Positions 1 through 62,490 of a stretch of 62,490 nucleotides of DNA are shown here, one piece after another. The DNA lies in the NCBI GenBank assembly GCA_002753735.1, contig PEAN01000017.1, positions 1-62,490 on the forward strand, read 5' to 3'. Positions within the stretch are counted from its first letter, which is position 1. Every line of letters begins with the position of its first letter. Under the pieces are notes generated by a model. That model ran no database searches and had not been told where the DNA came from. It saw nothing but the letters and a program-made list of their open reading frames with translations. Origin of the DNA: Magnetococcales bacterium DCbin4. Lineage in GTDB: Bacteria > Pseudomonadota > Magnetococcia > Magnetococcales > UBA8363. Position numbers and translations under genes: made by a program.

Positions 1-2
1 TG

Positions 3-2465
3 TCGACGGAAGATCTGGTGGGTTTGACCATCACGCCTCCGGCGGATTCGGGGGATGATTTCACCCTGACGGTGCGTGCGGTGTCGTATGATGGCGATGA
101 TTCCGCAGCGGTGGTGGGGACGATCCATGTCGATGTTTCCCCCGATGCCGATGTGCCGGTGCTGGTGTTGAACAATGCTGCGGGGATGGAAGATTCGGCC
201 ATTCCCCTGGAAGTGCGCATTGCCTTGAATGACCAGGATGGTTCCGAATCAATTCAGGGACGGATCATCATTACCGATGTGCCGGAAGGTGCTGTGCTGA
301 GTCTGGGTGCAGCGGGTCCCGATCATACCTGGACCATCCCCACGGAACACCTGGCCGTCCTCGAAACCAACCCCAATGGCGATCCGGTCGCATGGCACAT
401 TCCTGGCCTGACGGTGACACCGCCTGAAAATGCGGGCGATGACTTCAGCTTGGGGATCCGGGTGACGGTCCAGGATGGTTCGGATCTGGCAACCATGGAG
501 AGCCGTCTGGATGTGGCCGTGACACCCGTGGCCGATGCCGCTGATCTGGCCTTGACCCGGGCTGCGGGGGACGAAGATACCACCATTCCTCTGGATCTCT
601 CTTTTGCACTCCAGGATCAGGATGGTTCCGAACGGTTGTCGGGCAATGTGGTGTTGACCGATATTCCGGAAGGGGCTGCCTTGAATGTCGGTGAAGCGGG
701 TCCGGGCCATACCTGGGTCATCCCTCAGGATGCATTGGTGGTGACTGCCCATAATGCCGCTGGTGATCCGGTCGCATGGGAAGTCCCCAACCTGACCCTC
801 ACGCCACCCCGGAACAGCGATGCTGATTTTTCAATCGGTGTCCGCCTGGTCACCATGGAGGGTGATCAGGCCCGGGTAACCGATGGCCAGATGGAAATCG
901 TGGTGCATCCCCTGGCCGATGCCGTGACATTCAGTGTCCCGGAACCTGTCCTCGCTGCTGAAAATGATGATCTCAGTCGCAGTGGTCGCAGGGGTGGGTC
1001 GCGCAGTGGTGATGGTGATGATCGGGGGGGGCGTAGAGACGACTCGCGGCATGGACGTGACGACGACTCGCGGCATGGACGTGACGACGACTCGCGGCAT
1101 GGACGTGACGACGACTCGCGGCGTGGCGGCGGACGGAACGACGATTCACGGCATGGCGGCGGACGTGACGATGATTCGCGGCATGGTGGATCGAATCATG
1201 GCGGATCGCATGATGGTGACGAGCATGTCGTTCCTTTGGGATTGCAGATTAATCTGCATGATACGGATGGTTCCGAATCGTTGGCGGGAGGGATCGTGGT
1301 GACGGGTGTTCCCGAAGGGGCAGTGTTGACTCTGGGTGTGCCGGGGGCGGATGGTCAAAGTTGGATCATCGGTGCGGAACACCTGATGCCGGTTGCCTTC
1401 AATGATGCGGGCGATGCCATTTCCTGGAGCGTTCCCAATCTGGGCATCATCCCTCCGGAAGATGCCGAGCCGGGATTCGTCCTCGGGGTTCAAGTGACGA
1501 CCCGGGATGGCGACAACCTCCATCTGACCGAAGGGGCATTGACGGTGGATTGGGAGGAACACGCCGGACGTGGTGGTTCCCGGCATGGTTCCCGTTCGGG
1601 TGGACGTTACGGCGCTGATGGACGGGAGGTGGAAGGGACGGGCGATGATGTCCTGGCGATTCATGTCGCCAAGGGCGGATTCGGCAACGGTGGCGCCTTC
1701 GATCTGGTGGTCGATGGCGAGACCGTGGGACGGTTTACTGCGGAGATGGCCAATGATCATGGTCGTGATCATGGCCATGGTCATGACCGCTGGGACACCA
1801 TCACGATTGACAATTTGAACCTTGCCTCAGACCAGGCCCATGAAATCCGCATCGAACCGGTGCATGCCAATTCCCATATTCTGGTCGATTCCATTGAGGT
1901 CAATGGGGTTGCCCTGGAAGCGGAAACGGCGGGCCAATTGACCAGGGGTGCGGTTCATGACGATTTTGTCAAGATTTCCAATGGTGGGGAATTGGTGTTC
2001 TCGCTCCCGGCCATGGTCGAAGAAGCGGATTCTTCGGCGGATGCGGGGGTGGATCGCAACGTTACCGGTAATGATGGTGACGAGGTGATTGTGACCGGTG
2101 CGGGGGATGACATCATTGCCGGGATGGGCGGTGACGACGTCATCGGTGGTGGTGCGGGTGATGATGTGATGGATGGCGGTGATGGCAATGATCTGTTCAT
2201 CATCGGCAATGATCAAGGGCATGATCAGGTCAATGGAGGTGAGGGCGAAGGTTGGGTGGATGCCATTCACCTGGAAAATGTTTCGGGTGGACCGCTCAGT
2301 GCATCCAATCCCGACGGCAATTGGACGTTGGAAACGGCGGCCAACTTTACCATCGATGAGGTCAACCAACAGATCCGGTTCGAGGGGGCCAATGCCTCGG
2401 GCACCATTACGTTGGAGGATGGGACCCTCATCGAGTTCGACAACATGGAGATGATCGGCTGGTGA
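3..2465 (+). CDS. C-terminal part of a giant RTX-type secreted repeat protein (5' truncated by window edge)
   Basis: The reading frame is open to the window edge, so only the last 820 residues are visible. They hold at least three beta-sandwich, cadherin-like repeats of about 110-120 residues, each with a 'DQDGSE'-type motif, a 'PEGA' turn and a 'GDPVAW' strand. An Arg/Asp/His-rich low-complexity insert lies at about residues 325-400. A domain resembling Ca-dependent xylan-binding CBM60 modules follows (VDGETVGRF and VDSIEVNG motifs). A short block of RTX nonapeptides comes next (GAGDDIIAG, GGAGDDVMDGG, GDGNDLF), and the C-terminal tail is what type I-secreted proteins usually carry. The family role is calcium-dependent folding after type I export, giving adhesins or surface proteins. 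No transporter genes are visible here. The hairpin just downstream separates it from the convergent TPR gene. The substrate or ligand is unknown. Confidence 0.85.
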   Translation, partial: STEDLVGLTITPPADSGDDFTLTVRAVSYDGDDSAAVVGTIHVDVSPDADVPVLVLNNAAGMEDSAIPLEVRIALNDQDGSESIQGRIIITDVPEGAVLSLGAAGPDHTWTIPTEHLAVLETNPNGDPVAWHIPGLTVTPPENAGDDFSLGIRVTVQDGSDLATMESRLDVAVTPVADAADLALTRAAGDEDTTIPLDLSFALQDQDGSERLSGNVVLTDIPEGAALNVGEAGPGHTWVIPQDALVVTAHNAAGDPVAWEVPNLTLTPPRNSDADFSIGVRLVTMEGDQARVTDGQMEIVVHPLADAVTFSVPEPVLAAENDDLSRSGRRGGSRSGDGDDRGGRRDDSRHGRDDDSRHGRDDDSRHGRDDDSRRGGGRNDDSRHGGGRDDDSRHGGSNHGGSHDGDEHVVPLGLQINLHDTDGSESLAGGIVVTGVPEGAVLTLGVPGADGQSWIIGAEHLMPVAFNDAGDAISWSVPNLGIIPPEDAEPGFVLGVQVTTRDGDNLHLTEGALTVDWEEHAGRGGSRHGSRSGGRYGADGREVEGTGDDVLAIHVAKGGFGNGGAFDLVVDGETVGRFTAEMANDHGRDHGHGHDRWDTITIDNLNLASDQAHEIRIEPVHANSHILVDSIEVNGVALEAETAGQLTRGAVHDDFVKISNGGELVFSLPAMVEEADSSADAGVDRNVTGNDGDEVIVTGAGDDIIAGMGGDDVIGGGAGDDVMDGGDGNDLFIIGNDQGHDQVNGGEGEGWVDAIHLENVSGGPLSASNPDGNWTLETAANFTIDEVNQQIRFEGANASGTITLEDGTLIEFDNMEMIGW
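1032..1190 (+). repeat. In-frame 24-bp tandem repeats (RDDDSRHG) followed by 30-bp variants
   Basis: Four 24-bp units begin at 1032, 1056, 1080 and 1104. The middle two are identical, and each encodes R-x-D-D-S-R-x-G type octapeptides. Two degenerate 30-bp units follow, with GGGRNDDSRHG/GGGRDDDSRHG coding. All units preserve the reading frame. The array sits between two folded repeats of the RTX-type protein and makes a charged, flexible linker. Confidence 0.9.
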
Positions 2466-2473
2466 GGTTCGAG

Positions 2474-2504
2474 GGGTGGATGGGGTGTTTCATCCCATCC
2501 ACCC
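2474..2504. terminator. Hairpin between convergent genes
   Basis: An 11-bp perfect stem (GGGTGGATGGG pairing with CCCATCCACCC, loop of about 9 nt) starts nine bases after the RTX-type stop codon. It lies between that gene and the convergent TPR gene. It has no clear T-tract on either side, so it is a plausible but non-canonical bidirectional terminator or a 3'-end stabilising hairpin. Confidence 0.55.
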
Positions 2505-2532
2505 GGGTTGGGTTGACCTGCATGCCGATGGG

Positions 2533-3684
2533 TCAGGATAGATTCAAGGGGTGAAGGTTTTCTCGGATCCGAATGACCTGCGGATGGTCTTCGGGCAAAA
2601 ATTTCAGGGCTGTGACAAGGGCTTGCTGCAAGGAGTCGTTGGCTCCTTCCGTACAGCCCATTTTTTTTTGCACAAAGGCAAGGTTGTTGAGGATGACGGC
2701 AATATTCAGATGGGGAACGGCATGGTTGATCTGGTTGTGACGTTCCAACGCCTGTTGGAGCAGGTCAACCACTGCTTGAAGGTCATTTCTACCGATCAGG
2801 ATCCGGGCCAGGTTGTTGACACAGAGGAAGATCAGGGGATCATCCAATCCACGGGTGCTATTGGCCATGGACCAGGCGCGGTGGAACGTGGTGTATGCCT
2901 CTTCCCATTGTCTCTGGTCGATCTGTAGCAGTCCGATATTTCCAAGGATATTGGCTTCGAGGTGACGATACCCGGGAGGGTGTTGTTGCAGCAGGGCGAT
3001 GGCACCCAGCAGGCAATGTTGTGCCCGGGTGGGTTCCTTGAGGCGACGCCAGGTTTCACCCAGGTTGTTCAGGCGGACGATGGTGAGGGGATGTTGGGGA
3101 CCCAGAATTCGTTGGGACAGGTGCAGAGCACTTTGGTGACAGTTGACGGCGCGGTCGGGCCATGAGGTGATCAGTTTGCGTCCGGATCGGTCGAGCCATT
3201 GCATCAGGTGGGTGGCAGTGGCGTGGTTGCCGATCTTCATGGCATGTTCCGCCAGGACCAGGGCATGCCAGGAAAGGCGGTTGAGTTCATGGGGAAAGAC
3301 GGTGGGCGTTCCTTGCAGGGGGAGGGTTGCCAACAGAAACCGTCCGGCCTGCTCGATGATCCGGGTCGCCTGGGCGGAGGGGATCCCTTTGCGTACCGAT
3401 GCGAGTACCGGACCGAACAGATGGAGGTCCACCTTGGAATGCAACACCAGGCCGCGATCATCCAGATCATTGAACAGGGGGTTGCAGTGGTCGGGATCGG
3501 CGGCATTGAGGGGGGGCGGGAGTTGTTGGGCAAATTGAAAAAACACCCTTTTGGGAAAGCCGGTGGGTGCCATGAAGGCGAAAAATTTCATCAAGGGGCC
3601 GATCCATGGCTGGCGGGCGGTGGCCTGACGGAGTTCTCGAGCGATGGGGTCGTTGGTGGTGGCGCGTGTGATGGTGATACCCAT
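2533..3684 (-). CDS. TPR (kinesin-light-chain-like) repeat protein
   Basis: This is a 383-residue protein whose C-terminal two thirds contain kinesin-light-chain-type tetratricopeptide repeats. Repeated 'LNNLA', 'NILGNIGLL' and 'VNNLARIL' helices are visible, with GPQHPLT/EDHPQV turns. The N-terminal 120 residues are not recognised. No signal peptide or membrane segment is apparent, so it is probably cytoplasmic. TPRs mediate protein-protein contacts; the partner is unknown. The repeats resemble those of the CHAT-domain protein near 38-41 kb, so the two may share a history. It stands alone, convergent to the RTX-type gene. The next gene on its strand ends about 250 bp upstream. Confidence 0.75.
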   Translation of the reverse strand: MGITITRATTNDPIARELRQATARQPWIGPLMKFFAFMAPTGFPKRVFFQFAQQLPPPLNAADPDHCNPLFNDLDDRGLVLHSKVDLHLFGPVLASVRKGIPSAQATRIIEQAGRFLLATLPLQGTPTVFPHELNRLSWHALVLAEHAMKIGNHATATHLMQWLDRSGRKLITSWPDRAVNCHQSALHLSQRILGPQHPLTIVRLNNLGETWRRLKEPTRAQHCLLGAIALLQQHPPGYRHLEANILGNIGLLQIDQRQWEEAYTTFHRAWSMANSTRGLDDPLIFLCVNNLARILIGRNDLQAVVDLLQQALERHNQINHAVPHLNIAVILNNLAFVQKKMGCTEGANDSLQQALVTALKFLPEDHPQVIRIRENLHPLNLS

Positions 3685-3931
3685 TCAGGATGCCTTTCGA
3701 GTGAAATCAATCGTCAGGAACAAAAAGGGGTTCCCCCCTTTGTGTCAATGGAATGGCAGGGGGAACAACACACTTTTGCGCTCCTTCTGCCAGAATTCCT
3801 TGTGTTCTTGGTTGGGTATATCGCGGAGAATGGGTCCGTTCATGTTGTTTTTTCCCGAAACCCATCATGAACCGGAGGCCAGTGGAGTGACAGGTTGCAT
3901 TCAATCCAAAAAATGCCCGATCCATCCTGAT

Positions 3932-5884
3932 TCAATGATCGGCTGCCGTATGAATCCGGTCAAGATATAAAAAAATCCTTTTGCGGATCGCATCCAGGCG
4001 TTCCATCCAATGCAGGGCTTCCCCCTGATCCATGGGGCGGGGGGTGTTCAGGGCTTCCGCCGCTTCGCGTTGAAATTCCATGTGGGCTGCCAGAAGATGG
4101 GGGAACAGCTCCGAATGACCATGAAGTGTGGCGCCCTCCGTGGCAAGCCAGCGGCTGGAGGGGAGGTTTTCGGGGTGGCGCAATGGGTCAGGAATGGCGG
4201 GACTGCTCTGGTGGGGATCGCGGATGACGGTGATGATGTGTCCAAGCCAGTACAGATAGTCCTGTTTGAGCGTCGTCAATACCGATTCTCCGGTCGATGG
4301 ACCCTGTTCGGTTTCATGTAACGATTGGTTGACCTCGGTAATGTTGGAGGTCAACAGACGGGCATGATCCAACACCCCATAATTGATGTTGGACAGTTTC
4401 ATTGCCTCGGTCATGGTGGCGTTCAAGCGACTGGCATGGAGGCGCAGATCGGCCAGGAGGTCCGGGGGGGGGCTGGTGGGACTGAAGGGTTCGGGGATCT
4501 GTGCCAACGTTTGTTCCAGATGCCGCATCCATCCTTCCGCCTGCCGGTTCAGTACCGATCCGGTGCGTATGTTCTTGTCCATGGTCCGTTCCAGTTCGAC
4601 CAACGCCCGTGTCAGTGTCGCCAGGCTTCCCGAATGCAGGCGCAGGCGTTGAATGGTTTGGGTCAGGCGTTGCGCCATGAAGTTGAACGCCTGCCCCATC
4701 TGGCCGATTTCATCGTTGTGCCGCACCAGATGGGCGCGGGCTTTGAGATTTCCGTTCGCCAGTTCCCGGGTGGCTTCATGCAGGGTTGCCAGGGGGGTGA
4801 GGAGTGTTCGCCGAATGGTGAGTGCCGCACCCAGGATGACGACCAGGATGATGACCAAAACCACGGTGGCGACCAGAAGGATTTTTTTTTCCTGTTCGCG
4901 CACAAGCAGCGCGGTGTGACGTTGCACCAGATCTTCGCTGATGGCGCGCAGCCGGTTGGAGTGTTCGCTGATGGCTTGCCGGGCCTGGCGATAGGCATCC
5001 GAGCCCAGCGGTGCCTTGAACAATTCCTGCACCGACGCGGTGAACTGGTTGAACAGGGTTTCCATCGCTTCCAAACGGGTTTTGACCGCAGGGACATCAA
5101 GGGGTTCGATGTGTTTTTCCATCCCACCCGCCCGTTCCAAAGGCAACGTTCCACCATACCGAAGCGCCATCAGAGTTGCTTTGAACAGATCCCGCGACAG
5201 ATAATATTCGATCAGACTGGGTTCGAGTTCCGCCTTTCCCAGGGCGATATCACCGGAAAAATGGAAGCCAAAACGCCGGATCCCCATGGGTTTGGTCTTT
5301 TCATCGCCTTGGTGACAGGAGACGCAGGGTGCTTCATCCAGGGGAATGGCGGTATAAAATCGCAGCTTCAACGGTTCATCCCCTTTCGTGGCGGTGCTGA
5401 ACAACTGTCCGGGATGGGTTTGCAGCCAGTCGAAGGCTTGGCGGTCGATGGCGTCCTGGAGGCGATTGTCCGGGTTCAGGGGATGCAGCCCCAGGATGGT
5501 GATGGGGATTTCCATGCGGGTGCCAAAAGCTTGGTTGGTCTGACGGAGAAGGGTCTGAGCGGGGCAGTACGGAGTGCTGGTGGGGGGGGGGGGGGATGGG
5601 GGGGATTGTGTCGCCAATGTGCGTTCAAGTTGCGTGAGGTAGGCATCCAGGGTGCGTACCTGCTGTTCCAGGGATTGGGATCCGCTTTTGGCCAGGACGT
5701 AACCCATGGCGGCCTTGGCCATGGTCTGTGTCAGCATTCGTTGGCGGTCCAACGCCACGACCACATCGGTGTCTTCCTTGACGCGCTCAATGGTATGAAC
5801 CATCGTTCCCCCCGCAGCCATGGTTGCCAGGGCGATCAGAAGAAGTGCGGTGTAGGTTTTGAACCGGATGCTTGACCGTGTCAC
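3932..5884 (-). CDS. Membrane sensor: Tll0287-like (DUF3365) heme-motif domain, HAMP, CZB-like tail
   Basis: This 650-residue membrane sensor has an N-terminal TM helix (about 8-30). A PilJ-type 'LDRQRMLTQTMAKAA' helix follows, then a periplasmic domain with a CxxCH heme-attachment motif (CVSCH, about 187-191) and flanks typical of Tll0287-like/DUF3365 domains. A second TM lies at about 335-357, then a HAMP domain. The C-terminus lacks the MCP hairpin. Instead it ends in a helical segment with a 'RWL...F..L...H' pattern that resembles a degenerate chemoreceptor zinc-binding (CZB) domain. The family role is redox or gas sensing. How it signals without a kinase, MCP or GGDEF output is unclear. 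A 14-base homopolymer lies in its coding sequence. It follows the epimerase gene with a 5-bp gap and is probably cotranscribed with it. Confidence 0.75.
   Translation of the reverse strand: MTRSSIRFKTYTALLLIALATMAAGGTMVHTIERVKEDTDVVVALDRQRMLTQTMAKAAMGYVLAKSGSQSLEQQVRTLDAYLTQLERTLATQSPPSPPPPTSTPYCPAQTLLRQTNQAFGTRMEIPITILGLHPLNPDNRLQDAIDRQAFDWLQTHPGQLFSTATKGDEPLKLRFYTAIPLDEAPCVSCHQGDEKTKPMGIRRFGFHFSGDIALGKAELEPSLIEYYLSRDLFKATLMALRYGGTLPLERAGGMEKHIEPLDVPAVKTRLEAMETLFNQFTASVQELFKAPLGSDAYRQARQAISEHSNRLRAISEDLVQRHTALLVREQEKKILLVATVVLVIILVVILGAALTIRRTLLTPLATLHEATRELANGNLKARAHLVRHNDEIGQMGQAFNFMAQRLTQTIQRLRLHSGSLATLTRALVELERTMDKNIRTGSVLNRQAEGWMRHLEQTLAQIPEPFSPTSPPPDLLADLRLHASRLNATMTEAMKLSNINYGVLDHARLLTSNITEVNQSLHETEQGPSTGESVLTTLKQDYLYWLGHIITVIRDPHQSSPAIPDPLRHPENLPSSRWLATEGATLHGHSELFPHLLAAHMEFQREAAEALNTPRPMDQGEALHWMERLDAIRKRIFLYLDRIHTAADH
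5582..5595 (-). repeat. 14-base homopolymeric G (coding-strand C) tract inside a sensor gene
   Basis: Fourteen consecutive G on the plus strand are followed after two bases by seven more. On the coding strand they give the Pro-rich segment at about residues 92-101, just before the heme-motif domain. Mononucleotide tracts of this length are classic sites of slipped-strand mispairing. A one-base change would truncate the protein near residue 100. Confidence 0.9.
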
Positions 5885-5889
5885 GCCAG

Positions 5890-6900
5890 TCAGACCTGAT
5901 AATAATCCCGGTACCAGCGTACGAAGCGTTCGACTCCGGTTTCAATGCTGGTTTGTGGTTTAAATCCGATATCAGCCACCAGATCGTCAATGTCGGCCCA
6001 GGTGGCGGGGACATCGCCGGGTTGCATCGGCAGCATGTTCTTCTCCCCTTTCTTGCCCAGACATTGTTCCAGTGCCTCAATGTAGCGCATCAATTCGATG
6101 GGACTGTTGTTGCCGATGTTGTAGAGGCGGTAGGGCGCGTTGCTGCTGCCGGGATCCGGGTGTTTGCTGTTCCAATCCGGGTCGGGTTGTGCAGGACGAT
6201 CCATGGTCCGGATGACCCCTTCGACAATATCGTCGATATAGGTGAAATCGCGCTGCATTTGGCCATGGTTGAAAACATCGAGGGGTTGGTTGTCGAGGAT
6301 GGCGCGGGTAAACTTGAACAGTGCCATGTCGGGGCGACCCCAGGGACCGTATACGGTGAAAAAACGGAGACCGGTGGCGGGGAGCCGGAACAGGTGAGCA
6401 TAGGTATGGGCCATGAGTTCATTGGCCTTCTTACTGGCGGCATACAGTGAAAGGGGATGATCGACGTTTTGATGCACCGAAAAAGGCATGAGGGTGTTGG
6501 CACCATAGACCGACGAGGATGATGCAAACACCAGATGGCCAACGGCTGAATGGCGGCATCCCTCCAAAATGTGGGCAAATCCGACCAGGTTGGTCTGCAC
6601 ATAGGAATCCGGGTTTTCAATGGAGTAGCGGACGCCCGCCTGGGCGGCCAGGTTGACGACGACATCGAAATGGTGGCTGGTGAACAGACGTTGCATCGGT
6701 TCCCGATGCGACAGATCCAGATGGACGAATTGAAACTCCGGCCATGCCTGCAACTGTTTCAACCGGTTTCGTTTCAGATCCGGATCATAATAATCATTCA
6801 GATTGTCCACGCCAACGACCCGATCCCCGCGTTCCAGGAGTCTTTGGGTCAGGTGGAAGCCGATGAAACCGGCAACTCCGGTCACGAGAACCATTGCCAT
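5890..6900 (-). CDS. NAD-dependent sugar-nucleotide epimerase, UDP-glucuronate 4-epimerase type
   Basis: This 336-residue extended short-chain dehydrogenase opens with the NAD-binding glycine motif GVAGFIG at residues 7-13. The '[13 protein letters not shown]' signature of bacterial UDP-glucuronate 4-epimerases follows. The catalytic Ser is in ASSSSVYG and the Tyr/Lys pair is in YAASK. The reaction converts UDP-glucuronate to UDP-galacturonate for capsule, LPS or exopolysaccharide. Length and motifs are complete. An AAGGA Shine-Dalgarno sequence precedes the ATG. It is the first gene of a two-gene unit with the heme-motif sensor, and no other polysaccharide gene adjoins it. Substrate assignment rests on subfamily resemblance; another UDP-hexuronate is possible. 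Confidence 0.88.
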
Positions 6901-7012
6901 GGGTTGAATCCTTCAGTGAATGGGTTCCGAAATGAAATCTTTCAGACAACACGCCCAATGTATATCATACCTTCTTCACCGATGACACGCACACCAGGAT
7001 GGATATCGTACA

Positions 7013-7510
7013 TTGGAGCCAACACTTTCCGAAACAACGGTGGTTCCGGGCCGGGTCAGTTTGTATACTGACGGGGCCTGTAGCGGCAATCCCGGTCCGG
7101 GGGGCTGGGGCGTCGTCCTGCGCTATGGCACGCATGAAAAATTTCTCCGTGGTTATCATGCCGACACCACCAACAACCGTATGGAATTGTTGGCAGCAAT
7201 CCATGGCCTTGAAGCCTTGAAGCGGAGGTGTCATGTGATTTTGACGACCGATTCCACCTATGTCCGCAATGGCATGACGCAATGGTTGCCCAACTGGAAA
7301 CTTCGGGGGTGGCGGAAAAAGGATGGTCAGCCGGTGATGAACGCCGATTTGTGGAAAAGATTGGATGCCGTTTGCCAACGACATGATATAGAATGGCACT
7401 GGGTCAAGGGCCATGCGGGTCATGTGGATAATGAGGCGGCCGACAGGCTGGCCAGAGAGGCCATCCAACGAGGGCAGGCGGGCGAATTGCCGGACGGAGG
7501 TTTTGAATGA
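7013..7510 (+). CDS. rnhA: Ribonuclease HI
   Basis: This 165-residue cytoplasmic enzyme degrades the RNA strand of RNA-DNA hybrids (R-loops, primers). The acidic active site is complete: Asp in [11 protein letters not shown], Glu in NRMELLAA, Asp in LTTDSTYV and Asp in the C-terminal [11 protein letters not shown] segment. The conserved WVKGHAGH loop is also present. The start is a TTG with AGGA about 13 bases upstream; a GTG at about 7040 would still give a complete RNase H fold. The gene leads a plus-strand run with the DUF465 and cysC genes. Confidence 0.95.
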
Positions 7511-7587
7511 TGACCGGTCTTTAAGGTCCAACCGTTGGATTGGAAATCATCGGTTCCATCCCTACCAACCAATGACAGGAGAAAAAA

Positions 7588-7797
7588 ATGTTCGAGGATC
7601 AGGCTGATCTGGTTCAAACCCTTTTGGCAAACAATGATGTGTTCCAGGCGCTTCATCAGGAACATCAAATGCTCAAGCAACAGATCGCCGAATCGGGGCG
7701 GACGATGGACCAGTTCTCCGTGGAACGGTTGAAAAAAAGAAAACTTCAGCTCAAAGATCAAATGGCCGCCATGTTGGCTGCGGTCGATAAAAAATAA
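7588..7797 (+). CDS. DUF465/YdcH-family small coiled-coil protein
   Basis: This 69-residue, highly charged, all-helical protein has the YdcH/DUF465 pattern: a 'FQALHQEHQMLKQQI' helix and a Lys-rich 'RLKKRKLQLKDQM' second helix. The family is widespread in proteobacteria and has no firmly assigned function. A strong AGGAGA Shine-Dalgarno lies just before the ATG. It sits 77 bp after rnhA and 102 bp before cysC. Confidence 0.85.
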   Translation: MFEDQADLVQTLLANNDVFQALHQEHQMLKQQIAESGRTMDQFSVERLKKRKLQLKDQMAAMLAAVDKK

Positions 7798-7899
7798 GGT
7801 TCACCAAAGCACAGGGGTGTTGTTGAGGATTGGGGAGTGGGGGATTGCGGCAGGTTCAATCTCCCGGGCAGGTTTTGCTATTTTTCGTGAATCGCTCTC

Positions 7900-8550
7900 A
7901 TGAATGCAAATAATACAGGCCAGAAAAACGCGCACGTCGTCTGGCAGGTCATGTCCATTACCCGTGATGAACGGGAGCGGTTGCAGGGGCATCGCAGCTT
8001 CATGGTCTGGTTTACCGGACTTTCGGGTTCTGGCAAATCCACCATGATCTATGCTGTGGAAGAGCAGTTATACCGGTTGGGGTATCGCACGTTTGCACTG
8101 GATGGCGATCATGTCCGTCGAGGTCTGTGTGCCGACCTTGGGTTTTCCCACAGTGATCGGAGTGAAAATATTCGGCGTGTGGGTGAGGCGGCAAAATTGT
8201 TGACCCAGGCGGGGGTGATCGTTTTGGCTGCATTCATTTCTCCCTTCAAGGCGGACCGGCAGAAGGTGAGAAACCTCATGGCAGCGGGAGATTTCATCGA
8301 AGTATTCTGTGATTGTCCGCTTGCAGTCTGTGAGGCGAGGGACGTCAAAGGGCTATACAAAAAGGCCAGGGAGGGGGAAATACGCGATTTTACCGGTATT
8401 TCATCTCCTTATGAAAAACCGGATCACCCGGATCTGGTGCTTGAGACTGCGAAAAAATCGGTCGAGGAGTGTACCGGAATGGTCATGGCAAAGATAAAAT
8501 CCCGCCTGCAGTTTGCCGATCTTGGCAAGGCGGATTTGGCGGAATTGTGA
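7900..8550 (+). CDS. cysC: Adenylylsulfate (APS) kinase
   Basis: This 216-residue P-loop kinase phosphorylates APS to PAPS with ATP in sulfate activation. The Walker A motif [11 protein letters not shown] is near residues 39-49, and the APS-kinase signature '[10 protein letters not shown]' is near 67. Further markers are '[15 protein letters not shown]', 'FISPFKADR' and the lid '[15 protein letters not shown]'. The chosen start keeps the N-terminal 'VVW...[12 protein letters not shown]' segment typical of stand-alone CysC. No CysD or CysN gene is adjacent. PAPS could feed assimilation or sulfation of surface glycans; the context does not decide. Confidence 0.95.
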
Positions 8551-8569
8551 GGCGGCTTGGCCTGATGTC

Positions 8570-8878
8570 ATGGAACTGATGGCGACAGGGATTGTGTTGG
8601 GAATCGGATGGATCTGGTTTACCAGCATGCGGGCAAAGGAAAAGTCTCACGAGACGGCACGGGATTTGTGTCGGCGGATGGGGGTGGAATTGTTGGATGA
8701 CACGGTGGCCTTGAGTCACATGGGCATCAAACGTAATGACGCGGGACGGTTGGTTTTAAAACGGGTCTACGAATTCAGATACCTGGATGTGGACAGCATT
8801 TTGCGCCATGGAACCATTATCCTTTCCGGGAATACATTGGAATCCTGTTTGGTCGATACGCAACAGGTGACACATTAA
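8570..8878 (+). CDS. DUF3301-family membrane-anchored protein
   Basis: This 102-residue protein has one N-terminal TM helix (about residues 4-18) and a cytoplasmic DUF3301 domain. Visible family features are 'CRRMGVELLDDTVAL', 'KRVYEFRYLDVD' and 'HGTIILSGNTLE'. The function of the family is unknown. The start was set at the ATG that opens directly into the TM helix, because an upstream in-frame start would overlap the end of cysC. The gene follows cysC by 19 bp, suggesting cotranscription. Confidence 0.75.
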   Translation: MELMATGIVLGIGWIWFTSMRAKEKSHETARDLCRRMGVELLDDTVALSHMGIKRNDAGRLVLKRVYEFRYLDVDSILRHGTIILSGNTLESCLVDTQQVTH

Positions 8879-8966
8879 GGGGCAGATGGTTTAAGAAACT
8901 GTGGGTGCGTGTTGTCAGTGATACGGCATCCATTGTCCGAGGTGGTCCGACACTTGGAGAGGTTAG

Positions 8967-9569
8967 ATGATTCCCTCGATTATGGGACGGCACTTGTCGT
9001 TCATGAAGGGGCTGGTGGCCCTGTATTTGATCTTTCTGGTCGTTTTTTTTGCGGCGGCGCCCTTCCTGACGCTGTGGCTGTATGCCGAAGCCGACCTGAG
9101 TCTGACGCTTTTGCCCCAGTTGATTGGATTTTGTTTGCAGGGGGCGTTCTTGGTGGTGGTATTTGCCATCTATGAGAAGCGGACGACCCTTTATGCCAAG
9201 CGTAGCCATAAACTTGCCTTGAGAAGTACCGTCTCATTTTTGATCCGCCCTTTGGAGTGTGCGGAGCGTCAAGATATGCGGGAAAGTTCGTCCCCTTCGA
9301 TGGTTCAGGTTCGGTGGGAAGTCAAGGAGCGGGGCCTTTCTGATGAATTGGCGCAAAAACTGGTGCAGGATGCCCGCATGATCCTGGTTTCCCTGGAATC
9401 CTTGACGATTCTGGCGGCGCAGATTGATATCGATCATTTGGATCTTTGGGGGAGGATCCTCAATCGCATCCATCAACTCACTGGGGCGACGACTTCGGGG
9501 GAGGTGCGGGATATTCTGGTCGAACTTGTTGATATAATAATCGAATTTGACGATCTTCATGTCTACTGA
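8967..9569 (+). CDS. Unrecognised two-TM membrane protein
   Basis: This 200-residue protein has two hydrophobic segments (about residues 14-37 and 44-68). A soluble region of about 130 residues follows, rich in leucine and acidic residues. The tail 'ILVELVDIIIEFDDLHVY' is acidic. A GAGAGG Shine-Dalgarno precedes the ATG. No family was recognised. The soluble part looks helical. The gene is 88 bp downstream of the DUF3301 gene, and one copy of the roughly 110-bp interspersed repeat follows it. Confidence 0.6.
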   Translation: MIPSIMGRHLSFMKGLVALYLIFLVVFFAAAPFLTLWLYAEADLSLTLLPQLIGFCLQGAFLVVVFAIYEKRTTLYAKRSHKLALRSTVSFLIRPLECAERQDMRESSSPSMVQVRWEVKERGLSDELAQKLVQDARMILVSLESLTILAAQIDIDHLDLWGRILNRIHQLTGATTSGEVRDILVELVDIIIEFDDLHVY

Positions 9570-9654
9570 GCGCCCGTTTACCCGAAGCGATCTTACCGCA
9601 TGGGTTTTGCAGGAATTTTGTTTCGGGCAGGTGGCTCGTAGAAAAACAAAGACA

Positions 9655-9770
9655 TGATCAAAATCCTGAGGGCAATCCCCAAGCCCCCTTTTTCTCTTAA
9701 TAATTCTTATACATAACAATCAACTGTCAACACCATCCTTTCCAGTTGATGTATGTGACAAAGCAGAACC
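9655..9770 (+). repeat. Interspersed ~110-bp intergenic repeat, copy 1
   Basis: The left half is the G-rich 'GGGCAATCCCC' hairpin followed by a pyrimidine/T run ('cccttttt'). The right half carries CCAGTTGATGTATGTGACAA, followed by AGCAGAA. It aligns along its length with the repeats at 46411-46525 and, inverted, near the right end of the window. It sits between the 3' ends of convergent genes. Confidence 0.85.
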
Positions 9771-9802
9771 ATGTTGATCGCCCAGGGGGTACGTTGGAGG
9801 AA

Positions 9803-9837
9803 AGGGGGGGGATAGGGCATCCCCCCCCTTTTTTTGA
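9803..9837 (+). terminator. Rho-independent terminator between convergent genes
   Basis: Eight G pair with eight C, flanked by AAA/TTT and AT/AT extensions around a five-base loop. Seven T follow on the plus strand, so it fits best as terminator for the plus-strand run that ends at 9569. Its near-palindromic form would also serve glgB on the other strand. Confidence 0.8.
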
Positions 9838-9839
9838 TC

Positions 9840-12167
9840 TCAGGGCTGATGGATGAGAACCACCCCTGATAAAGGTGGCAGTTTGAGGTTCAATGAATAA
9901 GGACGGCCATGGGCGGGTATTTCCTCGGCAATCACCTGTCCCTGATTGCCGACACCGCTGCCACAATATTCATGGGCGTCACTGTTGATGCGTTCAATAT
10001 AGGTTCCAGGGTTGGGCACCCCGATACGATAATTATCCCGAACCACTGGCGTGAAATTGCAAACGACGACGACAGCACCGGTGCTGTTGCGTGTCCGCCT
10101 GATGTAGGAGATGACACTCTGGTCCATATCATGGCAATCGATCCATTCAAAACCGCCCGGTTCATGATCCAGACCATAAACATCAGAATTGCTTTTATAA
10201 AGCTGTCCCAGATCACGTACCAGACGCCATACCCCACGATGAAATGGGACGTTGTCCAAAAGGTGCCAATCCAGGCTGGTATCATGATTCCATTCCAGTC
10301 CCTGTGCAAATTCCATCCCCATGAACAGCAATTTTTTTCCAGGATAGGTGAACATGAAGGTGAAATAGGTCCTGAGATTGGCAAAACGTTGCCAGGGGTC
10401 ACCCGACATTTTGTCCAACAGGGATTTTTTGCCGTGAACGACTTCGTCATGGGACAGTGAAAGGATGAAATTTTCACTGTAGCAATAAAGCATGCCGAAC
10501 GTCAGATTGTTTTGATGGTGCCGACGATGAACCGGATCCTTGGCCATGTACTGCAAGGTATCATGCATCCATCCCATGTTCCATTTGAAGCCGAATCCCA
10601 GTCCACCCATGCTCGTGGGCCGGGAAACCATGGGCCAGGAGGTCGATTCCTCGGCGATGGTGATGGCCCCTTGCCCCTGGGCGTAGATCTGTTCGTTCAG
10701 GGAGCGCAGGAAGGCAATGGCCCCGAGGTTTTCGTTGCCGCCATAATAGTTCGGGATCCATTGACCCGGTTGCCGACTGTAATCGTTGTACAGCATGGAG
10801 GCCACGGCATCGACGCGCAAGCCATCCAGATGATATTCCTTGACCCAGAACAAGGCGTTGGCTACCAGAAAATTGGTAACTTCCGTCCGACCAAAATTAT
10901 AGATCAGGGTGTTCCAATCCTGGTGGTAGCCCTGTCTCGGATCGTCATGTTCATACAGGGCGGTACCATCAAACCGTCCCAAACCATGCCCATCAGTCGG
11001 GAAATGGCCCGGAACCCAATCCATGAAAACACCGATGTTGGCGCGATGGAGACGATCCACGAAATATTTAAAATCATCTGGAGTCCCAAAGCGACAGGTC
11101 GGGGCATACAATCCCGTGGGCTGATATCCCCAGGATCCGTCAAAAGGGTGTTCGGTGATGGGCAGGAGTTCTACATGGGTGAATCCCATCTCGGTCAAAT
11201 ATTCGGCCAGATCATCCGCCAGTTCACGATAGGTCAGATAGCGATTGTTCTCGTTGGGATTGCGCTTCCATGAACCAAGATGGATTTCGTAAATGGCCAT
11301 GGGTTGATGCAACGGATCGGAAGCCTGCCGGCTTTTCATCCATGCATCGTCCTGCCAATCATGTTTGCTTTTGCCCACAACAATGGAGGCATTGCCGGGA
11401 GGGGGTTCAAAGGCGCGGCCATAGGGGTCCGACTTCAAGGGGAGCAGATCACCATAAGCGCCCTTGATTTCATATTTGTACAGGTCGCCTGGTTTGACCT
11501 CGGGGACGAACAGTTCCCAGATGCCGCATTCCACCCGAAGGCGCATGGCATGACGGCGACCATCCCAATTGTTGAAGGTGCCGACCACGCTGACACGTCG
11601 TGCGTTGGGTGCCCAAACAGCAAAAAGAACGCCATCGACACCGTCGAGTGTTTGCGAATGTGCCCCCAAACGATTGTAGATTTCCCAGTGCCGACCTTCG
11701 GAGAACAGGTAGGCATCCATTTCGCCAAGAACCGTCCAGAACCGGTACGGGTCTTCCATCTCCAGGGGTCCGTTGCCAAAATCGACACGGAACCGATAGC
11801 CAAACATTTCCTTCATGGATCGGGGAATGGCGACGAATAATCCTTCATCACGAATCTTCGTCATGTCACACACTTTTTCCCCGGTGTCGCGGTTGATCAA
11901 TTCAACCGACTGTGCCCCGGGCAGAAAGGCACGCACACTCACGCCACCGGACGGAATCGGGTGCATCCCCAATGCTGCAAACGGGTCCCGGCAATCGCCG
12001 TAGACGATTTGATCGATTTGATGGGGTGCGAACAAATATTCCATCACGTCGTTTTTGATGCTTTCCATAGAAACTTTTCTCCCCGGTACGTCTTTGGAGG
12101 TTGAACCGGAAGGCTGCATTGTCGCCTCAAGGGAATTTGAATTCCGGTTCTTCAATAGAGTTGCCAC
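9840..12167 (-). CDS. glgB: 1,4-alpha-glucan (glycogen) branching enzyme
   Basis: This 775-residue GH13 enzyme creates alpha-1,6 branches in glycogen in the cytoplasm. The N-terminal CBM48 domains include '[20 protein letters not shown]'. The catalytic barrel follows with Asp in [11 protein letters not shown] (about 452), Glu in AEESTSWP (about 506) and Asp in LSHDEVVHG (about 574). The C-terminal all-beta domain is complete. The start is a GTG with an AGAGGG Shine-Dalgarno; an ATG 16 codons later is the alternative. No other glycogen gene adjoins it. The gene ends just after a strong bidirectional hairpin region. Confidence 0.96.
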
Positions 12168-12351
12168 AAGTACCCTCTAGCATATCAAGAGATGCTTTCT
12201 TATCCAATGGCTCGTGTGTTCGCCTGGCAGCCAAATGCAACCGTTGGTGAGGATTTCCCTTCCCCACAGCCGAAAAAAAAGATACCCTGGTGCTTAATGA
12301 ACATCAGGATATCGTTTTCATCCGTGGCCCGATTAACAGGAGTTGTAGTTT

Positions 12352-12609
12352 ATGAGCATCTACGGCGTCAATCACATGTTCTCCTCAGATGCGGGACAGG
12401 CTGCGGCTCATGGATTGGCGGAACGTACCAAAGCCAATGCCAGCAAGCATCAGATTGCTTTTTTCGAGTCGCTGGCCGTCAATAGCATGGATATGGTGTC
12501 CAAGGATACCACGCTGGCTTCCAAAGCCTACAAAATCAGCATTTCCGAAACCGCGGCGCGCCTCAGTACGCGAAAAGCGGGATTTTCGACTTCTCAGGCG
12601 GTATTTTGA
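12352..12609 (+). CDS. Small hypothetical protein (85 aa)
   Basis: An 85-residue protein of mixed Ala/Ser/Lys composition with no membrane segment and no recognised family. An AGGAG Shine-Dalgarno lies nine bases before the ATG, and the gene sits in a clean intergenic slot divergent from glgB. It may be a small regulator, but nothing in the sequence shows that. Confidence 0.55.
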   Translation: MSIYGVNHMFSSDAGQAAAHGLAERTKANASKHQIAFFESLAVNSMDMVSKDTTLASKAYKISISETAARLSTRKAGFSTSQAVF

Positions 12610-12863
12610 CTACATGACCTGTGGAATAATGGATGTTTTTTCAGGGAATGGTTCCATCTTCGGACGGCTCCTGATGGACTGGAAAACCAGATTAAATCCA
12701 TATGGACGCAGAAAAGGATCGAGCGCGTTGAACGTACCTCATGTGGTCACCCCAGCGGCAGAACAGGTTTGGTTTTGCCGCTGAGCTGGCAAGCGCATGG
12801 GTCAATCCCGACTGAGCAGCATCTCCCTGGAGCGTACATTTCCAATGGATCAAGCGTCCGAAT

Positions 12864-13376
12864 TCACGCTTCACCTTCGGTATCGATGATGGCTGCGGCA
12901 ATGGCCTCCTCCGGTGTTTTCCCACCCCAGATAACCCATTGTAATGCTGGGAAAAAGCGATCCGTCTCCTCCTGGATGGCCGACATGATGTCCTCCAGCT
13001 GTTCCTCCTTGAGTTCGCTGTTGCGCAAAGGGACGACCACGCGGAAGACGGGGATTTGCTCCTCACTCCAAATTTCAAAATGGCCAAGCCATACCCGTTC
13101 ATTCATCATGGTGATCAGGTGGCTCGACCTTTGGGTCTGCCGTGGTGGTATTTTCAGATTCAGATAGCTGTTGAGTTGCAAAAAACAGGTGTCGTCATGA
13201 TAGACAGCCCACAGGCGCTGACTTCCCCATTGACCTGGAACTTCGGCCCACAATTCAAATTCGTTGGACCTTTCGGCCCCCCAATCCTGGCGGATGACAT
13301 AATCTTCCACCAGGCTGATGGGATTGTGGTAGTCGGTCTCGGAAGTAGAGAAGTCCACGTTGGAAGATCCGCTCAT
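12864..13376 (-). CDS. YbjN-like / type III chaperone-fold protein
   Basis: A 170-residue soluble protein that resembles YbjN-type (type III secretion chaperone-fold) proteins. It has 'LQLNSYLNLKIPPRQ', a Trp-rich central sheet and a C-terminal 'AIQEETDRFFPALQWVIWGGKTPEEAI' helix, of which the last part is the usual YbjN closing motif. In this family the fold binds partner proteins; function is poorly defined. The start was set at the internal ATG preceded by AGAGAGGG, nine codons into the longest frame. It lies downstream of the glycan operon on the same strand, separated by about 230 bp. Confidence 0.65.
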   Translation of the reverse strand: MSGSSNVDFSTSETDYHNPISLVEDYVIRQDWGAERSNEFELWAEVPGQWGSQRLWAVYHDDTCFLQLNSYLNLKIPPRQTQRSSHLITMMNERVWLGHFEIWSEEQIPVFRVVVPLRNSELKEEQLEDIMSAIQEETDRFFPALQWVIWGGKTPEEAIAAAIIDTEGEA

Positions 13377-13605
13377 GAATCCCTCTCTTGAATAAAAAAA
13401 CAATGCACATCATCCTCCCCGGGAAATTTTGACCTGTGACGTTTCGGGAGGTCTTTCTTTGGAACACACGTCGAAGATCCGCGGGTGTTATGAAACCCAC
13501 ATGCGTGATTATCCCCAATGTGCCTGATGGGGGCAAGCATTCCTGTGGACAAAGATGGGCAGATCGACTTCATTTGGGAAAACATCACAATTTTTCTCTT
13601 ATGGA

Positions 13606-15246
13606 TCATGGGTTTTTCGCCTTGACCACGGAAAAGACGACTCCCTGGCGTTCAACCCGTGCGATGGTGGGCATGGCATCGAATTGACGATCTGTATTCC
13701 ATCGTGTGGTTGATATGATGTAGTCAGGGTCTTTGATCTTGCTGGTTTCAAGTACGGTCATGTTGGGGGGGATGATCGATTGGATATTGATTGCAACAAA
13801 GGCAACGCCGACCGTGAAGTGGCGTTTTTGAAAGTCAACACCTTCCCGGGCCGCTTGTTTTTTTGCATGAGCGACCATCAGATCCGCCGCTTCACGATAT
13901 GAAGTGATCCAATATTCGGTCTCGAATCGGTTTGCGGCTCCCGGAAGACCGCCGATGAAACGGTTATAATAGGTGTATTGATAGGGATGTAATTGGGCCA
14001 TGGTATAAATATGAAATGAAAAATAAATGATGGTCATTCCAGCCAGAGAATATCGGATTATTCTGGGATATCGGGTTAGAAAGTGAGAAAAAGAGGTCAA
14101 TGCCACTCCACAAAGAACTGCCATCGGTGGAATGATGAAGAGGAAATGGCGGGTACCATCATAGAGTGTCGCATGATTGACGATGGCATAGATGGGTGTA
14201 AAGAAAATCGACACAAATAACAGGAAAAGGCCCTGTGTCAATAATCGGTTACCATTCATCCATCCTTTGATCATGTTAAAAAGGCCCCATGGAATGGCGA
14301 GGAGAAATGCAATTTCAAATAATTCGGGCAATGTAATCGAGAAATAGGTTGGAAGATATCCCCAGGGAAGTTCTTCTCCCTTGATATAGTTGCCATTCAG
14401 TAAGACAGTTTTTCCCCAGATATGATGACGGGCCGATTCAAATGATTCGATCAATACGCGTGGATCATGTAATACCGCAGGCCAGAACACGATCATGAGC
14501 AGAAAGGCGATTGCCAAAGGAATGCCGACAATACGGACCCATGAAATTTTGGCAAGGTTTACTGGGAAACGCGATCCGTTCACGCAGACCATCATCATGC
14601 CGAGCAGCAGCATTAATCCGGCATAAGCGATCAGGATGATTCCACCGATGCGCACCCCCATGGCCAGCCCCATGGCCAATCCCAGACGAATCAAATCACG
14701 GGTGCCGGGGTTGGGAAGCGTGCTGCTCAAGCGGATCAGATAATAGATGCTCCAGATGGTTCCGGTTGCGACCGGGATGTCTTTTGCGTTGAAAAAAATG
14801 TGGCCATAATAAGCGGGCATGGTGGCTAAAAACAGCAATGACCAGAAACCACCGCGACTTCCGGCTAAAAGGTTACCCGTCTTCCAAACCCCGATGAAGC
14901 TGAAAAGCCCCAACGACGCATTGCACGCCCGTCTGACCATGAATCCATCCAACGAGGTTAGCCAAGCGATCAATTCGACAATGGTGTCGTACAGTCCTCC
15001 ATAAAATTGAAGATCAAGGTACCTTATGGCGCGATTATCTTCACCAAAGGTGCCAAAAAAGCTTACAATGGCTTTGCCGTACCATATATTATGCCATATC
15101 TCTTCCCAGCTATAACCGTAATCGAGAAAAGTAATTGAAAAAATCGCAGCCAATGATCCCAACAACAGCATGGACAGGAATTTGAACCACGGATCATCTG
15201 ACACATGCGGTTGTGTATGGAAGGGGGGGCTGATCAGGTTTGACAT
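13606..15246 (-). CDS. Polytopic glycosyltransferase of the PMT/ArnT superfamily (GT-C fold)
   Basis: A 546-residue membrane protein with about ten to twelve hydrophobic helices. The first extracytoplasmic loop carries acidic residues (FLDYGYSWEE), as expected for the catalytic Asp of GT-C enzymes. The 'GHIFFNAKDIPVA' motif is typical of PMT_2-type, polyprenyl-phosphate-sugar-dependent transferases. It would transfer a sugar from a lipid carrier to a glycan or lipid on the periplasmic face. It starts 11 bp after the GT2 gene, which probably makes its lipid-linked donor. It is the last gene of the five-gene operon. The acceptor is unknown. Confidence 0.8.
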   Translation of the reverse strand: MSNLISPPFHTQPHVSDDPWFKFLSMLLLGSLAAIFSITFLDYGYSWEEIWHNIWYGKAIVSFFGTFGEDNRAIRYLDLQFYGGLYDTIVELIAWLTSLDGFMVRRACNASLGLFSFIGVWKTGNLLAGSRGGFWSLLFLATMPAYYGHIFFNAKDIPVATGTIWSIYYLIRLSSTLPNPGTRDLIRLGLAMGLAMGVRIGGIILIAYAGLMLLLGMMMVCVNGSRFPVNLAKISWVRIVGIPLAIAFLLMIVFWPAVLHDPRVLIESFESARHHIWGKTVLLNGNYIKGEELPWGYLPTYFSITLPELFEIAFLLAIPWGLFNMIKGWMNGNRLLTQGLFLLFVSIFFTPIYAIVNHATLYDGTRHFLFIIPPMAVLCGVALTSFSHFLTRYPRIIRYSLAGMTIIYFSFHIYTMAQLHPYQYTYYNRFIGGLPGAANRFETEYWITSYREAADLMVAHAKKQAAREGVDFQKRHFTVGVAFVAINIQSIIPPNMTVLETSKIKDPDYIISTTRWNTDRQFDAMPTIARVERQGVVFSVVKAKNP

Positions 15247-15257
15247 GGAGATGGAAT

Positions 15258-16322
15258 TTAAGTTTGATGATGTCGGAAGTGTGTTGGATGGAACGGGTGA
15301 TCCCCGAAGGTGTGTATGGATCTGTGATCTTGGTGTTGATGAGATTCATGCTTCTGCTGGTGGATTTTCCTGATGACATAGGGGGGACGTTTTTTTGTTT
15401 CAGAATAGATGCGTCCAATGTATTCACCGACAATGCCCAAACTCAACATCTGGACTCCGGAAAAAAACAGGATGGTGACCATGATCGATGGATATCCCGG
15501 AACATCTCCTCCCAAAATCAAGGTGTCAAAGATCAGGAACGAGCCATAGATGAACGTGACGATGCAGAGGAATAATCCGCCGACAGTTAACAGTTTCAGG
15601 GGGAAAGCGGAAAAACTGGTCACCCCTTGCCAGGCCAGCAGTAACAATTGAATAAAATTCCATTTGGTTTGGCCGATAAGGCGGATGGGGCGGACATACG
15701 GCAGCGATGTGGTACGAAACCCAACCCAGGCAAAAATTCCCTTGTTGAACCGGTTGCATTCATTCATCGTACCCAGGATTTCGACGACTTTCCGATCCAT
15801 CAACCGGAAATCACCCGCATTGACAGGAATCTGGGTGTCGGAAATCATGTTGAAGAGGGTATAGAAGGCAGAGGAAGTCCAACGTTTCAAGCGGGTATCC
15901 GAACTGCGATCTTCACGAATTCCCAATACGACGTCAAACCCATTGCGCCATTGCTGCAACATGCCGGGAATCAGATACACTGGATCCTGAAGATCAGCGT
16001 CCATGACGATGGCAACATCTCCCGAAATATGGTCCAAACCTGCTTTGAGCGCCAGTTCCTTGCCAAAATTCCGGGAAAGCTCTAAAACCTTGATGCGCCC
16101 ATCGCGATGACTGTGGTCCAGGAGTAAATTGAACGTATTATCGCGGCTGCCGTCATCGATGGCGACCACCTCCCAGTCAATATCCGGAATTTTTTCGAGT
16201 TCTTCATAAAGTTCATTGAAAAAAGCATGAACGCCCTCTCCTTCATTATAGAATGGGGTGACAATTGAAAGTAAAGCGCGTCTCATTGTTCCTTCATGGG
16301 TTCTATCAGGTGCCTGATCCAT
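15258..16322 (-). CDS. GT2 glycosyltransferase, polyprenyl-phosphate glycosyltransferase (GtrB/DPM1-like)
   Basis: This 354-residue protein has an N-terminal GT-A domain with 'SIVTPFYNEG', 'AIDDGSRDNT' and the metal-binding 'MDADLQDP'. Two C-terminal TM helices (about 245-300) match GtrB-type polyprenyl-phosphate sugar transferases. It would load a sugar from a nucleotide donor onto undecaprenyl phosphate at the inner face. The neighbouring GT-C enzyme is its expected user. The annotated ATG has AGGAA upstream; a second ATG 12 codons in has AAGGA very close and could be the true start. The C-terminal tail after the TM pair is His-rich. Confidence 0.88.
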   Translation of the reverse strand: MDQAPDRTHEGTMRRALLSIVTPFYNEGEGVHAFFNELYEELEKIPDIDWEVVAIDDGSRDNTFNLLLDHSHRDGRIKVLELSRNFGKELALKAGLDHISGDVAIVMDADLQDPVYLIPGMLQQWRNGFDVVLGIREDRSSDTRLKRWTSSAFYTLFNMISDTQIPVNAGDFRLMDRKVVEILGTMNECNRFNKGIFAWVGFRTTSLPYVRPIRLIGQTKWNFIQLLLLAWQGVTSFSAFPLKLLTVGGLFLCIVTFIYGSFLIFDTLILGGDVPGYPSIMVTILFFSGVQMLSLGIVGEYIGRIYSETKKRPPYVIRKIHQQKHESHQHQDHRSIHTFGDHPFHPTHFRHHQT

Positions 16323-16364
16323 AGGTAATGTTCCTGAAATCTGATATCGTATGAAGTACAGGGT

Positions 16365-17102
16365 TCAGCCTTTTTTCTGCGCCAAGGCCAGAATGGAAAC
16401 GCCAAAAGGGAGCTGAACTCCTCGTGAGATCAGGTTGCGCTCAAAAGATAAAATATGGAAGAAAAAATGGTTCAGCCATGGATGCGGTAACGCGACAGTA
16501 TCATCACCATGAAAGAGTCCTGTAATCCTCTTGAAAATTCGAATCATTGCGATCAGGGGGAAAAGTACCGTATTGAAGTAGGTGGTGAATGATACTTCTA
16601 ATCCACCTTGTTCCAATAGGGATCGGAGTTGATTCATATGATAACGACGGTGATGGTGCTGCGCATTGTCGTGACTGGACCAAAGGAAACCATAGGCCGG
16701 GGTCGTGACCACCAGCCAGCCACCATCGATCAATCGCGCTGACAAGGCACGGATTACCGCGCCATCATCTTGGCAACAGGATAACACATCCAATAGGGAA
16801 ATCATGTGAAAATTAATTGGAGCAAAAGGAATTTGGTCGGGAAGTGTTCCGTATTCGACGATGGAATGGGATCTGGTTTTTGCGCGTTCCAACGCAAATG
16901 CATTCGGTTCCATTCCCCACACCGTTCCAAATTGATGCAGCATGTCCAGGTTGGCTCCCGTTCCACACCCGGCATCCAGAATTCGGGCATCGGGTGGTAA
17001 GGGCAGGCGCTGAATCATGGACTTCAGCAACAATCTTCTTCCGTGGAACCACCAGTGCACATCCTGGGAAGCAGCCATGTTTTTATAAGTATCGGGTTCC
17101 AT
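16365..17102 (-). CDS. Class I SAM-dependent methyltransferase
   Basis: This 245-residue protein has motif I 'ILDAGCGTGANLDML' near residues 41-55 and an acidic motif II in 'GMEPNAFALERA'. A Methyltransf_11/12-type core and an amphipathic C-terminal region follow. The early 'HWWFHGRRLLL' segment is common among methyltransferases in polysaccharide and lipid clusters. It starts three bases after the radical SAM stop codon, so the two are translationally linked. The substrate is unknown; sugar O- or N-methylation would fit the operon. Confidence 0.82.
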   Translation of the reverse strand: MEPDTYKNMAASQDVHWWFHGRRLLLKSMIQRLPLPPDARILDAGCGTGANLDMLHQFGTVWGMEPNAFALERAKTRSHSIVEYGTLPDQIPFAPINFHMISLLDVLSCCQDDGAVIRALSARLIDGGWLVVTTPAYGFLWSSHDNAQHHHRRYHMNQLRSLLEQGGLEVSFTTYFNTVLFPLIAMIRIFKRITGLFHGDDTVALPHPWLNHFFFHILSFERNLISRGVQLPFGVSILALAQKKG

Positions 17103-17105
17103 GGT

Positions 17106-18212
17106 TCAGGGATCCTTGATCCAGGGGGACCGGCGAAAGATGGGGAGCAGGTACAGGTTGAATACGCTGTTATAGGTCCAACACAGGCACCGATTCTCCT
17201 TGGACCGCAAAGATTTTTGATGGTCACAGGTGGCAGGTCGGCGCCAAAGATCCAGGAGTGTATCTTTCTTCAGATTGCCCAGGACATATTGTCCTGGACA
17301 ACAGCCCACGTCACCATAGGGATTGATTTCCATGTAGAATGAGGAAAAAAACAGACACCTGAATCCGCCAGAGTCAAAAAATTCCAGGGGACGAAACACA
17401 TATTCGGGCATATGGCGATAGTACGGTGCGTCGAATACACGCCAGCGTTGTGCCAGATCGTGAAGCACCTGGCGAAATTCTTCCTCATGTTCCGGTCGGA
17501 ACAGCAGGGATTCTTCGCCACTTTTGATCTGATGGACAAGATTGTTTTGCACCGGCTGGAATTCAACTTCATCAGCGATGGTTTGGAATGTTTCGACCCA
17601 CTGGGGCATTTCTTTGAAATTGAAGGAGGAGATCACTGCCTTGATGACGATGTTGGGACGTTTGGTTGTCCCGCGCAGGTTTTGGATGGCGCGCAGACCT
17701 GCCATCGATTTCAAGTAGGAACCGGGTACGCCGCGCATATGGTCATGTTCTTCGGGACGGAAACTGTCCATGCTGACGGTGATCGAATCAATGTCCATGT
17801 CAAGAAGGTCTTTGGCGAACCTGGGCAGAAGGACGCCATTGGTGCACAGGTTGACCCGTTTACCCGCTTCCTTCAGGCGACGCAACACGTCCATGATTCC
17901 CGGCAACATCAAGGGTTCACCTCCCGAGATGGTCACACCCCAGGTTTGGGATCGGGCGATCTGGTCTGCGACGGTCATTTTTTCATCAACGGTCAGCTCC
18001 CGGTTCAAATCCTCTTTAGATGTGCGCGTCCAGATCCAATCGCAGTGGAGGCATTTGCGATTGCATCCATAGGTGGTGATCCATGAGACATAAAACGGCG
18101 AGCCCGAATTGGGGGTGCCGGTCATCATGCTGTAAAGGTTGCCCAATGCCGGCCGGAATGCCCTGATCATCGATCCTTGAAGCAGGCTGTGGACCATTTT
18201 TCTCGCGGACAT
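17106..18212 (-). CDS. Radical SAM enzyme with SPASM/twitch-like C-terminal cysteines
   Basis: This 368-residue protein has the radical SAM cluster motif CNRKCLHC at about residues 50-57 and the 'SGGEPLML' SAM-binding motif near 95. Later strands 'NLCTNGVLL' and 'ITVSMDSF' complete the barrel. A C-terminal Cys-rich region (GFRCLFF, GCCPGQ, CDHQ, CLCW) looks like a twitch/SPASM auxiliary-cluster domain. Such enzymes carry out radical chemistry on lipids, sugars or peptides. It lies three bases after the aminotransferase and three before the methyltransferase. The reaction cannot be assigned. Confidence 0.85.
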   Translation of the reverse strand: MSARKMVHSLLQGSMIRAFRPALGNLYSMMTGTPNSGSPFYVSWITTYGCNRKCLHCDWIWTRTSKEDLNRELTVDEKMTVADQIARSQTWGVTISGGEPLMLPGIMDVLRRLKEAGKRVNLCTNGVLLPRFAKDLLDMDIDSITVSMDSFRPEEHDHMRGVPGSYLKSMAGLRAIQNLRGTTKRPNIVIKAVISSFNFKEMPQWVETFQTIADEVEFQPVQNNLVHQIKSGEESLLFRPEHEEEFRQVLHDLAQRWRVFDAPYYRHMPEYVFRPLEFFDSGGFRCLFFSSFYMEINPYGDVGCCPGQYVLGNLKKDTLLDLWRRPATCDHQKSLRSKENRCLCWTYNSVFNLYLLPIFRRSPWIKDP

Positions 18213-18215
18213 GGG

Positions 18216-19484
18216 TTATCCTCCCTGCCCAAGGAATTCAAGCACAACCTTTGCCTGGGTCATGATACGGTCAGGGTGGATCGTTGGATGCACCGGCAGG
18301 AAGTGGACCTCACGAACCGCCTGCCGGGCATGCGGGGTTTCCCGGGCAATGTCGGCAAAGATGGGCATGGTTGAACAACAGGGCAACAAGGTGGTGGTCA
18401 GATCGACGCCATGTTGTGCCATGAATCGGCGAAATTTCGCTCCTTCGGGGGCGCGAAAGGGAAAACGCCAAAAAACCGGGTACGAACCTTCCAGCAGTTG
18501 CGGCAGCCGGTTTTGGGCAACCGGGGAGAGTTGATTGAGGAGAATGTGGGCATTGTGTCGCCGACGTTCATCCCAATCCATGACCCGGGAGAGGCAGGAG
18601 AGACCCAGCTTCGCCTGGACATCATTGAATTTCCAAAGCCATCGATCGGGCATTTCATGCAGGCGATGCACATGGGGATTGTCCGTCTGCAACTTTCGGA
18701 TGGTTTCGGGATTGCGATGGCTGATCCAGCGGACCAGGGGGAAGGTGAACAGGGAAAAAAGGGATGGTTGCGTCGCCAGGTTGACGATCAGGTTGCGATA
18801 GAGGATGGCACGCAGGTGGCTTTTGCTGACGGGTGGCAGCAGATCGGCTTGTTGGCGCACGCGTTGAAGTATTTCCGGATCCTTGGCGATGGCCATCCCG
18901 CCATATCCGGTGGAAACGGCTTTGAGTGAAGAAAGGGAAAAAAAAGCGGCATCCCCAAAGGTGCCCAGTTTTTTTCCTTTCCAGGAGGCGTTATAGGCGT
19001 GAGACACATCTTCCAGCAGGAGCAATCCATGTTGGTGGCACAGGGATTGGATGTGTTCCATGTCCGGGACCAGGCCGAACAGATGGGTGACCAGTACCGC
19101 ACGGGTCTTTGGGGTAATGGCAAGGGCCAACTGATCCGGGTCTATTTGATAGGTACGGGGATCAATATCGACAAAGACCGGTTTGATGCCTCGGATTAAC
19201 AGGACATTGATGATGTCGTGGATGGTAATGGGGGTCATGATGAGTTCGCTGCCCGGAGGTAATTGGCAGGCAGCGATCAGATGGTACAGCGCGGTTCGGG
19301 CATAGGGTTCCGCAACCGCCTTTTCCACCCCCATCATGTCGGCAAATGCCCGTTCAAATTGTTCTACCGGCGTGCCGCTGGCAGAGGATGCAAACGTTAC
19401 GTTGGCCAGGGCGGCCAGGATTTCTGGCAGTTTAAGATAGATTCGTGTTCGTGGAACTCTGTCGTACCAGGGGAGGTGGGTCAT
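18216..19484 (-). CDS. DegT/DnrJ/EryC1/StrS-family PLP aminotransferase
   Basis: This 422-residue type I-fold enzyme has 'FVDIDPRTYQIDPDQL', the PLP-phosphate region 'LLLLEDVSHAYNA' and the putative Schiff-base Lys188 in FSLSSLKAVSTGYGG. DegT-family members transaminate keto-sugars to amino-sugars. The motif around the lysine is unusual compared with the common 'FHPxKxxTTGEGG' form, so the substrate may be atypical. The longest frame begins at a TTG 19 codons earlier; the internal ATG with AGGA upstream is preferred. It is the first gene of the five-gene operon. Confidence 0.85.
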   Translation of the reverse strand: MTHLPWYDRVPRTRIYLKLPEILAALANVTFASSASGTPVEQFERAFADMMGVEKAVAEPYARTALYHLIAACQLPPGSELIMTPITIHDIINVLLIRGIKPVFVDIDPRTYQIDPDQLALAITPKTRAVLVTHLFGLVPDMEHIQSLCHQHGLLLLEDVSHAYNASWKGKKLGTFGDAAFFSLSSLKAVSTGYGGMAIAKDPEILQRVRQQADLLPPVSKSHLRAILYRNLIVNLATQPSLFSLFTFPLVRWISHRNPETIRKLQTDNPHVHRLHEMPDRWLWKFNDVQAKLGLSCLSRVMDWDERRRHNAHILLNQLSPVAQNRLPQLLEGSYPVFWRFPFRAPEGAKFRRFMAQHGVDLTTTLLPCCSTMPIFADIARETPHARQAVREVHFLPVHPTIHPDRIMTQAKVVLEFLGQGG

Positions 19485-19583
19485 CGATGATGATTCCTGA
19501 ACTGGCGGATATGGATCAAGCCCCATTCCTGTCACAGACAATTGGATGGATCAATTGTTCCACCATCAAGGATTTAAATGTTT

Positions 19584-19616
19584 AAGAAGGGTTCAAAACA
19601 CATTTAAACCCTTCTT
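19584..19616 (-). terminator. Hairpin between cyclase gene and glycan operon
   Basis: A 10-bp stem (AAGAAGGGTT pairing with AACCCTTCTT) with a 13-nt loop sits 11 bases beyond the cyclase stop codon. On the coding strand an A/T-rich stretch but no clean T-tract follows, so termination is possible but not certain. It marks a likely boundary between cyclase and aminotransferase transcripts. Confidence 0.4.
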
Positions 19617-19627
19617 ATGGCCCATGA

Positions 19628-21697
19628 TCAACCTTTGGAAGTGAATACGAACACCCCATCCCAATCAGCAGGCGGCGGATTGGAAAGATATTCGGTGCAC
19701 CGTTCCAAATAGGTCTTTGATGGACCATCCCCTGGAATTACCGCCAACGCATTTTCAAAATGGCCAATCGCATCCTTATAGTTTCTGGCACGGTACTGTT
19801 CCAGTCCGGCCGTGTAATGGTTGAGGAGATCAGCCATTTTTCCAGTCACTTCCCCTTTCTTGCCCAGCAACTGGTAAATGATAACCGGCTCTTTCTTGCC
19901 GATCACACGCACGGTATCCAATACCCGGCAGTCGATGTCATCTTTAGCCAGATTGAATGTGGCATCGGAAATCATGGTATCGGAGGCGTAAAACTTGTTG
20001 GCACCCTCCAAACGTGCCGCCAGGTTTACCGCATCACCCATGATGGTATAGTCCATGCGTTGCTTGGACCCCATGTTGCCCACCACCATCCGTCCCGAAT
20101 TGATCCCCATGCGGACCCGCAGTTCCGCCCGCCCTTCCCGGGCAAGACGTTCCCGCAACTGGACCATGTATTGTTGCATTTCGACGGCGGCATGGCAGCA
20201 GAGCGTCGCATGGTTGGGCTGATCCAACGGGGCACCCCAGAAGGCGATAATGGCGTCGCCCTCGAATTTGTCGACCGTTCCGTCGTATTTGGCAATGATG
20301 CCACACATGGCGGTCAGGTATTCGTTGAGCAACTGGACCAATTCCGATGGGGTCAATTTTTCCGAAATCGTGGAAAATCCGGCCACGTCGGAAAAATAGG
20401 CGGTCATGACCCGTTCTTCACCCCCCAGGGAAAGTTTGGAGGGATCCTTGACCAGGATGTCCACCACCTTGGGCGACAAATATTGACCAAAGGCGCCCTT
20501 GATCATTTTTTTCTGGCTCATCTCCTGGAGGTAGTAGCGCATGTTGATGATCATGAAACTCATGATGGCGGCCAGGAGGGCGTAGGACATCGAAAAAACC
20601 AATCCCTGGTGGATGTACACCAGCGTCACCCCGGCCCCCCACAGGCAGATGACCAGGAAGGCGACCAGGACACGCACCGTCGGATGTTTGATGACCCCCA
20701 GAACGACCATGCCCAACATGAGTATCATCGCCACCAACGCCTCCTGGGTGATCGATGCGGGGCGCAACGGCCCCCCCTTGAGCATGGTCTGGATCACATC
20801 GGCAATGATTTCCACCCCATAGACCATCCCCACCGGGGTATCGAACCAGTCGTGTGATACCTCCGAGGTGTCTCCAAGAAGGACAATTCTGTCCTTGACC
20901 GGATAGCTCAGTTCGTAAAGTTCTTCTTCACTTTTCCCTGAAATGTTCAGATAGTCGAGGGCAGAAAATCCTGCCGATTGACTGAGAAAACGACTTCCAT
21001 GGGGGAGGGTGGGGAAATCGATATAGATGTTGTTGAACTGATCCAACGGTATGCTCAGATCGGGTCCGAAGCGGAGCACTCCCGGTGACAGTTCCGGTTC
21101 CACCCCGAGATACATTGCCAACGCCTTGATGGCATAAGGCCAAGCTTTTGCTTTCTCAACGATTTCAGGGTATACCTTCAATCGGGACAGGCTCGTGACC
21201 AAACCACTCTGGGAGCCGATGTTGGTATATCCGTTTTCAGTCACCGCCGCCAGTTCCGCCGTGGGTTGGTTCAGTCGGACAAAGGTGCCGTCATGAATGT
21301 CGGCCTGTGACACCAGCAGGACGGGGGCTGCCTTTTTCAAAGAGGCGGCGGTGGGTTGATCCTCATGATAGGAGCTTGGAAAATCCATCAAAAGGTCGAT
21401 GGCGACCACCCGGGCACCCAGTTCCTTGAGGTTTTCGGCAATTTTGCCGATATCGGTCCGCCGGAGGGGAAAACTTTTATATTCCTTGAAAAACGATTCA
21501 TCCGTGTTGACGAGGACGATTTGTTCCGCAGGGAAACGCATCCGCGCTTCATCCGCATAATTCTGGCGCAGGATATGGCGGAATGAAATGGTCTGTTCTT
21601 CAATCAGCGAGAAAAGTTCAAAATATTCTGCTGGGATGGCAATGAGAAAAAATAGAATGGTCGCGATAATATCGTAACGTTGGAAGATTTTGTTCAT
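19628..21697 (-). CDS. CHASE2-domain class III adenylate/guanylate cyclase
   Basis: This 689-residue protein has an N-terminal TM helix, an extracytoplasmic CHASE2 sensor domain (about 35-310) and three further TM helices (about 320-400). A class III cyclase catalytic domain follows (about 430-610). Metal-binding Asp437 (FSDVAGFS) and Asp481 (FEGDAIIAFWG) are visible, as is the 'VRMGINSGRMVVGNMG' segment. A short TPR-like C-terminal tail follows. It would make cAMP from ATP in response to an extracytoplasmic cue; cGMP cannot be excluded. The 1225-residue tandem-CNB protein about 25 kb away is a possible effector. Confidence 0.9.
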   Translation of the reverse strand: MNKIFQRYDIIATILFFLIAIPAEYFELFSLIEEQTISFRHILRQNYADEARMRFPAEQIVLVNTDESFFKEYKSFPLRRTDIGKIAENLKELGARVVAIDLLMDFPSSYHEDQPTAASLKKAAPVLLVSQADIHDGTFVRLNQPTAELAAVTENGYTNIGSQSGLVTSLSRLKVYPEIVEKAKAWPYAIKALAMYLGVEPELSPGVLRFGPDLSIPLDQFNNIYIDFPTLPHGSRFLSQSAGFSALDYLNISGKSEEELYELSYPVKDRIVLLGDTSEVSHDWFDTPVGMVYGVEIIADVIQTMLKGGPLRPASITQEALVAMILMLGMVVLGVIKHPTVRVLVAFLVICLWGAGVTLVYIHQGLVFSMSYALLAAIMSFMIINMRYYLQEMSQKKMIKGAFGQYLSPKVVDILVKDPSKLSLGGEERVMTAYFSDVAGFSTISEKLTPSELVQLLNEYLTAMCGIIAKYDGTVDKFEGDAIIAFWGAPLDQPNHATLCCHAAVEMQQYMVQLRERLAREGRAELRVRMGINSGRMVVGNMGSKQRMDYTIMGDAVNLAARLEGANKFYASDTMISDATFNLAKDDIDCRVLDTVRVIGKKEPVIIYQLLGKKGEVTGKMADLLNHYTAGLEQYRARNYKDAIGHFENALAVIPGDGPSKTYLERCTEYLSNPPPADWDGVFVFTSKG

Positions 21698-21856
21698 GAC
21701 CCGGTTGTTCTCCGATGGGTACGGACTGGTACAATACCAATATTTTCGAAGAGGTACGAAAGTAAAGGCTTAATTTTGAGACGATATTGTGGACAATTTT
21801 TGATGCAATCGCAATGACAATCCCCTGGGTTTGCAATGAAAAGAACGAAAGCGCAC

Positions 21857-22681
21857 TCATTTTTTCTGTTGACAATCAGGGCAGAAAGGACTTGCACGCC
21901 CTCCCAGGCGCAAAGCTGCGATTGGGGTGCTACAGATCGGGCAGGGGGTTCCTTCGCGTCCATAAAGACGCAGGGATTGTTGAAAATAGCCGGGCCGACC
22001 ATCGCTATGACGAAAATCGCGCAAGGTCGTTCCCCCCCGGGCAATGGCTGCGGTCAACCGATCCTTGATGGCCAGTGCCAGCCGGTGACATTCCTCCGGG
22101 GTCAGGGTGGTTGCCGGGCGTAATGGATGGAGGCGGGCCTGAAACAACGATTCCACGGCGTAGATGTTGCCGATGCCCGCGATGATCCGGCCATCCATCA
22201 ACACGGTTTTGATGGGTCGTTTCCGGTGATGGATCAATGCATGAAGCGCTTGGCCGTCGAAGGTCTCCGCCAGGGGTTCCGGTCCCAGATGGCGTAATAC
22301 CTCATGTCCCAGTGGATCGGATCCACCCCATAATACGGCGCCAAACCGTCGGGGATCGGTCAGGCGCAATCCCTGGCCTGAATCCAGTAATACATCGATG
22401 TGGTCATGGGGGCCGGGGGCCGCATCCACGGAGACCATCCGCAGGACGCCGCTCATGCCCAAATGAACGATCACCCATCCCGCTCCGGTCTCCAGGAGCA
22501 GGTATTTGGCCCGGCGTGCAATCTGGATGATTCGGGTACCGGGCAGTTTTTCAACAAGCATCCGGTCTGGCACCGGCCAGCGCAGATCGGTTCGGCGGAC
22601 GATCACGCCTCTGATCCGCCTCCCTGCCAGAACGCCCATGAGTCCGCGACACAGGGTTTCCACTTCCGGCAATTCTGGCAT
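21857..22681 (-). CDS. mutM: Formamidopyrimidine-DNA glycosylase (Fpg)
   Basis: This 274-residue bifunctional glycosylase/AP lyase removes 8-oxoguanine and formamidopyrimidines. The start was set at the ATG that yields an N-terminal MPELPEVET, because Pro (after Met removal) is the catalytic nucleophile; the longer frame adds six residues and would abolish this. Glu in PELPE, the Lys/Asn H2TH helices and a C-terminal zinc finger (CPIC...CPDC) are complete. It is divergent from tatA. Confidence 0.96.
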   Translation of the reverse strand: MPELPEVETLCRGLMGVLAGRRIRGVIVRRTDLRWPVPDRMLVEKLPGTRIIQIARRAKYLLLETGAGWVIVHLGMSGVLRMVSVDAAPGPHDHIDVLLDSGQGLRLTDPRRFGAVLWGGSDPLGHEVLRHLGPEPLAETFDGQALHALIHHRKRPIKTVLMDGRIIAGIGNIYAVESLFQARLHPLRPATTLTPEECHRLALAIKDRLTAAIARGGTTLRDFRHSDGRPGYFQQSLRLYGREGTPCPICSTPIAALRLGGRASPFCPDCQQKK

Positions 22682-22718
22682 TCGAGGGTCCCCTTTCAAT
22701 TTTTTATTTGTACCGGGT

Positions 22719-22747
22719 TTGCGTCTTCACCGGCATTATTGTAAACT
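22719..22747 (+). promoter_or_regulatory. Possible sigma70-type promoter upstream of tatA
   Basis: TTGCGT and TAAACT boxes are separated by 17 bases, about 85 bases before the tatA start and within the mutM-tatA divergent gap. Both boxes match consensus at four of six positions, so this is weak. Confidence 0.3.
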
Positions 22748-22833
22748 TGTTGCTTTCGCGATTTGCTCGGGTGTCTGCCGACGGGTCGTTGTTTCACCCA
22801 TGTGTAAGGTCAACGTGCAAGGAGTTCAAGGTC

Positions 22834-23046
22834 ATGTTCGGACTGGGTACTTCGGAATTGATCATCATTCTGGTGATTGTCCTGGTGGTGTTTGGTGCGG
22901 GTAAGTTGCCGAAAGTCATGAAAGATCTTGGCAAGGGGGTGAAAAGTTTCAAGGATGCCATGACGGAAAAGGATGAAGTGGTCGATGCTGTGACCCCGAA
23001 CAAAATGGTCGATGTTGAGGTGACCACCAAAAAGGAAAACACCTGA
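22834..23046 (+). CDS. tatA: Twin-arginine translocase subunit TatA
   Basis: A 70-residue protein with the TatA plan: a short N-terminal TM helix (about 7-23) with the FGLGTSELI entry, a 'GAGKLPKVMKDLGKG' amphipathic helix and a charged tail. It forms the protein-conducting oligomer that moves folded proteins. The AAGGAG Shine-Dalgarno fixes the ATG; a longer frame runs upstream but lacks one. It is the first gene of tatA-tatB-tatC-rnj-ftsK. Confidence 0.93.
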   Translation: MFGLGTSELIIILVIVLVVFGAGKLPKVMKDLGKGVKSFKDAMTEKDEVVDAVTPNKMVDVEVTTKKENT

Positions 23047-23080
23047 CTCGGTGTCAATGACATTCCGATGGAGTTCGCCC

Positions 23081-23398
23081 ATGTTGGGTATGGGATGGAT
23101 TGAAATTTTTGTGGTCATTGTCGTTGCCCTGCTCGTGATCGGACCGGAAAGCCTTCCCGAGGTCGCCCGGTCCCTGGCCAAGGGGTTGCGTCAGGTGCAG
23201 CGGATCGTCGCTGAAGTTCGCGACAGCATCAATCTGGATGAATTCGAACGGCGGCATCCCCCGAAAACAACGGTCCATCCAGAGGATCCACCCTTGCCAC
23301 GGGTGACGGGGATTGCGGATTCCGAGGATACGATCACGCCGTCGCTTCCGGCTCAGAAAACAACGATCAACAAATCCGACGCCACACCCATGCCATGA
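23081..23398 (+). CDS. tatB: Twin-arginine translocase subunit TatB
   Basis: A 105-residue protein with an N-terminal TM helix holding the 'GWIEIFVVIVVALLV' segment and its conserved Glu, a 'GPESLPEVARSLAKG' amphipathic helix and a polar tail. TatB works with TatC as signal-peptide receptor. The ATG with GGAG seven bases upstream was chosen over one ten codons earlier. The stop overlaps the tatC start by four bases (ATGA), implying coupled translation. Confidence 0.92.
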   Translation: MLGMGWIEIFVVIVVALLVIGPESLPEVARSLAKGLRQVQRIVAEVRDSINLDEFERRHPPKTTVHPEDPPLPRVTGIADSEDTITPSLPAQKTTINKSDATPMP

Positions 23399-24153
23399 CC
23401 CAGGAACTCGATGACAAAGCCCCTCTGCTGGACCATTTGATCGAACTGAGGCGGCGGATCGCCAACTCGGTCCTTGCGGTACTGGCGGGTTTCATTGTCT
23501 GCTATTCCTTTGCCGAGGAGGTGTTCGCGTTCCTGGTCGCGCCTCTGCGGCAGGTGCTTGGACCCGATGCCAAGATGATCTATACCGGATTGCATGAAGC
23601 CTTCTTCACCTATATGAAGGTTTCCTTCTATGCCGGACTGTTCCTTGCCGTTCCCGTGATCCTCTCACAGCTATGGCTGTTCGTGGCACCCGGTCTTTAC
23701 AAGCATGAAAAAAAGTTTTTCATGCCGTTTTTGTTCATCACCCCCATCTTGTTCTTTGCCGGTGGCGCGTTGGCGTATGAGTTTGTATTTCCTTTGGCAT
23801 TCAAGTTTTTTTTAAGCTTTGCCTCTCCTGAAATCGAGGCGTTGCCATCGCTCAAGGAATACCTGAGCCTGGTCATGACCCTGATATTTTCGTTTGGATT
23901 GGTATTTGAATTGCCCGTGGGGATCCTCCTCCTGATCAAGGCGGGTGCGGTCAGTACGGCATCGTTGGTGGCCAAACGAAAATATTTCATCGTGTTCGCC
24001 TTTATTGCCGGGGGGATTCTGACCCCTCCCGATCCTTTTTCCCAGATCATGCTGGCCGTTCCCATTCTTCTCCTCTACGAAGTATCGATCATTCTGGGAC
24101 GATATTTGGAAAAGTCACGGGTGCTTGATGAGACCCGGGCCGAGGAAGCGTGA
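23395..24153 (+). CDS. tatC: Twin-arginine translocase subunit TatC
   Basis: A 252-residue inner-membrane protein with six predicted TM helices. The N-terminal 'LLDHLIELRRRIANS' motif is the hallmark of TatC. It is the receptor for the RR signal peptide. It overlaps tatB by four bases and is followed three bases later by rnj. A candidate substrate in this window is the exported carbonic anhydrase at 53 kb. Confidence 0.96.
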   Translation: MTQELDDKAPLLDHLIELRRRIANSVLAVLAGFIVCYSFAEEVFAFLVAPLRQVLGPDAKMIYTGLHEAFFTYMKVSFYAGLFLAVPVILSQLWLFVAPGLYKHEKKFFMPFLFITPILFFAGGALAYEFVFPLAFKFFLSFASPEIEALPSLKEYLSLVMTLIFSFGLVFELPVGILLLIKAGAVSTASLVAKRKYFIVFAFIAGGILTPPDPFSQIMLAVPILLLYEVSIILGRYLEKSRVLDETRAEEA

Positions 24154-24156
24154 TCG

Positions 24157-25833
24157 ATGGGTGCTACCGGACCCTTGGAGATCATCCCCTTGGGAGGTCT
24201 TGGCGAAATTGGCATGAACCTTCTGGTTTATGGCTATGACAACAAACTGTTGATCGTCGATTGCGGTCTGGCGTTTCCGGGAGGCGATGCCCCGGGGGTT
24301 GATGTCATCATCCCTGACGTTGGTTTTCTCATCGAAAACCGGGACCGGGTGGTTGGTTTCGTCCTGACCCATGGCCATGAAGATCATATGGGGGCCATGC
24401 CTTACGTCTGGCCCAATATCGAAGGCCCGATCTATGGCAGCGCCATGACCCTGGGATTGCTCCGGGGCAAGTTTCGGGAACATCGTTTGTTGGAGAAGGC
24501 GACGCTCATCGAAGTTGGCAACCGGCAGCCGTTTCAGGTCGGTCCTTTCAATCTGTGTATGATCCAGGTCTCCCATTCCATCGTCGATTCTTCCGCTCTG
24601 GCCATCAAAACACCCTTGGGAACGGTCATCCACACCGGTGATTTCAAGATTGACCACACCCCGGTGGATCAGCGACCTACCGATCTTTATTCGTTCGCCC
24701 GCCATGGGGAAAGCGGTGTCCTGGCGCTTCTGTCCGATTCGACCAATATCAATCGCCGGGGCGCCACCGTGACGGAACAGGTGGTCTCGGAGGCACTTTC
24801 CAAGGTGTTTGCCAAGGCAACGGGGTTGATCATCGTGGCCACCTTTGCCTCCAACATTCAGCGGATTCAACAGATCTTCGATGCGGCAGCGGGGGTTGGA
24901 CGCAAGGTGGTGATCAGCGGTCGTTCCATGCAGACCAACATCGAGGTGGCGCGTGGGCTTAAATTTTTGCGGATTCCGGAGGGGATGATCCTTGATGTCC
25001 GCTCATTTTCGCATCATGAACGCAAGGAGATGGTGGTTCTTTCTTCTGGCAGCCAGGGTGAGCACAATTCCTCCCTGTCGCGCATCGCGCATGGCGAACA
25101 TCGTGACATCGACATTCGTCCCGGCGATACCGTTGTCCTTTCTTCACGGTTCATTCCCGGCAATGAACAGACCATCTGGGGCTTGGTCAACCGCATGTCG
25201 CGTGCGGGTGCCGAGGTGATCCACGAATACAACCTGCCGGAAATCCATGTGTCGGGACATGCCCCCCAGGAAGATCTCAAACTGATGCTGGCATTGACCC
25301 GACCCAAATACTTCATCCCGATTCACGGTGAAATTCGGCATCTGCACAGCCATCGCGCCCTTGCCATCCAGATGGGGGTTGCCCCGGAACATGCCTTGGT
25401 GGTGGAAAATGGTCAGAGGGTGACGATTGGTGAGGATGGCATGGCCATCGACGGTCAGGTTCCCTCGGGCCGTGTCTTTGTCGATGGCAAGGGGATCGGC
25501 GACATCAGCGATATCGTTTTGCGGGATCGTCGGCATCTGTCCGAGGATGGATTGGTGGTGGTGGTTCTGGTGGTGGAAAAAAGTACGGGGAATATCCTTC
25601 AACGTCCAGAATTGTTGACACGGGGTGTGATCTACGAGGAGGACAATCGCCTTTTGCTGGAACAGGCCAAGGAATCAGTGGAAGAGGCATTGCGTCTGGG
25701 ACCCCGAGGGATGGATTTCGCCGAAGATGAAGGAGCGGGACCCATGGAGCTGGCTCAGCGGGCTGTTCGGCGGTTCTTCAAGAGAAAACTGGGGCGCAGA
25801 CCGGCGGTGATTCCTCTGGTCATGGAAATGTAG
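24157..25833 (+). CDS. rnj: Ribonuclease J (metallo-beta-lactamase/beta-CASP RNase)
   Basis: This 558-residue ribonuclease has the metal-binding motif HGHEDHMG at about residues 72-79, further ligands ('HTGDFKIDH', 'LSDSTNINR') and the beta-CASP 'HVSGHAPQEDL' and 'PIHGEIRHLHSH' motifs. RNase J has endonucleolytic and 5'-3' exonucleolytic activity in RNA processing. It is typical of alphaproteobacteria and Gram-positives, which supports the taxonomic guess. The start overlaps nothing and follows tatC by three bases. Confidence 0.94.
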   Translation: MGATGPLEIIPLGGLGEIGMNLLVYGYDNKLLIVDCGLAFPGGDAPGVDVIIPDVGFLIENRDRVVGFVLTHGHEDHMGAMPYVWPNIEGPIYGSAMTLGLLRGKFREHRLLEKATLIEVGNRQPFQVGPFNLCMIQVSHSIVDSSALAIKTPLGTVIHTGDFKIDHTPVDQRPTDLYSFARHGESGVLALLSDSTNINRRGATVTEQVVSEALSKVFAKATGLIIVATFASNIQRIQQIFDAAAGVGRKVVISGRSMQTNIEVARGLKFLRIPEGMILDVRSFSHHERKEMVVLSSGSQGEHNSSLSRIAHGEHRDIDIRPGDTVVLSSRFIPGNEQTIWGLVNRMSRAGAEVIHEYNLPEIHVSGHAPQEDLKLMLALTRPKYFIPIHGEIRHLHSHRALAIQMGVAPEHALVVENGQRVTIGEDGMAIDGQVPSGRVFVDGKGIGDISDIVLRDRRHLSEDGLVVVVLVVEKSTGNILQRPELLTRGVIYEEDNRLLLEQAKESVEEALRLGPRGMDFAEDEGAGPMELAQRAVRRFFKRKLGRRPAVIPLVMEM

Positions 25834-25841
25834 GGCGGATC

Positions 25842-28800
25842 ATGGCGCGGAAAAAGAACAAGTCAACTGAACAGGAACAGCAGGCTCTGGAGCTTCGCCG
25901 GCTCGTGTTGCGTGAAGGGACGGCGGTGGTGTTGATCGGCGTGACCGCCTATCTGGCTCTGGCGCTCTTTTCCTATAACGTTCATGATCCTTCGTTCAAT
26001 AATACCGGGAATGGTCAAATCGCCAATCTGGGCGGGGTGGCTGGTGCCTATCTGGCTGATTTCCTTCTGCAATTGTTTGGCTATTCCGCGGCATGGATCC
26101 CGATTTTCCTGGGATTCACCGCCTATCTGAACCTGCGTCGCTCCCCGACGGGTCTTCTTTGGGAACAGATTGCCACCATGCCCATGCTGGCGGTGGTCAC
26201 CGCCATTTTGTCGGTCATGTTTCATTGGGGCGAAACGGCTTCCATGCCGGCGGGTCCTGGAGGTTTGGCGGGAATGATGGTGACCAAGGCATTGGTGCAA
26301 ACCTTGGGGCATTGGGGTGCCTTGTTGTTGCTTTCGACCCTGGGTCTGCTCTCCTTCCTGGTCCTGACCCGGTTTTCCCTGTTTGGCATTCTGATTGGAA
26401 TCAAGGTTGTGGTGATGGCAGTGTTCAACGGGATCGCGTCGCGACTGCGGGCGAAGGAACTTCCGGAACAGGCCGCTTCCGACCTCTCATCGACCGATGC
26501 CAGGGATACGATGGTTGCTCATGTCGATGTGAAGGCGACGGAAATTCCCCCGTTCCGTTTTCGCGACATGAAGATTCCAGAAACTCCGACGCCCCGCTTT
26601 CGTGATCTGAACACATCGGAACCATCCGATATCGTACCTGATAGCGTGTCGGATGCGACGGAGCCCGGGGATGTCCATCTTTTGGACAGGGAAATCGATG
26701 AATTATCCGCTCCGGAATTGGACGTCCGCCAGGAGCGTGTCATGGATTGGGGGGTTCAGGAGGAATCCGTACCTGAGTTCACGGTCAGGAACTCCCGGGA
26801 TTTGGAAGTGCGACCTGAGCGTGTCATGGGTCCAAGTGCTCAGGAGGTGCCTGATCCCGTATTTGAGGTCAGGGAACCCCAGGGGTTGGATGTGCAACTC
26901 CAGGAACCGGATCCAGAGGAACCGGCCCCGGCAGAACCGGATGGGCTGCGGGCTTCGCATGTTTCTGACCTTCCGACTCTGGACGACATGCGCATGTCAG
27001 AGCGGCCTCCCGGGTTTGACCCGGCACTGCGCGACGATGAGCATGACCAGGAGTCGTCGTATGCTTCTCCACGTTTGGGGCCGGGGAAATTCCTGGCTCC
27101 CGTCGCGGGACTCGTGATCGATTCCGTTGACAGGATGACTTCGCTGCTGAAAAAAGCGGATAAAAAGGTCGATCAATCCTTGGAGGAGATGGCCCCCGTC
27201 AATGAAAGTCCGGTGCGGATGGTTCAACAACCGTTCGTTCGCCAGGAACCGGATCTGGATGATGATGTGGAGGATGATGAACCGGTCGGTGATTCGCGAA
27301 AATATTATGATTCCGACAGGGGGGCGGGTTCGTTTGCCGGTTCGTTTGCCAATGACGCGCAAAAAGTGACTGCCGACCGGGTATCCTCCCGGTGGGATGA
27401 TGTTGTCACCGGGGAGGAAATGCCATCGCGGGTGTCCCCGGAGCAGCAGGCGCATGACGGGGATATGGAGCCTTCATCCGTTGCGTCCCGTTCCGAGACC
27501 GAATCTGAATTTGAATCTGAATCCCAGATGGCCGCTCCCGAAACCAGATCGTGGATCGCCGCCGCATTGGCGTTGAAACGGGAACCGTCGATGGATACCG
27601 AAGGAGAACTGCCGCAGTCATCTCCAGGGCCGAATGGGTATGCTTCGGGGGTGAATGGATTGCCGCAGCCCGACCTGACGCCATTTTCATCTTCCCGAAC
27701 CACCGGTGCCGGACCTGCTGGAATGGCGGTGGTTGAAATGGATGACCAGGAGGGAGAGGGGATTGAAGAAGATTCTGATTTCATGGTGTCAGGGGAACGC
27801 GATGATCGATCACCGGTGGGTCCGGCGATGGACGATGAAGAGGAGGAAGACGAAGGCTTACCCGCGTCCATGGTGTGTGGTGCATCGACCGGGATGGGAA
27901 CGGATCCTCCCGTACCGTTGCCGCCGTTGGATCTCCTGGAAAAACCAACCAAGGGTGCGAGTGAAATTGATCGGGATTATTTAACGCAACAGGCTCGGTT
28001 GCTGGAATTGAAGCTGGCCGATTTCAAGATCAAGGGGCAGATCACCGATGTGATTCCGGGTCCGGTGGTGACCACGTTTGAATTCGATCCCGCACCCGGT
28101 TTGCGTGCATCGAAGGTGATTGCGGTTTCGGATGATCTGGCGCGTTCGATTTTGTCGCCATCGGTCCGGGTGGTGGGGAATATTCCCGGAAAAAACGTGA
28201 TCGGCGTCGAAGTTCCCAATCAGGTCCGCAATACCGTCTATCTGCGGGAGGTGCTGGAATCGGAGCAGTTCATTCGTACCGGTCATCCTTTGGCGGTTGC
28301 CCTGGGTTCGGACATCACCGGCAATCCGGTGGTGGCCAATCTGGCCAAAATGCCGCATCTGCTCGTGGCTGGAACAACCGGTTCGGGGAAATCGGTGGCG
28401 TTGAATGCCATGATCTGCTCCATGCTGTTCAGTGCCCGTCCTGATCAGGTGCGGTTTCTCATGGTCGATCCCAAGATGTTGGAACTCTCCGTATATGAAG
28501 GGATTCCCCATCTTCTGGCCCCCGTGGTCACCGATGTGCACAAGGCGGCCAATCTGCTCAAATGGGCGGTACTGGAAATGGAGGAACGCTATCGCCTGAT
28601 GTCCGAGGTGGGGGTGCGGAGCCTGGAAAATTACAATCGCAGAATGCAACAATGCCTGGAGAACGGAGAGCAGCCGACGCGCAGGGTCAAGGTGGGATTC
28701 GATCCGGAAACGGGGGCACCGGTCGAACAGGAAGAACCGATCCCGCTGGTTGCCAAACCGTTGATCGTGATTGTCATCGATGAATTGGCCGATTTGATGA

Positions 28801-29432
28801 TCCAGGTGGGTAAGGAGGTTGAACCGGCCATCGCCCGTCTGGCGCAGATGGCCCGTGCGGCCGGTTTGCATTTGATCATCGCCACCCAGCGTCCCTCGGT
28901 GGATGTGATCACCGGGTTGATCAAGGCCAATTTCCCGACCCGTTTGGCGTTTCAGGTCTCCTCAAAAATCGATTCACGGACCATTCTTGATTCCATGGGG
29001 GCGGAACGACTCCTGGGGATGGGCGATGGTTTGTATCTGCCACCTGGAACTTCTCACCTCAAACGGATCCATGCCCCTTTGGTGACCGACAATGAGATTC
29101 ACCAACTGGTTGCCTTTTTGAAAACCAATGTCGGCGCACCCACCTATGATTTGGCAGTATTGAAACATGCCGATGACGATGAGGGGAGCGGTGAATTCGC
29201 TTTTGGTGGAGGTGCCGACACGGAGCCGGTTGACGAATATGATCCACTTTACGACCAGGCGGTCGCCTTGGTGTTAAGGATACGCAAGGTTTCTACCAGC
29301 ATGGTGCAGCGTCATTTCAAAATCGGTTACAACCGCGCCGCCCGAATGGTTGAACGGATGGAGTCGGATGGACTGGTGACCCCTTCCAACAGCGCAGGCA
29401 AACGTGAGGTGCTTCCGCCGGGGCAACAGTGA
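25842..29432 (+). CDS. ftsK: DNA translocase FtsK
   Basis: A 1196-residue membrane-anchored translocase of the division septum. Four N-terminal TM helices (within about 25-190) are followed by an unusually long acidic, Pro/Glu/Asp/Ser-rich linker (about 200-700). The RecA-like motor has Walker A GTTGSGKS at 844-851 and Walker B 'IVIDELADLM' near 975-985. The C-terminal gamma winged helix ('KVSTSMVQRHFKIGYNRAA') reads polar KOPS sequences. It moves chromosomes and activates dimer resolution. It starts eight bases after rnj. Confidence 0.96.
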   Translation: MARKKNKSTEQEQQALELRRLVLREGTAVVLIGVTAYLALALFSYNVHDPSFNNTGNGQIANLGGVAGAYLADFLLQLFGYSAAWIPIFLGFTAYLNLRRSPTGLLWEQIATMPMLAVVTAILSVMFHWGETASMPAGPGGLAGMMVTKALVQTLGHWGALLLLSTLGLLSFLVLTRFSLFGILIGIKVVVMAVFNGIASRLRAKELPEQAASDLSSTDARDTMVAHVDVKATEIPPFRFRDMKIPETPTPRFRDLNTSEPSDIVPDSVSDATEPGDVHLLDREIDELSAPELDVRQERVMDWGVQEESVPEFTVRNSRDLEVRPERVMGPSAQEVPDPVFEVREPQGLDVQLQEPDPEEPAPAEPDGLRASHVSDLPTLDDMRMSERPPGFDPALRDDEHDQESSYASPRLGPGKFLAPVAGLVIDSVDRMTSLLKKADKKVDQSLEEMAPVNESPVRMVQQPFVRQEPDLDDDVEDDEPVGDSRKYYDSDRGAGSFAGSFANDAQKVTADRVSSRWDDVVTGEEMPSRVSPEQQAHDGDMEPSSVASRSETESEFESESQMAAPETRSWIAAALALKREPSMDTEGELPQSSPGPNGYASGVNGLPQPDLTPFSSSRTTGAGPAGMAVVEMDDQEGEGIEEDSDFMVSGERDDRSPVGPAMDDEEEEDEGLPASMVCGASTGMGTDPPVPLPPLDLLEKPTKGASEIDRDYLTQQARLLELKLADFKIKGQITDVIPGPVVTTFEFDPAPGLRASKVIAVSDDLARSILSPSVRVVGNIPGKNVIGVEVPNQVRNTVYLREVLESEQFIRTGHPLAVALGSDITGNPVVANLAKMPHLLVAGTTGSGKSVALNAMICSMLFSARPDQVRFLMVDPKMLELSVYEGIPHLLAPVVTDVHKAANLLKWAVLEMEERYRLMSEVGVRSLENYNRRMQQCLENGEQPTRRVKVGFDPETGAPVEQEEPIPLVAKPLIVIVIDELADLMIQVGKEVEPAIARLAQMARAAGLHLIIATQRPSVDVITGLIKANFPTRLAFQVSSKIDSRTILDSMGAERLLGMGDGLYLPPGTSHLKRIHAPLVTDNEIHQLVAFLKTNVGAPTYDLAVLKHADDDEGSGEFAFGGGADTEPVDEYDPLYDQAVALVLRIRKVSTSMVQRHFKIGYNRAARMVERMESDGLVTPSNSAGKREVLPPGQQ

Positions 29433-29616
29433 GTTCGTTTCACGATTTCGATGAATCGGGATCCGATCCGGGAGGAGAAGGTTCCGTCCCGGATCGTTCC
29501 ATGAAACTGGATTTGAAGATCGGCTTTGGCATGTGATCAGAATCCTTCCATCGGTGATGGCTGAAATGAAGTTGCATGTTCGTTTCATGAAGGATTCTGA
29601 CTGGGTTGATCCGGCG

Positions 29617-29709
29617 TCAATTCCCGGGTCTGGCGGCCCGGAACAAAAGCCATGTCAATATTGCGAAATAAAGAACCAATCCAATCGCCAGGAACGTCAC
29701 ATTATCCAT
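29617..29709 (-). CDS. 30-residue single-TM small protein
   Basis: A short minus-strand frame with GGAG six bases before its ATG encodes 30 residues. After a polar start (MDNV) there is a hydrophobic helix (about residues 5-23), then a basic end (FRAARPGN). Composition and SD context are those of a real single-pass micro-protein rather than a random frame. It sits alone in the ftsK to RND-pump gap, opposite in strand to both. Function is unknown. Confidence 0.5.
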   Translation of the reverse strand: MDNVTFLAIGLVLYFAILTWLLFRAARPGN

Positions 29710-30023
29710 GCCTCACTCCACTTGGTAAAACAGTTATATAATTCAAACCATCCACAGTTCATGATGCGACTTGCGCCATTTTTGTTTTTCTCCAAGGGCA
29801 AACTTCGATGTGAACCCTTTGCCCTTGTGTGCCATCACGCCATGTTGAATAGCTTCTTTCAATGGACATGCCAAATATTCAATTCTTTGTTTGCGAACCA
29901 TGGGGTGGTCGAATATGAAGGGGGTTCCCTGATGATCCGTCCGGTGGGGGCGCAGGCTCGTATCGTTCCCATGCTTTTGAGATTGTTCACTTTATCCAGG
30001 TTAGAAAGTCTCAGGAGGGTTTG
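29710..30023. other. Gap upstream of the RND operon
   Basis: About 310 bp without a convincing gene. A plus-strand frame from 29533 ends with TGA overlapping the next ATG (TGATG), but its residue make-up is unlike a protein and it runs antisense to the 30-residue gene. A strong AGGAGGG sits at 30013-30019 and serves the next gene. Confidence 0.5.
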
Positions 30024-31100
30024 ATGTGTTACGAAGAGCTCCGGTCCGGTTCGGGAATGCTGCGTCGCAGTCTGCTGTTCGTTGCCATATTGGGATATCT
30101 CCTGTCGGGTGCCAAATCATTGGCCGTGGAGCATACCGGCGTCAAAGTTTCAGTCATCGCCCTCCAGAAGCTGTTGACCCATCCTTCCGAAGAAGCTCAG
30201 GCCCAGGTGGTCAGCTTGAATGATGTTTCCCTTTCCACCGAGGTTTCCGGGATCATCGACCGGATGGAGGTCGAGGTGGGGGATTCCGTCGGCAAGGGAG
30301 CGCTCCTGATGGCCATCGATGATTGGTCTCATCGGTTTCAGGTGGAACAGGAGGCGGCAGGATTGGAGGTGTTGAATGGGCAGTTGCGTCTGGCGCAATT
30401 GCAGCTTGAGCGGGTTCAGACGTTGCAAACCAGCAATCAGGCCAGTCGTGAACGTCTGGATTCAGCGGAAACGGAAGTCAAAGTCCTCAAGGGTCGAATT
30501 GCGCAGCAGAAAGGACGTGTGGCGGAGCTTCAGGCACGTCTGGCCAGGACGCAGGTCCAGGCACCCTTCGCCGGCATGGTGGTTGAACGGTTTGGCCACA
30601 TGGGTGGTTGGATCGCTCCGGGCAGTCCCGTACTGCGTTTGTTGGACATTGAGCATGTCGAATTGTCGGCACGGGTGGCGGGGGAATCGTTGGGCAGGCT
30701 TAAAGATGCGACCCATCTGCGTTTCCACCATCATGAACGGGTGTATGAGGTGAAGCTGAAAACGGTCATCCCCCTGGAATCTCCAGTCACAGGGACGCAG
30801 GAGGTCCGTCTGCTCTTCACGGGGGAACGCCCTGTTCCCGGTGCGGCGGGGCGGTTGTGGTGGGAGGATTCTCGTCCCCATCTGCCCGCCTGGGTGTTGG
30901 TCAAAAGGGATGGGGTGATGGGAATTTTTGTCGCGCGGGACCAAAAGGCGGAATTTTTGGCATTGCCTCAGGCTTCCGAAGGGAGTCGTACCCCATGGAT
31001 CTCCGAAGATCGGTCGCTTCAGGTGGTGGTTGAAGGGCGTCAGGCCCTCAAGGGGGGTGAGTTGCTGACGGTTACGGAAGCAACGGGTGTTTCGCCATGA
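30024..31100 (+). CDS. RND efflux periplasmic adaptor (HlyD/AcrA family)
   Basis: A 358-residue membrane-fusion protein: N-terminal signal/anchor (about 12-32), a lipoyl-like half motif, a coiled-coil hairpin (about 105-175, rich in Gln/Leu/Glu) and a second half motif with 'VQAPFAGMVVERFGHMGGW'. The beta-barrel follows. It links the inner-membrane pump to an outer-membrane channel. The ATG with AGGAGGG five bases upstream was chosen. Its stop overlaps the pump start by four bases. Confidence 0.9.
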   Translation: MCYEELRSGSGMLRRSLLFVAILGYLLSGAKSLAVEHTGVKVSVIALQKLLTHPSEEAQAQVVSLNDVSLSTEVSGIIDRMEVEVGDSVGKGALLMAIDDWSHRFQVEQEAAGLEVLNGQLRLAQLQLERVQTLQTSNQASRERLDSAETEVKVLKGRIAQQKGRVAELQARLARTQVQAPFAGMVVERFGHMGGWIAPGSPVLRLLDIEHVELSARVAGESLGRLKDATHLRFHHHERVYEVKLKTVIPLESPVTGTQEVRLLFTGERPVPGAAGRLWWEDSRPHLPAWVLVKRDGVMGIFVARDQKAEFLALPQASEGSRTPWISEDRSLQVVVEGRQALKGGELLTVTEATGVSP

Positions 31101-34100
31101 TGCGTTTGTTGCTGTCCAATCATGTTTTCGCCAATCTGACGTTTGCCTTGGTGCTGGTCACGGGGTTTCTTTCCTATGGATTGTTGCCACGGCAGCAGGA
31201 TCCGGACATGAATTTCAACTGGATCAGCATCGTGACGTTGCTGCCAGGGGGATCGGCTTCGGATGTGGAAAAAATGGTCACTGATCTTTTGGAGGAGGCC
31301 ATTCAAAAAATTCCCGATGTCCGTTTTGCCATGTCCACCAGCCAGGAGGGGGCGGCCGATATCCTGGTGCGGTTTGAAGACATGGATGATCGGACCTTTG
31401 ACAAGCGGGTCAACGATTTGCGGCGTGAAATCGCCAACAAGGATGCGGAATTGCCCGATGATGCCGTTGATCCGGTCATCATGGAGATCACCAGTGCCAA
31501 TGGTTGGCCCACCGTCATGGTGGCGGTCGCGGGACAGGCGGATGATGAAAATTTGCGGAGCAATGCCCGTCGCATCAAAAAGGATCTGGAGCGGATCAAG
31601 GGGGTAGATGATGTCTTCGCCCTGGGGTTGCGCGATCCTGAATTACAGATTCGGTTCCATCCTGAAAAACTGCAACAATTTGGCATTTTACCGACACAAT
31701 TGGCCGACCTGGTGGGGGCACGGCTCAAGGATGTCTCGGGGGGGGCCATTGTCCATGGTTGGGGTAACTGGTTGTTTCGCATGGAAGGGGCAACGGTTGA
31801 TCCTGTACGGATCGCTGCCATGACGATCCCAACCGCTTCGGGGGAACTGGAGGTGGGTCGGGTTGCCGATGTCGTTCCAAGCCGGAAAAAGGCCAAGGAG
31901 GCGGTCCGATTCCAGGGAAAACCCGCCATTCTGATGACCATCACCAAACGGCCCGGGGTCAACGCCCTGGAATTGACGGACCGGATCCGTACCTACCTGG
32001 AACAGCAACAATCCTTGAATGCTCGAACGGGCGTGACCCTCATCCTGGCCGACGATCAGACCCATACCGTTCGGCAGGCGTTGGGGACCATGGAAAGCAA
32101 CGCCCTGTTGGGATTGTTTCTGGTCATGGTGACGACATGGTTGTTCCTGGGGGGGCGTATTGCCATTCTGGTGACTTTGGGCATCCCTTTTTCTCTGGCG
32201 GGTTTGTTTTGTCTGCTGTACAGCCTGGGTCATTCGCTCAATGTCATGGTTTTTCTGGGGGTGGTGATTGCTTTGGGGATGTTGGTGGATGATGCGGTGG
32301 TCATCATTGAGGCCATCTATGCCAAACTTGAACAGGGGGTTCCGGCGATGGAGGCGTCACTGTCCGCCTTGAAGGAGGTCGCGCTTCCAGTCGTGACTTC
32401 GGTATTGACGACCGTCGCTGCATTTCTTCCTTTGATGTTGTTGCCGGGGATCCTTGGTGAATTCATGAGGGTGATTCCCTTTGTGGTGACCATGGCGCTG
32501 TTGATCAGCCTGGTGGAGGCGTTGTGGATGTTGCCGGCGCATGTGGTGGCCATCAACCTGAAAATCCGGGATTCGGGGAGGATCCAACGCTGGCGTAAGC
32601 GTATTTTGATGAAGATGCGACGGTTCTATGCCCGGGTATTGATCAAGGTGTTGCGCTATGGCAAGACCTCGTTCGTGTTGGCGCTGCTCCCCTTTGTGCT
32701 GGCGGTGGGGATTGTCGCATCGGGGATGATCCGGACCGATTTTTTTGCCGCCGATCCGATGCCTTTGTTCTACATCAATATTAAAATGCCTCCTGGAACG
32801 CCTTTGGAGCAGACCATGGCGACCACGCGTGCCGTTGAGGTGGAAGCCGCCAAGATGGTGGAGCCACGCGAGCTACAGACCATGGTGGCCTTTGCCGGTC
32901 AAATGATGACGGAAACCAAACCATTTTTTGGTGATCGATATGGACAGATTCTCGTCAGTTTGACGCCGAACCGTGCCCAACGGCGCGACATCAATACCAT
33001 CATCGATGCCATGCGTCCCGTAGTCCCCAGGGTGGTTGGGCCGGAGAGTGTCACTTTTCTTGCCATGACCGGTGGTCCTCCGGTGACCCGTCCGATCAGT
33101 GTCAAGGTGCGTGGTGATGATCTGGATCAGATTCAGCAGGCGGCGCAGGCGATCAAGGGAATCTTGCGGTCGATGCCTGAAACGAGTGATGTGACGGATG
33201 ATTTTTCCGAGGGCAATGTTGAATTGGTGGTGCGGGGGGATGGACCGGCGATGCAACGTGCCGGATTCCACCCGGCGAACCTGCCCCGTCTGGTTCATCT
33301 TTTGGGCAATGGCGAGACTGCGGCGCGGTTCCAGAGCGGGGGGGAGGAGATGGAGGTCCGGGTGATGGCGGACTATCCCGAGGGGGCTGCCATCGACCGG
33401 GTTCTGGATACACTCTTGGCAGTGGGGGATGGCAATACGGTCCGGCTCAGGGATTTGGTTGTATATCAATCACAACGGGGACCGGAATCGATTCGCCATT
33501 ATAATTTTCGCCGTTCCATCACGGTCGAGGCGGATCTGGACAAAAAACGGATGGACACCCTGGAAGCCAACAATCATTTGAAAAAAGAGTGGGAAAAAAT
33601 CCGTCATGAATTTCCGGGGATTGATCTTGATTTTTCCGGAATCCTGGATGACATCAATGAAGCCCTGGATTCCATCGTGATCTTGTTCATGTTCGGTGTT
33701 GGTCTGATGTATATGATTTTGGGGACCCAATTCGGCAATTATTCCCAACCGCTCATGATTTTGATGACGGTTCCCATGGCGTTCACCGGGGTGTTGTTCG
33801 GGTTGCTCCTTGCGGGACATCCCTTGAGTCTTTACACCCTGTACGGGGTGGTCGCCCTGGCAGGAATCGCTGTGAATGCCTCCATTGTATTGATTTCCGC
33901 CGCCAATGATCGCCGACGTGCCGGAATGTCTGCCGTTCATGCGATTGTTTTTGCTTCACGGCGCCGTTTGGTTCCCATTCTCATTACGACGGTGACGACG
34001 ATTGCGGGTCTTTTTTCCCTGGCGACCGGTATGGGGGGGGCTTCGCTTTTGTGGGGGCCGGTCGCAAACGCCATTGTCTGGGGCCTTTCCTTTTCGACGC

Positions 34101-34171
34101 TCCTTTCCCTGTTTCTCATGCCTTTGATCTATTTGACATTCTGGGGGAAGAAACGGAATATTGGAGGTTGA
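31097..34171 (+). CDS. RND (AcrB/MexF superfamily) efflux transporter
   Basis: A 1024-residue twelve-TM transporter with two large periplasmic domains. TM4 carries the proton-relay Asp pair (Asp398-Asp399 in GMLVDDAVVIIE), as in drug/proton antiporters. Internal halves are visible ('SVLTTVAAFLPLMLLPG' and 'VALAGIAVNASIVLISAAN'). It exports drugs, lipids or other amphiphiles from the inner leaflet or periplasm. An outer-membrane TolC-type gene is not in the window. Substrate is unknown. Confidence 0.93.
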   Translation: MMRLLLSNHVFANLTFALVLVTGFLSYGLLPRQQDPDMNFNWISIVTLLPGGSASDVEKMVTDLLEEAIQKIPDVRFAMSTSQEGAADILVRFEDMDDRTFDKRVNDLRREIANKDAELPDDAVDPVIMEITSANGWPTVMVAVAGQADDENLRSNARRIKKDLERIKGVDDVFALGLRDPELQIRFHPEKLQQFGILPTQLADLVGARLKDVSGGAIVHGWGNWLFRMEGATVDPVRIAAMTIPTASGELEVGRVADVVPSRKKAKEAVRFQGKPAILMTITKRPGVNALELTDRIRTYLEQQQSLNARTGVTLILADDQTHTVRQALGTMESNALLGLFLVMVTTWLFLGGRIAILVTLGIPFSLAGLFCLLYSLGHSLNVMVFLGVVIALGMLVDDAVVIIEAIYAKLEQGVPAMEASLSALKEVALPVVTSVLTTVAAFLPLMLLPGILGEFMRVIPFVVTMALLISLVEALWMLPAHVVAINLKIRDSGRIQRWRKRILMKMRRFYARVLIKVLRYGKTSFVLALLPFVLAVGIVASGMIRTDFFAADPMPLFYINIKMPPGTPLEQTMATTRAVEVEAAKMVEPRELQTMVAFAGQMMTETKPFFGDRYGQILVSLTPNRAQRRDINTIIDAMRPVVPRVVGPESVTFLAMTGGPPVTRPISVKVRGDDLDQIQQAAQAIKGILRSMPETSDVTDDFSEGNVELVVRGDGPAMQRAGFHPANLPRLVHLLGNGETAARFQSGGEEMEVRVMADYPEGAAIDRVLDTLLAVGDGNTVRLRDLVVYQSQRGPESIRHYNFRRSITVEADLDKKRMDTLEANNHLKKEWEKIRHEFPGIDLDFSGILDDINEALDSIVILFMFGVGLMYMILGTQFGNYSQPLMILMTVPMAFTGVLFGLLLAGHPLSLYTLYGVVALAGIAVNASIVLISAANDRRRAGMSAVHAIVFASRRRLVPILITTVTTIAGLFSLATGMGGASLLWGPVANAIVWGLSFSTLLSLFLMPLIYLTFWGKKRNIGG

Positions 34172-34281
34172 TTCATCATATGAATGATTAAGTAGGAATC
34201 GGGTCGTTGGAATTGTCTTCTGGGTGTAAATTCTGCAAATGTTTTCCATAAGAATGATGAATAACACATGTTCTACCTGAG

Positions 34282-35724
34282 ATGGGAATCGAATTGATGG
34301 AATATTTCCACATCATAAAGAATCGTCATGGACGTCATATGCCCGCTATTGGTTTTCTGTTGATGGCGATGATGGTCCTGGGAGGATGTACCACGCCTGG
34401 TTCCGGCACGGATGTCTTATCCCAACCTGTGGCCAACATGAAATCGTGGTTTGTCAACGAGGCCCCGCAAACAGGGGTGGGGGAATCCCGGGGGGCGAAA
34501 GCATATGAGGACGGGGTCCATTATGAAGGGGGGTTCAAGGATGGCAAACGTCATGGGCGCGGGATCCAAACCTGGCCCGATGGTGCTCGTTATGAGGGGG
34601 AGTATCAAAATGATAAACGCCATGGACAAGGGGTCTTCACCTGGCCAACGATGGCACGTTATGAAGGGGGGTTCGTCGAAGGGAAGCGCCACGGGCATGG
34701 GGTCTATACCTGGCCCAATGGTGCTCGCTATGAGGGGGGCTATGTGGATGGACAACGGGACGGAGCCGGAACCTTCTCCCACCCGCCTGATGAGATGGGG
34801 CGAATTCGACAGGAACGGCAAACATGGGGCATGGATCAGTTGATTGCCAGCAGTCCTGTGGAGCGTGGACCCGAGGTGCCGTTGCCCAAGGTGGTGGCTC
34901 AAAGTGTATTGCCGCAGACGAAGCCGACTCAAATGGTGATGCCGATCCGGGAGGGGCGTTCTGATCATGAATCAATGATGGCGGCGCCCATCCCCCCCAT
35001 GGCAGCCGATTCCGGGAGGATGCAACCCCGGCTTTGGAGCGATCCTGAGACGGGGATTACAATGGCGCAGATACCGGGAGGTTGTTTTTCCATGGGCAGT
35101 GAGACGGGCGAGGAGAATGAAAAACCGGTCCATGAGGTGTGCGTCGATCCCTTCTGGATGGGCATTCATGAAATTACGCAAAAACAATGGCGTTTGGTGA
35201 TGAACTGGCTGCCGGAACAGTCGGTGCGTGGCGACGACTTGCCGGTTGGCAATGTTTCATGGGCCGATGTGGGGCAGTTTTTCCAGACGATCAACCGTCG
35301 CTCTGGGATTGCCTTCAGTTTGCCGACCGAAGCGCAATGGGAATTCGCCTGTACGGGTGGGGGCCTGGACAAACGCCACTGCGGTCAGGGGGTGGTGACT
35401 GATCTGGCCTGGGTTGAGGAAAATGCCGACAATCGTGTACATCCTCCGGGAGGACGGGCCCCGAACCGGTTCGGGATCTACGATATGACCGGCAACCTGT
35501 GGGAGTGGGTGGCTGATGCCTATGATGCCAACTTTTACCGTTATTCCCCTCGGGACAATCCCGATGGTCCTGTGGCAGGTGCATCGCGTGTCTTTCGCGG
35601 AGGGGGTTGGTTGAGCAAGGGCGCTTCGGCTCGGGCGACATTACGTTATGACATGGATCCCAAACGTTCCTACCATCTTCTGGGGTTTCGGCCTGTCGCC
35701 GTCCGGGTGTTGGATCTGCGCTGA
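34282..35724 (+). CDS. Lipoprotein with MORN repeats fused to an FGE-sulfatase-type domain
   Basis: A 480-residue fusion. The N-terminus has a hydrophobic stretch ending in a lipobox-like VLGGC, so it is probably an outer- or inner-membrane lipoprotein. Four MORN repeats follow ('YEGGFKDGKRHGRG' and relatives, about 75-165). After a linker, the C-terminus is an SUMF1/FGE-type domain ('PGGCFSMGSETGEENE', 'LPTEAQWEFACTGGG', 'YDMTGNLWEWVAD', 'LGFRPVAV'). Catalytic FGE cysteines are not evident, so it may be a binding domain. Several in-frame ATGs precede the signal; the first was kept. Confidence 0.85.
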   Translation: MGIELMEYFHIIKNRHGRHMPAIGFLLMAMMVLGGCTTPGSGTDVLSQPVANMKSWFVNEAPQTGVGESRGAKAYEDGVHYEGGFKDGKRHGRGIQTWPDGARYEGEYQNDKRHGQGVFTWPTMARYEGGFVEGKRHGHGVYTWPNGARYEGGYVDGQRDGAGTFSHPPDEMGRIRQERQTWGMDQLIASSPVERGPEVPLPKVVAQSVLPQTKPTQMVMPIREGRSDHESMMAAPIPPMAADSGRMQPRLWSDPETGITMAQIPGGCFSMGSETGEENEKPVHEVCVDPFWMGIHEITQKQWRLVMNWLPEQSVRGDDLPVGNVSWADVGQFFQTINRRSGIAFSLPTEAQWEFACTGGGLDKRHCGQGVVTDLAWVEENADNRVHPPGGRAPNRFGIYDMTGNLWEWVADAYDANFYRYSPRDNPDGPVAGASRVFRGGGWLSKGASARATLRYDMDPKRSYHLLGFRPVAVRVLDLR

Positions 35725-35735
35725 ATCGGGGTGAA

Positions 35736-35770
35736 AAAAAGCAGGCCGAACATGAGTTCAGCCTGCTTTT
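35736..35770 (+). terminator. Rho-independent terminator after the MORN-FGE gene
   Basis: Stem AAAAGCAGGC pairing with GCCTGCTTTT around a 14-base loop, eleven bases after the stop codon. The T-run is part of the 3' arm. It would end the pump/lipoprotein transcripts. Confidence 0.8.
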
Positions 35771-36067
35771 CTGGTCAGATATGCTTTCGACCCACCGTGT
35801 TCACGCACGATTGCAACAGGTTTGGGGATGCGCACGGTCCGGGTGAAGATGTATTCCGCGATCAGCCCTCTGTGACTTGCCTCCCTGGTTGCGTGGGAGA
35901 ATTCGCCCCTTGGGCCTGTCGTGAAAACCCGTCATGCTTCATGCGGCAAACGGGGTTCACGGTATGTATTGTTCATCCTCCTTCAAAGATTCGGCCCAGT
36001 CCATGGGGGGTGTTCTGTTTGGCGTTCACGCCTGTCACTTGTTCTGTCCTCAATGGTTTGCTCGGGA

Positions 36068-36367
36068 TCAATGGACACTGACCGTCCCGTCCGGCAATCC
36101 TTCCAGAACATCCTTTGCCAGTTGTCGTATGGCGCGGTAAACCGGTTCCGGTATGGGGAGCGGTTCAGTTTTCCCCAGAAGCTTGAACGCCTGGGAAATG
36201 GATTCGAGTCCGCCCAGATCGACATCGTCCGTTGGCATGCGGGCTCTGCTTGACTCCTGTGCATTTGCCGTCCGAGCCGATCCTTGGCCCGTTCTGACTG
36301 TGTTGACGGCAGGTTGAAGCGAATTGAACGTATTGCTGACTGATGTGGCGATTGTGTTGTTTTCCAT
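36068..36367 (-). CDS. Hypothetical protein (99 aa) downstream of the HD-GYP gene
   Basis: A 99-residue soluble protein with an Asn/Ser/Thr-rich first half and a helical second half ('YRAIRQLAKDVLEGLPDG'). No family was recognised. GAGGGAAG upstream of the internal ATG decided the start; the longer frame adds 16 residues without a ribosome-binding site. It lies 126 bp after the HD-GYP stop codon, so cotranscription is possible. Confidence 0.5.
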   Translation of the reverse strand: MENNTIATSVSNTFNSLQPAVNTVRTGQGSARTANAQESSRARMPTDDVDLGGLESISQAFKLLGKTEPLPIPEPVYRAIRQLAKDVLEGLPDGTVSVH

Positions 36368-36493
36368 GACACTTCCCTCAATGCATCTTGAGAAAACGTC
36401 TCTTGGGGTATTCATCGACCGGTTGGGTCGGGTGCTTGAGAAAAAAAATGCATTTTTGATTTTTTTGTTTCGCTTCGAACGGGATGTTCAAAA

Positions 36494-37597
36494 TCAAGAG
36501 AACAGTTCGGGTCTGGGCATGAATTCCTTGGGATCCACGTTCCACTTTTCATTCGGCTCGGAACGGATGATCCGATAGCCTTTTGTGGTGTCGTTGACAT
36601 GATCCATCAGGTTGAGATCGGTGGGTTTTAATTTTTTCCCCGTTTTTGCGTTGAGAATGATTTTGATGAAGGGATGGAGCAGACTTTCCATGTTGGAACG
36701 GATCACGACGCCAACGAGACCGTTTTCCAGCCGAACCAGGGTTCCGATGGGATAGATGCCGACCGATTGGACAAATTTTTGATAGAGTTGCGGATTGAAA
36801 TGCTGTTTGGACCAGTCCAGCATGCGTTTCAAAGCGACATGGGGGGGATTGCCTTTATGGTAGACCCGGTCGGAGGTGATGGCGTCATAGACATCGACGA
36901 TGGCGGCCATTTGACCGAATTCGTTGATTTCGTCAGCTTTGAGTCCTTTGGGATAACCGGTGCCATCGAATCGCTCATGATGCTGGGCGGCAACAAAGAC
37001 GCTGATTTCGGAAATGCCCGGGATGTTTTCCAACAATTGGCGGCTGAAGGTGACGTGTTGTTTCATGATCTGGAATTCTTCCTCACTCAGCTTGCCAGCC
37101 ATGTTGAGGATGCGTTCTGGAGTGCGCATTTTGCCGATGTCATGCAGCATTCCACCCACCCCGACCTTGATGATGGTCTCATCCTCCATGCCGAGTGCGC
37201 GGCAGAATGACATGAGAAAGACGCCGACATTGACCGAGTGCATGAATGTATATTCATCACGTTTTTTGATCAGGCTCAAACTCAGGATGGCATCGGGATT
37301 ACGGAACATGGATTCAGCCATGTTGCGAACGGCATCCTGGACAGGCCCCAGGGTGACTTGTTGACCCAGACGGGCGTCTGACAAAACATTGCCGACGATT
37401 TTTCGGGCTTGGGATTTGACTTCAGCGGCGGTGTTGAGTTCTTCCTCGAAAGGTTCTTGTTTTGTTGGTTTGAATCTGAGTTCTTCGTCATCATCCAATG
37501 CCAGGAGTTGCTCCGACAGGGTTTGTTCGATGTTGCTGATGGGATTTCTCCCCGAAGCTTCAGGAACGGCACAATGTTTATCGGTTGTAGTACCCAT
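36494..37597 (-). CDS. HD-GYP domain cyclic-di-GMP phosphodiesterase
   Basis: A 367-residue cytoplasmic protein. The HD-GYP domain occupies the middle: the HD pair is in MLHDIGKM (about His152-Asp153), followed by 'QHHERFDGTGYPKGL' and 'DVYDAITSDRVYHKG'. Family members hydrolyse cyclic-di-GMP (or other cyclic dinucleotides) to set motility versus biofilm. The N-terminal 110 residues are Asp/Glu/Lys-rich and the C-terminal 100 residues are a small unrecognised domain. AGGAG seven bases upstream fixes this start; a longer frame adds 41 His/Arg-rich residues with no such site. Confidence 0.9.
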   Translation of the reverse strand: MGTTTDKHCAVPEASGRNPISNIEQTLSEQLLALDDDEELRFKPTKQEPFEEELNTAAEVKSQARKIVGNVLSDARLGQQVTLGPVQDAVRNMAESMFRNPDAILSLSLIKKRDEYTFMHSVNVGVFLMSFCRALGMEDETIIKVGVGGMLHDIGKMRTPERILNMAGKLSEEEFQIMKQHVTFSRQLLENIPGISEISVFVAAQHHERFDGTGYPKGLKADEINEFGQMAAIVDVYDAITSDRVYHKGNPPHVALKRMLDWSKQHFNPQLYQKFVQSVGIYPIGTLVRLENGLVGVVIRSNMESLLHPFIKIILNAKTGKKLKPTDLNLMDHVNDTTKGYRIIRSEPNEKWNVDPKEFMPRPELFS

Positions 37598-38080
37598 TGC
37601 GGGTCTCCTGTGAAATCGGTGATGGATCCTTGATGATTTGTGAATCGGACCACAGTGGGTTCGCTCATGTTTACGCGTGTTCATGTTAGCATGGTCGCCA
37701 CGGTTTGGAAATGCCGGCAAGCGTGATCGTTGTCGGCGTGAACAGCGAATGGCGCAACTGAACAGGAAATGAATTTAAATATTGAGAAACAACATGCTGC
37801 AGGTGTATGAAGACCTGCATTCAATTATGATGATGATCAATTCAAGTGATGTATTGCAATGAATACGTTACGCAATGTGACTTTCGGGGGCTGCAATGTC
37901 ACATAGGATCATTGCAGTTTGTGCTGTTGGAATTACAGGAAAAAATGAATGGATTTCTATTGACTTTTAGGTCATAGTCCGTTGAGATATCCATATCGGG
38001 TGGGGCGTGAAGATGGATATGGACCTTTCCCGGGTTTTCGTCATCGACGTGCTTTCGACCATAGCCACGAATCGGACTCC
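37598..38080. other. Divergent regulatory gap between HD-GYP and CHAT genes
   Basis: About 480 bp, A/T-rich in its middle, with no convincing gene. It must hold the promoters of two divergent transcripts. A direct repeat GCAATGTGAC/GCAATGTCAC lies at about 37874-37903, followed by a third ATTGCA near 37912. It could be an operator, but no known motif was matched. Confidence 0.4.
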
Positions 38081-41000
38081 ATGAAAAATAGATACCTGAT
38101 CTTTTGTGTTTATGTTGGGTTGCTGGCCACCCTGCTCACGCAGGGAGGGGTGGGAGCCTGTGCGGCGGAGCCTGTTGCCGGGAAGACCGAGGCGGCGGCA
38201 AGTGATGCCGGTGCCCGGGAGATGGAGGAGACGTTGAAGGCGGCCCGGGCGGGCGACCCCGAGGCACAGTTTAAAATTGGTAATTTTCATTATCTTGGCA
38301 AGGGGGACAAGGCCGATACGGCGCAGGCCCGGATCTGGTTTGAGAAGGCGGCCTTGCAAAACCATGTGGAGGCTCAGGCCAGTTTGGGGGTTTTGCTCTA
38401 CATGGGGGCGACACGGGAACAGGATATCACCAAAGCGGTGGAATGGTTCCAGAAGGCGGCCCAACAGGGACACGCGGGGGCACGCAAACATTTGGGAATT
38501 CTGTACGATACTGGACAGGGGGTTGCCCAGGATCCGATGGAAGCGGCCAAGTGGTATGGGTTGGCGGCCGCCAGCGGTCATCCCGACGGGGTTCGTCTTT
38601 TGGAACGGGCTTTGGAACTTGCCACCAAGGCGAAAAATCCCGATCAGCAACAAATTCAGGCACTCCAGGGACAATTGGCCCAGCTAAAGAAGGGGGGGGC
38701 GGAACAGGCCAATCCCCTGGCCAATCTGTCGCTCAGCCTTAACCAGGCGCTCGACCTGCAAAATCAAGGGCTTTATGACCAGGCGCATGCCGCATTGAGC
38801 AACATCTGCGGCGAATTTTTGAAAACCGCCGGGGACAAGAATCCGGAAACGGGATGGTGTTTCAATCGGTTGGCGGTTTTGGAAAGCGTCATGGGCCGGT
38901 TGGATGATTCCGAGGCGACGTTCAAACGTGCGCTCGCCATGCAAAAGGGAGCGCTTTCGGAGAACCATCCCGATGTTCTGGCGACGCTGACGGATCATGC
39001 GGAACTGTTGCGCATGCGTGGGCATTTCAAGGAGGCGCAGGCCCAGCTTGAAAAGGTTTTGGATCAATCGTCCGCAGAGGGGTTGGTGGAAGTCCGGATG
39101 ATGGCCAAGGCCAATCTGGCCAAGGTGTTCGAGGAATTGGGCAATTTCAAGGAGGCGGTAAAACTGAATCGGGAAATTCTGGACCATGAGACCCGAACCC
39201 TGGGTGCCGATCATCCCAACCGGCTGACGACTTTGAACAATCTGGCGGGACTTGGGCGGCGGTTGGGCAATTTTGCGCAGGCGGAACAAGAATACCGTCA
39301 GGCGTTGGCAGGGTTTGGAAAAATGTTGGGTTCCGAACATCCCGCCACCATTACCCTGATGAACAATCTGGCGACGACGCTAGAAGAGGAAGGACTCTAC
39401 GATCAGGCGGAACCCTTGTTTCTGCAAGCCTATGAGGTATCGAAAAAGGTGTTGGGCAAGGATCATCCCACCACCATGGCCAATATGAACAATCTGGCCT
39501 TGCTATATGAAAGCCAGGGGGTTTTTGAAAAAGCGGATGCATTGTATCGCAGTGCCATTGCCTTATCGGAAGCCAAATTGGGGGCGAATCACCCCGATAC
39601 CATCGCCATCGTCAACAATCTGGCCTATCTCGCACTGCTGAAGGACGAGTACAAGGAGGCGGCGCAACATTTTCAAAGGGTTTTGACGGTTTGGCAGGGA
39701 GACCTGGGTGAAAAACACCAGAAGACCCTGAAGGCGATGAACAATCTGGCACGGGCGGAACACAAGGGGGGTCGGCTCAAGCAGGCGGAGACCTTGTTTT
39801 TGCGTGCGTTGTCTTTGAGAAAGGAGCTTTTGGGAGACAAACATCCCGATGTTTTGCGCTCCATGCATGATTTGGCGTCCCTGTATCGGACCCAGAAACG
39901 GAACAAGGAAGCCTTGGAACTGTTGAAGAAGACGCTTGCCCTGGATGAAGAGGTGTTGGGCAAACAACATCCCTATACCTTTGAGACGCTCAATACGTTG
40001 GCTGCGACACTGGAGGAGGCCGCAACGGTTGAGGATGCCTATACCCTGAGGCGCGAAGGATTCAATCGCCGTTCAGATTTTCTCAACCGCATGTTGTGGG
40101 TTGCAGATGAAAATGCACGTGAAGGATATGTCCGGTTGCATGCCCCGGAATTGGATGCCTACCTGAACCTCCTGACCCGGTTGCCGGTCGAAGTGGGGGG
40201 GCGGGAAGTCCTTGAGGCCAGTTTGCAACGGAAGGGATTGTTGCTCAAGATCACCTCTGAGATTCAGCAGGTGAGTCAGATCGCCAACGATCCCGCTCTG
40301 AACGAATTGACGCAACAATTGATTCAGGCACGCAAGGAACTGGCTGCCTTGACGCTGGCAGGCCCCACGACCGATCCCAATGACAATCATCTTGAAAAGA
40401 TCAACCGTCTGGAAAACAAGGTCGATGACATTGAGCGCCGGCTTGGGCAGGCCAGTCAACGTTATCGGCACACGATCCTTGAATATTCCGTGGACCAGTT
40501 GCTGGACCATCTGCCACCCCGGGCTGCTTTGGTCGATTTTTTGGTGTTTCATCAGAATGGACAAAGCAAGCTGATGGCAAGTACCCTGGTGATCAAGGAT
40601 GGGAAGCCACAGTTCAACATGGTGGTTTATCCCAACCTGGATGAGGTGCAAAAGGGGGTGGTCGAATATCGGACCAGCATTCAGAGTGAAGATATGGAAC
40701 CTGAAGAGGTTCGTGAGGTTGGGCAAAGAATCTATGATCTGGTCTGGAAACCGGTGGCTGGGTTCATTGGTGACCGGGATGAGGTTTATCTGGTGCCCGA
40801 TGGGATTCTCAATATCCTTCCGTTCAATGCCCTGGTTGATGCCAACGATAAATATCTGATTGAAACCATCAAACTGCATATCTTGTCTTCGGGACGTGAT
40901 ATTCTTCCTTCAAACATACCTGCTGCCACGGGAGGAATGCTGGTCGTTGCCGGACCAGACTATGATTCCAAAAAAGTGGCCGATGCGGTACAATTGGAGC

Positions 41001-41746
41001 AGGTCAGCCAAAAACGGGCCGCGGCCATCCTGCAAGGGGTGCGCGGTGCGGGCAGTGGCATGCGTGGGTTGCACTTCGATCCCCTTCCCGGTGCGGAAAA
41101 GGAAGGGAAGTTGATTATCGATCAAGCGAAGGAAAAAGGGCAGAACAACAAAATCTTCACCCAGAACGACGCCCAGGAGAAAATGGTACAGGGGTTGGAT
41201 GTGCCGCCACGGATGATTCATGTCGCCACCCATGGATTCTTCCTGAAACCAGACGACAGTCTGAAGAAAAGGTTGTTGAAGCTGCAACGTGGTGCCGACA
41301 TTCAACTGCCCCCTCCGGGAGACAATCCGTTACTCCGGGCGGGGCTGGCCTTTGCCGGCATCAATACCAACGCCCCTTTTCTGGGTGAACTGGATACGGT
41401 CAATGATGGTGTGTTGACGGCTTTGGAAGTGTTGGGACTCAACCTTGAGGGGACACAGTTGGCGGTACTGAGTGCATGTGAAACCGGTTTGGGTGAGATC
41501 CATGAGGGGGAAGGGGTTTATGGATTGCGGCGGGCATTCATGGAAGCGGGGGTTCAATCCATTGTTGCATCATTGTGGGAGGTCAGTGATGCGGGGACGC
41601 AAAATTTGATGACCAAATTCTATGGCCGCCTGATGACGGGTCAGCCGGTGTATACCGCCATGAGGGAATCACAATTGGAATTGTTGAACAGTGCCGAATG
41701 GAGCAATCCATACATCTGGTCAGCGTTTATGTTGGTTGGAAAATAG
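38081..41746 (+). CDS. Exported Sel1-TPR-CHAT caspase-like protein
   Basis: A 1221-residue protein. The first about 29 residues are a signal sequence; Cys27 follows a VGA, so a lipoprotein is possible. Sel1-like repeats (about 40-175) lead into at least ten kinesin-light-chain TPRs (about 215-690) with repeating 'LNNLA' and 'HPxTI' signatures. A C-terminal CHAT (Caspase HetF-associated with TPR) domain ends the protein. The His/Cys dyad is in IHVATHGFF (His1051) and SACETGLGE (Cys1133). CHAT domains are caspase-fold proteases, usually gated by their TPRs. It is followed by the FecR-like gene with a 103-bp gap. The start is set by the signal peptide. Confidence 0.9.
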   Translation: MKNRYLIFCVYVGLLATLLTQGGVGACAAEPVAGKTEAAASDAGAREMEETLKAARAGDPEAQFKIGNFHYLGKGDKADTAQARIWFEKAALQNHVEAQASLGVLLYMGATREQDITKAVEWFQKAAQQGHAGARKHLGILYDTGQGVAQDPMEAAKWYGLAAASGHPDGVRLLERALELATKAKNPDQQQIQALQGQLAQLKKGGAEQANPLANLSLSLNQALDLQNQGLYDQAHAALSNICGEFLKTAGDKNPETGWCFNRLAVLESVMGRLDDSEATFKRALAMQKGALSENHPDVLATLTDHAELLRMRGHFKEAQAQLEKVLDQSSAEGLVEVRMMAKANLAKVFEELGNFKEAVKLNREILDHETRTLGADHPNRLTTLNNLAGLGRRLGNFAQAEQEYRQALAGFGKMLGSEHPATITLMNNLATTLEEEGLYDQAEPLFLQAYEVSKKVLGKDHPTTMANMNNLALLYESQGVFEKADALYRSAIALSEAKLGANHPDTIAIVNNLAYLALLKDEYKEAAQHFQRVLTVWQGDLGEKHQKTLKAMNNLARAEHKGGRLKQAETLFLRALSLRKELLGDKHPDVLRSMHDLASLYRTQKRNKEALELLKKTLALDEEVLGKQHPYTFETLNTLAATLEEAATVEDAYTLRREGFNRRSDFLNRMLWVADENAREGYVRLHAPELDAYLNLLTRLPVEVGGREVLEASLQRKGLLLKITSEIQQVSQIANDPALNELTQQLIQARKELAALTLAGPTTDPNDNHLEKINRLENKVDDIERRLGQASQRYRHTILEYSVDQLLDHLPPRAALVDFLVFHQNGQSKLMASTLVIKDGKPQFNMVVYPNLDEVQKGVVEYRTSIQSEDMEPEEVREVGQRIYDLVWKPVAGFIGDRDEVYLVPDGILNILPFNALVDANDKYLIETIKLHILSSGRDILPSNIPAATGGMLVVAGPDYDSKKVADAVQLEQVSQKRAAAILQGVRGAGSGMRGLHFDPLPGAEKEGKLIIDQAKEKGQNNKIFTQNDAQEKMVQGLDVPPRMIHVATHGFFLKPDDSLKKRLLKLQRGADIQLPPPGDNPLLRAGLAFAGINTNAPFLGELDTVNDGVLTALEVLGLNLEGTQLAVLSACETGLGEIHEGEGVYGLRRAFMEAGVQSIVASLWEVSDAGTQNLMTKFYGRLMTGQPVYTAMRESQLELLNSAEWSNPYIWSAFMLVGK

Positions 41747-41849
41747 CGTTGTTTGTGGTGATTCCAACCAGTCTGTCCGGGAAGGTCCGTCAGACATGAA
41801 ATTTTGTTTATGATTGTCACTACCATCATCACAATATGGGAGAAGGTTC

Positions 41850-42791
41850 ATGAAACCGCATCTGATCAAGTACAGTTTCCTGCTGATGGCCGTTTTTGTA
41901 TTGGGATTGGCCAGCCAGGCGTTAGCGCTTGCACCACCTGTGGCGATGCTGACCCAGGTCAAGGGAACGGTGGAAATTTCAAAGGACAAGGAATGGAAGA
42001 AAGTCACCGCCAACAAGTTCATTTTTGAAGGTACCAAGATTCGTACCGGAGCGGATGGATCGGCTTCCATCGTCAACCAGACCACCAATACCAGTCAGAA
42101 TCTGGCGGCCAACAGTGAAGTGGAAGTGACCACTGCTGCCATCAAGGTGGTATCGGGTACCCTTTCTGAGCCGCAAAAGGCGGGCGATTCGGTATTGGCC
42201 AGCATGAATCAACGGTTTGAACAGGCACAGCGGTATACCACGGTTCGTCGCAGTGTGGACAAGAAAGACAAGGAACCAAAATTGACGACGGCGCGTGAAA
42301 TCACCCTGACCGAGGCACATCCTGATCTGGTGTGGTCCAATATGGGTGAAGAGTTTTCCTACCGTTTGATCATCGACGAAAAAGGGGTTGAAGTTCCTGC
42401 CAGCAAGGAGAGCATGATTCGTTACAAGGTTTCCGGTCTGACCCCGGGTGCCCACAAATATCGGGTCGAAGTGGTGAAGGATGGGGTTTCGGTGTTCTCT
42501 CCCAAGGGTGATCGCACTTTGACCTGGTTGGGTGGCGCGGCGTTGGATGAGTTCAACAAAAAACTGGGTGAACTCAAGGCAGCGGCTCCCGGAGATGAGT
42601 TCCTGATTGCCAATTTCCTGGATGAAAAAGGTCTGACCGTTGCGGCCATGGACATGTACCGGAAATACTTCAAAGACAATCCGGATGAAGTGGATATGTT
42701 TCCACTGTTGATCAAAACCTATCATGACCTCAAGTTGGATGGTCTGAAGAAGGAAGCAGCGCTCGAGTATAACAAGAACGCTGGCAACTGA
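41850..42791 (+). CDS. FecR-like domain secreted protein
   Basis: A 313-residue protein with a cleavable N-terminal signal peptide (about 1-27). A FecR-type beta domain follows ('GTVEISKDKEWKKVTA', 'GTKIRTGADGSASIVN'). Fibronectin/Ig-like and helical segments come next. The C-terminal region (about 240-313) has a helical repeat like a partial TPR. FecR domains outside iron signalling act as extracytoplasmic sensing or assembly modules. GAAGG upstream supports the ATG. It sits just after the CHAT gene, with which it probably forms a unit. Its partner is unproven. Confidence 0.8.
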   Translation: MKPHLIKYSFLLMAVFVLGLASQALALAPPVAMLTQVKGTVEISKDKEWKKVTANKFIFEGTKIRTGADGSASIVNQTTNTSQNLAANSEVEVTTAAIKVVSGTLSEPQKAGDSVLASMNQRFEQAQRYTTVRRSVDKKDKEPKLTTAREITLTEAHPDLVWSNMGEEFSYRLIIDEKGVEVPASKESMIRYKVSGLTPGAHKYRVEVVKDGVSVFSPKGDRTLTWLGGAALDEFNKKLGELKAAAPGDEFLIANFLDEKGLTVAAMDMYRKYFKDNPDEVDMFPLLIKTYHDLKLDGLKKEAALEYNKNAGN

Positions 42792-42810
42792 TTATTCCTT
42801 ATTGGTAAGC

Positions 42811-42847
42811 AAAAAGGGATGGAGGGCAACCTCCATCCCTTTTTTTG
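42811..42847 (+). terminator. Strong rho-independent terminator after the FecR-like gene
   Basis: Perfect 14-bp stem (AAAAGGGATGGAGG pairing with CCTCCATCCCTTTT) around GCAA, followed by more T. It ends the CHAT/FecR transcript. Confidence 0.95.
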
Positions 42848-43503
42848 TTTCTGAGATACGCATGAACATTCTTTCACTGAATATACGATCACATGGGAAT
42901 GCTGGACAAAATTCATTTCGCTGCGAAAGTTATATATTACAATATAATGTTCATGTCATCGTTTCATCGCTTATTGAAGTTTGCAATTGTTGTTTGTCGG
43001 TGATCATGCAAAAAAATGGTTTCCATCAATTATTGTCTTGATCTCCAGTTTCGGCGGGTGGATACTATTAAGAATGGCACAATTTATTGTGGGAATATGT
43101 AACGAAGTTTCAATTGAATTCATGAATTCTGAAAGGAGATGCTTTGGGAACAAAGATTCATTTTCTTTGGAGCGCTTAAAGATTGGCGTGATCAATCTGA
43201 GAAGCGTCTAAATGGCTACGCTTTGTCGCGTTGCATACCGGGTGCAATGTGAGCGGTAGTAGGATTTCCTTTACTTCCAGAATTGGGTGTTTGGGGGTAT
43301 TGCGTAGTTGGTTGTTGTGCATTTGGTGCATGGATCTGCATTGAGCGAATAAGTTTCATCGTGGACAGTCGAGTCACATTGGATTTTGAAATGGTGCAAT
43401 CACGTTTAATTAAACACAAATATGATGATGTATGAAACAAAGAATACACATGTAGTTTGTATTTCAGCCGAGAAATCAAAAACTTCTGCAAGAGGGGCTG
43501 TTT
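42848..43503. other. A/T-rich gap before the chemoreceptor
   Basis: About 655 bp of markedly lower GC with no gene that looks real. A minus-strand 47-codon stretch (43216-43359) is the best small candidate, but it lacks a ribosome-binding site. The region presumably holds the promoter and leader of the chemoreceptor gene. Confidence 0.5.
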
Positions 43504-46353
43504 ATGACTGCAATAAAGTTGAATTTGAGAAACAAAATAATAGCTTTTTTTATCGTGGCTGGAATACTTCCTATGATTATAATTTCATTATTTGGTGTGT
43601 TTAAGTCAGAAAAGAGTCTTATTGAATCCGAGGAGCACAAGTTACATGCCTTGCGTGATGTGAGAATCAGTCAGATTGAACAGTTTTTCCAGGAACGAGG
43701 GGGGGATTTGCGGGTCTTGACTGAGATTGTCGCATCTTTGCGCTCGGAAGCTATTGATAAGCTGGAAACCATCCAGTCCGACAAGAAGGACTCCTTGAAC
43801 ATCTACCTGGCAGCGTTGGAACAACAGTTGACGCAGATCAAGGGAGATCCTTTGGCGGTTTCGGCGTTGGATGAATTCAAACGGGCTTGGATGGCGGGGG
43901 GGAAGAAGATCGATTCTGCGGAATGGAAACAAACCTTGCCCCGTTTTGACCCGCGTTTGACCGAAATTCAGAAAAACAACAAATGGTATGATTTGTTTTT
44001 GATCCTGCCTGAGGGGGATATCGTCTACACCGCGGCCAAGGAGGCAGACCTGGGGCAAAACCTGTTGCAAGGTTCGCTCAAGGAGACTCCGTTTGGGGTG
44101 GCGTTCCAGAAGATGGTCAAGATGGATCGAACGGGGAAGGTATTCAGCGATCTGGCGCCCTATGCCCCCTCTGCGGGCGCACCCGCAGCATTCATGATGA
44201 CGGGCGTCTACCGTGAGCAAGGGGAATTGGCGGGCTATGTCGCCTTGCAGATGCCCATGGATCGCATCAATTCAATCATGTCCCTGCGCAATGGCATGGG
44301 GAAGACGGGAGAGAGTTATCTTGTCGGGAAGGATGGTTTGATGCGCTCTGATTCCGTACTTGATCCAAAGCAGTATTCCATCGAGGCATCATTCAAGGAT
44401 CAAAGGAAGGTCAACACGGAAGCGGTTCGTCAAGGTGTGGAAGGGAAGGAAGGGAGGGGGATCATCAAGGGGCGTGATGGCCAGTTGGTCCTTGCTGATT
44501 GGGATCCCATCAATCTGGGGCAGGATGTGCGCTGGGTCATGATTTCGCAAATCGATGTGGCAGAAGCGTTTGTCCCTGTCGATGCGGAAGGCAAGGAGTT
44601 TTTCAAAAAATATGTCGAGATGTATGGCTATTATGATCTTTTCCTGATCGAACCGGAGGGGTTCGTGTTTTATACCGCGGCTCGGGAACCCGATTATCGC
44701 ACCAATATGCTGACCGGTCCCTATGCCGATTCAAATCTTGGACGCCTGGTCAAAAGTGTATTGGGGAGTGGTCAGATCGGGTTTGCCGATTTTGCACCTT
44801 ATGCCCCCAGCAAGGGGGAACCGGCGGCCTTCCTTGCCCAACCCTATGTTCATGGCGGCAAAGCTCAAATCGTCGTTGCGCTGCAATTATCAACGGAAGC
44901 CATCAACAAGGTCATGCAACAACGTGCTGGGATGGGGGAGTCAGGTGAAACCTACCTGGTGGGTCCCGACAAGAGGATGCGTTCCGATTCGATCCTGGAC
45001 AAGGAAGCGCGGTCGATCAAGGCATCCTTTGCGGGAACCGTTGATAAAAATGGGGTGGATACCGAGGCGGTGCGGGAGGCTTTGGCCGGTAAGGAAGAAG
45101 TTCGGATCATTCGGGATTATCGTAACGTTCCGGTCCTGTCCGCCTATGGTCCGCTCAAGGTGTTCGATCAGACCTGGGCGGTGATGGCGGAAATCGATCA
45201 GCAAGAGGTTGAGATTCCGGTTGTGGTATTGGAAAAGGCCATGATTGCGGTCACGCTTGTGGCTTTGGGATTGGGTATGGTCTTGATGTGGATCATCGTG
45301 CGGGGGATTTTGCATGAAGTGGGTGGGGAACCGGAGGCAATCTCCGAGTTGGCGACACGGGTTGCCCATGGCGATCTGACCATGCGATTTGATGCACTTG
45401 CCAAAACGAGTGGGATCAATCTGGCGATTCAGGAAATGGTGGTCAAGCTCAAGGAGATTCTCGACGGTGTTTCGGCGGCCACGGTGCAGATCACCTCTGG
45501 GACAGGGGAGATTGCTGAGGCTGCGCAGAATCTGGCCCAGGGTGCGACGGAACAGGCGGGATCCCTTGAGGTGACCTCTGCGGCCATGGAAGCCATGACC
45601 GGGAGTTGCCAGCTCAATACGGATAGTTCGAATACCACCCAGACCATTGCTTTGAGGGCGGCCAAGGATGCCGCCCTGGGAGGCGCGGCGGTGGATCAGG
45701 CGGTCAAGGCGATGAAGGAAATTGCTTCCAAAATTGGCATCATCGAGGAGATTGCCCGTCAAACCAACCTGTTGGCCTTGAATGCGGCGATTGAGGCGGC
45801 TCGGGCGGGGGAGCATGGCAAGGGGTTTGCCGTCGTGGCGGCCGAGGTGAGAAAATTGGCGGAACGCAGTCAGTCCGCGGCGGGAGAAATCAGCCAGTTG
45901 TCCGTATCCAGTGTTCAGGTATCGGAACAGGCGGGCAACATCATCGGAAAACTGGTTCCCGATATTCAGGATACGGCAGAGCGCATCCGTGGCATTACGG
46001 AATGCAGCCGGCAGCAGCGCGAGGGTATTGCCGACATCGACCGGTCGCTGCAACAGTTGGACGTGGTGATTCAGCGTAACTCTTCTTCATCCGAGGAGCT
46101 GGCCGCGACGGCTGAAGAATTGAATGCCCAGGCCAGAGCGATGGAACAAACCATGTCCTTCTTCAAAATCGGCCACACCGAAGGCCGTGGGATCCAACCA
46201 AGGGGGTCCGCAGGGAATCAAAATTTTGGGCGTCAAACGAAGACGGTGGTTCCAAAAGTTCGGACGCCGATGATTGCCATCAAGGGGGCCGATCATCATT
46301 CGGTTGCGGTCGCAAAATCTGCCGGTGGAGATGATGCGTTTGAATCATTCTGA
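43504..46353 (+). CDS. Methyl-accepting chemotaxis protein with duplicated sensor region
   Basis: A 949-residue chemoreceptor. TM1 lies at about 13-32. The large periplasmic region (about 35-575) contains a duplication: a segment beginning '[10 protein letters not shown]' near 162 recurs as '[10 protein letters not shown]' near 377, each with a 'TGESYLV/SGETYLV' and 'MRSDS' segment. TM2 (about 578-602) and a HAMP domain follow. The MCP coiled coil contains the highly conserved '[20 protein letters not shown]' tip near 755. It senses an extracellular ligand and controls CheA. Cache-type fold is inferred. AGAGGGG precedes the ATG. Confidence 0.92.
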
Positions 46354-46410
46354 TCCAACTTTGGCCAGTCAAGCGCCCGCGTAACTTTTCCGCACCCCCT
46401 TCATGGAACG

Positions 46411-46450
46411 AAAAAAAGGGTCCGGGGGCAATCCCCCAGATCCCTTTTTT
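46411..46450 (+). terminator. Rho-independent terminator inside repeat copy 2
   Basis: Inner stem GGGGG/CCCCC with loop CAAT, extended by pairing of AAAAAAGGG with CCCTTTTTT across two small bulges, then T-rich. It follows the chemoreceptor stop codon by about 57 bases. Confidence 0.8.
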
Positions 46451-46525
46451 CTCAACATTCCTGTACATTCAGTCAATTACCGGCCATCTTCTCCGGTTAA
46501 TGAATGTGACAAAGCAGAATTATTC
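46411..46525 (+). repeat. Interspersed ~110-bp intergenic repeat, copy 2 (contains terminator hairpin)
   Basis: This copy has the best hairpin: AAAAAAAGGG...GGGGGCAATCCCCC...CCCTTTTTT, a stem with a bulge and a T-tail that can terminate transcription. The right half has TTAATGAATGTGACAAAGCA and then GAATTATT. It lies between the chemoreceptor and the convergent CNB gene. Confidence 0.9.
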
Positions 46526-46529
46526 CTGA

Positions 46530-49500
46530 TCAATTCCGCCCTGGCGTGGGTGCGCTGTTTTTCAGTGTCTTTCCCGTGGTCTGCAAAAGGCGTTGCGTCA
46601 ATTTGATCAGGAATTGATCTTTGAGCTTTTCCCGAATTTCCGAACCCATCCGTTTCATCAAATCCTGATCCACCCGCATGACCAGAACTTCCCCCTGGCT
46701 GATGACACTGCTGGTCCGCTGGGAATTGGTGAGAAAGGCCATGTCACCAAAAAAATCGCCCGGTCCCAGTTGTGCAATGACGATTCCCCCTTTGACGACA
46801 TTCACCTTGCCATTGATGATAATGAAAAACGAGGTGTCCAGGGTCCCCTCTCGAATGATTTCACCATTGGCACGAAAGGTACGGAAACTGGTGTTGAAGG
46901 CGGTGATCCGTTTTTTTTCATAAGCGGAAAACTGGGCAAAAAATGGCAGTTTGTCGATCAGTGCCATCGATGTATCACGATCCAGTGTCCTGATTTCGCC
47001 TTCAAGAGGGGGGGCGATGACGGTGGAGACGTCAATGGCGGCGGGACCGACCAGACGATCCGTGGTTTCCGCCAGCCGGGCAACCTGACGGTTGATGATG
47101 TGATCCTTGAACTTTTCCCGGCTCTCCTGTTCCAGATGGTTCATCATGTCCTGGTCCATCCGTAACACCAGGACGTTTTCATTGGCCTTGATGTTCATGG
47201 TGCGGGGCGTATTGGTGAGGAAGGAGATTTCGCCGAACATTTCTCCAGGGCCCAGTCTGGTGATGATCTTATTTCCTTTGGTCACTCTGACCGTCCCCTT
47301 GAGGAGGACGAAAAAGGCCGTATCATGGGTTCCATCTTCAATGATATACTCATCTTTATGAAACATTTTGAAGCTGACATCCTGTTCCGCAATCCGCTTT
47401 TTTTCATACTCGGAAAACCGTGAAAAGAATGGCAGGCTGTTGACCAGTTTGAAAATGGCAATGCGGTTGGCCCTGATTTGATCTTCCCGTGTTTTCTCGG
47501 GACTGGGTTTGGGTTGGGGTTGTGTTGGGGCCTGGGCAGTTGGGCTGCCGGGTTGTCCCGGAACCTTCGGTGAGCCAAAGCGTGTGATGGTTGTATCGGG
47601 GGATTCGGTTGGGGTTCCATCGCCCGCCTGAACCAGACGGATCGCCTTGCCAAAGGTTTCATCATTGAATTTGGCATCGATGTTGACCAACCCTGCCTGG
47701 GCGCGGATGACAATGGGCAATACGACCTTTTCCTGATTCTTGCCGCCGCCCATCAAGGCAAACGAGCGCACCCGCTGCTTGAACCGGAACGCATCTTTTT
47801 CCAATGCCCCTTCCTTTTCCATGGCCAGGAGCATTTGACGCAGTTCCTGCCGTATGTTCATGGCGGGTTCCGCGATCTGTTTGGGACGGTTGCGAATATC
47901 CAGCAGTTCATCATCCGCCGATTCCCCGGGGTGAATGGACAGTATCCCGACTGCTTTTTCCAGTACCTCCTGAAGCTGTTCAAAATCTTTCCGGGAAGGG
48001 ACGTTTTGCAGGTTGCGATACAGGTTGAGGACTTTTAACAGCAGCAGTTTGGTGAATGAGGTGATGGCCAGATTGACCTGGTCGCGATCCCTCTTTTTTT
48101 GCGTTTCGCTGGTCAGATGAAACTCCATGACCCGTTCAGCCAAATCCCTGAAGGCAAACCATACATTGTTGGGAACCCCTTCGGGCGCCGATCCGGAACG
48201 GGGGGCCATGTTGAATTCCGCTTCCAGGAGAACCCCCTCGCGATGGACGACACGGACCATCCCTTTTGGTTCGCCGGGATCGGGTTGCATGACCTGAATG
48301 TCGGGAATGGCGTCGGGTAGGGCCTGAAGGCTGGATACGGCAGGGACATTGTCGGTTTTTTCGCTGACGGTCCCGCCGGAGGTGCGCAGGGCGACCAGAT
48401 AGGCGAGGAAGCTCTTGGTGGAGAGGGAATGCATCTGTTCATCATTGGTTCCAATCTGAAAATCCCGGATGATCCCTGACAACGGTTTGTTGATACGGGC
48501 TTCGCAGGCCCGGTCCAAATATTCGGAATACGCATCGTAACGGGTGAGGATGGTTTCGAGTTCCCGGTCGGAGACGGGTTGGTCACTGACCTGGGTCGGA
48601 TCGAATTTCAGGGCGTCGCGTTTGGCCTTTTCCAGGTTGAGGAGGTGACTTTTCACGGCCAGCCGAACCAGGGATTTGTGCAACAGGGTGGTGATGTGTC
48701 TTTTGATGTTGAGGTCGAGGGTTGCGCCAAGGGTGGCTTTGATATTCCTGTCTTCGGTGGCAGCCAGTTCCTTGGCCAGGGTTTTGGTTTCTTTGGCAAA
48801 CAGTTTGGACGCCAGAGTACGTGTGACCAGGGAAACAACATCGCCGAACATGGGGGTATCGGTTTCGGCAGATCCTGAATTCGATTTGGGCAGGAACTCG
48901 ATCAGTTTCTGGTCAATACCTTCTGCCTTGAGGTGGGCGGAATCATTGATTCCCTGAATCATGGCGGCAATGGCGGTATCTTTGGTGGCGTCGGCATCGA
49001 CCCAACCCGATAATTCATTGGTGATGGCGTTGAGCAGGCGCAAGGTCTCATGACTGACACTCATGGAGGTTTCGCTGCCGCTGGCGCCCGCATAGACCGG
49101 TGCCAGCACCTCTTTGACGGCTAATTCCAGGGCCAGAATACCGACACCATCCCGGTTGGCTTTGTGGATTGCCGTACTGACGCTACGCACAATGTTTTTG
49201 CGATCCTTGGCCAAGGACATTTCCAAGGCATGGGCCACCAACCCTTCAAGGATGGCATCGCGGATGTGCAGGACGGTTTTTTCGCATTCCTTCAGGTGCG
49301 CTTCCTGCTGTTCGGGGGTGTTGCCATGGGGAATACCGACGTAGGAGACCTTTTCCGTTTCCGTCAGGAGCGTCAATCCATGGACAGTAAACATCTCCTC
49401 AATGGTCAGAAGATTGTTCTCATCGACGCTGATTTCCATGATGATGGGATCATGGACATCGCGGTTCCAGGTTCGGGCATCGATGCCACCGCCACTGGCC

Positions 49501-50207
49501 CCTGCCAATTGGGTGAAAAAGGGTCGGTCGATTCGTTGCCGGATTCCCTTTTTCAGGATCAATACTGGCTTGCTGTCATCGCGTACCATCCCTTTGGGGC
49601 TGGAAATGAACATGCCCCATTCATCCTCTCCTTCCGATTCGAGGAGTCGGATTTGCATGTGCATATGTTCTTTATTGGTGGCGATGACCAAAGGCTTGTC
49701 CGGAGTGCATTGGCTCAGGCTGTAGGTGAACAATCGCCGGGAGCGCAATGAATCAATCTCTTCCGGTGGTGCGGCACCGGTCAGTTCGAGGGGCGGTTGG
49801 TGGAGACGTGGTTGCCCCTGAGAATTCTTTTCCTGGTCCAGGGTCAGCACCATGCCGCCCGGGTGGAGATGGATACCGATCAGTCCCTTGAACATGAATT
49901 CGGTGACTGCTTTTTTCTTCCGGTCGGTAGGGGGGATGATCTCGGAAGATATTTCGCGTTGACCCGACAAGGTTCTGACCTGATAGTCCGCACCGACCAT
50001 TTCGATGTGACAACTGATTCCCTCCCCTTTGACAAACAGAGGGCAAAACACATTTTCCAATGCGACAATTCCCAAAGGTTCCAACGGAGGATGGGTGAAT
50101 TGTCCAGCCGTACTCCGGGGTTTGACGGGTGTTTCGCTTTTTCCCTTTGCCGGTGCCTCGCCTTTTGTTTTTGACGGGACAGGATTGCTCTTCTTAAAAA
50201 GGCTCAT
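46530..50207 (-). CDS. Large protein with two C-terminal cyclic-nucleotide-binding domains
   Basis: A 1225-residue soluble protein of a type not recognised in full. Its last third has two CNB domains (about 920-1030 and 1080-1195). Each has a phosphate-binding cassette: 'GPGEMFGEISFLTNTPRT' in the first, and 'GPGDFFGDMAFLTNSQRT' in the second, where Glu is replaced by Asp and Pro-Arg by Gln-Arg. The first 900 residues are mainly helical with no identified fold. No helix-turn-helix, kinase, channel or catalytic motif was found. The start with GGAG and nearby SD was preferred over a frame 36 codons longer. cAMP from the CHASE2 cyclase is a plausible ligand. Confidence 0.85.
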   Translation of the reverse strand: MSLFKKSNPVPSKTKGEAPAKGKSETPVKPRSTAGQFTHPPLEPLGIVALENVFCPLFVKGEGISCHIEMVGADYQVRTLSGQREISSEIIPPTDRKKKAVTEFMFKGLIGIHLHPGGMVLTLDQEKNSQGQPRLHQPPLELTGAAPPEEIDSLRSRRLFTYSLSQCTPDKPLVIATNKEHMHMQIRLLESEGEDEWGMFISSPKGMVRDDSKPVLILKKGIRQRIDRPFFTQLAGASGGGIDARTWNRDVHDPIIMEISVDENNLLTIEEMFTVHGLTLLTETEKVSYVGIPHGNTPEQQEAHLKECEKTVLHIRDAILEGLVAHALEMSLAKDRKNIVRSVSTAIHKANRDGVGILALELAVKEVLAPVYAGASGSETSMSVSHETLRLLNAITNELSGWVDADATKDTAIAAMIQGINDSAHLKAEGIDQKLIEFLPKSNSGSAETDTPMFGDVVSLVTRTLASKLFAKETKTLAKELAATEDRNIKATLGATLDLNIKRHITTLLHKSLVRLAVKSHLLNLEKAKRDALKFDPTQVSDQPVSDRELETILTRYDAYSEYLDRACEARINKPLSGIIRDFQIGTNDEQMHSLSTKSFLAYLVALRTSGGTVSEKTDNVPAVSSLQALPDAIPDIQVMQPDPGEPKGMVRVVHREGVLLEAEFNMAPRSGSAPEGVPNNVWFAFRDLAERVMEFHLTSETQKKRDRDQVNLAITSFTKLLLLKVLNLYRNLQNVPSRKDFEQLQEVLEKAVGILSIHPGESADDELLDIRNRPKQIAEPAMNIRQELRQMLLAMEKEGALEKDAFRFKQRVRSFALMGGGKNQEKVVLPIVIRAQAGLVNIDAKFNDETFGKAIRLVQAGDGTPTESPDTTITRFGSPKVPGQPGSPTAQAPTQPQPKPSPEKTREDQIRANRIAIFKLVNSLPFFSRFSEYEKKRIAEQDVSFKMFHKDEYIIEDGTHDTAFFVLLKGTVRVTKGNKIITRLGPGEMFGEISFLTNTPRTMNIKANENVLVLRMDQDMMNHLEQESREKFKDHIINRQVARLAETTDRLVGPAAIDVSTVIAPPLEGEIRTLDRDTSMALIDKLPFFAQFSAYEKKRITAFNTSFRTFRANGEIIREGTLDTSFFIIINGKVNVVKGGIVIAQLGPGDFFGDMAFLTNSQRTSSVISQGEVLVMRVDQDLMKRMGSEIREKLKDQFLIKLTQRLLQTTGKTLKNSAPTPGRN

Positions 50208-50889
50208 ACACTCTTTCTCCCCCAGTCGCAATCGGGTTTTGTGTCGGTCGGCGTGTTCAATGGACGGGTTGGTATTCCCGAAAGAATTTTCAGGTGCGTC
50301 ACAATCATGTGGCATTGCCGATCCATGGAACCGTATGGGTATGCCTTTGTCAAGAATAACATGGTCAAAAGAAAATTACAGCGAATCTTTGCGTGCAATG
50401 ATCCATCGTTGCCGGGATCGATTGGGCCGAAGGATGATGGCCGTGAGGGGCGGGAACGGCCATCATCCATAAATCCGGCCCACCAGCAGGTTGGGATTGG
50501 GGAAATCCCGCAGAAAACCGCCGGTTTCACAGATCGCCCGCGAAAGGGTGATCCCGGAAAAACGGACTCCGGCCAAAGATCATGCGCGGATCGTGCCGCT
50601 TCCATGGACGATCATGCACCATCCGGGTTTAATAACATAAGGTGAAGGAATACAGCATTGGTCTGAGGATGAGAACAATGGGAGCAATGCTGCCTGGATG
50701 CGTTTGGAGTAAAATATACGGGCAGGGGATCGATGAAATATTGGGTGAAGCGGTCTTTGGCTTCGTCGCGTACATGCCTGCGCTCCAAAGGTGACGGTAT
50801 GCAGGTCGCAGAAACCCGCTTGATTCAATCCAGCCACTTTTTTCAGATGATTGGCATCGGTGCGCTACGGGCGCTGCGGAAGACCCATG
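50208..50889. other. Intergenic region without a convincing gene
   Basis: About 680 bp with only short overlapping frames on both strands. A minus-strand stretch near 50470-50580 reads as a possible 36-residue peptide beginning at TTG, but it lacks a ribosome-binding site. The decayed transposase region begins at its right end. Confidence 0.4.
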
Positions 50890-51257
50890 AACTGCAAATG
50901 GTTTTTCAAGTTTGCCATTCCCCTCCTCACTTAAAACCGGCGAAGTCGCCTGCGGGTCCGTCGTGAGGTCGTGGTCAATTTGCCTGGCAGCACGGCAACC
51001 CGGTCAGGCTTGCGTATCCAAGCATGCTTGGACGAAAATATCTGCGGGTCTGGTATCCAGGTGTCCGGTCAGGATCTTGCAGATCTGGATGGGGCAGCGG
51101 TAATGTCTCGGATGACTTGATAAAGGAATATGTTGAACAACAGTATCATGAATCGGATACCGATTTCGAGTTGAGGGTGAGCACCCCCCACCGGTTGCCG
51201 ACTGCTCAAGCCAGATCAAGTCTGTTCATCGAAGCCTTCGCTCAAGGTGAGGGTTGA
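50890..51257 (+). pseudogene. Probable decayed IS200/IS605-type (Y1) transposase fragment
   Basis: Three plus-strand frames carry fragments resembling TnpA. Upstream, 'HSPPHLKPAK' is like the 'PPHLxPxK' segment. Near the end, 'GSGNVSDDLIKEYVEQQ' is like the C-terminal 'GNVTDEVIxxYIEQQ' helix, preceded by an 'LGRKYL' like the 'WGRKYW' motif. No intact frame joins them and no catalytic HUH-Tyr arrangement could be placed. It ends about 100 bases before the SGNH gene. Confidence 0.4.
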
Positions 51258-51364
51258 TTCTTTTTTTTGGGTTCCTGACCGGAATATATGAAGCGCCATC
51301 GGATCCGGTACCTTCTTCAAGATACAAAGCCTGTCCCTACATGACGTGATAAGGAGAAAATCCG

Positions 51365-52564
51365 GTGTCCACCGAAGTTCAAAATCATGATCTTCAATCC
51401 CCGCGGAAGAGCGACCCTCCAAAGGTGCAATTTAAATTTATTCTCGCACTTGTCATTATTCCGTTTATTTTTTCATGGATCGTTGGCGAACTCTATATCA
51501 GATCTACGGTTGAATATCTTACCCCAGAAATCCTTGATAATAAAAGTTCAGCTCAGTTGGAGTTCGTTCCAACCCTTTTTTCTCGGTTTGGCTTGCGCAA
51601 AGATGCTCCTAAATTCCAGGATTCACCAACCCACTGGCAGATTAACTCGCTTGGGTATTTGGGGCCGGAATTCACGATCGAAAAGAAAGCTGGAACGAAA
51701 CGCATCATTATCTACGGTGGTTCTCAGGTGTTTGATGGTGGCGCTCCTCGGGGAGAGGATTGGCCCCATCTGGTCGAAAAGTACCTGCGTGACAGAAACT
51801 TCCCGGTCGAGGTCATCAACGCGGGGATTCCGGGAGGGGCCTCTTTCGATTCCTTTGGAAGGTTCTACTCGGAAGGGCATTTCTTCCAGCCTGACATCGC
51901 CATCCTGGTCAATGCCTGGAACGATCTGAAACAATTCTCGTCCAACGAAATGCTATCCAACCTGGTCACCCCGTATGTCGTCGATACGAATCCACGTCAT
52001 AAGTACTTTAATGTTGTAGACAAGGTATTATGCGAGAATTCCCAGGTATTTTTTCAACTTCGCGACCGATTCGTGTTGTGGTGGTATGGCATCGGGAGTG
52101 AAGGGAAAATCATCGCGCCAGAAAAACGCGAAAAAAACGACATCATGCCCATGCCTTTGGAGCAATACCGGTTGACCTTCACCCTGTTCGCTGAATTGGC
52201 CAAGGCCATTCAGGCCGTTCCGGTGATCATTCAACAGGCGAGATTTGTGACCCGGAACAATACCGAGGAGCAAAAAAAGAAAATCGGTTTTCAGTTTTCC
52301 CAGCTCGGACATTCGGGAATGGTCAAGGGATTTGAAAAGACGGATGCCATTCTGGAGGAAGTTGCGCGGAAAACAGGATCCGTATTGCTGAGGACGGAAC
52401 AATTCCACGGGAATGACGTCATGTTCATCGACCACATCCATTTCTCACCCGAGGGGAGTCGGATGTTTGCCCAATGGCTTGCGGAACAGCTCGTTCCCAT
52501 CCTCCAACCTGGCCAAGACCTGCACCCTGGCGCGGAAGGAACCTTTCCGTACAGCACCCCTTGA
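51365..52564 (+). CDS. SGNH/GDSL hydrolase-like membrane-anchored protein
   Basis: A 399-residue protein with one N-terminal TM helix (about 26-47). The SGNH fold is suggested by an early 'IIIYGGSQVFDGG' with a catalytic-type Ser, an Asn-containing 'LVNAWNDLKQF' and a C-terminal 'FIDHIHFSPEGSRMFA' with the Asp/His pair. Family members deacetylate or acylate glycans and other esters. It starts at a GTG with AAGGAG upstream. It lies alone, next to the transposase remnant, and its first residues are A/T-richer than the neighbours. The substrate is unknown. Confidence 0.75.
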   Translation: MSTEVQNHDLQSPRKSDPPKVQFKFILALVIIPFIFSWIVGELYIRSTVEYLTPEILDNKSSAQLEFVPTLFSRFGLRKDAPKFQDSPTHWQINSLGYLGPEFTIEKKAGTKRIIIYGGSQVFDGGAPRGEDWPHLVEKYLRDRNFPVEVINAGIPGGASFDSFGRFYSEGHFFQPDIAILVNAWNDLKQFSSNEMLSNLVTPYVVDTNPRHKYFNVVDKVLCENSQVFFQLRDRFVLWWYGIGSEGKIIAPEKREKNDIMPMPLEQYRLTFTLFAELAKAIQAVPVIIQQARFVTRNNTEEQKKKIGFQFSQLGHSGMVKGFEKTDAILEEVARKTGSVLLRTEQFHGNDVMFIDHIHFSPEGSRMFAQWLAEQLVPILQPGQDLHPGAEGTFPYSTP

Positions 52565-52913
52565 ATCGTGCTGATGTTTGATTTGCGATTTTCTTTGGAT
52601 GGGTTTTTTTATTTTTCTTGCCATGTTGAGCAATCAACCCGGGTTCGCAAGACGGCTTGGTTGACGGGCTGCCGCATGGGTGATCATGATGCGACTGATC
52701 CACCCAGCAAGAATCCAGATGGATCATCGAAGGAATATTTGCTGATGGGGGTGGGAGAGGCGCCACGATGATCCAGGGACAACAGCCATGAAGTGGATCA
52801 ATCAAGGCTGTGAAAAAATCATGGCTCATTGCCCTTGGGTGGGAATCATCACAATCTTGGGGGCAGGCTCCCAGAGCCCGATATTTGACCTTTTATCTGA
52901 TCGATGGTCGTGA
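52565..52913. other. Gap between convergent genes
   Basis: About 350 bp between the SGNH-like gene and the carbonic anhydrase. Only a shadow frame with unprotein-like composition was seen; no clear terminator or RNA was found. Confidence 0.5.
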
Positions 52914-53627
52914 TTACAACCATTCGATGGTGCCATCTTCCACATGATAGATTGCACCGGCGATTTTTACTTTTCCTTCGTGGAGCAGATGTTTTAATTC
53001 TTCGCTGTTGACCGAAAGGTCATGTATGGATTGATGGATATTTTCGCGAATGGCATCCGAGATCAGTGAATCCCCTGCAAGCCCCTTGGTCTTGGAGCGG
53101 TTGACGGCAGGAATGATATTGTCCACCAGTTTGGGAATGCTGCCGCCAACCTTGTCTCCTTTGACGACCGCCGTTACCGCACCGCACCGTGTATGACCCA
53201 GGACCAAAATCAGAGGGGTCAGCAGGTGGCCAGCGCCATATTCGGTGGTGCCAATTTCATCGGTATCGGCAACGTTGCCCGCAACCCGGATGACGAACAG
53301 ATCTCCGATGCCGCGATCAAATATATGCTCGACCGGGACCCGGGAGTCGGAACATGAAATGATGGTTGCAAAAGGATGTTGGCCGTGATGAAACGTTTCA
53401 GCGATCCGTTGCGGCGTCAGATTCGGTCGCTCGGGGGTGCCATTGAGGAAACGTTGGTTGCCTTCCTTGAGCCATTGCATTGCCTGGTCCGGGGTGACGG
53501 ATGGGCCGCCATGGCCTGACGGTACCGCCGGGTCACTGGCCAGAGAAAATCGGGGCAGTGCCAGGATGCCGATTCCCATCGCAATCCCTGTGAGTACACG
53601 ACGGCGCATTTGATGATGGGTACACAT
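52914..53627 (-). CDS. Exported beta-class carbonic anhydrase
   Basis: A 237-residue zinc enzyme that interconverts CO2 and bicarbonate. Ligands are visible in CSDSR (Cys plus the Asp/Arg dyad) and GHTRCG (His, Cys). An N-terminal signal of about 31 residues carries RRRVLTG before a hydrophobic stretch, consistent with a twin-arginine signal. A periplasmic location is therefore likely. AGGA upstream fixes the ATG. It is convergent to the SGNH gene and divergent from the STAS gene. Tat export is inferred from the RR motif and from the tat genes in this window. Confidence 0.9.
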   Translation of the reverse strand: MCTHHQMRRRVLTGIAMGIGILALPRFSLASDPAVPSGHGGPSVTPDQAMQWLKEGNQRFLNGTPERPNLTPQRIAETFHHGQHPFATIISCSDSRVPVEHIFDRGIGDLFVIRVAGNVADTDEIGTTEYGAGHLLTPLILVLGHTRCGAVTAVVKGDKVGGSIPKLVDNIIPAVNRSKTKGLAGDSLISDAIRENIHQSIHDLSVNSEELKHLLHEGKVKIAGAIYHVEDGTIEWL

Positions 53628-53849
53628 GATCGATTCCTCATGATGCAGTTTGGTTATGCATAACTAGTGAAAGTATCAAATCGATTATAACATTTTTCAA
53701 AGTTAATTGGTAGTTGTTTTTTTTGTTTGTCATAGAAGTTTCCTGAATTTATGGGTGGCGTTCACGGTCACTTTGATTTAGTTTAAGACGGCTGAAAATA
53801 AGGAGATACAAACTGCAAGCAAGGTTATGATGCTACATACAGAGGATCT

Positions 53850-54146
53850 ATGCCAATCAATCTTTTGAAAGAAGGTCGCAACGTCACCATTACCCTGGAA
53901 GAGCGGTTCAATTTTGAGATCCATCGCGAATTCCGCGATGTCTATGCCGCTTGCCAACCGAGCAGTGCATTTATCGTTGATATGAAAAAGGTTGATTATC
54001 TCGATAGTTCTGCTTTGGGTATGCTTCTATTGCTACGGGAATATGCAGGTGGTGATAAGTCGAACATCAGCATTATCAATTGCAAATCCATGGTGGAGCG
54101 GATTTTTAAAGTCGCAAATTTTGATCGCCTATTCAAAATTGTATAA
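53850..54146 (+). CDS. STAS-domain anti-sigma-factor antagonist-like protein
   Basis: A 98-residue STAS domain of the SpoIIAA/RsbV type: 'NVTITLEERFNFEIHREF', the 'VDYLDSSALGMLLLL' loop with a phosphorylatable Ser, and 'INCKSMVERIFKVANFDRLFKI'. Such proteins switch partners by Ser phosphorylation. No kinase or phosphatase adjoins it, so the partner is elsewhere. AGAGGA precedes the ATG. Confidence 0.9.
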   Translation: MPINLLKEGRNVTITLEERFNFEIHREFRDVYAACQPSSAFIVDMKKVDYLDSSALGMLLLLREYAGGDKSNISIINCKSMVERIFKVANFDRLFKIV

Positions 54147-54253
54147 GATTTCGAGTCTTCCGGAACGATCCTGAAAGAATTAACAGCAGCAACATGGGAT
54201 TATTTAACGTAAAATATACTTATTATAATGTCGTTTTCAAGGTCAATAGGTAT

Positions 54254-56564
<2,311 letters not shown>

Positions 56565-56647
56565 TCACGTCACACGGGATGCATCATGAGTGGACTGGAA
56601 ATCATTGCGGCAACCAGGGGATGGGATCCTGAAAACAAAACGGGGAA

Positions 56648-56686
56648 CCGCTTTCACCCCCCAGTTCCGATTGGGGATGAAAGCGG
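56648..56686 (-). terminator. Hairpin between rpmA and obgE (attenuator-like)
   Basis: The nine-base CCGCTTTCA pairs with TGAAAGCGG, with further C4-G4 pairing inside and a loop of about ten bases. Seven bases later comes a T-rich stretch (TTTTGTTTTC). It sits 25 bases after the rpmA stop and about 87 bases before obgE. It may reduce obgE-proB transcription relative to the ribosomal protein genes. Confidence 0.6.
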
Positions 56687-56710
56687 CCTTGAATGTTCTT
56701 GACGGATCGT

Positions 56711-56962
56711 TCAGGAAACGGTGACGTTGACGAATTGCCGGTTGTTGCGTTTGCTGAAGGAGACTTTTCCTTCGATCAAGGCGAACAGGGTGTGGTCCCG
56801 TCCGATGCCGACGCCTACACCCGGAAACATGCGGGTGCCACGTTGCCGGACGATGATGTTGCCCGGGATCACCGCTTCGCCGCCGAATTTTTTGACGCCC
56901 AGGCGGCGTCCTTCGGAATCACGCCCGTTACGGGTCGAGCCGCCCGCTTTTTTATGTGCCAT
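56711..56962 (-). CDS. rpmA: 50S ribosomal protein L27
   Basis: An 83-residue ribosomal protein. The N-terminus [16 protein letters not shown] is the classical uncleaved form, placing the tail near the peptidyl-transferase centre. '[20 protein letters not shown]' signatures follow, of which the last part is the family block. It lies 82 bp after rplU. Confidence 0.97.
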
Positions 56963-57044
56963 GGTTTCCTGCTCCCGTTAACAATAAAAGTGACCCGGGC
57001 TTCGGAAAGGGTTCCGGGCCGCCGGTCGTCACGATTCATTTGGA

Positions 57045-57362
57045 TTATTGAATGGCGGTGATTTTCAGTTCGGTCAGATCCTGACGATGTCCCTGACGCC
57101 GCCGATAATTTTTGCGGCGTCTTTTTTTGAAGACCAGTACTTTCTTGGCACGGACTTGTTGCATGATCCGGCCGGTTACCTGTGCCGAGGCGGCGTCTTT
57201 GCCGGTTTTGGGTCCTGTTCCGTCAGAAAGCAGAACCACATCGGTCAGGACGACTTCGTCACCTTTGGTTCCCGGGAGGGTTTCCACCCGCAGGATGTCG
57301 TTGACCGAGACTCGATACTGTTTGCCGCCTGTGCGGACGATTGCATACACTTGGCCATTCAT
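57045..57362 (-). CDS. rplU: 50S ribosomal protein L21
   Basis: A 105-residue ribosomal protein with the N-terminal 'YAIVRTGGKQYRVSV' and the basic 'FKKRRRKNYRRRQGHRQ' C-terminal signature that binds 23S rRNA. AGGA precedes the ATG. It is the first gene of the rplU-rpmA-obgE-proB unit. Confidence 0.97.
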   Translation of the reverse strand: MNGQVYAIVRTGGKQYRVSVNDILRVETLPGTKGDEVVLTDVVLLSDGTGPKTGKDAASAQVTGRIMQQVRAKKVLVFKKRRRKNYRRRQGHRQDLTELKITAIQ

Positions 57363-57719
57363 TTTGGAAGTTCCTCCCAGCCTGGCTTTATCCCGTCAGC
57401 CGGCCTTTCAACGTTTGGAATGTTCTTTAATTGCAGCCGTCTTGATCCCGTCGATTTACGATAGACGACCACGGGCCGCCCAGGGATGGTGCTACGCTTC
57501 GGTCATACCTCAACCAGAACCGAGCAATTATTATGATCCTGCCTTAAAAGTCAAGAGTCAATGCATGGTGACCTGATATTTTTGCAGGGACTTCCTTGCG
57601 GGGGGGTGCAAAAATAATTTGCAACTTAATCGAGTCTTAAATTAATTTATCAACACTGATCATATTGATGACATGGATCGGATTTTAATTGATTTGGTTC
57701 GCTCATGGGGGGAAGGGGA
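57363..57719. other. Leader of the ribosomal operon and chemoreceptor upstream region
   Basis: About 355 bp without a gene. The minus strand carries an approximately 160-base leader before rplU, with a small CGTC/GACG hairpin. This is where an autogenous L21 leader could lie, but no matching motif could be confirmed. The plus-strand end is A/T-rich before the chemoreceptor start. Confidence 0.5.
57527..57554 (-). promoter_or_regulatory. Probable sigma70 promoter of rplU-rpmA-obgE-proB
   Basis: On the minus strand TTGACT is followed 16 bases later by AATAAT (or TAATAA at 15). It lies about 165 bases upstream of the L21 start, in the only gap preceding the operon. Confidence 0.45.
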
Positions 57720-59942
57720 ATGTTGAATTTCATCGGTGGTCTGACGGTTGCGAACAAGCTGAGATTTGGTTTTGGCCTGGTGGGGCTGATATTGCTTGGA
57801 GTGATCATTAAATACCACAACACATTAAATCATGTCGATGCCAATTATTCCAGGCTTCTGGCCGTGGAAGAGCGGTCAAAAAGTTCAGCCATGACGATTT
57901 CCGAGGCCATGTTGTTGGCCCGGCGGGCGGAAAAAGATTTCTTATTGCGCAAGGACCCGAAATATGTCGAAAAAGTAGCCGGAATGGTACAGAAGATTGT
58001 GGATCAGGCTGCGATATTGCGTGACCTCGGCGAACAATCAGGTCATCAGGAAGGGGGCGCCCTGGCCCAGGACTTGGTGACGGCCATTCAGGAATATGGC
58101 AACACCTTCGTGATGCTTGTACAGGCCATGGAACGGATGGGATTGACGCCTGAGACCGGTTTCGAGGGGGAATTTCGCAAGGCGGCGCATGATTTGGAAC
58201 AACGGCTCCGGGATTTCGATACCGACATGCTGCAAATTCAACTCCTCCAGGCGCGGCGGGCCGAAAAGGATTTCCGACTGCGTGGTGATGATAAATATGT
58301 TGTTAAACACAAGGAAATAATTGCAACTTTGAGGTCGGAAATCGATGATTCGCTGTTGGCTGACGCGACGAAGAATCAGCTTCGCGAACAGCTTCCACCT
58401 TATGAGGACGCTTTTGCCCGAACCGTGCTGGAACACCGGGAATCGGGTTCGGCGTCCAAGGAAACCGCTTCACTGTTGAGCGAAAGGGCCCACGTCCTGG
58501 AACAGACTTTGGAGGTTCACTATGTCGCTGACATATGGCGTAATTTTCTTTTTGCCCGGCGACACGAAAAGGATTATCTCCTGCGGGGGGATCCGAAATA
58601 TGTCAAAAAACTTGGGGAGTCGATCAAAGATGTGTTGACGGCGGTCAAGGAATCGAAAATTCCTGAATCCATCAAGGAGCAGGTCGGTCGTGACATCTCC
58701 GTCTATCAAAAGGCGTTTGCCGCGCTGGAACAGGAAAAAATACGCATCGACGGGTTGATGGAGACCATGCGTGCCGCAGTCCATCGTATTGAGCCCATCG
58801 TTGAAAAGGCGGTCAAGGATACCACTGAATCGATGGTTGCCATCTCACAGGCAACTTCTCAGGAAGTTCAGAATGCAAAGAGGGTGTCCCTGATCCTGGC
58901 CATCATTGCCTACGTCCTTGGAATTGTTCTCGCGCTTGCCATCAGCCATTTCATTTCATCAAGCGTGCAGCGGATGGTACGGTTTGTCAATCGCTTCGGC
59001 GACGGCGATTTGACGTCGGTTTGCGCCATTGCGGGCGAAGATGAGTTCGGCCGTATGGGTAAGGCGCTGAATCACTCCACCATGAAATTGCGCCAGGCTT
59101 TTGAAGAAATTAAACATTCCGCCATTCAGGTTGCGGCGGGAAGCATCGAACTTTCCGACTCTTCTCAAAGGATGGCGCACGGTTCGACGCAAGAGGCGGC
59201 CGCCATCGAGCAGACCTCGGCCGCCATGGAGGAGATGAAATCCAGCATTCAGATGAACACCGAAAATTCCCGGGCCACCGAGATTATTTCCAAAAAGGCG
59301 GCCCGGGATGCCGAGGAAAGCGGCAAGGCGGTGGTCGAAGCGGTGAAGGCGATGAAGGAAATCGCCGGGAAAATTTCCATCATTGAAGAAATTGCACGTC
59401 AAACCAATCTGTTGGCCTTGAATGCCGCGATTGAGGCGGCGCGGGCGGGGGAGCATGGCAAGGGCTTTGCCGTTGTGGCGGCAGAAGTTCGCAAACTGGC
59501 CGAGCGCAGTCAGCATGCAGCGGGTGAAATCGGCCATCTGTCCGCCTCCAGCGTCGATGTGGCGGAGCGTACCGGATCTCTGCTGCAAAATCTGGTCCCT
59601 GACATACAGAAGACCGCTGATTTGATTCAGCAGATCTCTGCCGCGAGTCGTGAGCAAAACCAAGGTGTGGCTCAGATCAACCAAGCCATTCAACAATTGG
59701 ATCAGGTGATTCAGAAAACGGCGGGAAGTTCCGAAGAAATGGAGGCTACCGCTGAGGAATTATCTGCTCAGGCAGAAATTTTGGACCGGGCCGTCCGTCA
59801 GTTCAAAACCGGCGAATCCGGTCCGGTCCTGGAAACGGGGAGCAGACGGAAAACCTCAGGGAACACGGGCAGGAAGGCGCTTCCCCTTCACCATGCCTCC
59901 AAAAGTGATCCTGACACGCTTCCAGGGGGTGTTGACTTCTAA
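57720..59942 (+). CDS. Methyl-accepting chemotaxis protein with HBM-like sensor
   Basis: A 740-residue chemoreceptor. TM1 is at about 13-33. The periplasmic helical region repeats an 'RRxEKDFxLRxDxKYV' helix three times (near 68, 178 and 280), the sequence signature of helical-bimodular (HBM) sensor domains, which usually have two such modules. TM2 (about 388-412), a HAMP domain and the MCP coiled coil follow, with the tip '[20 protein letters not shown]'. The start at the second ATG has AAGGGG five bases before it. The ligand is unknown; HBM receptors often bind carboxylates. Confidence 0.92.
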
Positions 59943-60146
59943 TCCCACTGCGCCCATGACGGAACCCCGGGGATGATCCTCCAGCCCCTTTGGGTTTCCT
60001 TGAGCGGCATGAACCCACATTTTTCGATGCTCTGTTCGCCAGCGACCGGGAACTTTTCCCCTGCGTTGGTTACTATGATAACATGGCCTTCTTGTCGTGG
60101 GAGGCGCATCATGAGGATGGTTCAAGAATAACCAGGGAGAACAACA

Positions 60147-60683
60147 ATGAAAAGGTCAGGTGTGTTGTTGGCGATGACGGCGGCAGTGGGAATGGTACTC
60201 AATTCCGGAGTGGCATGGGCTGGCGCCATTGACCCCCTGGGTGGCATGATTACGGGCGCGTTGGTTGGTTCGGTGTTCGGACCGGATAAAAAACATCGGA
60301 CCCAGAATGCCTTGATCGGGGCGGTGACCGGGGCGTTCCTTGGCAGCCAGTTGTCCTATGCCCAGGATCAATATCAATCTTCGGGTGGTTCTTCCCGTGG
60401 GGTCAGCTATCGTGACGATTGGGATGATTCCTATGGCCGGCATGATCGTCGGCATCACCATCATCATCACCGCTACAACACGACGGTCATTGAGCGGGAG
60501 CCGCGCAGCCAAACGGTGATTGTTACGCCACGCAGGGATACCGAGACGGTGATCGTCAAGCGGTATCGGGATACCAAGGTGATCGTCGTGGAACCGCGAG
60601 AAACTCGGACCTATATTGAAGTGGAACCGGAATCCCGGCATTACAAAAATTTCGGTTATGATACGGTTCACTCCTCCTATTGA
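60147..60683 (+). CDS. Exported glycine-zipper, His-rich protein
   Basis: A 178-residue protein with a signal peptide (about 1-25). A glycine-zipper hydrophobic segment follows ('GGMITGALVGSVFG' and 'IGAVTGAFLGS', about 32-70). A His-rich stretch of six consecutive His near residue 104 and a charged Arg/Val-rich tail ('TVIVTPRRDTETVIVKR') come next. The glycine zipper suggests membrane oligomerisation, and the His cluster suggests metal binding. No exact family was recognised. A purine-rich CAGGGAG site precedes the ATG. Confidence 0.65.
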   Translation: MKRSGVLLAMTAAVGMVLNSGVAWAGAIDPLGGMITGALVGSVFGPDKKHRTQNALIGAVTGAFLGSQLSYAQDQYQSSGGSSRGVSYRDDWDDSYGRHDRRHHHHHHRYNTTVIEREPRSQTVIVTPRRDTETVIVKRYRDTKVIVVEPRETRTYIEVEPESRHYKNFGYDTVHSSY

Positions 60684-60692
60684 GTCGATGGT

Positions 60693-62339
60693 GTGGTGGA
60701 TCGTTCCGGAGATGAGGTGATTGCCGCGCTGCATCAGCGTCTTGAGGTGCAGCGGCAGAATCCTGAACTCTGGTTGCAACTGGGTTTGACCTATCAGGTC
60801 ATGCATCGATGGGATGAAGCGATGAGGTGTTTTCAAAACGCCTTGATCCTTCGTCCCATTTTTTTTGATGCGATGTTTCACCAGGCTACATTGTTCATGA
60901 TTTCGGGCCGGTTCGAGGAGGCCATCCATTGCTATCGCCGGGCGTTGAAGATCAGGCGGCGATCTCTGGAAGGGTGGGCCAATCTGGGGGGGGCGTATCT
61001 CAAGTTGGATCGCCTGCGGGAGGCTCGGGACAGTCTGCTTCAGGCATTGTCCCTTGCTCCCGGGGAACCGGGGATCCTTACCAATCTGGGGACGGTGCTG
61101 CATAAGTTGGGTCGGCATGATGAAGCTCTGGCCCATTGGCGCGAGGCGCTTGCGGTGGCTCCAGATTTTCCCGATGCCTGGTTGAATCTGGGGCATGCGT
61201 TGCAGGAACTGGATCGACTGGATGAAGCGGAAGTGGCTTTTGAGCGGGTATTGACGCTTCGGCCGGAGGGGGCCGAAGCGATGACAGGATTGGGCATCAT
61301 TGCGCATAAACGTCAGCATTATTCTTCCGCACTGAAATGGTACCAGGCTGCATTGCAGCTCAAGCCCGACTTGGCGGCGGCGCATTACAATGATGGCTTG
61401 ACCCGGCTGTGCCTGGGTGATTTCGCGGTTGGATGGAGCCAGTATGAATGGCGTTGGCGGACCGATGCATTTCCTCCGCATGGATTTACCCAACCTTTGT
61501 GGGATGGCCAAATGGCGTCGGGAAAAACCCTGCTGCTTCATTGTGAACAGGGGTTTGGCGACAGCATCCAGTTCATCCGTTATGCCGCCATGGTCAAGGA
61601 ACGGTGTGGTGCGGTGGCGGTTTTCTGTCCCCCGGCATTGGAACGTCTTTTTTCAACGGTTCATGGCATTGATCATCTGGCCTCCAGATCGGACCGCTTG
61701 CCGGTGTGTGATCTTCAGATTCCGCTGATGAGCCTTGCGGGAACGTTGGGGACTTCTTTGGCGAATGTTCCAGACCGGATTCCCTATCTGGCGGTCGACG
61801 AGGGGTGGGTGGACCGTTTCCGGGGGCGTTTGGCACCGTTGTCGGGGATCAAAATTGGTCTGGCCTGGCGTGGTAACCCCAAACACATCAATGATCGCAA
61901 TCGTTCCATCGATCCACGTTTATTTTTGGAGGAATGGTTGACCTTGCCGGGGTATCAATTTATTGGTTTGCAGCAGGAGATGACCGGAGATGAGCGGCAA
62001 TGGTGTTCCGGATATGCTCAATTTCATGAATTCAGTGATGCTTTGGGCGATTTCGCCGATACGGCGGGGTTGATTTCCAGTTTGGATGGGGTGATCAGTG
62101 TCGATACGGCGGTTGTCCATTTGGCAGGGGCATTGGGACGGCCTGTCTGGGTGTTGCTGCCGAAGGTGGCCGATTGGCGTTGGCTGAGGGATCGGACGGA
62201 TTCCCCCTGGTATCCCACCATGCGTCTGTTGCGACAAACGGGAGATGGGGGGTGGGGAGCGGTCATCTCCCGGGTGGCCCAGCTTCTCCAGGAGATTGGA
62301 ACCCCTGAACAATTTCAAGAAAAAAAGTGCACGCAATAA
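60693..62339 (+). CDS. TPR protein with C-terminal GT9/ADP-heptosyltransferase-like domain
   Basis: A 548-residue cytoplasmic protein. Six or seven TPRs occupy about 10-245 ('NPELWLQLGLTYQVM', 'AWLNLGHALQELDRL'). The C-terminal domain (about 265-540) has a glycosyltransferase-like 'LLLHCEQGFGDSIQFIRY' and 'GVISVDTAVVHLAGALGRP', as in heptosyltransferase-like TPR glycosyltransferases. It would glycosylate proteins or LPS components. It starts at a GTG nine bases after the His-rich gene; its stop codon overlaps a 25-bp repeat unit. Acceptor is unknown. Confidence 0.82.
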   Translation: MVDRSGDEVIAALHQRLEVQRQNPELWLQLGLTYQVMHRWDEAMRCFQNALILRPIFFDAMFHQATLFMISGRFEEAIHCYRRALKIRRRSLEGWANLGGAYLKLDRLREARDSLLQALSLAPGEPGILTNLGTVLHKLGRHDEALAHWREALAVAPDFPDAWLNLGHALQELDRLDEAEVAFERVLTLRPEGAEAMTGLGIIAHKRQHYSSALKWYQAALQLKPDLAAAHYNDGLTRLCLGDFAVGWSQYEWRWRTDAFPPHGFTQPLWDGQMASGKTLLLHCEQGFGDSIQFIRYAAMVKERCGAVAVFCPPALERLFSTVHGIDHLASRSDRLPVCDLQIPLMSLAGTLGTSLANVPDRIPYLAVDEGWVDRFRGRLAPLSGIKIGLAWRGNPKHINDRNRSIDPRLFLEEWLTLPGYQFIGLQQEMTGDERQWCSGYAQFHEFSDALGDFADTAGLISSLDGVISVDTAVVHLAGALGRPVWVLLPKVADWRWLRDRTDSPWYPTMRLLRQTGDGGWGAVISRVAQLLQEIGTPEQFQEKKCTQ

Positions 62340-62490
62340 TTCTACTTTGTCACATTCATTAATCCCTGGTTAATTCTACTTTGTTACATTCATTAACTGG
62401 AGAGAATGGCAGGCAATTGACTGATATGCATAGGAATATTGAAAGAAAAAATGGGGCTTAAGGGATTGCCCCCAGGACTTTGACTTTGAT
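62338..62490 (-). repeat. Interspersed ~110-bp intergenic repeat, copy 3 (inverted, with an extra 25-bp unit)
   Basis: Reverse complement of the element aligned to the other two copies: 'CCTGGGGGCAATCCC', a T-rich run, then 'CCAGTTAATGAATGTAACAA' and AGTAGAATT. The copy runs to the window edge. The 25-bp unit (AATTCTACTTTGTYACATTC followed by ATTAA) is duplicated at 62338-62362 and 62372-62396, with one variable base. Confidence 0.85.

Follow-up and report, generated by a model that had tools for sequence, protein, structure and literature searches.

The closest described relative of the locus analysed here is the mtxA cluster of Magnetospirillum, in which mtxA has a CHASE2-domain cyclase gene as its neighbour and for which a link to magnetotaxis was suggested (PMC4439547). 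The crystal structure of MtxA (PDB 4Z29) covers the C-terminal part of the protein, starting after residue 141, and crystals were obtained only in the presence of trypsin, which removed the N-terminal part (PMC4439547, Discussion). Deletion of mtxA left magnetosomes and swimming normal; one sentence of the same Discussion terms MtxA 'essential', which we take as a misprint since the data given there are the opposite. The same report already noted MtxA in two strains outside the magnetotactic bacteria, and the term CHAT has no occurrence in its main text.

Exported FecR-domain proteins likewise stand beside CHASE2 receptors in the BiofilmReg operon of Burkholderia (PMC5192318) and in Sinorhizobium, where smc02177 lies next to cyaD1 as judged by locus number (PMC5498481); neither report contains the term CHAT. 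Sinorhizobium CyaD1 devoid of CHASE2 and carried on a plasmid gave constitutive cAMP, indicating that CHASE2 can hold a cyclase down (PMC5498481).

Three further systems are relevant to the protein encoded upstream of mtxA in our locus. LapG, a protease of the periplasm, removes the retention modules of adhesins by cleavage (PMC13090378, PMC6890996). Csx29, the TPR-CHAT protein of Craspase, works with Cas7-11 and cuts Csx30, with Lys at the P1-Arg place (PMC9729208). As in the set described here, a CHAT-like domain takes part in signalling at the membrane in DdvA (PDB 8rot, 8rw5), but there it belongs to a transmembrane anti-sigma factor, as judged from PDB titles and matches.

Here we describe a gene for a predicted exported CHAT protease that accompanies mtxA and its CHASE2 cyclase. 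The DNA analysed (the window) is a stretch of 62,490 nucleotides from contig PEAN01000017.1 of Magnetococcales bacterium DCbin4 (GCA_002753735.1), a genome of 4.5 Mb in 148 contigs.

Results

The CHAT gene and its product

A gene for a 1221-aa Sel1-TPR-CHAT protein with a signal-like N-terminus occupies positions 38081-41746 of the forward strand (MKNRYLIFCVYVGLLATLLTQGGVGACAAEP). After a gap of 103 bases it is followed on the same strand by mtxA (41850-42791), which encodes a 313-aa protein that also has a signal-like N-terminus. A terminator scan placed an intrinsic-terminator-like hairpin of 15 pairs after the two genes, at 42811-42844 on the forward strand. This hairpin is the longest among the 8 terminator-like sites found, a number at chance level (mean 7.3 in shuffles). 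A search of the forward strand at 37400-43700 gave no sigma-70-like promoter. The start codon of the CHAT gene is unsure, as the clustered homologue P0121 uses a start further upstream.

By Pfam, the 1221-aa protein has three Sel1 repeats after its signal-like start, then TPRs in an array and a CHAT domain at residues 879-1221 (40715-41743, forward strand; PF12770, 251 bits vs a cut-off of 24). The presumed catalytic residues His1051 (HVATHG, codon 41231-41233) and Cys1133 (SACETG, codon 41477-41479) were read directly on the forward strand and are intact. Both are invariant in the 24 MtxA-linked CHATs that were aligned, and the two dyad motifs are retained in 29/29 MtxA-linked CHATs. A sequence-only reading of this DNA had described an exported-type Sel1-TPR-CHAT protein with an intact His/Cys dyad, a downstream gene for a second exported protein and a terminator after the pair; judging from the signal-like starts, the codons and the hairpin, these three elements stand.

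The predicted fold of residues 640-1221 is separase/Csx29-like. In a structure search, the CHAT model resembled Csx29, separase and Arg-gingipain, and the DdvA structures matched as well. Neither Csx29 nor separase is known to be exported. The 19 Pfam families of the protein do not include the bacterial transglutaminase-like cysteine protease (LapG) domain, and the Csx29 model NF041237 scored 17.6 bits, below its cut-off of 300. Furthermore, conservation makes Asp1170 (SLWEVSD, 41588-41590, forward strand) a candidate for the residue whose pocket would accept an arginine at P1: it is kept in 61/61 tree rows and in 120/120 homologues (best 120 of 3809), two sets that consist partly of the same proteins. 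Going by the spacing, Asp1170 may be the equivalent of the aspartate with which separase recognises arginine. The CHAT protein of the window is likely a protease.

A signal-like start was observed in 25/25 MtxA-linked CHATs with a complete 5' end, under a lenient rule that also passes 165/508 other long frames (real membrane proteins as well as chance frames). Such starts are common in CHAT proteins, as 93 of the 109 long homologues checked have one (from the best 120 of 3809). The VGAC at the start of the window's protein had been read as a possible lipobox, which does not hold for the family: no Cys was found in the displayed starts of six linked relatives (L072-L077), while a lipobox is present in four linked relatives from Gammaproteobacteria. 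Taken together, the signal-like starts suggest a periplasmic location for both the CHAT protein and MtxA.

MtxA and its linker

The 313-aa protein is MtxA, the "magnetotaxis protein". It matches the Pfam families MtxA_C (109.4 bits, cut-off 27), MtxA_IG-like (96.9 bits, cut-off 26) and DUF7354 (100 bits, above cut-off), as well as PDB entry 4z29 (E 1e-83), and its best relatives with names, among the matches listed, are from Magnetococcales. The sequence-only reading had taken it for a FecR-like protein. This identity was rejected, as no match to Pfam FecR (PF04773) was found up to E 0.1 and DUF7354 was matched instead; in this, MtxA differs from the FecR-domain proteins of Burkholderia and Sinorhizobium.

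All parts of MtxA are given here on the forward strand. The N-terminal beta domain (DUF7354, residues 29-112, 41934-42185) is similar in structure comparison to an adhesin cell-surface anchoring domain (5ix9). It is followed by a linker with the hexamer YTTVRR (residues 129-134, 42234-42251), an Ig-like domain supported by Pfam and 4z29 (residues 145-227, 42282-42530) and a C-terminal TPR-like domain (PF22121, 42546-42776).

YTTVRR is the top-conserved hexamer of MtxA, with a mean of 0.996 among the best 120 of 269 homologues, compared to regional means in the mature protein of 0.70 (helix preceding the hexamer), 0.64 (beta domain), 0.62 (TPR domain), 0.58 (Ig domain) and 0.55 (remaining loop). 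Within the same 120 homologues the hexamer occurs in 117 and its RR in all. Magnetococcia frames retrieved by the C-terminal domain alone gave a similar picture (YTTVRR in 29/30, YTTLRR in 1/30). In the AF2 model, YTTVRR sits between a predicted helix (residues 115-127) and a low-confidence loop (pLDDT < 50 at 134-140). Its near-invariance at a flexible joint suggests that YTTVRR is recognised by a partner, and the hexamer may be a cleavage site for the CHAT protein.

Distribution of the cluster

Among 48 Magnetococcia genomes, MtxA was found in 41, at 47 places, and CHAT in all 48. At 19 or more of the 47 places a CHAT stands no further than 6 kb from MtxA, always upstream and on the same strand; CHASE2 does so at at least 38, always downstream and on the same strand, and both are near MtxA at at least 14. 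These numbers are lower bounds, based on the stronger CHAT matches and on the CHASE2 matches judged relevant, among the matches listed.

We also scanned public genomes, one per species, and kept 80 of 97 confirmed MtxA loci, the Magnetococcia among which overlap the 48-genome set. The cyclase follows mtxA in 71/80 loci. CHAT stands beside MtxA or its cyclase in 29/80, either immediately upstream of MtxA (14/80, made up of 8/27 Magnetococcia and 6/33 gammaproteobacterial loci) or directly after the cyclase (15/80, all within the 18 loci of the Rhodospirillales group). Regarding the three remaining Rhodospirillales-group loci, L106 and L110 end at a contig edge and L118 has a cut-off CHAT gene. 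Taxon groups were assigned from record titles; L111, titled only Proteobacteria, was counted with the Gammaproteobacteria, and L097, a 'Stygiobacter' bin, was placed with the Rhodospirillales in line with the grouping of its CHAT. Conservation of the CHAT gene with its partner, on which the sequence-only reading had staked its proposal, is thus borne out by at least 19/47 Magnetococcia places and 29/80 public loci.

The neighbourhood is conserved in three lineages and comes in two gene orders: CHAT-MtxA-cyclase in Magnetococcia and some Gammaproteobacteria, and MtxA-cyclase-CHAT in Rhodospirillales. Strain SO-1, whose MtxA figures in PMC4439547, carries the latter order (locus L115). Two orders of the same three genes argue for a functional set, and for selection rather than simple inheritance.

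CHAT is also frequent where it is not adjacent to MtxA. We tested 27 genomes with MtxA and no adjacent CHAT, consisting of 25 of the 27 gammaproteobacterial loci of this kind plus L106 and L112 (L120 and L145, both gammaproteobacterial, and L110, L118 and L122 were left out); 26 had some CHAT, and 23 had a CHAT elsewhere at E <= 1e-65. A comparison sample of 398 Pseudomonadota included 350 from outside the window's class, and in these 350 MtxA was found in none, while CHAT was found in 46 at E <= 1e-40 and in 3 at E <= 1e-65. Since the genomes are mutually related, this pattern should be taken as co-occurrence, without independence of the single cases. Three free gammaproteobacterial CHATs, which are not linked to MtxA, all have signal-like starts, and their neighbours include Hsp70-like genes (3/3) and an outer membrane efflux (TolC-type) gene (2/3).

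The CHASE2 cyclase of the window

In the window, mtxA is not directly followed by a CHASE2 cyclase. The orthologue of the mtxA-adjacent cyclase, a CHASE2 adenylate/guanylate cyclase, lies apart and inverted at 19628-21697 on the reverse strand (Pfam CHASE2, 102 bits; Guanylate_cyc, 82 bits) and shares 85% identity with the cyclase that adjoins mtxA at the sister locus L072. Compared to the L072 cyclase, two other CHASE2 places of the source genome are 26-38% identical over partial lengths, and a third gave no hit. Three sister genomes likewise have no cyclase directly after mtxA, and their orthologue is on another contig, which indicates that this sub-clade has undergone a split of the operon. 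At 46530-50315 the window further contains a gene for a large protein with two cyclic-nucleotide-binding domains, a conceivable receiver of cAMP.

MtxA and magnetotaxis

Another contig of the source genome carries a MamA-like gene (200.8 bits, just above the NCBIfam cut-off of 200) with magnetochrome, actin-like and cation-efflux genes nearby. Judged from these genes, the source organism is most likely magnetotactic. Magnetochrome, which marks magnetosomes, was present in 4 of the 35 MtxA-bearing genomes tested, the window's genome being one of the four. The 31 genomes in which it was not found are M. aberrantis, M. fulvum and 29 that we count as gammaproteobacterial, one of which has just Proteobacteria as its title; many of the genomes tested are bins of unknown completeness, and the absence is uniform nonetheless. 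MtxA is therefore not restricted to magnetotactic bacteria, a result that concerns the name of the family and not membership in it. Compared to the published mtxA cluster, which shares the MtxA family and the kind of CHASE2-cyclase partner, the set described here includes CHAT and reaches genomes without magnetochrome. Going by the absence of magnetochrome, the CHAT-MtxA-cyclase set is not tied to magnetosomes; as mtxA deletion also gave no magnetic phenotype (PMC4439547), the name MtxA is probably misleading.

Discussion

Our working model, which we put forward tentatively and at slightly less than even chances, is that MtxA is cleaved at YTTVRR by CHAT, acting as a protease in the periplasm, and that this changes the predicted cAMP output of the CHASE2 cyclase. 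Both proteins would be exported, as their signal-like starts suggest. The CHAT protein would recognise the helix and YTTVRR of MtxA and cut at YTTVRR, separating the N-terminal domain from the Ig-TPR body. One of the two pieces would then stop holding or inhibiting the periplasmic CHASE2 domain, and this altered hold on CHASE2 would alter the cAMP made by the cyclase. The job of CHAT would be LapG-like, carried out with a separase-like enzyme. That these parts add up to a separase-type periplasmic switch in bacteria, with the cut exerting control over the receptor cyclase, seems to us possible though doubtful.

The layout of MtxA as a presumed substrate matches that of the substrates of LapG, which have an anchoring-type beta domain, a targeting helix, a conserved cut site and an unstructured segment (PMC13090378, PMC6890996). 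Furthermore, the LapG/LapA/LapD system and the proposed set would both combine a periplasmic cysteine protease with a membrane receptor that is linked to a second messenger of the nucleotide type. In contrast, LapG is transglutaminase-like and cuts at [T/A/P]AAG (PMC13090378, PMC6890996), whereas the candidate enzyme here is a CHAT protein and the proposed site has two arginines; the protein presumed to be cut is small, and a CHASE2 cyclase would serve as receptor.

Near-invariance of YTTVRR could also reflect contacts other than cleavage. MtxA might serve the CHASE2 cyclase as a ligand or sensor subunit in the periplasm, with YTTVRR docking CHASE2 and CHAT acting as a scaffold or elsewhere, and this reading has a real if minor chance of being correct. 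It would account for the tighter adjacency of MtxA to the cyclase (71/80 loci) than to CHAT (29/80) and for the retention of YTTVRR at loci without an adjacent CHAT, and the exported FecR-domain proteins beside CHASE2 receptors in Burkholderia and Sinorhizobium offer a precedent (PMC5192318, PMC5498481). However, it leaves aside that three lineages, with two gene orders between them, keep a dyad-intact CHAT next to MtxA or the cyclase, and that all but one of the 27 genomes lacking an adjacent CHAT carry some CHAT elsewhere. We consider it unlikely that CHAT is instead a LapG-like protease of adhesins or other envelope proteins, with MtxA as its regulator in the manner of a securin-like pseudosubstrate inhibitor. 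Near-invariance would be expected of a pseudosubstrate too, the N-domain of MtxA is similar to the anchoring domain of an adhesin, and the free CHATs have Hsp70-like and TolC-type neighbours; yet these are three loci that weigh little either way, and MtxA pairs more often with the cyclase than with CHAT.

A service of the CHAT-MtxA pair in magnetosome formation or magnetotaxis is recommended by the name and history of MtxA (PMC4439547) and by the magnetosome-type genes of the source genome, but is very improbable given that magnetochrome (PF18509) is absent from 31 of the 35 genomes with MtxA that were tested (in many cases incomplete bins) and given the normal phenotype of the mtxA deletion (PMC4439547). 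Of the roles suggested by the sequence-only reading, sensing or processing fits our results and defence does not. Some CHAT proteases, Csx29 for instance, do act in defence, and the CHAT protein has a PADLOC match to the candidate defence model PDC-M71B (E 6e-7, residues 503-582). However, this match and the others (TPR; AbiEii, E 0.0066) all fall within the TPR region (503-648), MtxA has no PADLOC match, and CHAT and MtxA occur in 48/48 and 41/48 genomes of the class, beside a receptor cyclase; we therefore give an envelope-located defence or cell-death system hardly any weight.

The reports cited above already cover MtxA, the structure of its C-terminal part and its cyclase neighbour, as well as FecR-domain proteins beside CHASE2 receptors elsewhere. 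What this analysis adds is the partnership with CHAT, the linker and the breadth of genomes in which the mtxA cluster occurs. In a search mostly outside subscription journals, neither CHAT as a member of the cluster and the two gene orders, nor the linker motif as a site and its retention-like reading, were found in print. The locus, proposed as an undescribed system by the sequence-only reading, is not wholly so: the pairing of mtxA with a CHASE2 cyclase was published (PMC4439547). Signal-like starts are common among CHAT homologues.

This analysis supplies MtxA with candidates for a partner enzyme and for a receiver, and with a single site of six residues. If the proposed cleavage is true, caspase-type proteases signal in the bacterial envelope, and CHASE2, whose signals are called unknown in PMC5192318, gains a concrete candidate input. 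The CHAT switch would be a caspase-family counterpart of LapG/LapD, coupled to cAMP instead of c-di-GMP. It would span three lineages and be unrelated to magnetotaxis, and a family named for magnetotaxis would need a new name.

Genes associated with CHAT and MtxA

Two Magnetococcia genomes, G013 and G007, carry a CHAT match that directly adjoins a CHASE2 match on the same strand (contigs C81 and C15, respectively), while MtxA was not found in either genome. This arrangement is a further link between CHAT and CHASE2. In several Magnetococcia, including G032 (C88), G039 (C25) and G010 (C17), we observed a CHAT match inside giant open frames of 2,565–2,856 aa.

The free CHAT proteins encoded at three gammaproteobacterial loci (L167, L168 and L169) have signal-like starts. 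An Hsp70-like gene lies near the CHAT gene in all three loci, and an outer membrane efflux gene in two of them.

Upstream of mtxA and the cyclase gene, some gammaproteobacterial loci (L113, L144, L128 and L099) present genes for a CHASE2 Ser/Thr kinase, a PP2C phosphatase and an FHA protein. The regions concerned span L113:5705-9729 and L144:1518-4028, and the kinase assignment was checked against Pfam for both. The phosphatase was found in L113 and L128, and the FHA protein in L113.

Tandem duplication of mtxA was observed in locus L090 and in G025:C32. Three mtxA loci (L097, L112 and L122) come from bins labelled Stygiobacter or Planctomycetia. Because the CHAT of L097 clusters with Magnetospirillum CHATs, this locus was probably mis-binned.

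Other genes of the window and its genome

The genome of the window, G000, contains a magnetosome-type gene cluster (L152, C32:17000-36900) encoding MamA, magnetochrome proteins, and actin-like and cation-efflux proteins. Two more MamA-like genes, on contigs C119 and C28, scored slightly below the cut-off.

Within the window, the product of one gene (34282-35724, + strand) combines matches to MORN repeats with one to an FGE-sulfatase-like domain, and its start appears lipobox-like by eye. A partial repetitive protein with RTX calcium-binding repeats is located at the window edge (18-2465, + strand). Finally, a 1261-aa protein (46530-50315, − strand) has two cyclic-nucleotide-binding domain matches, the stronger covering residues 984-1061, and may be a receiver of cAMP.
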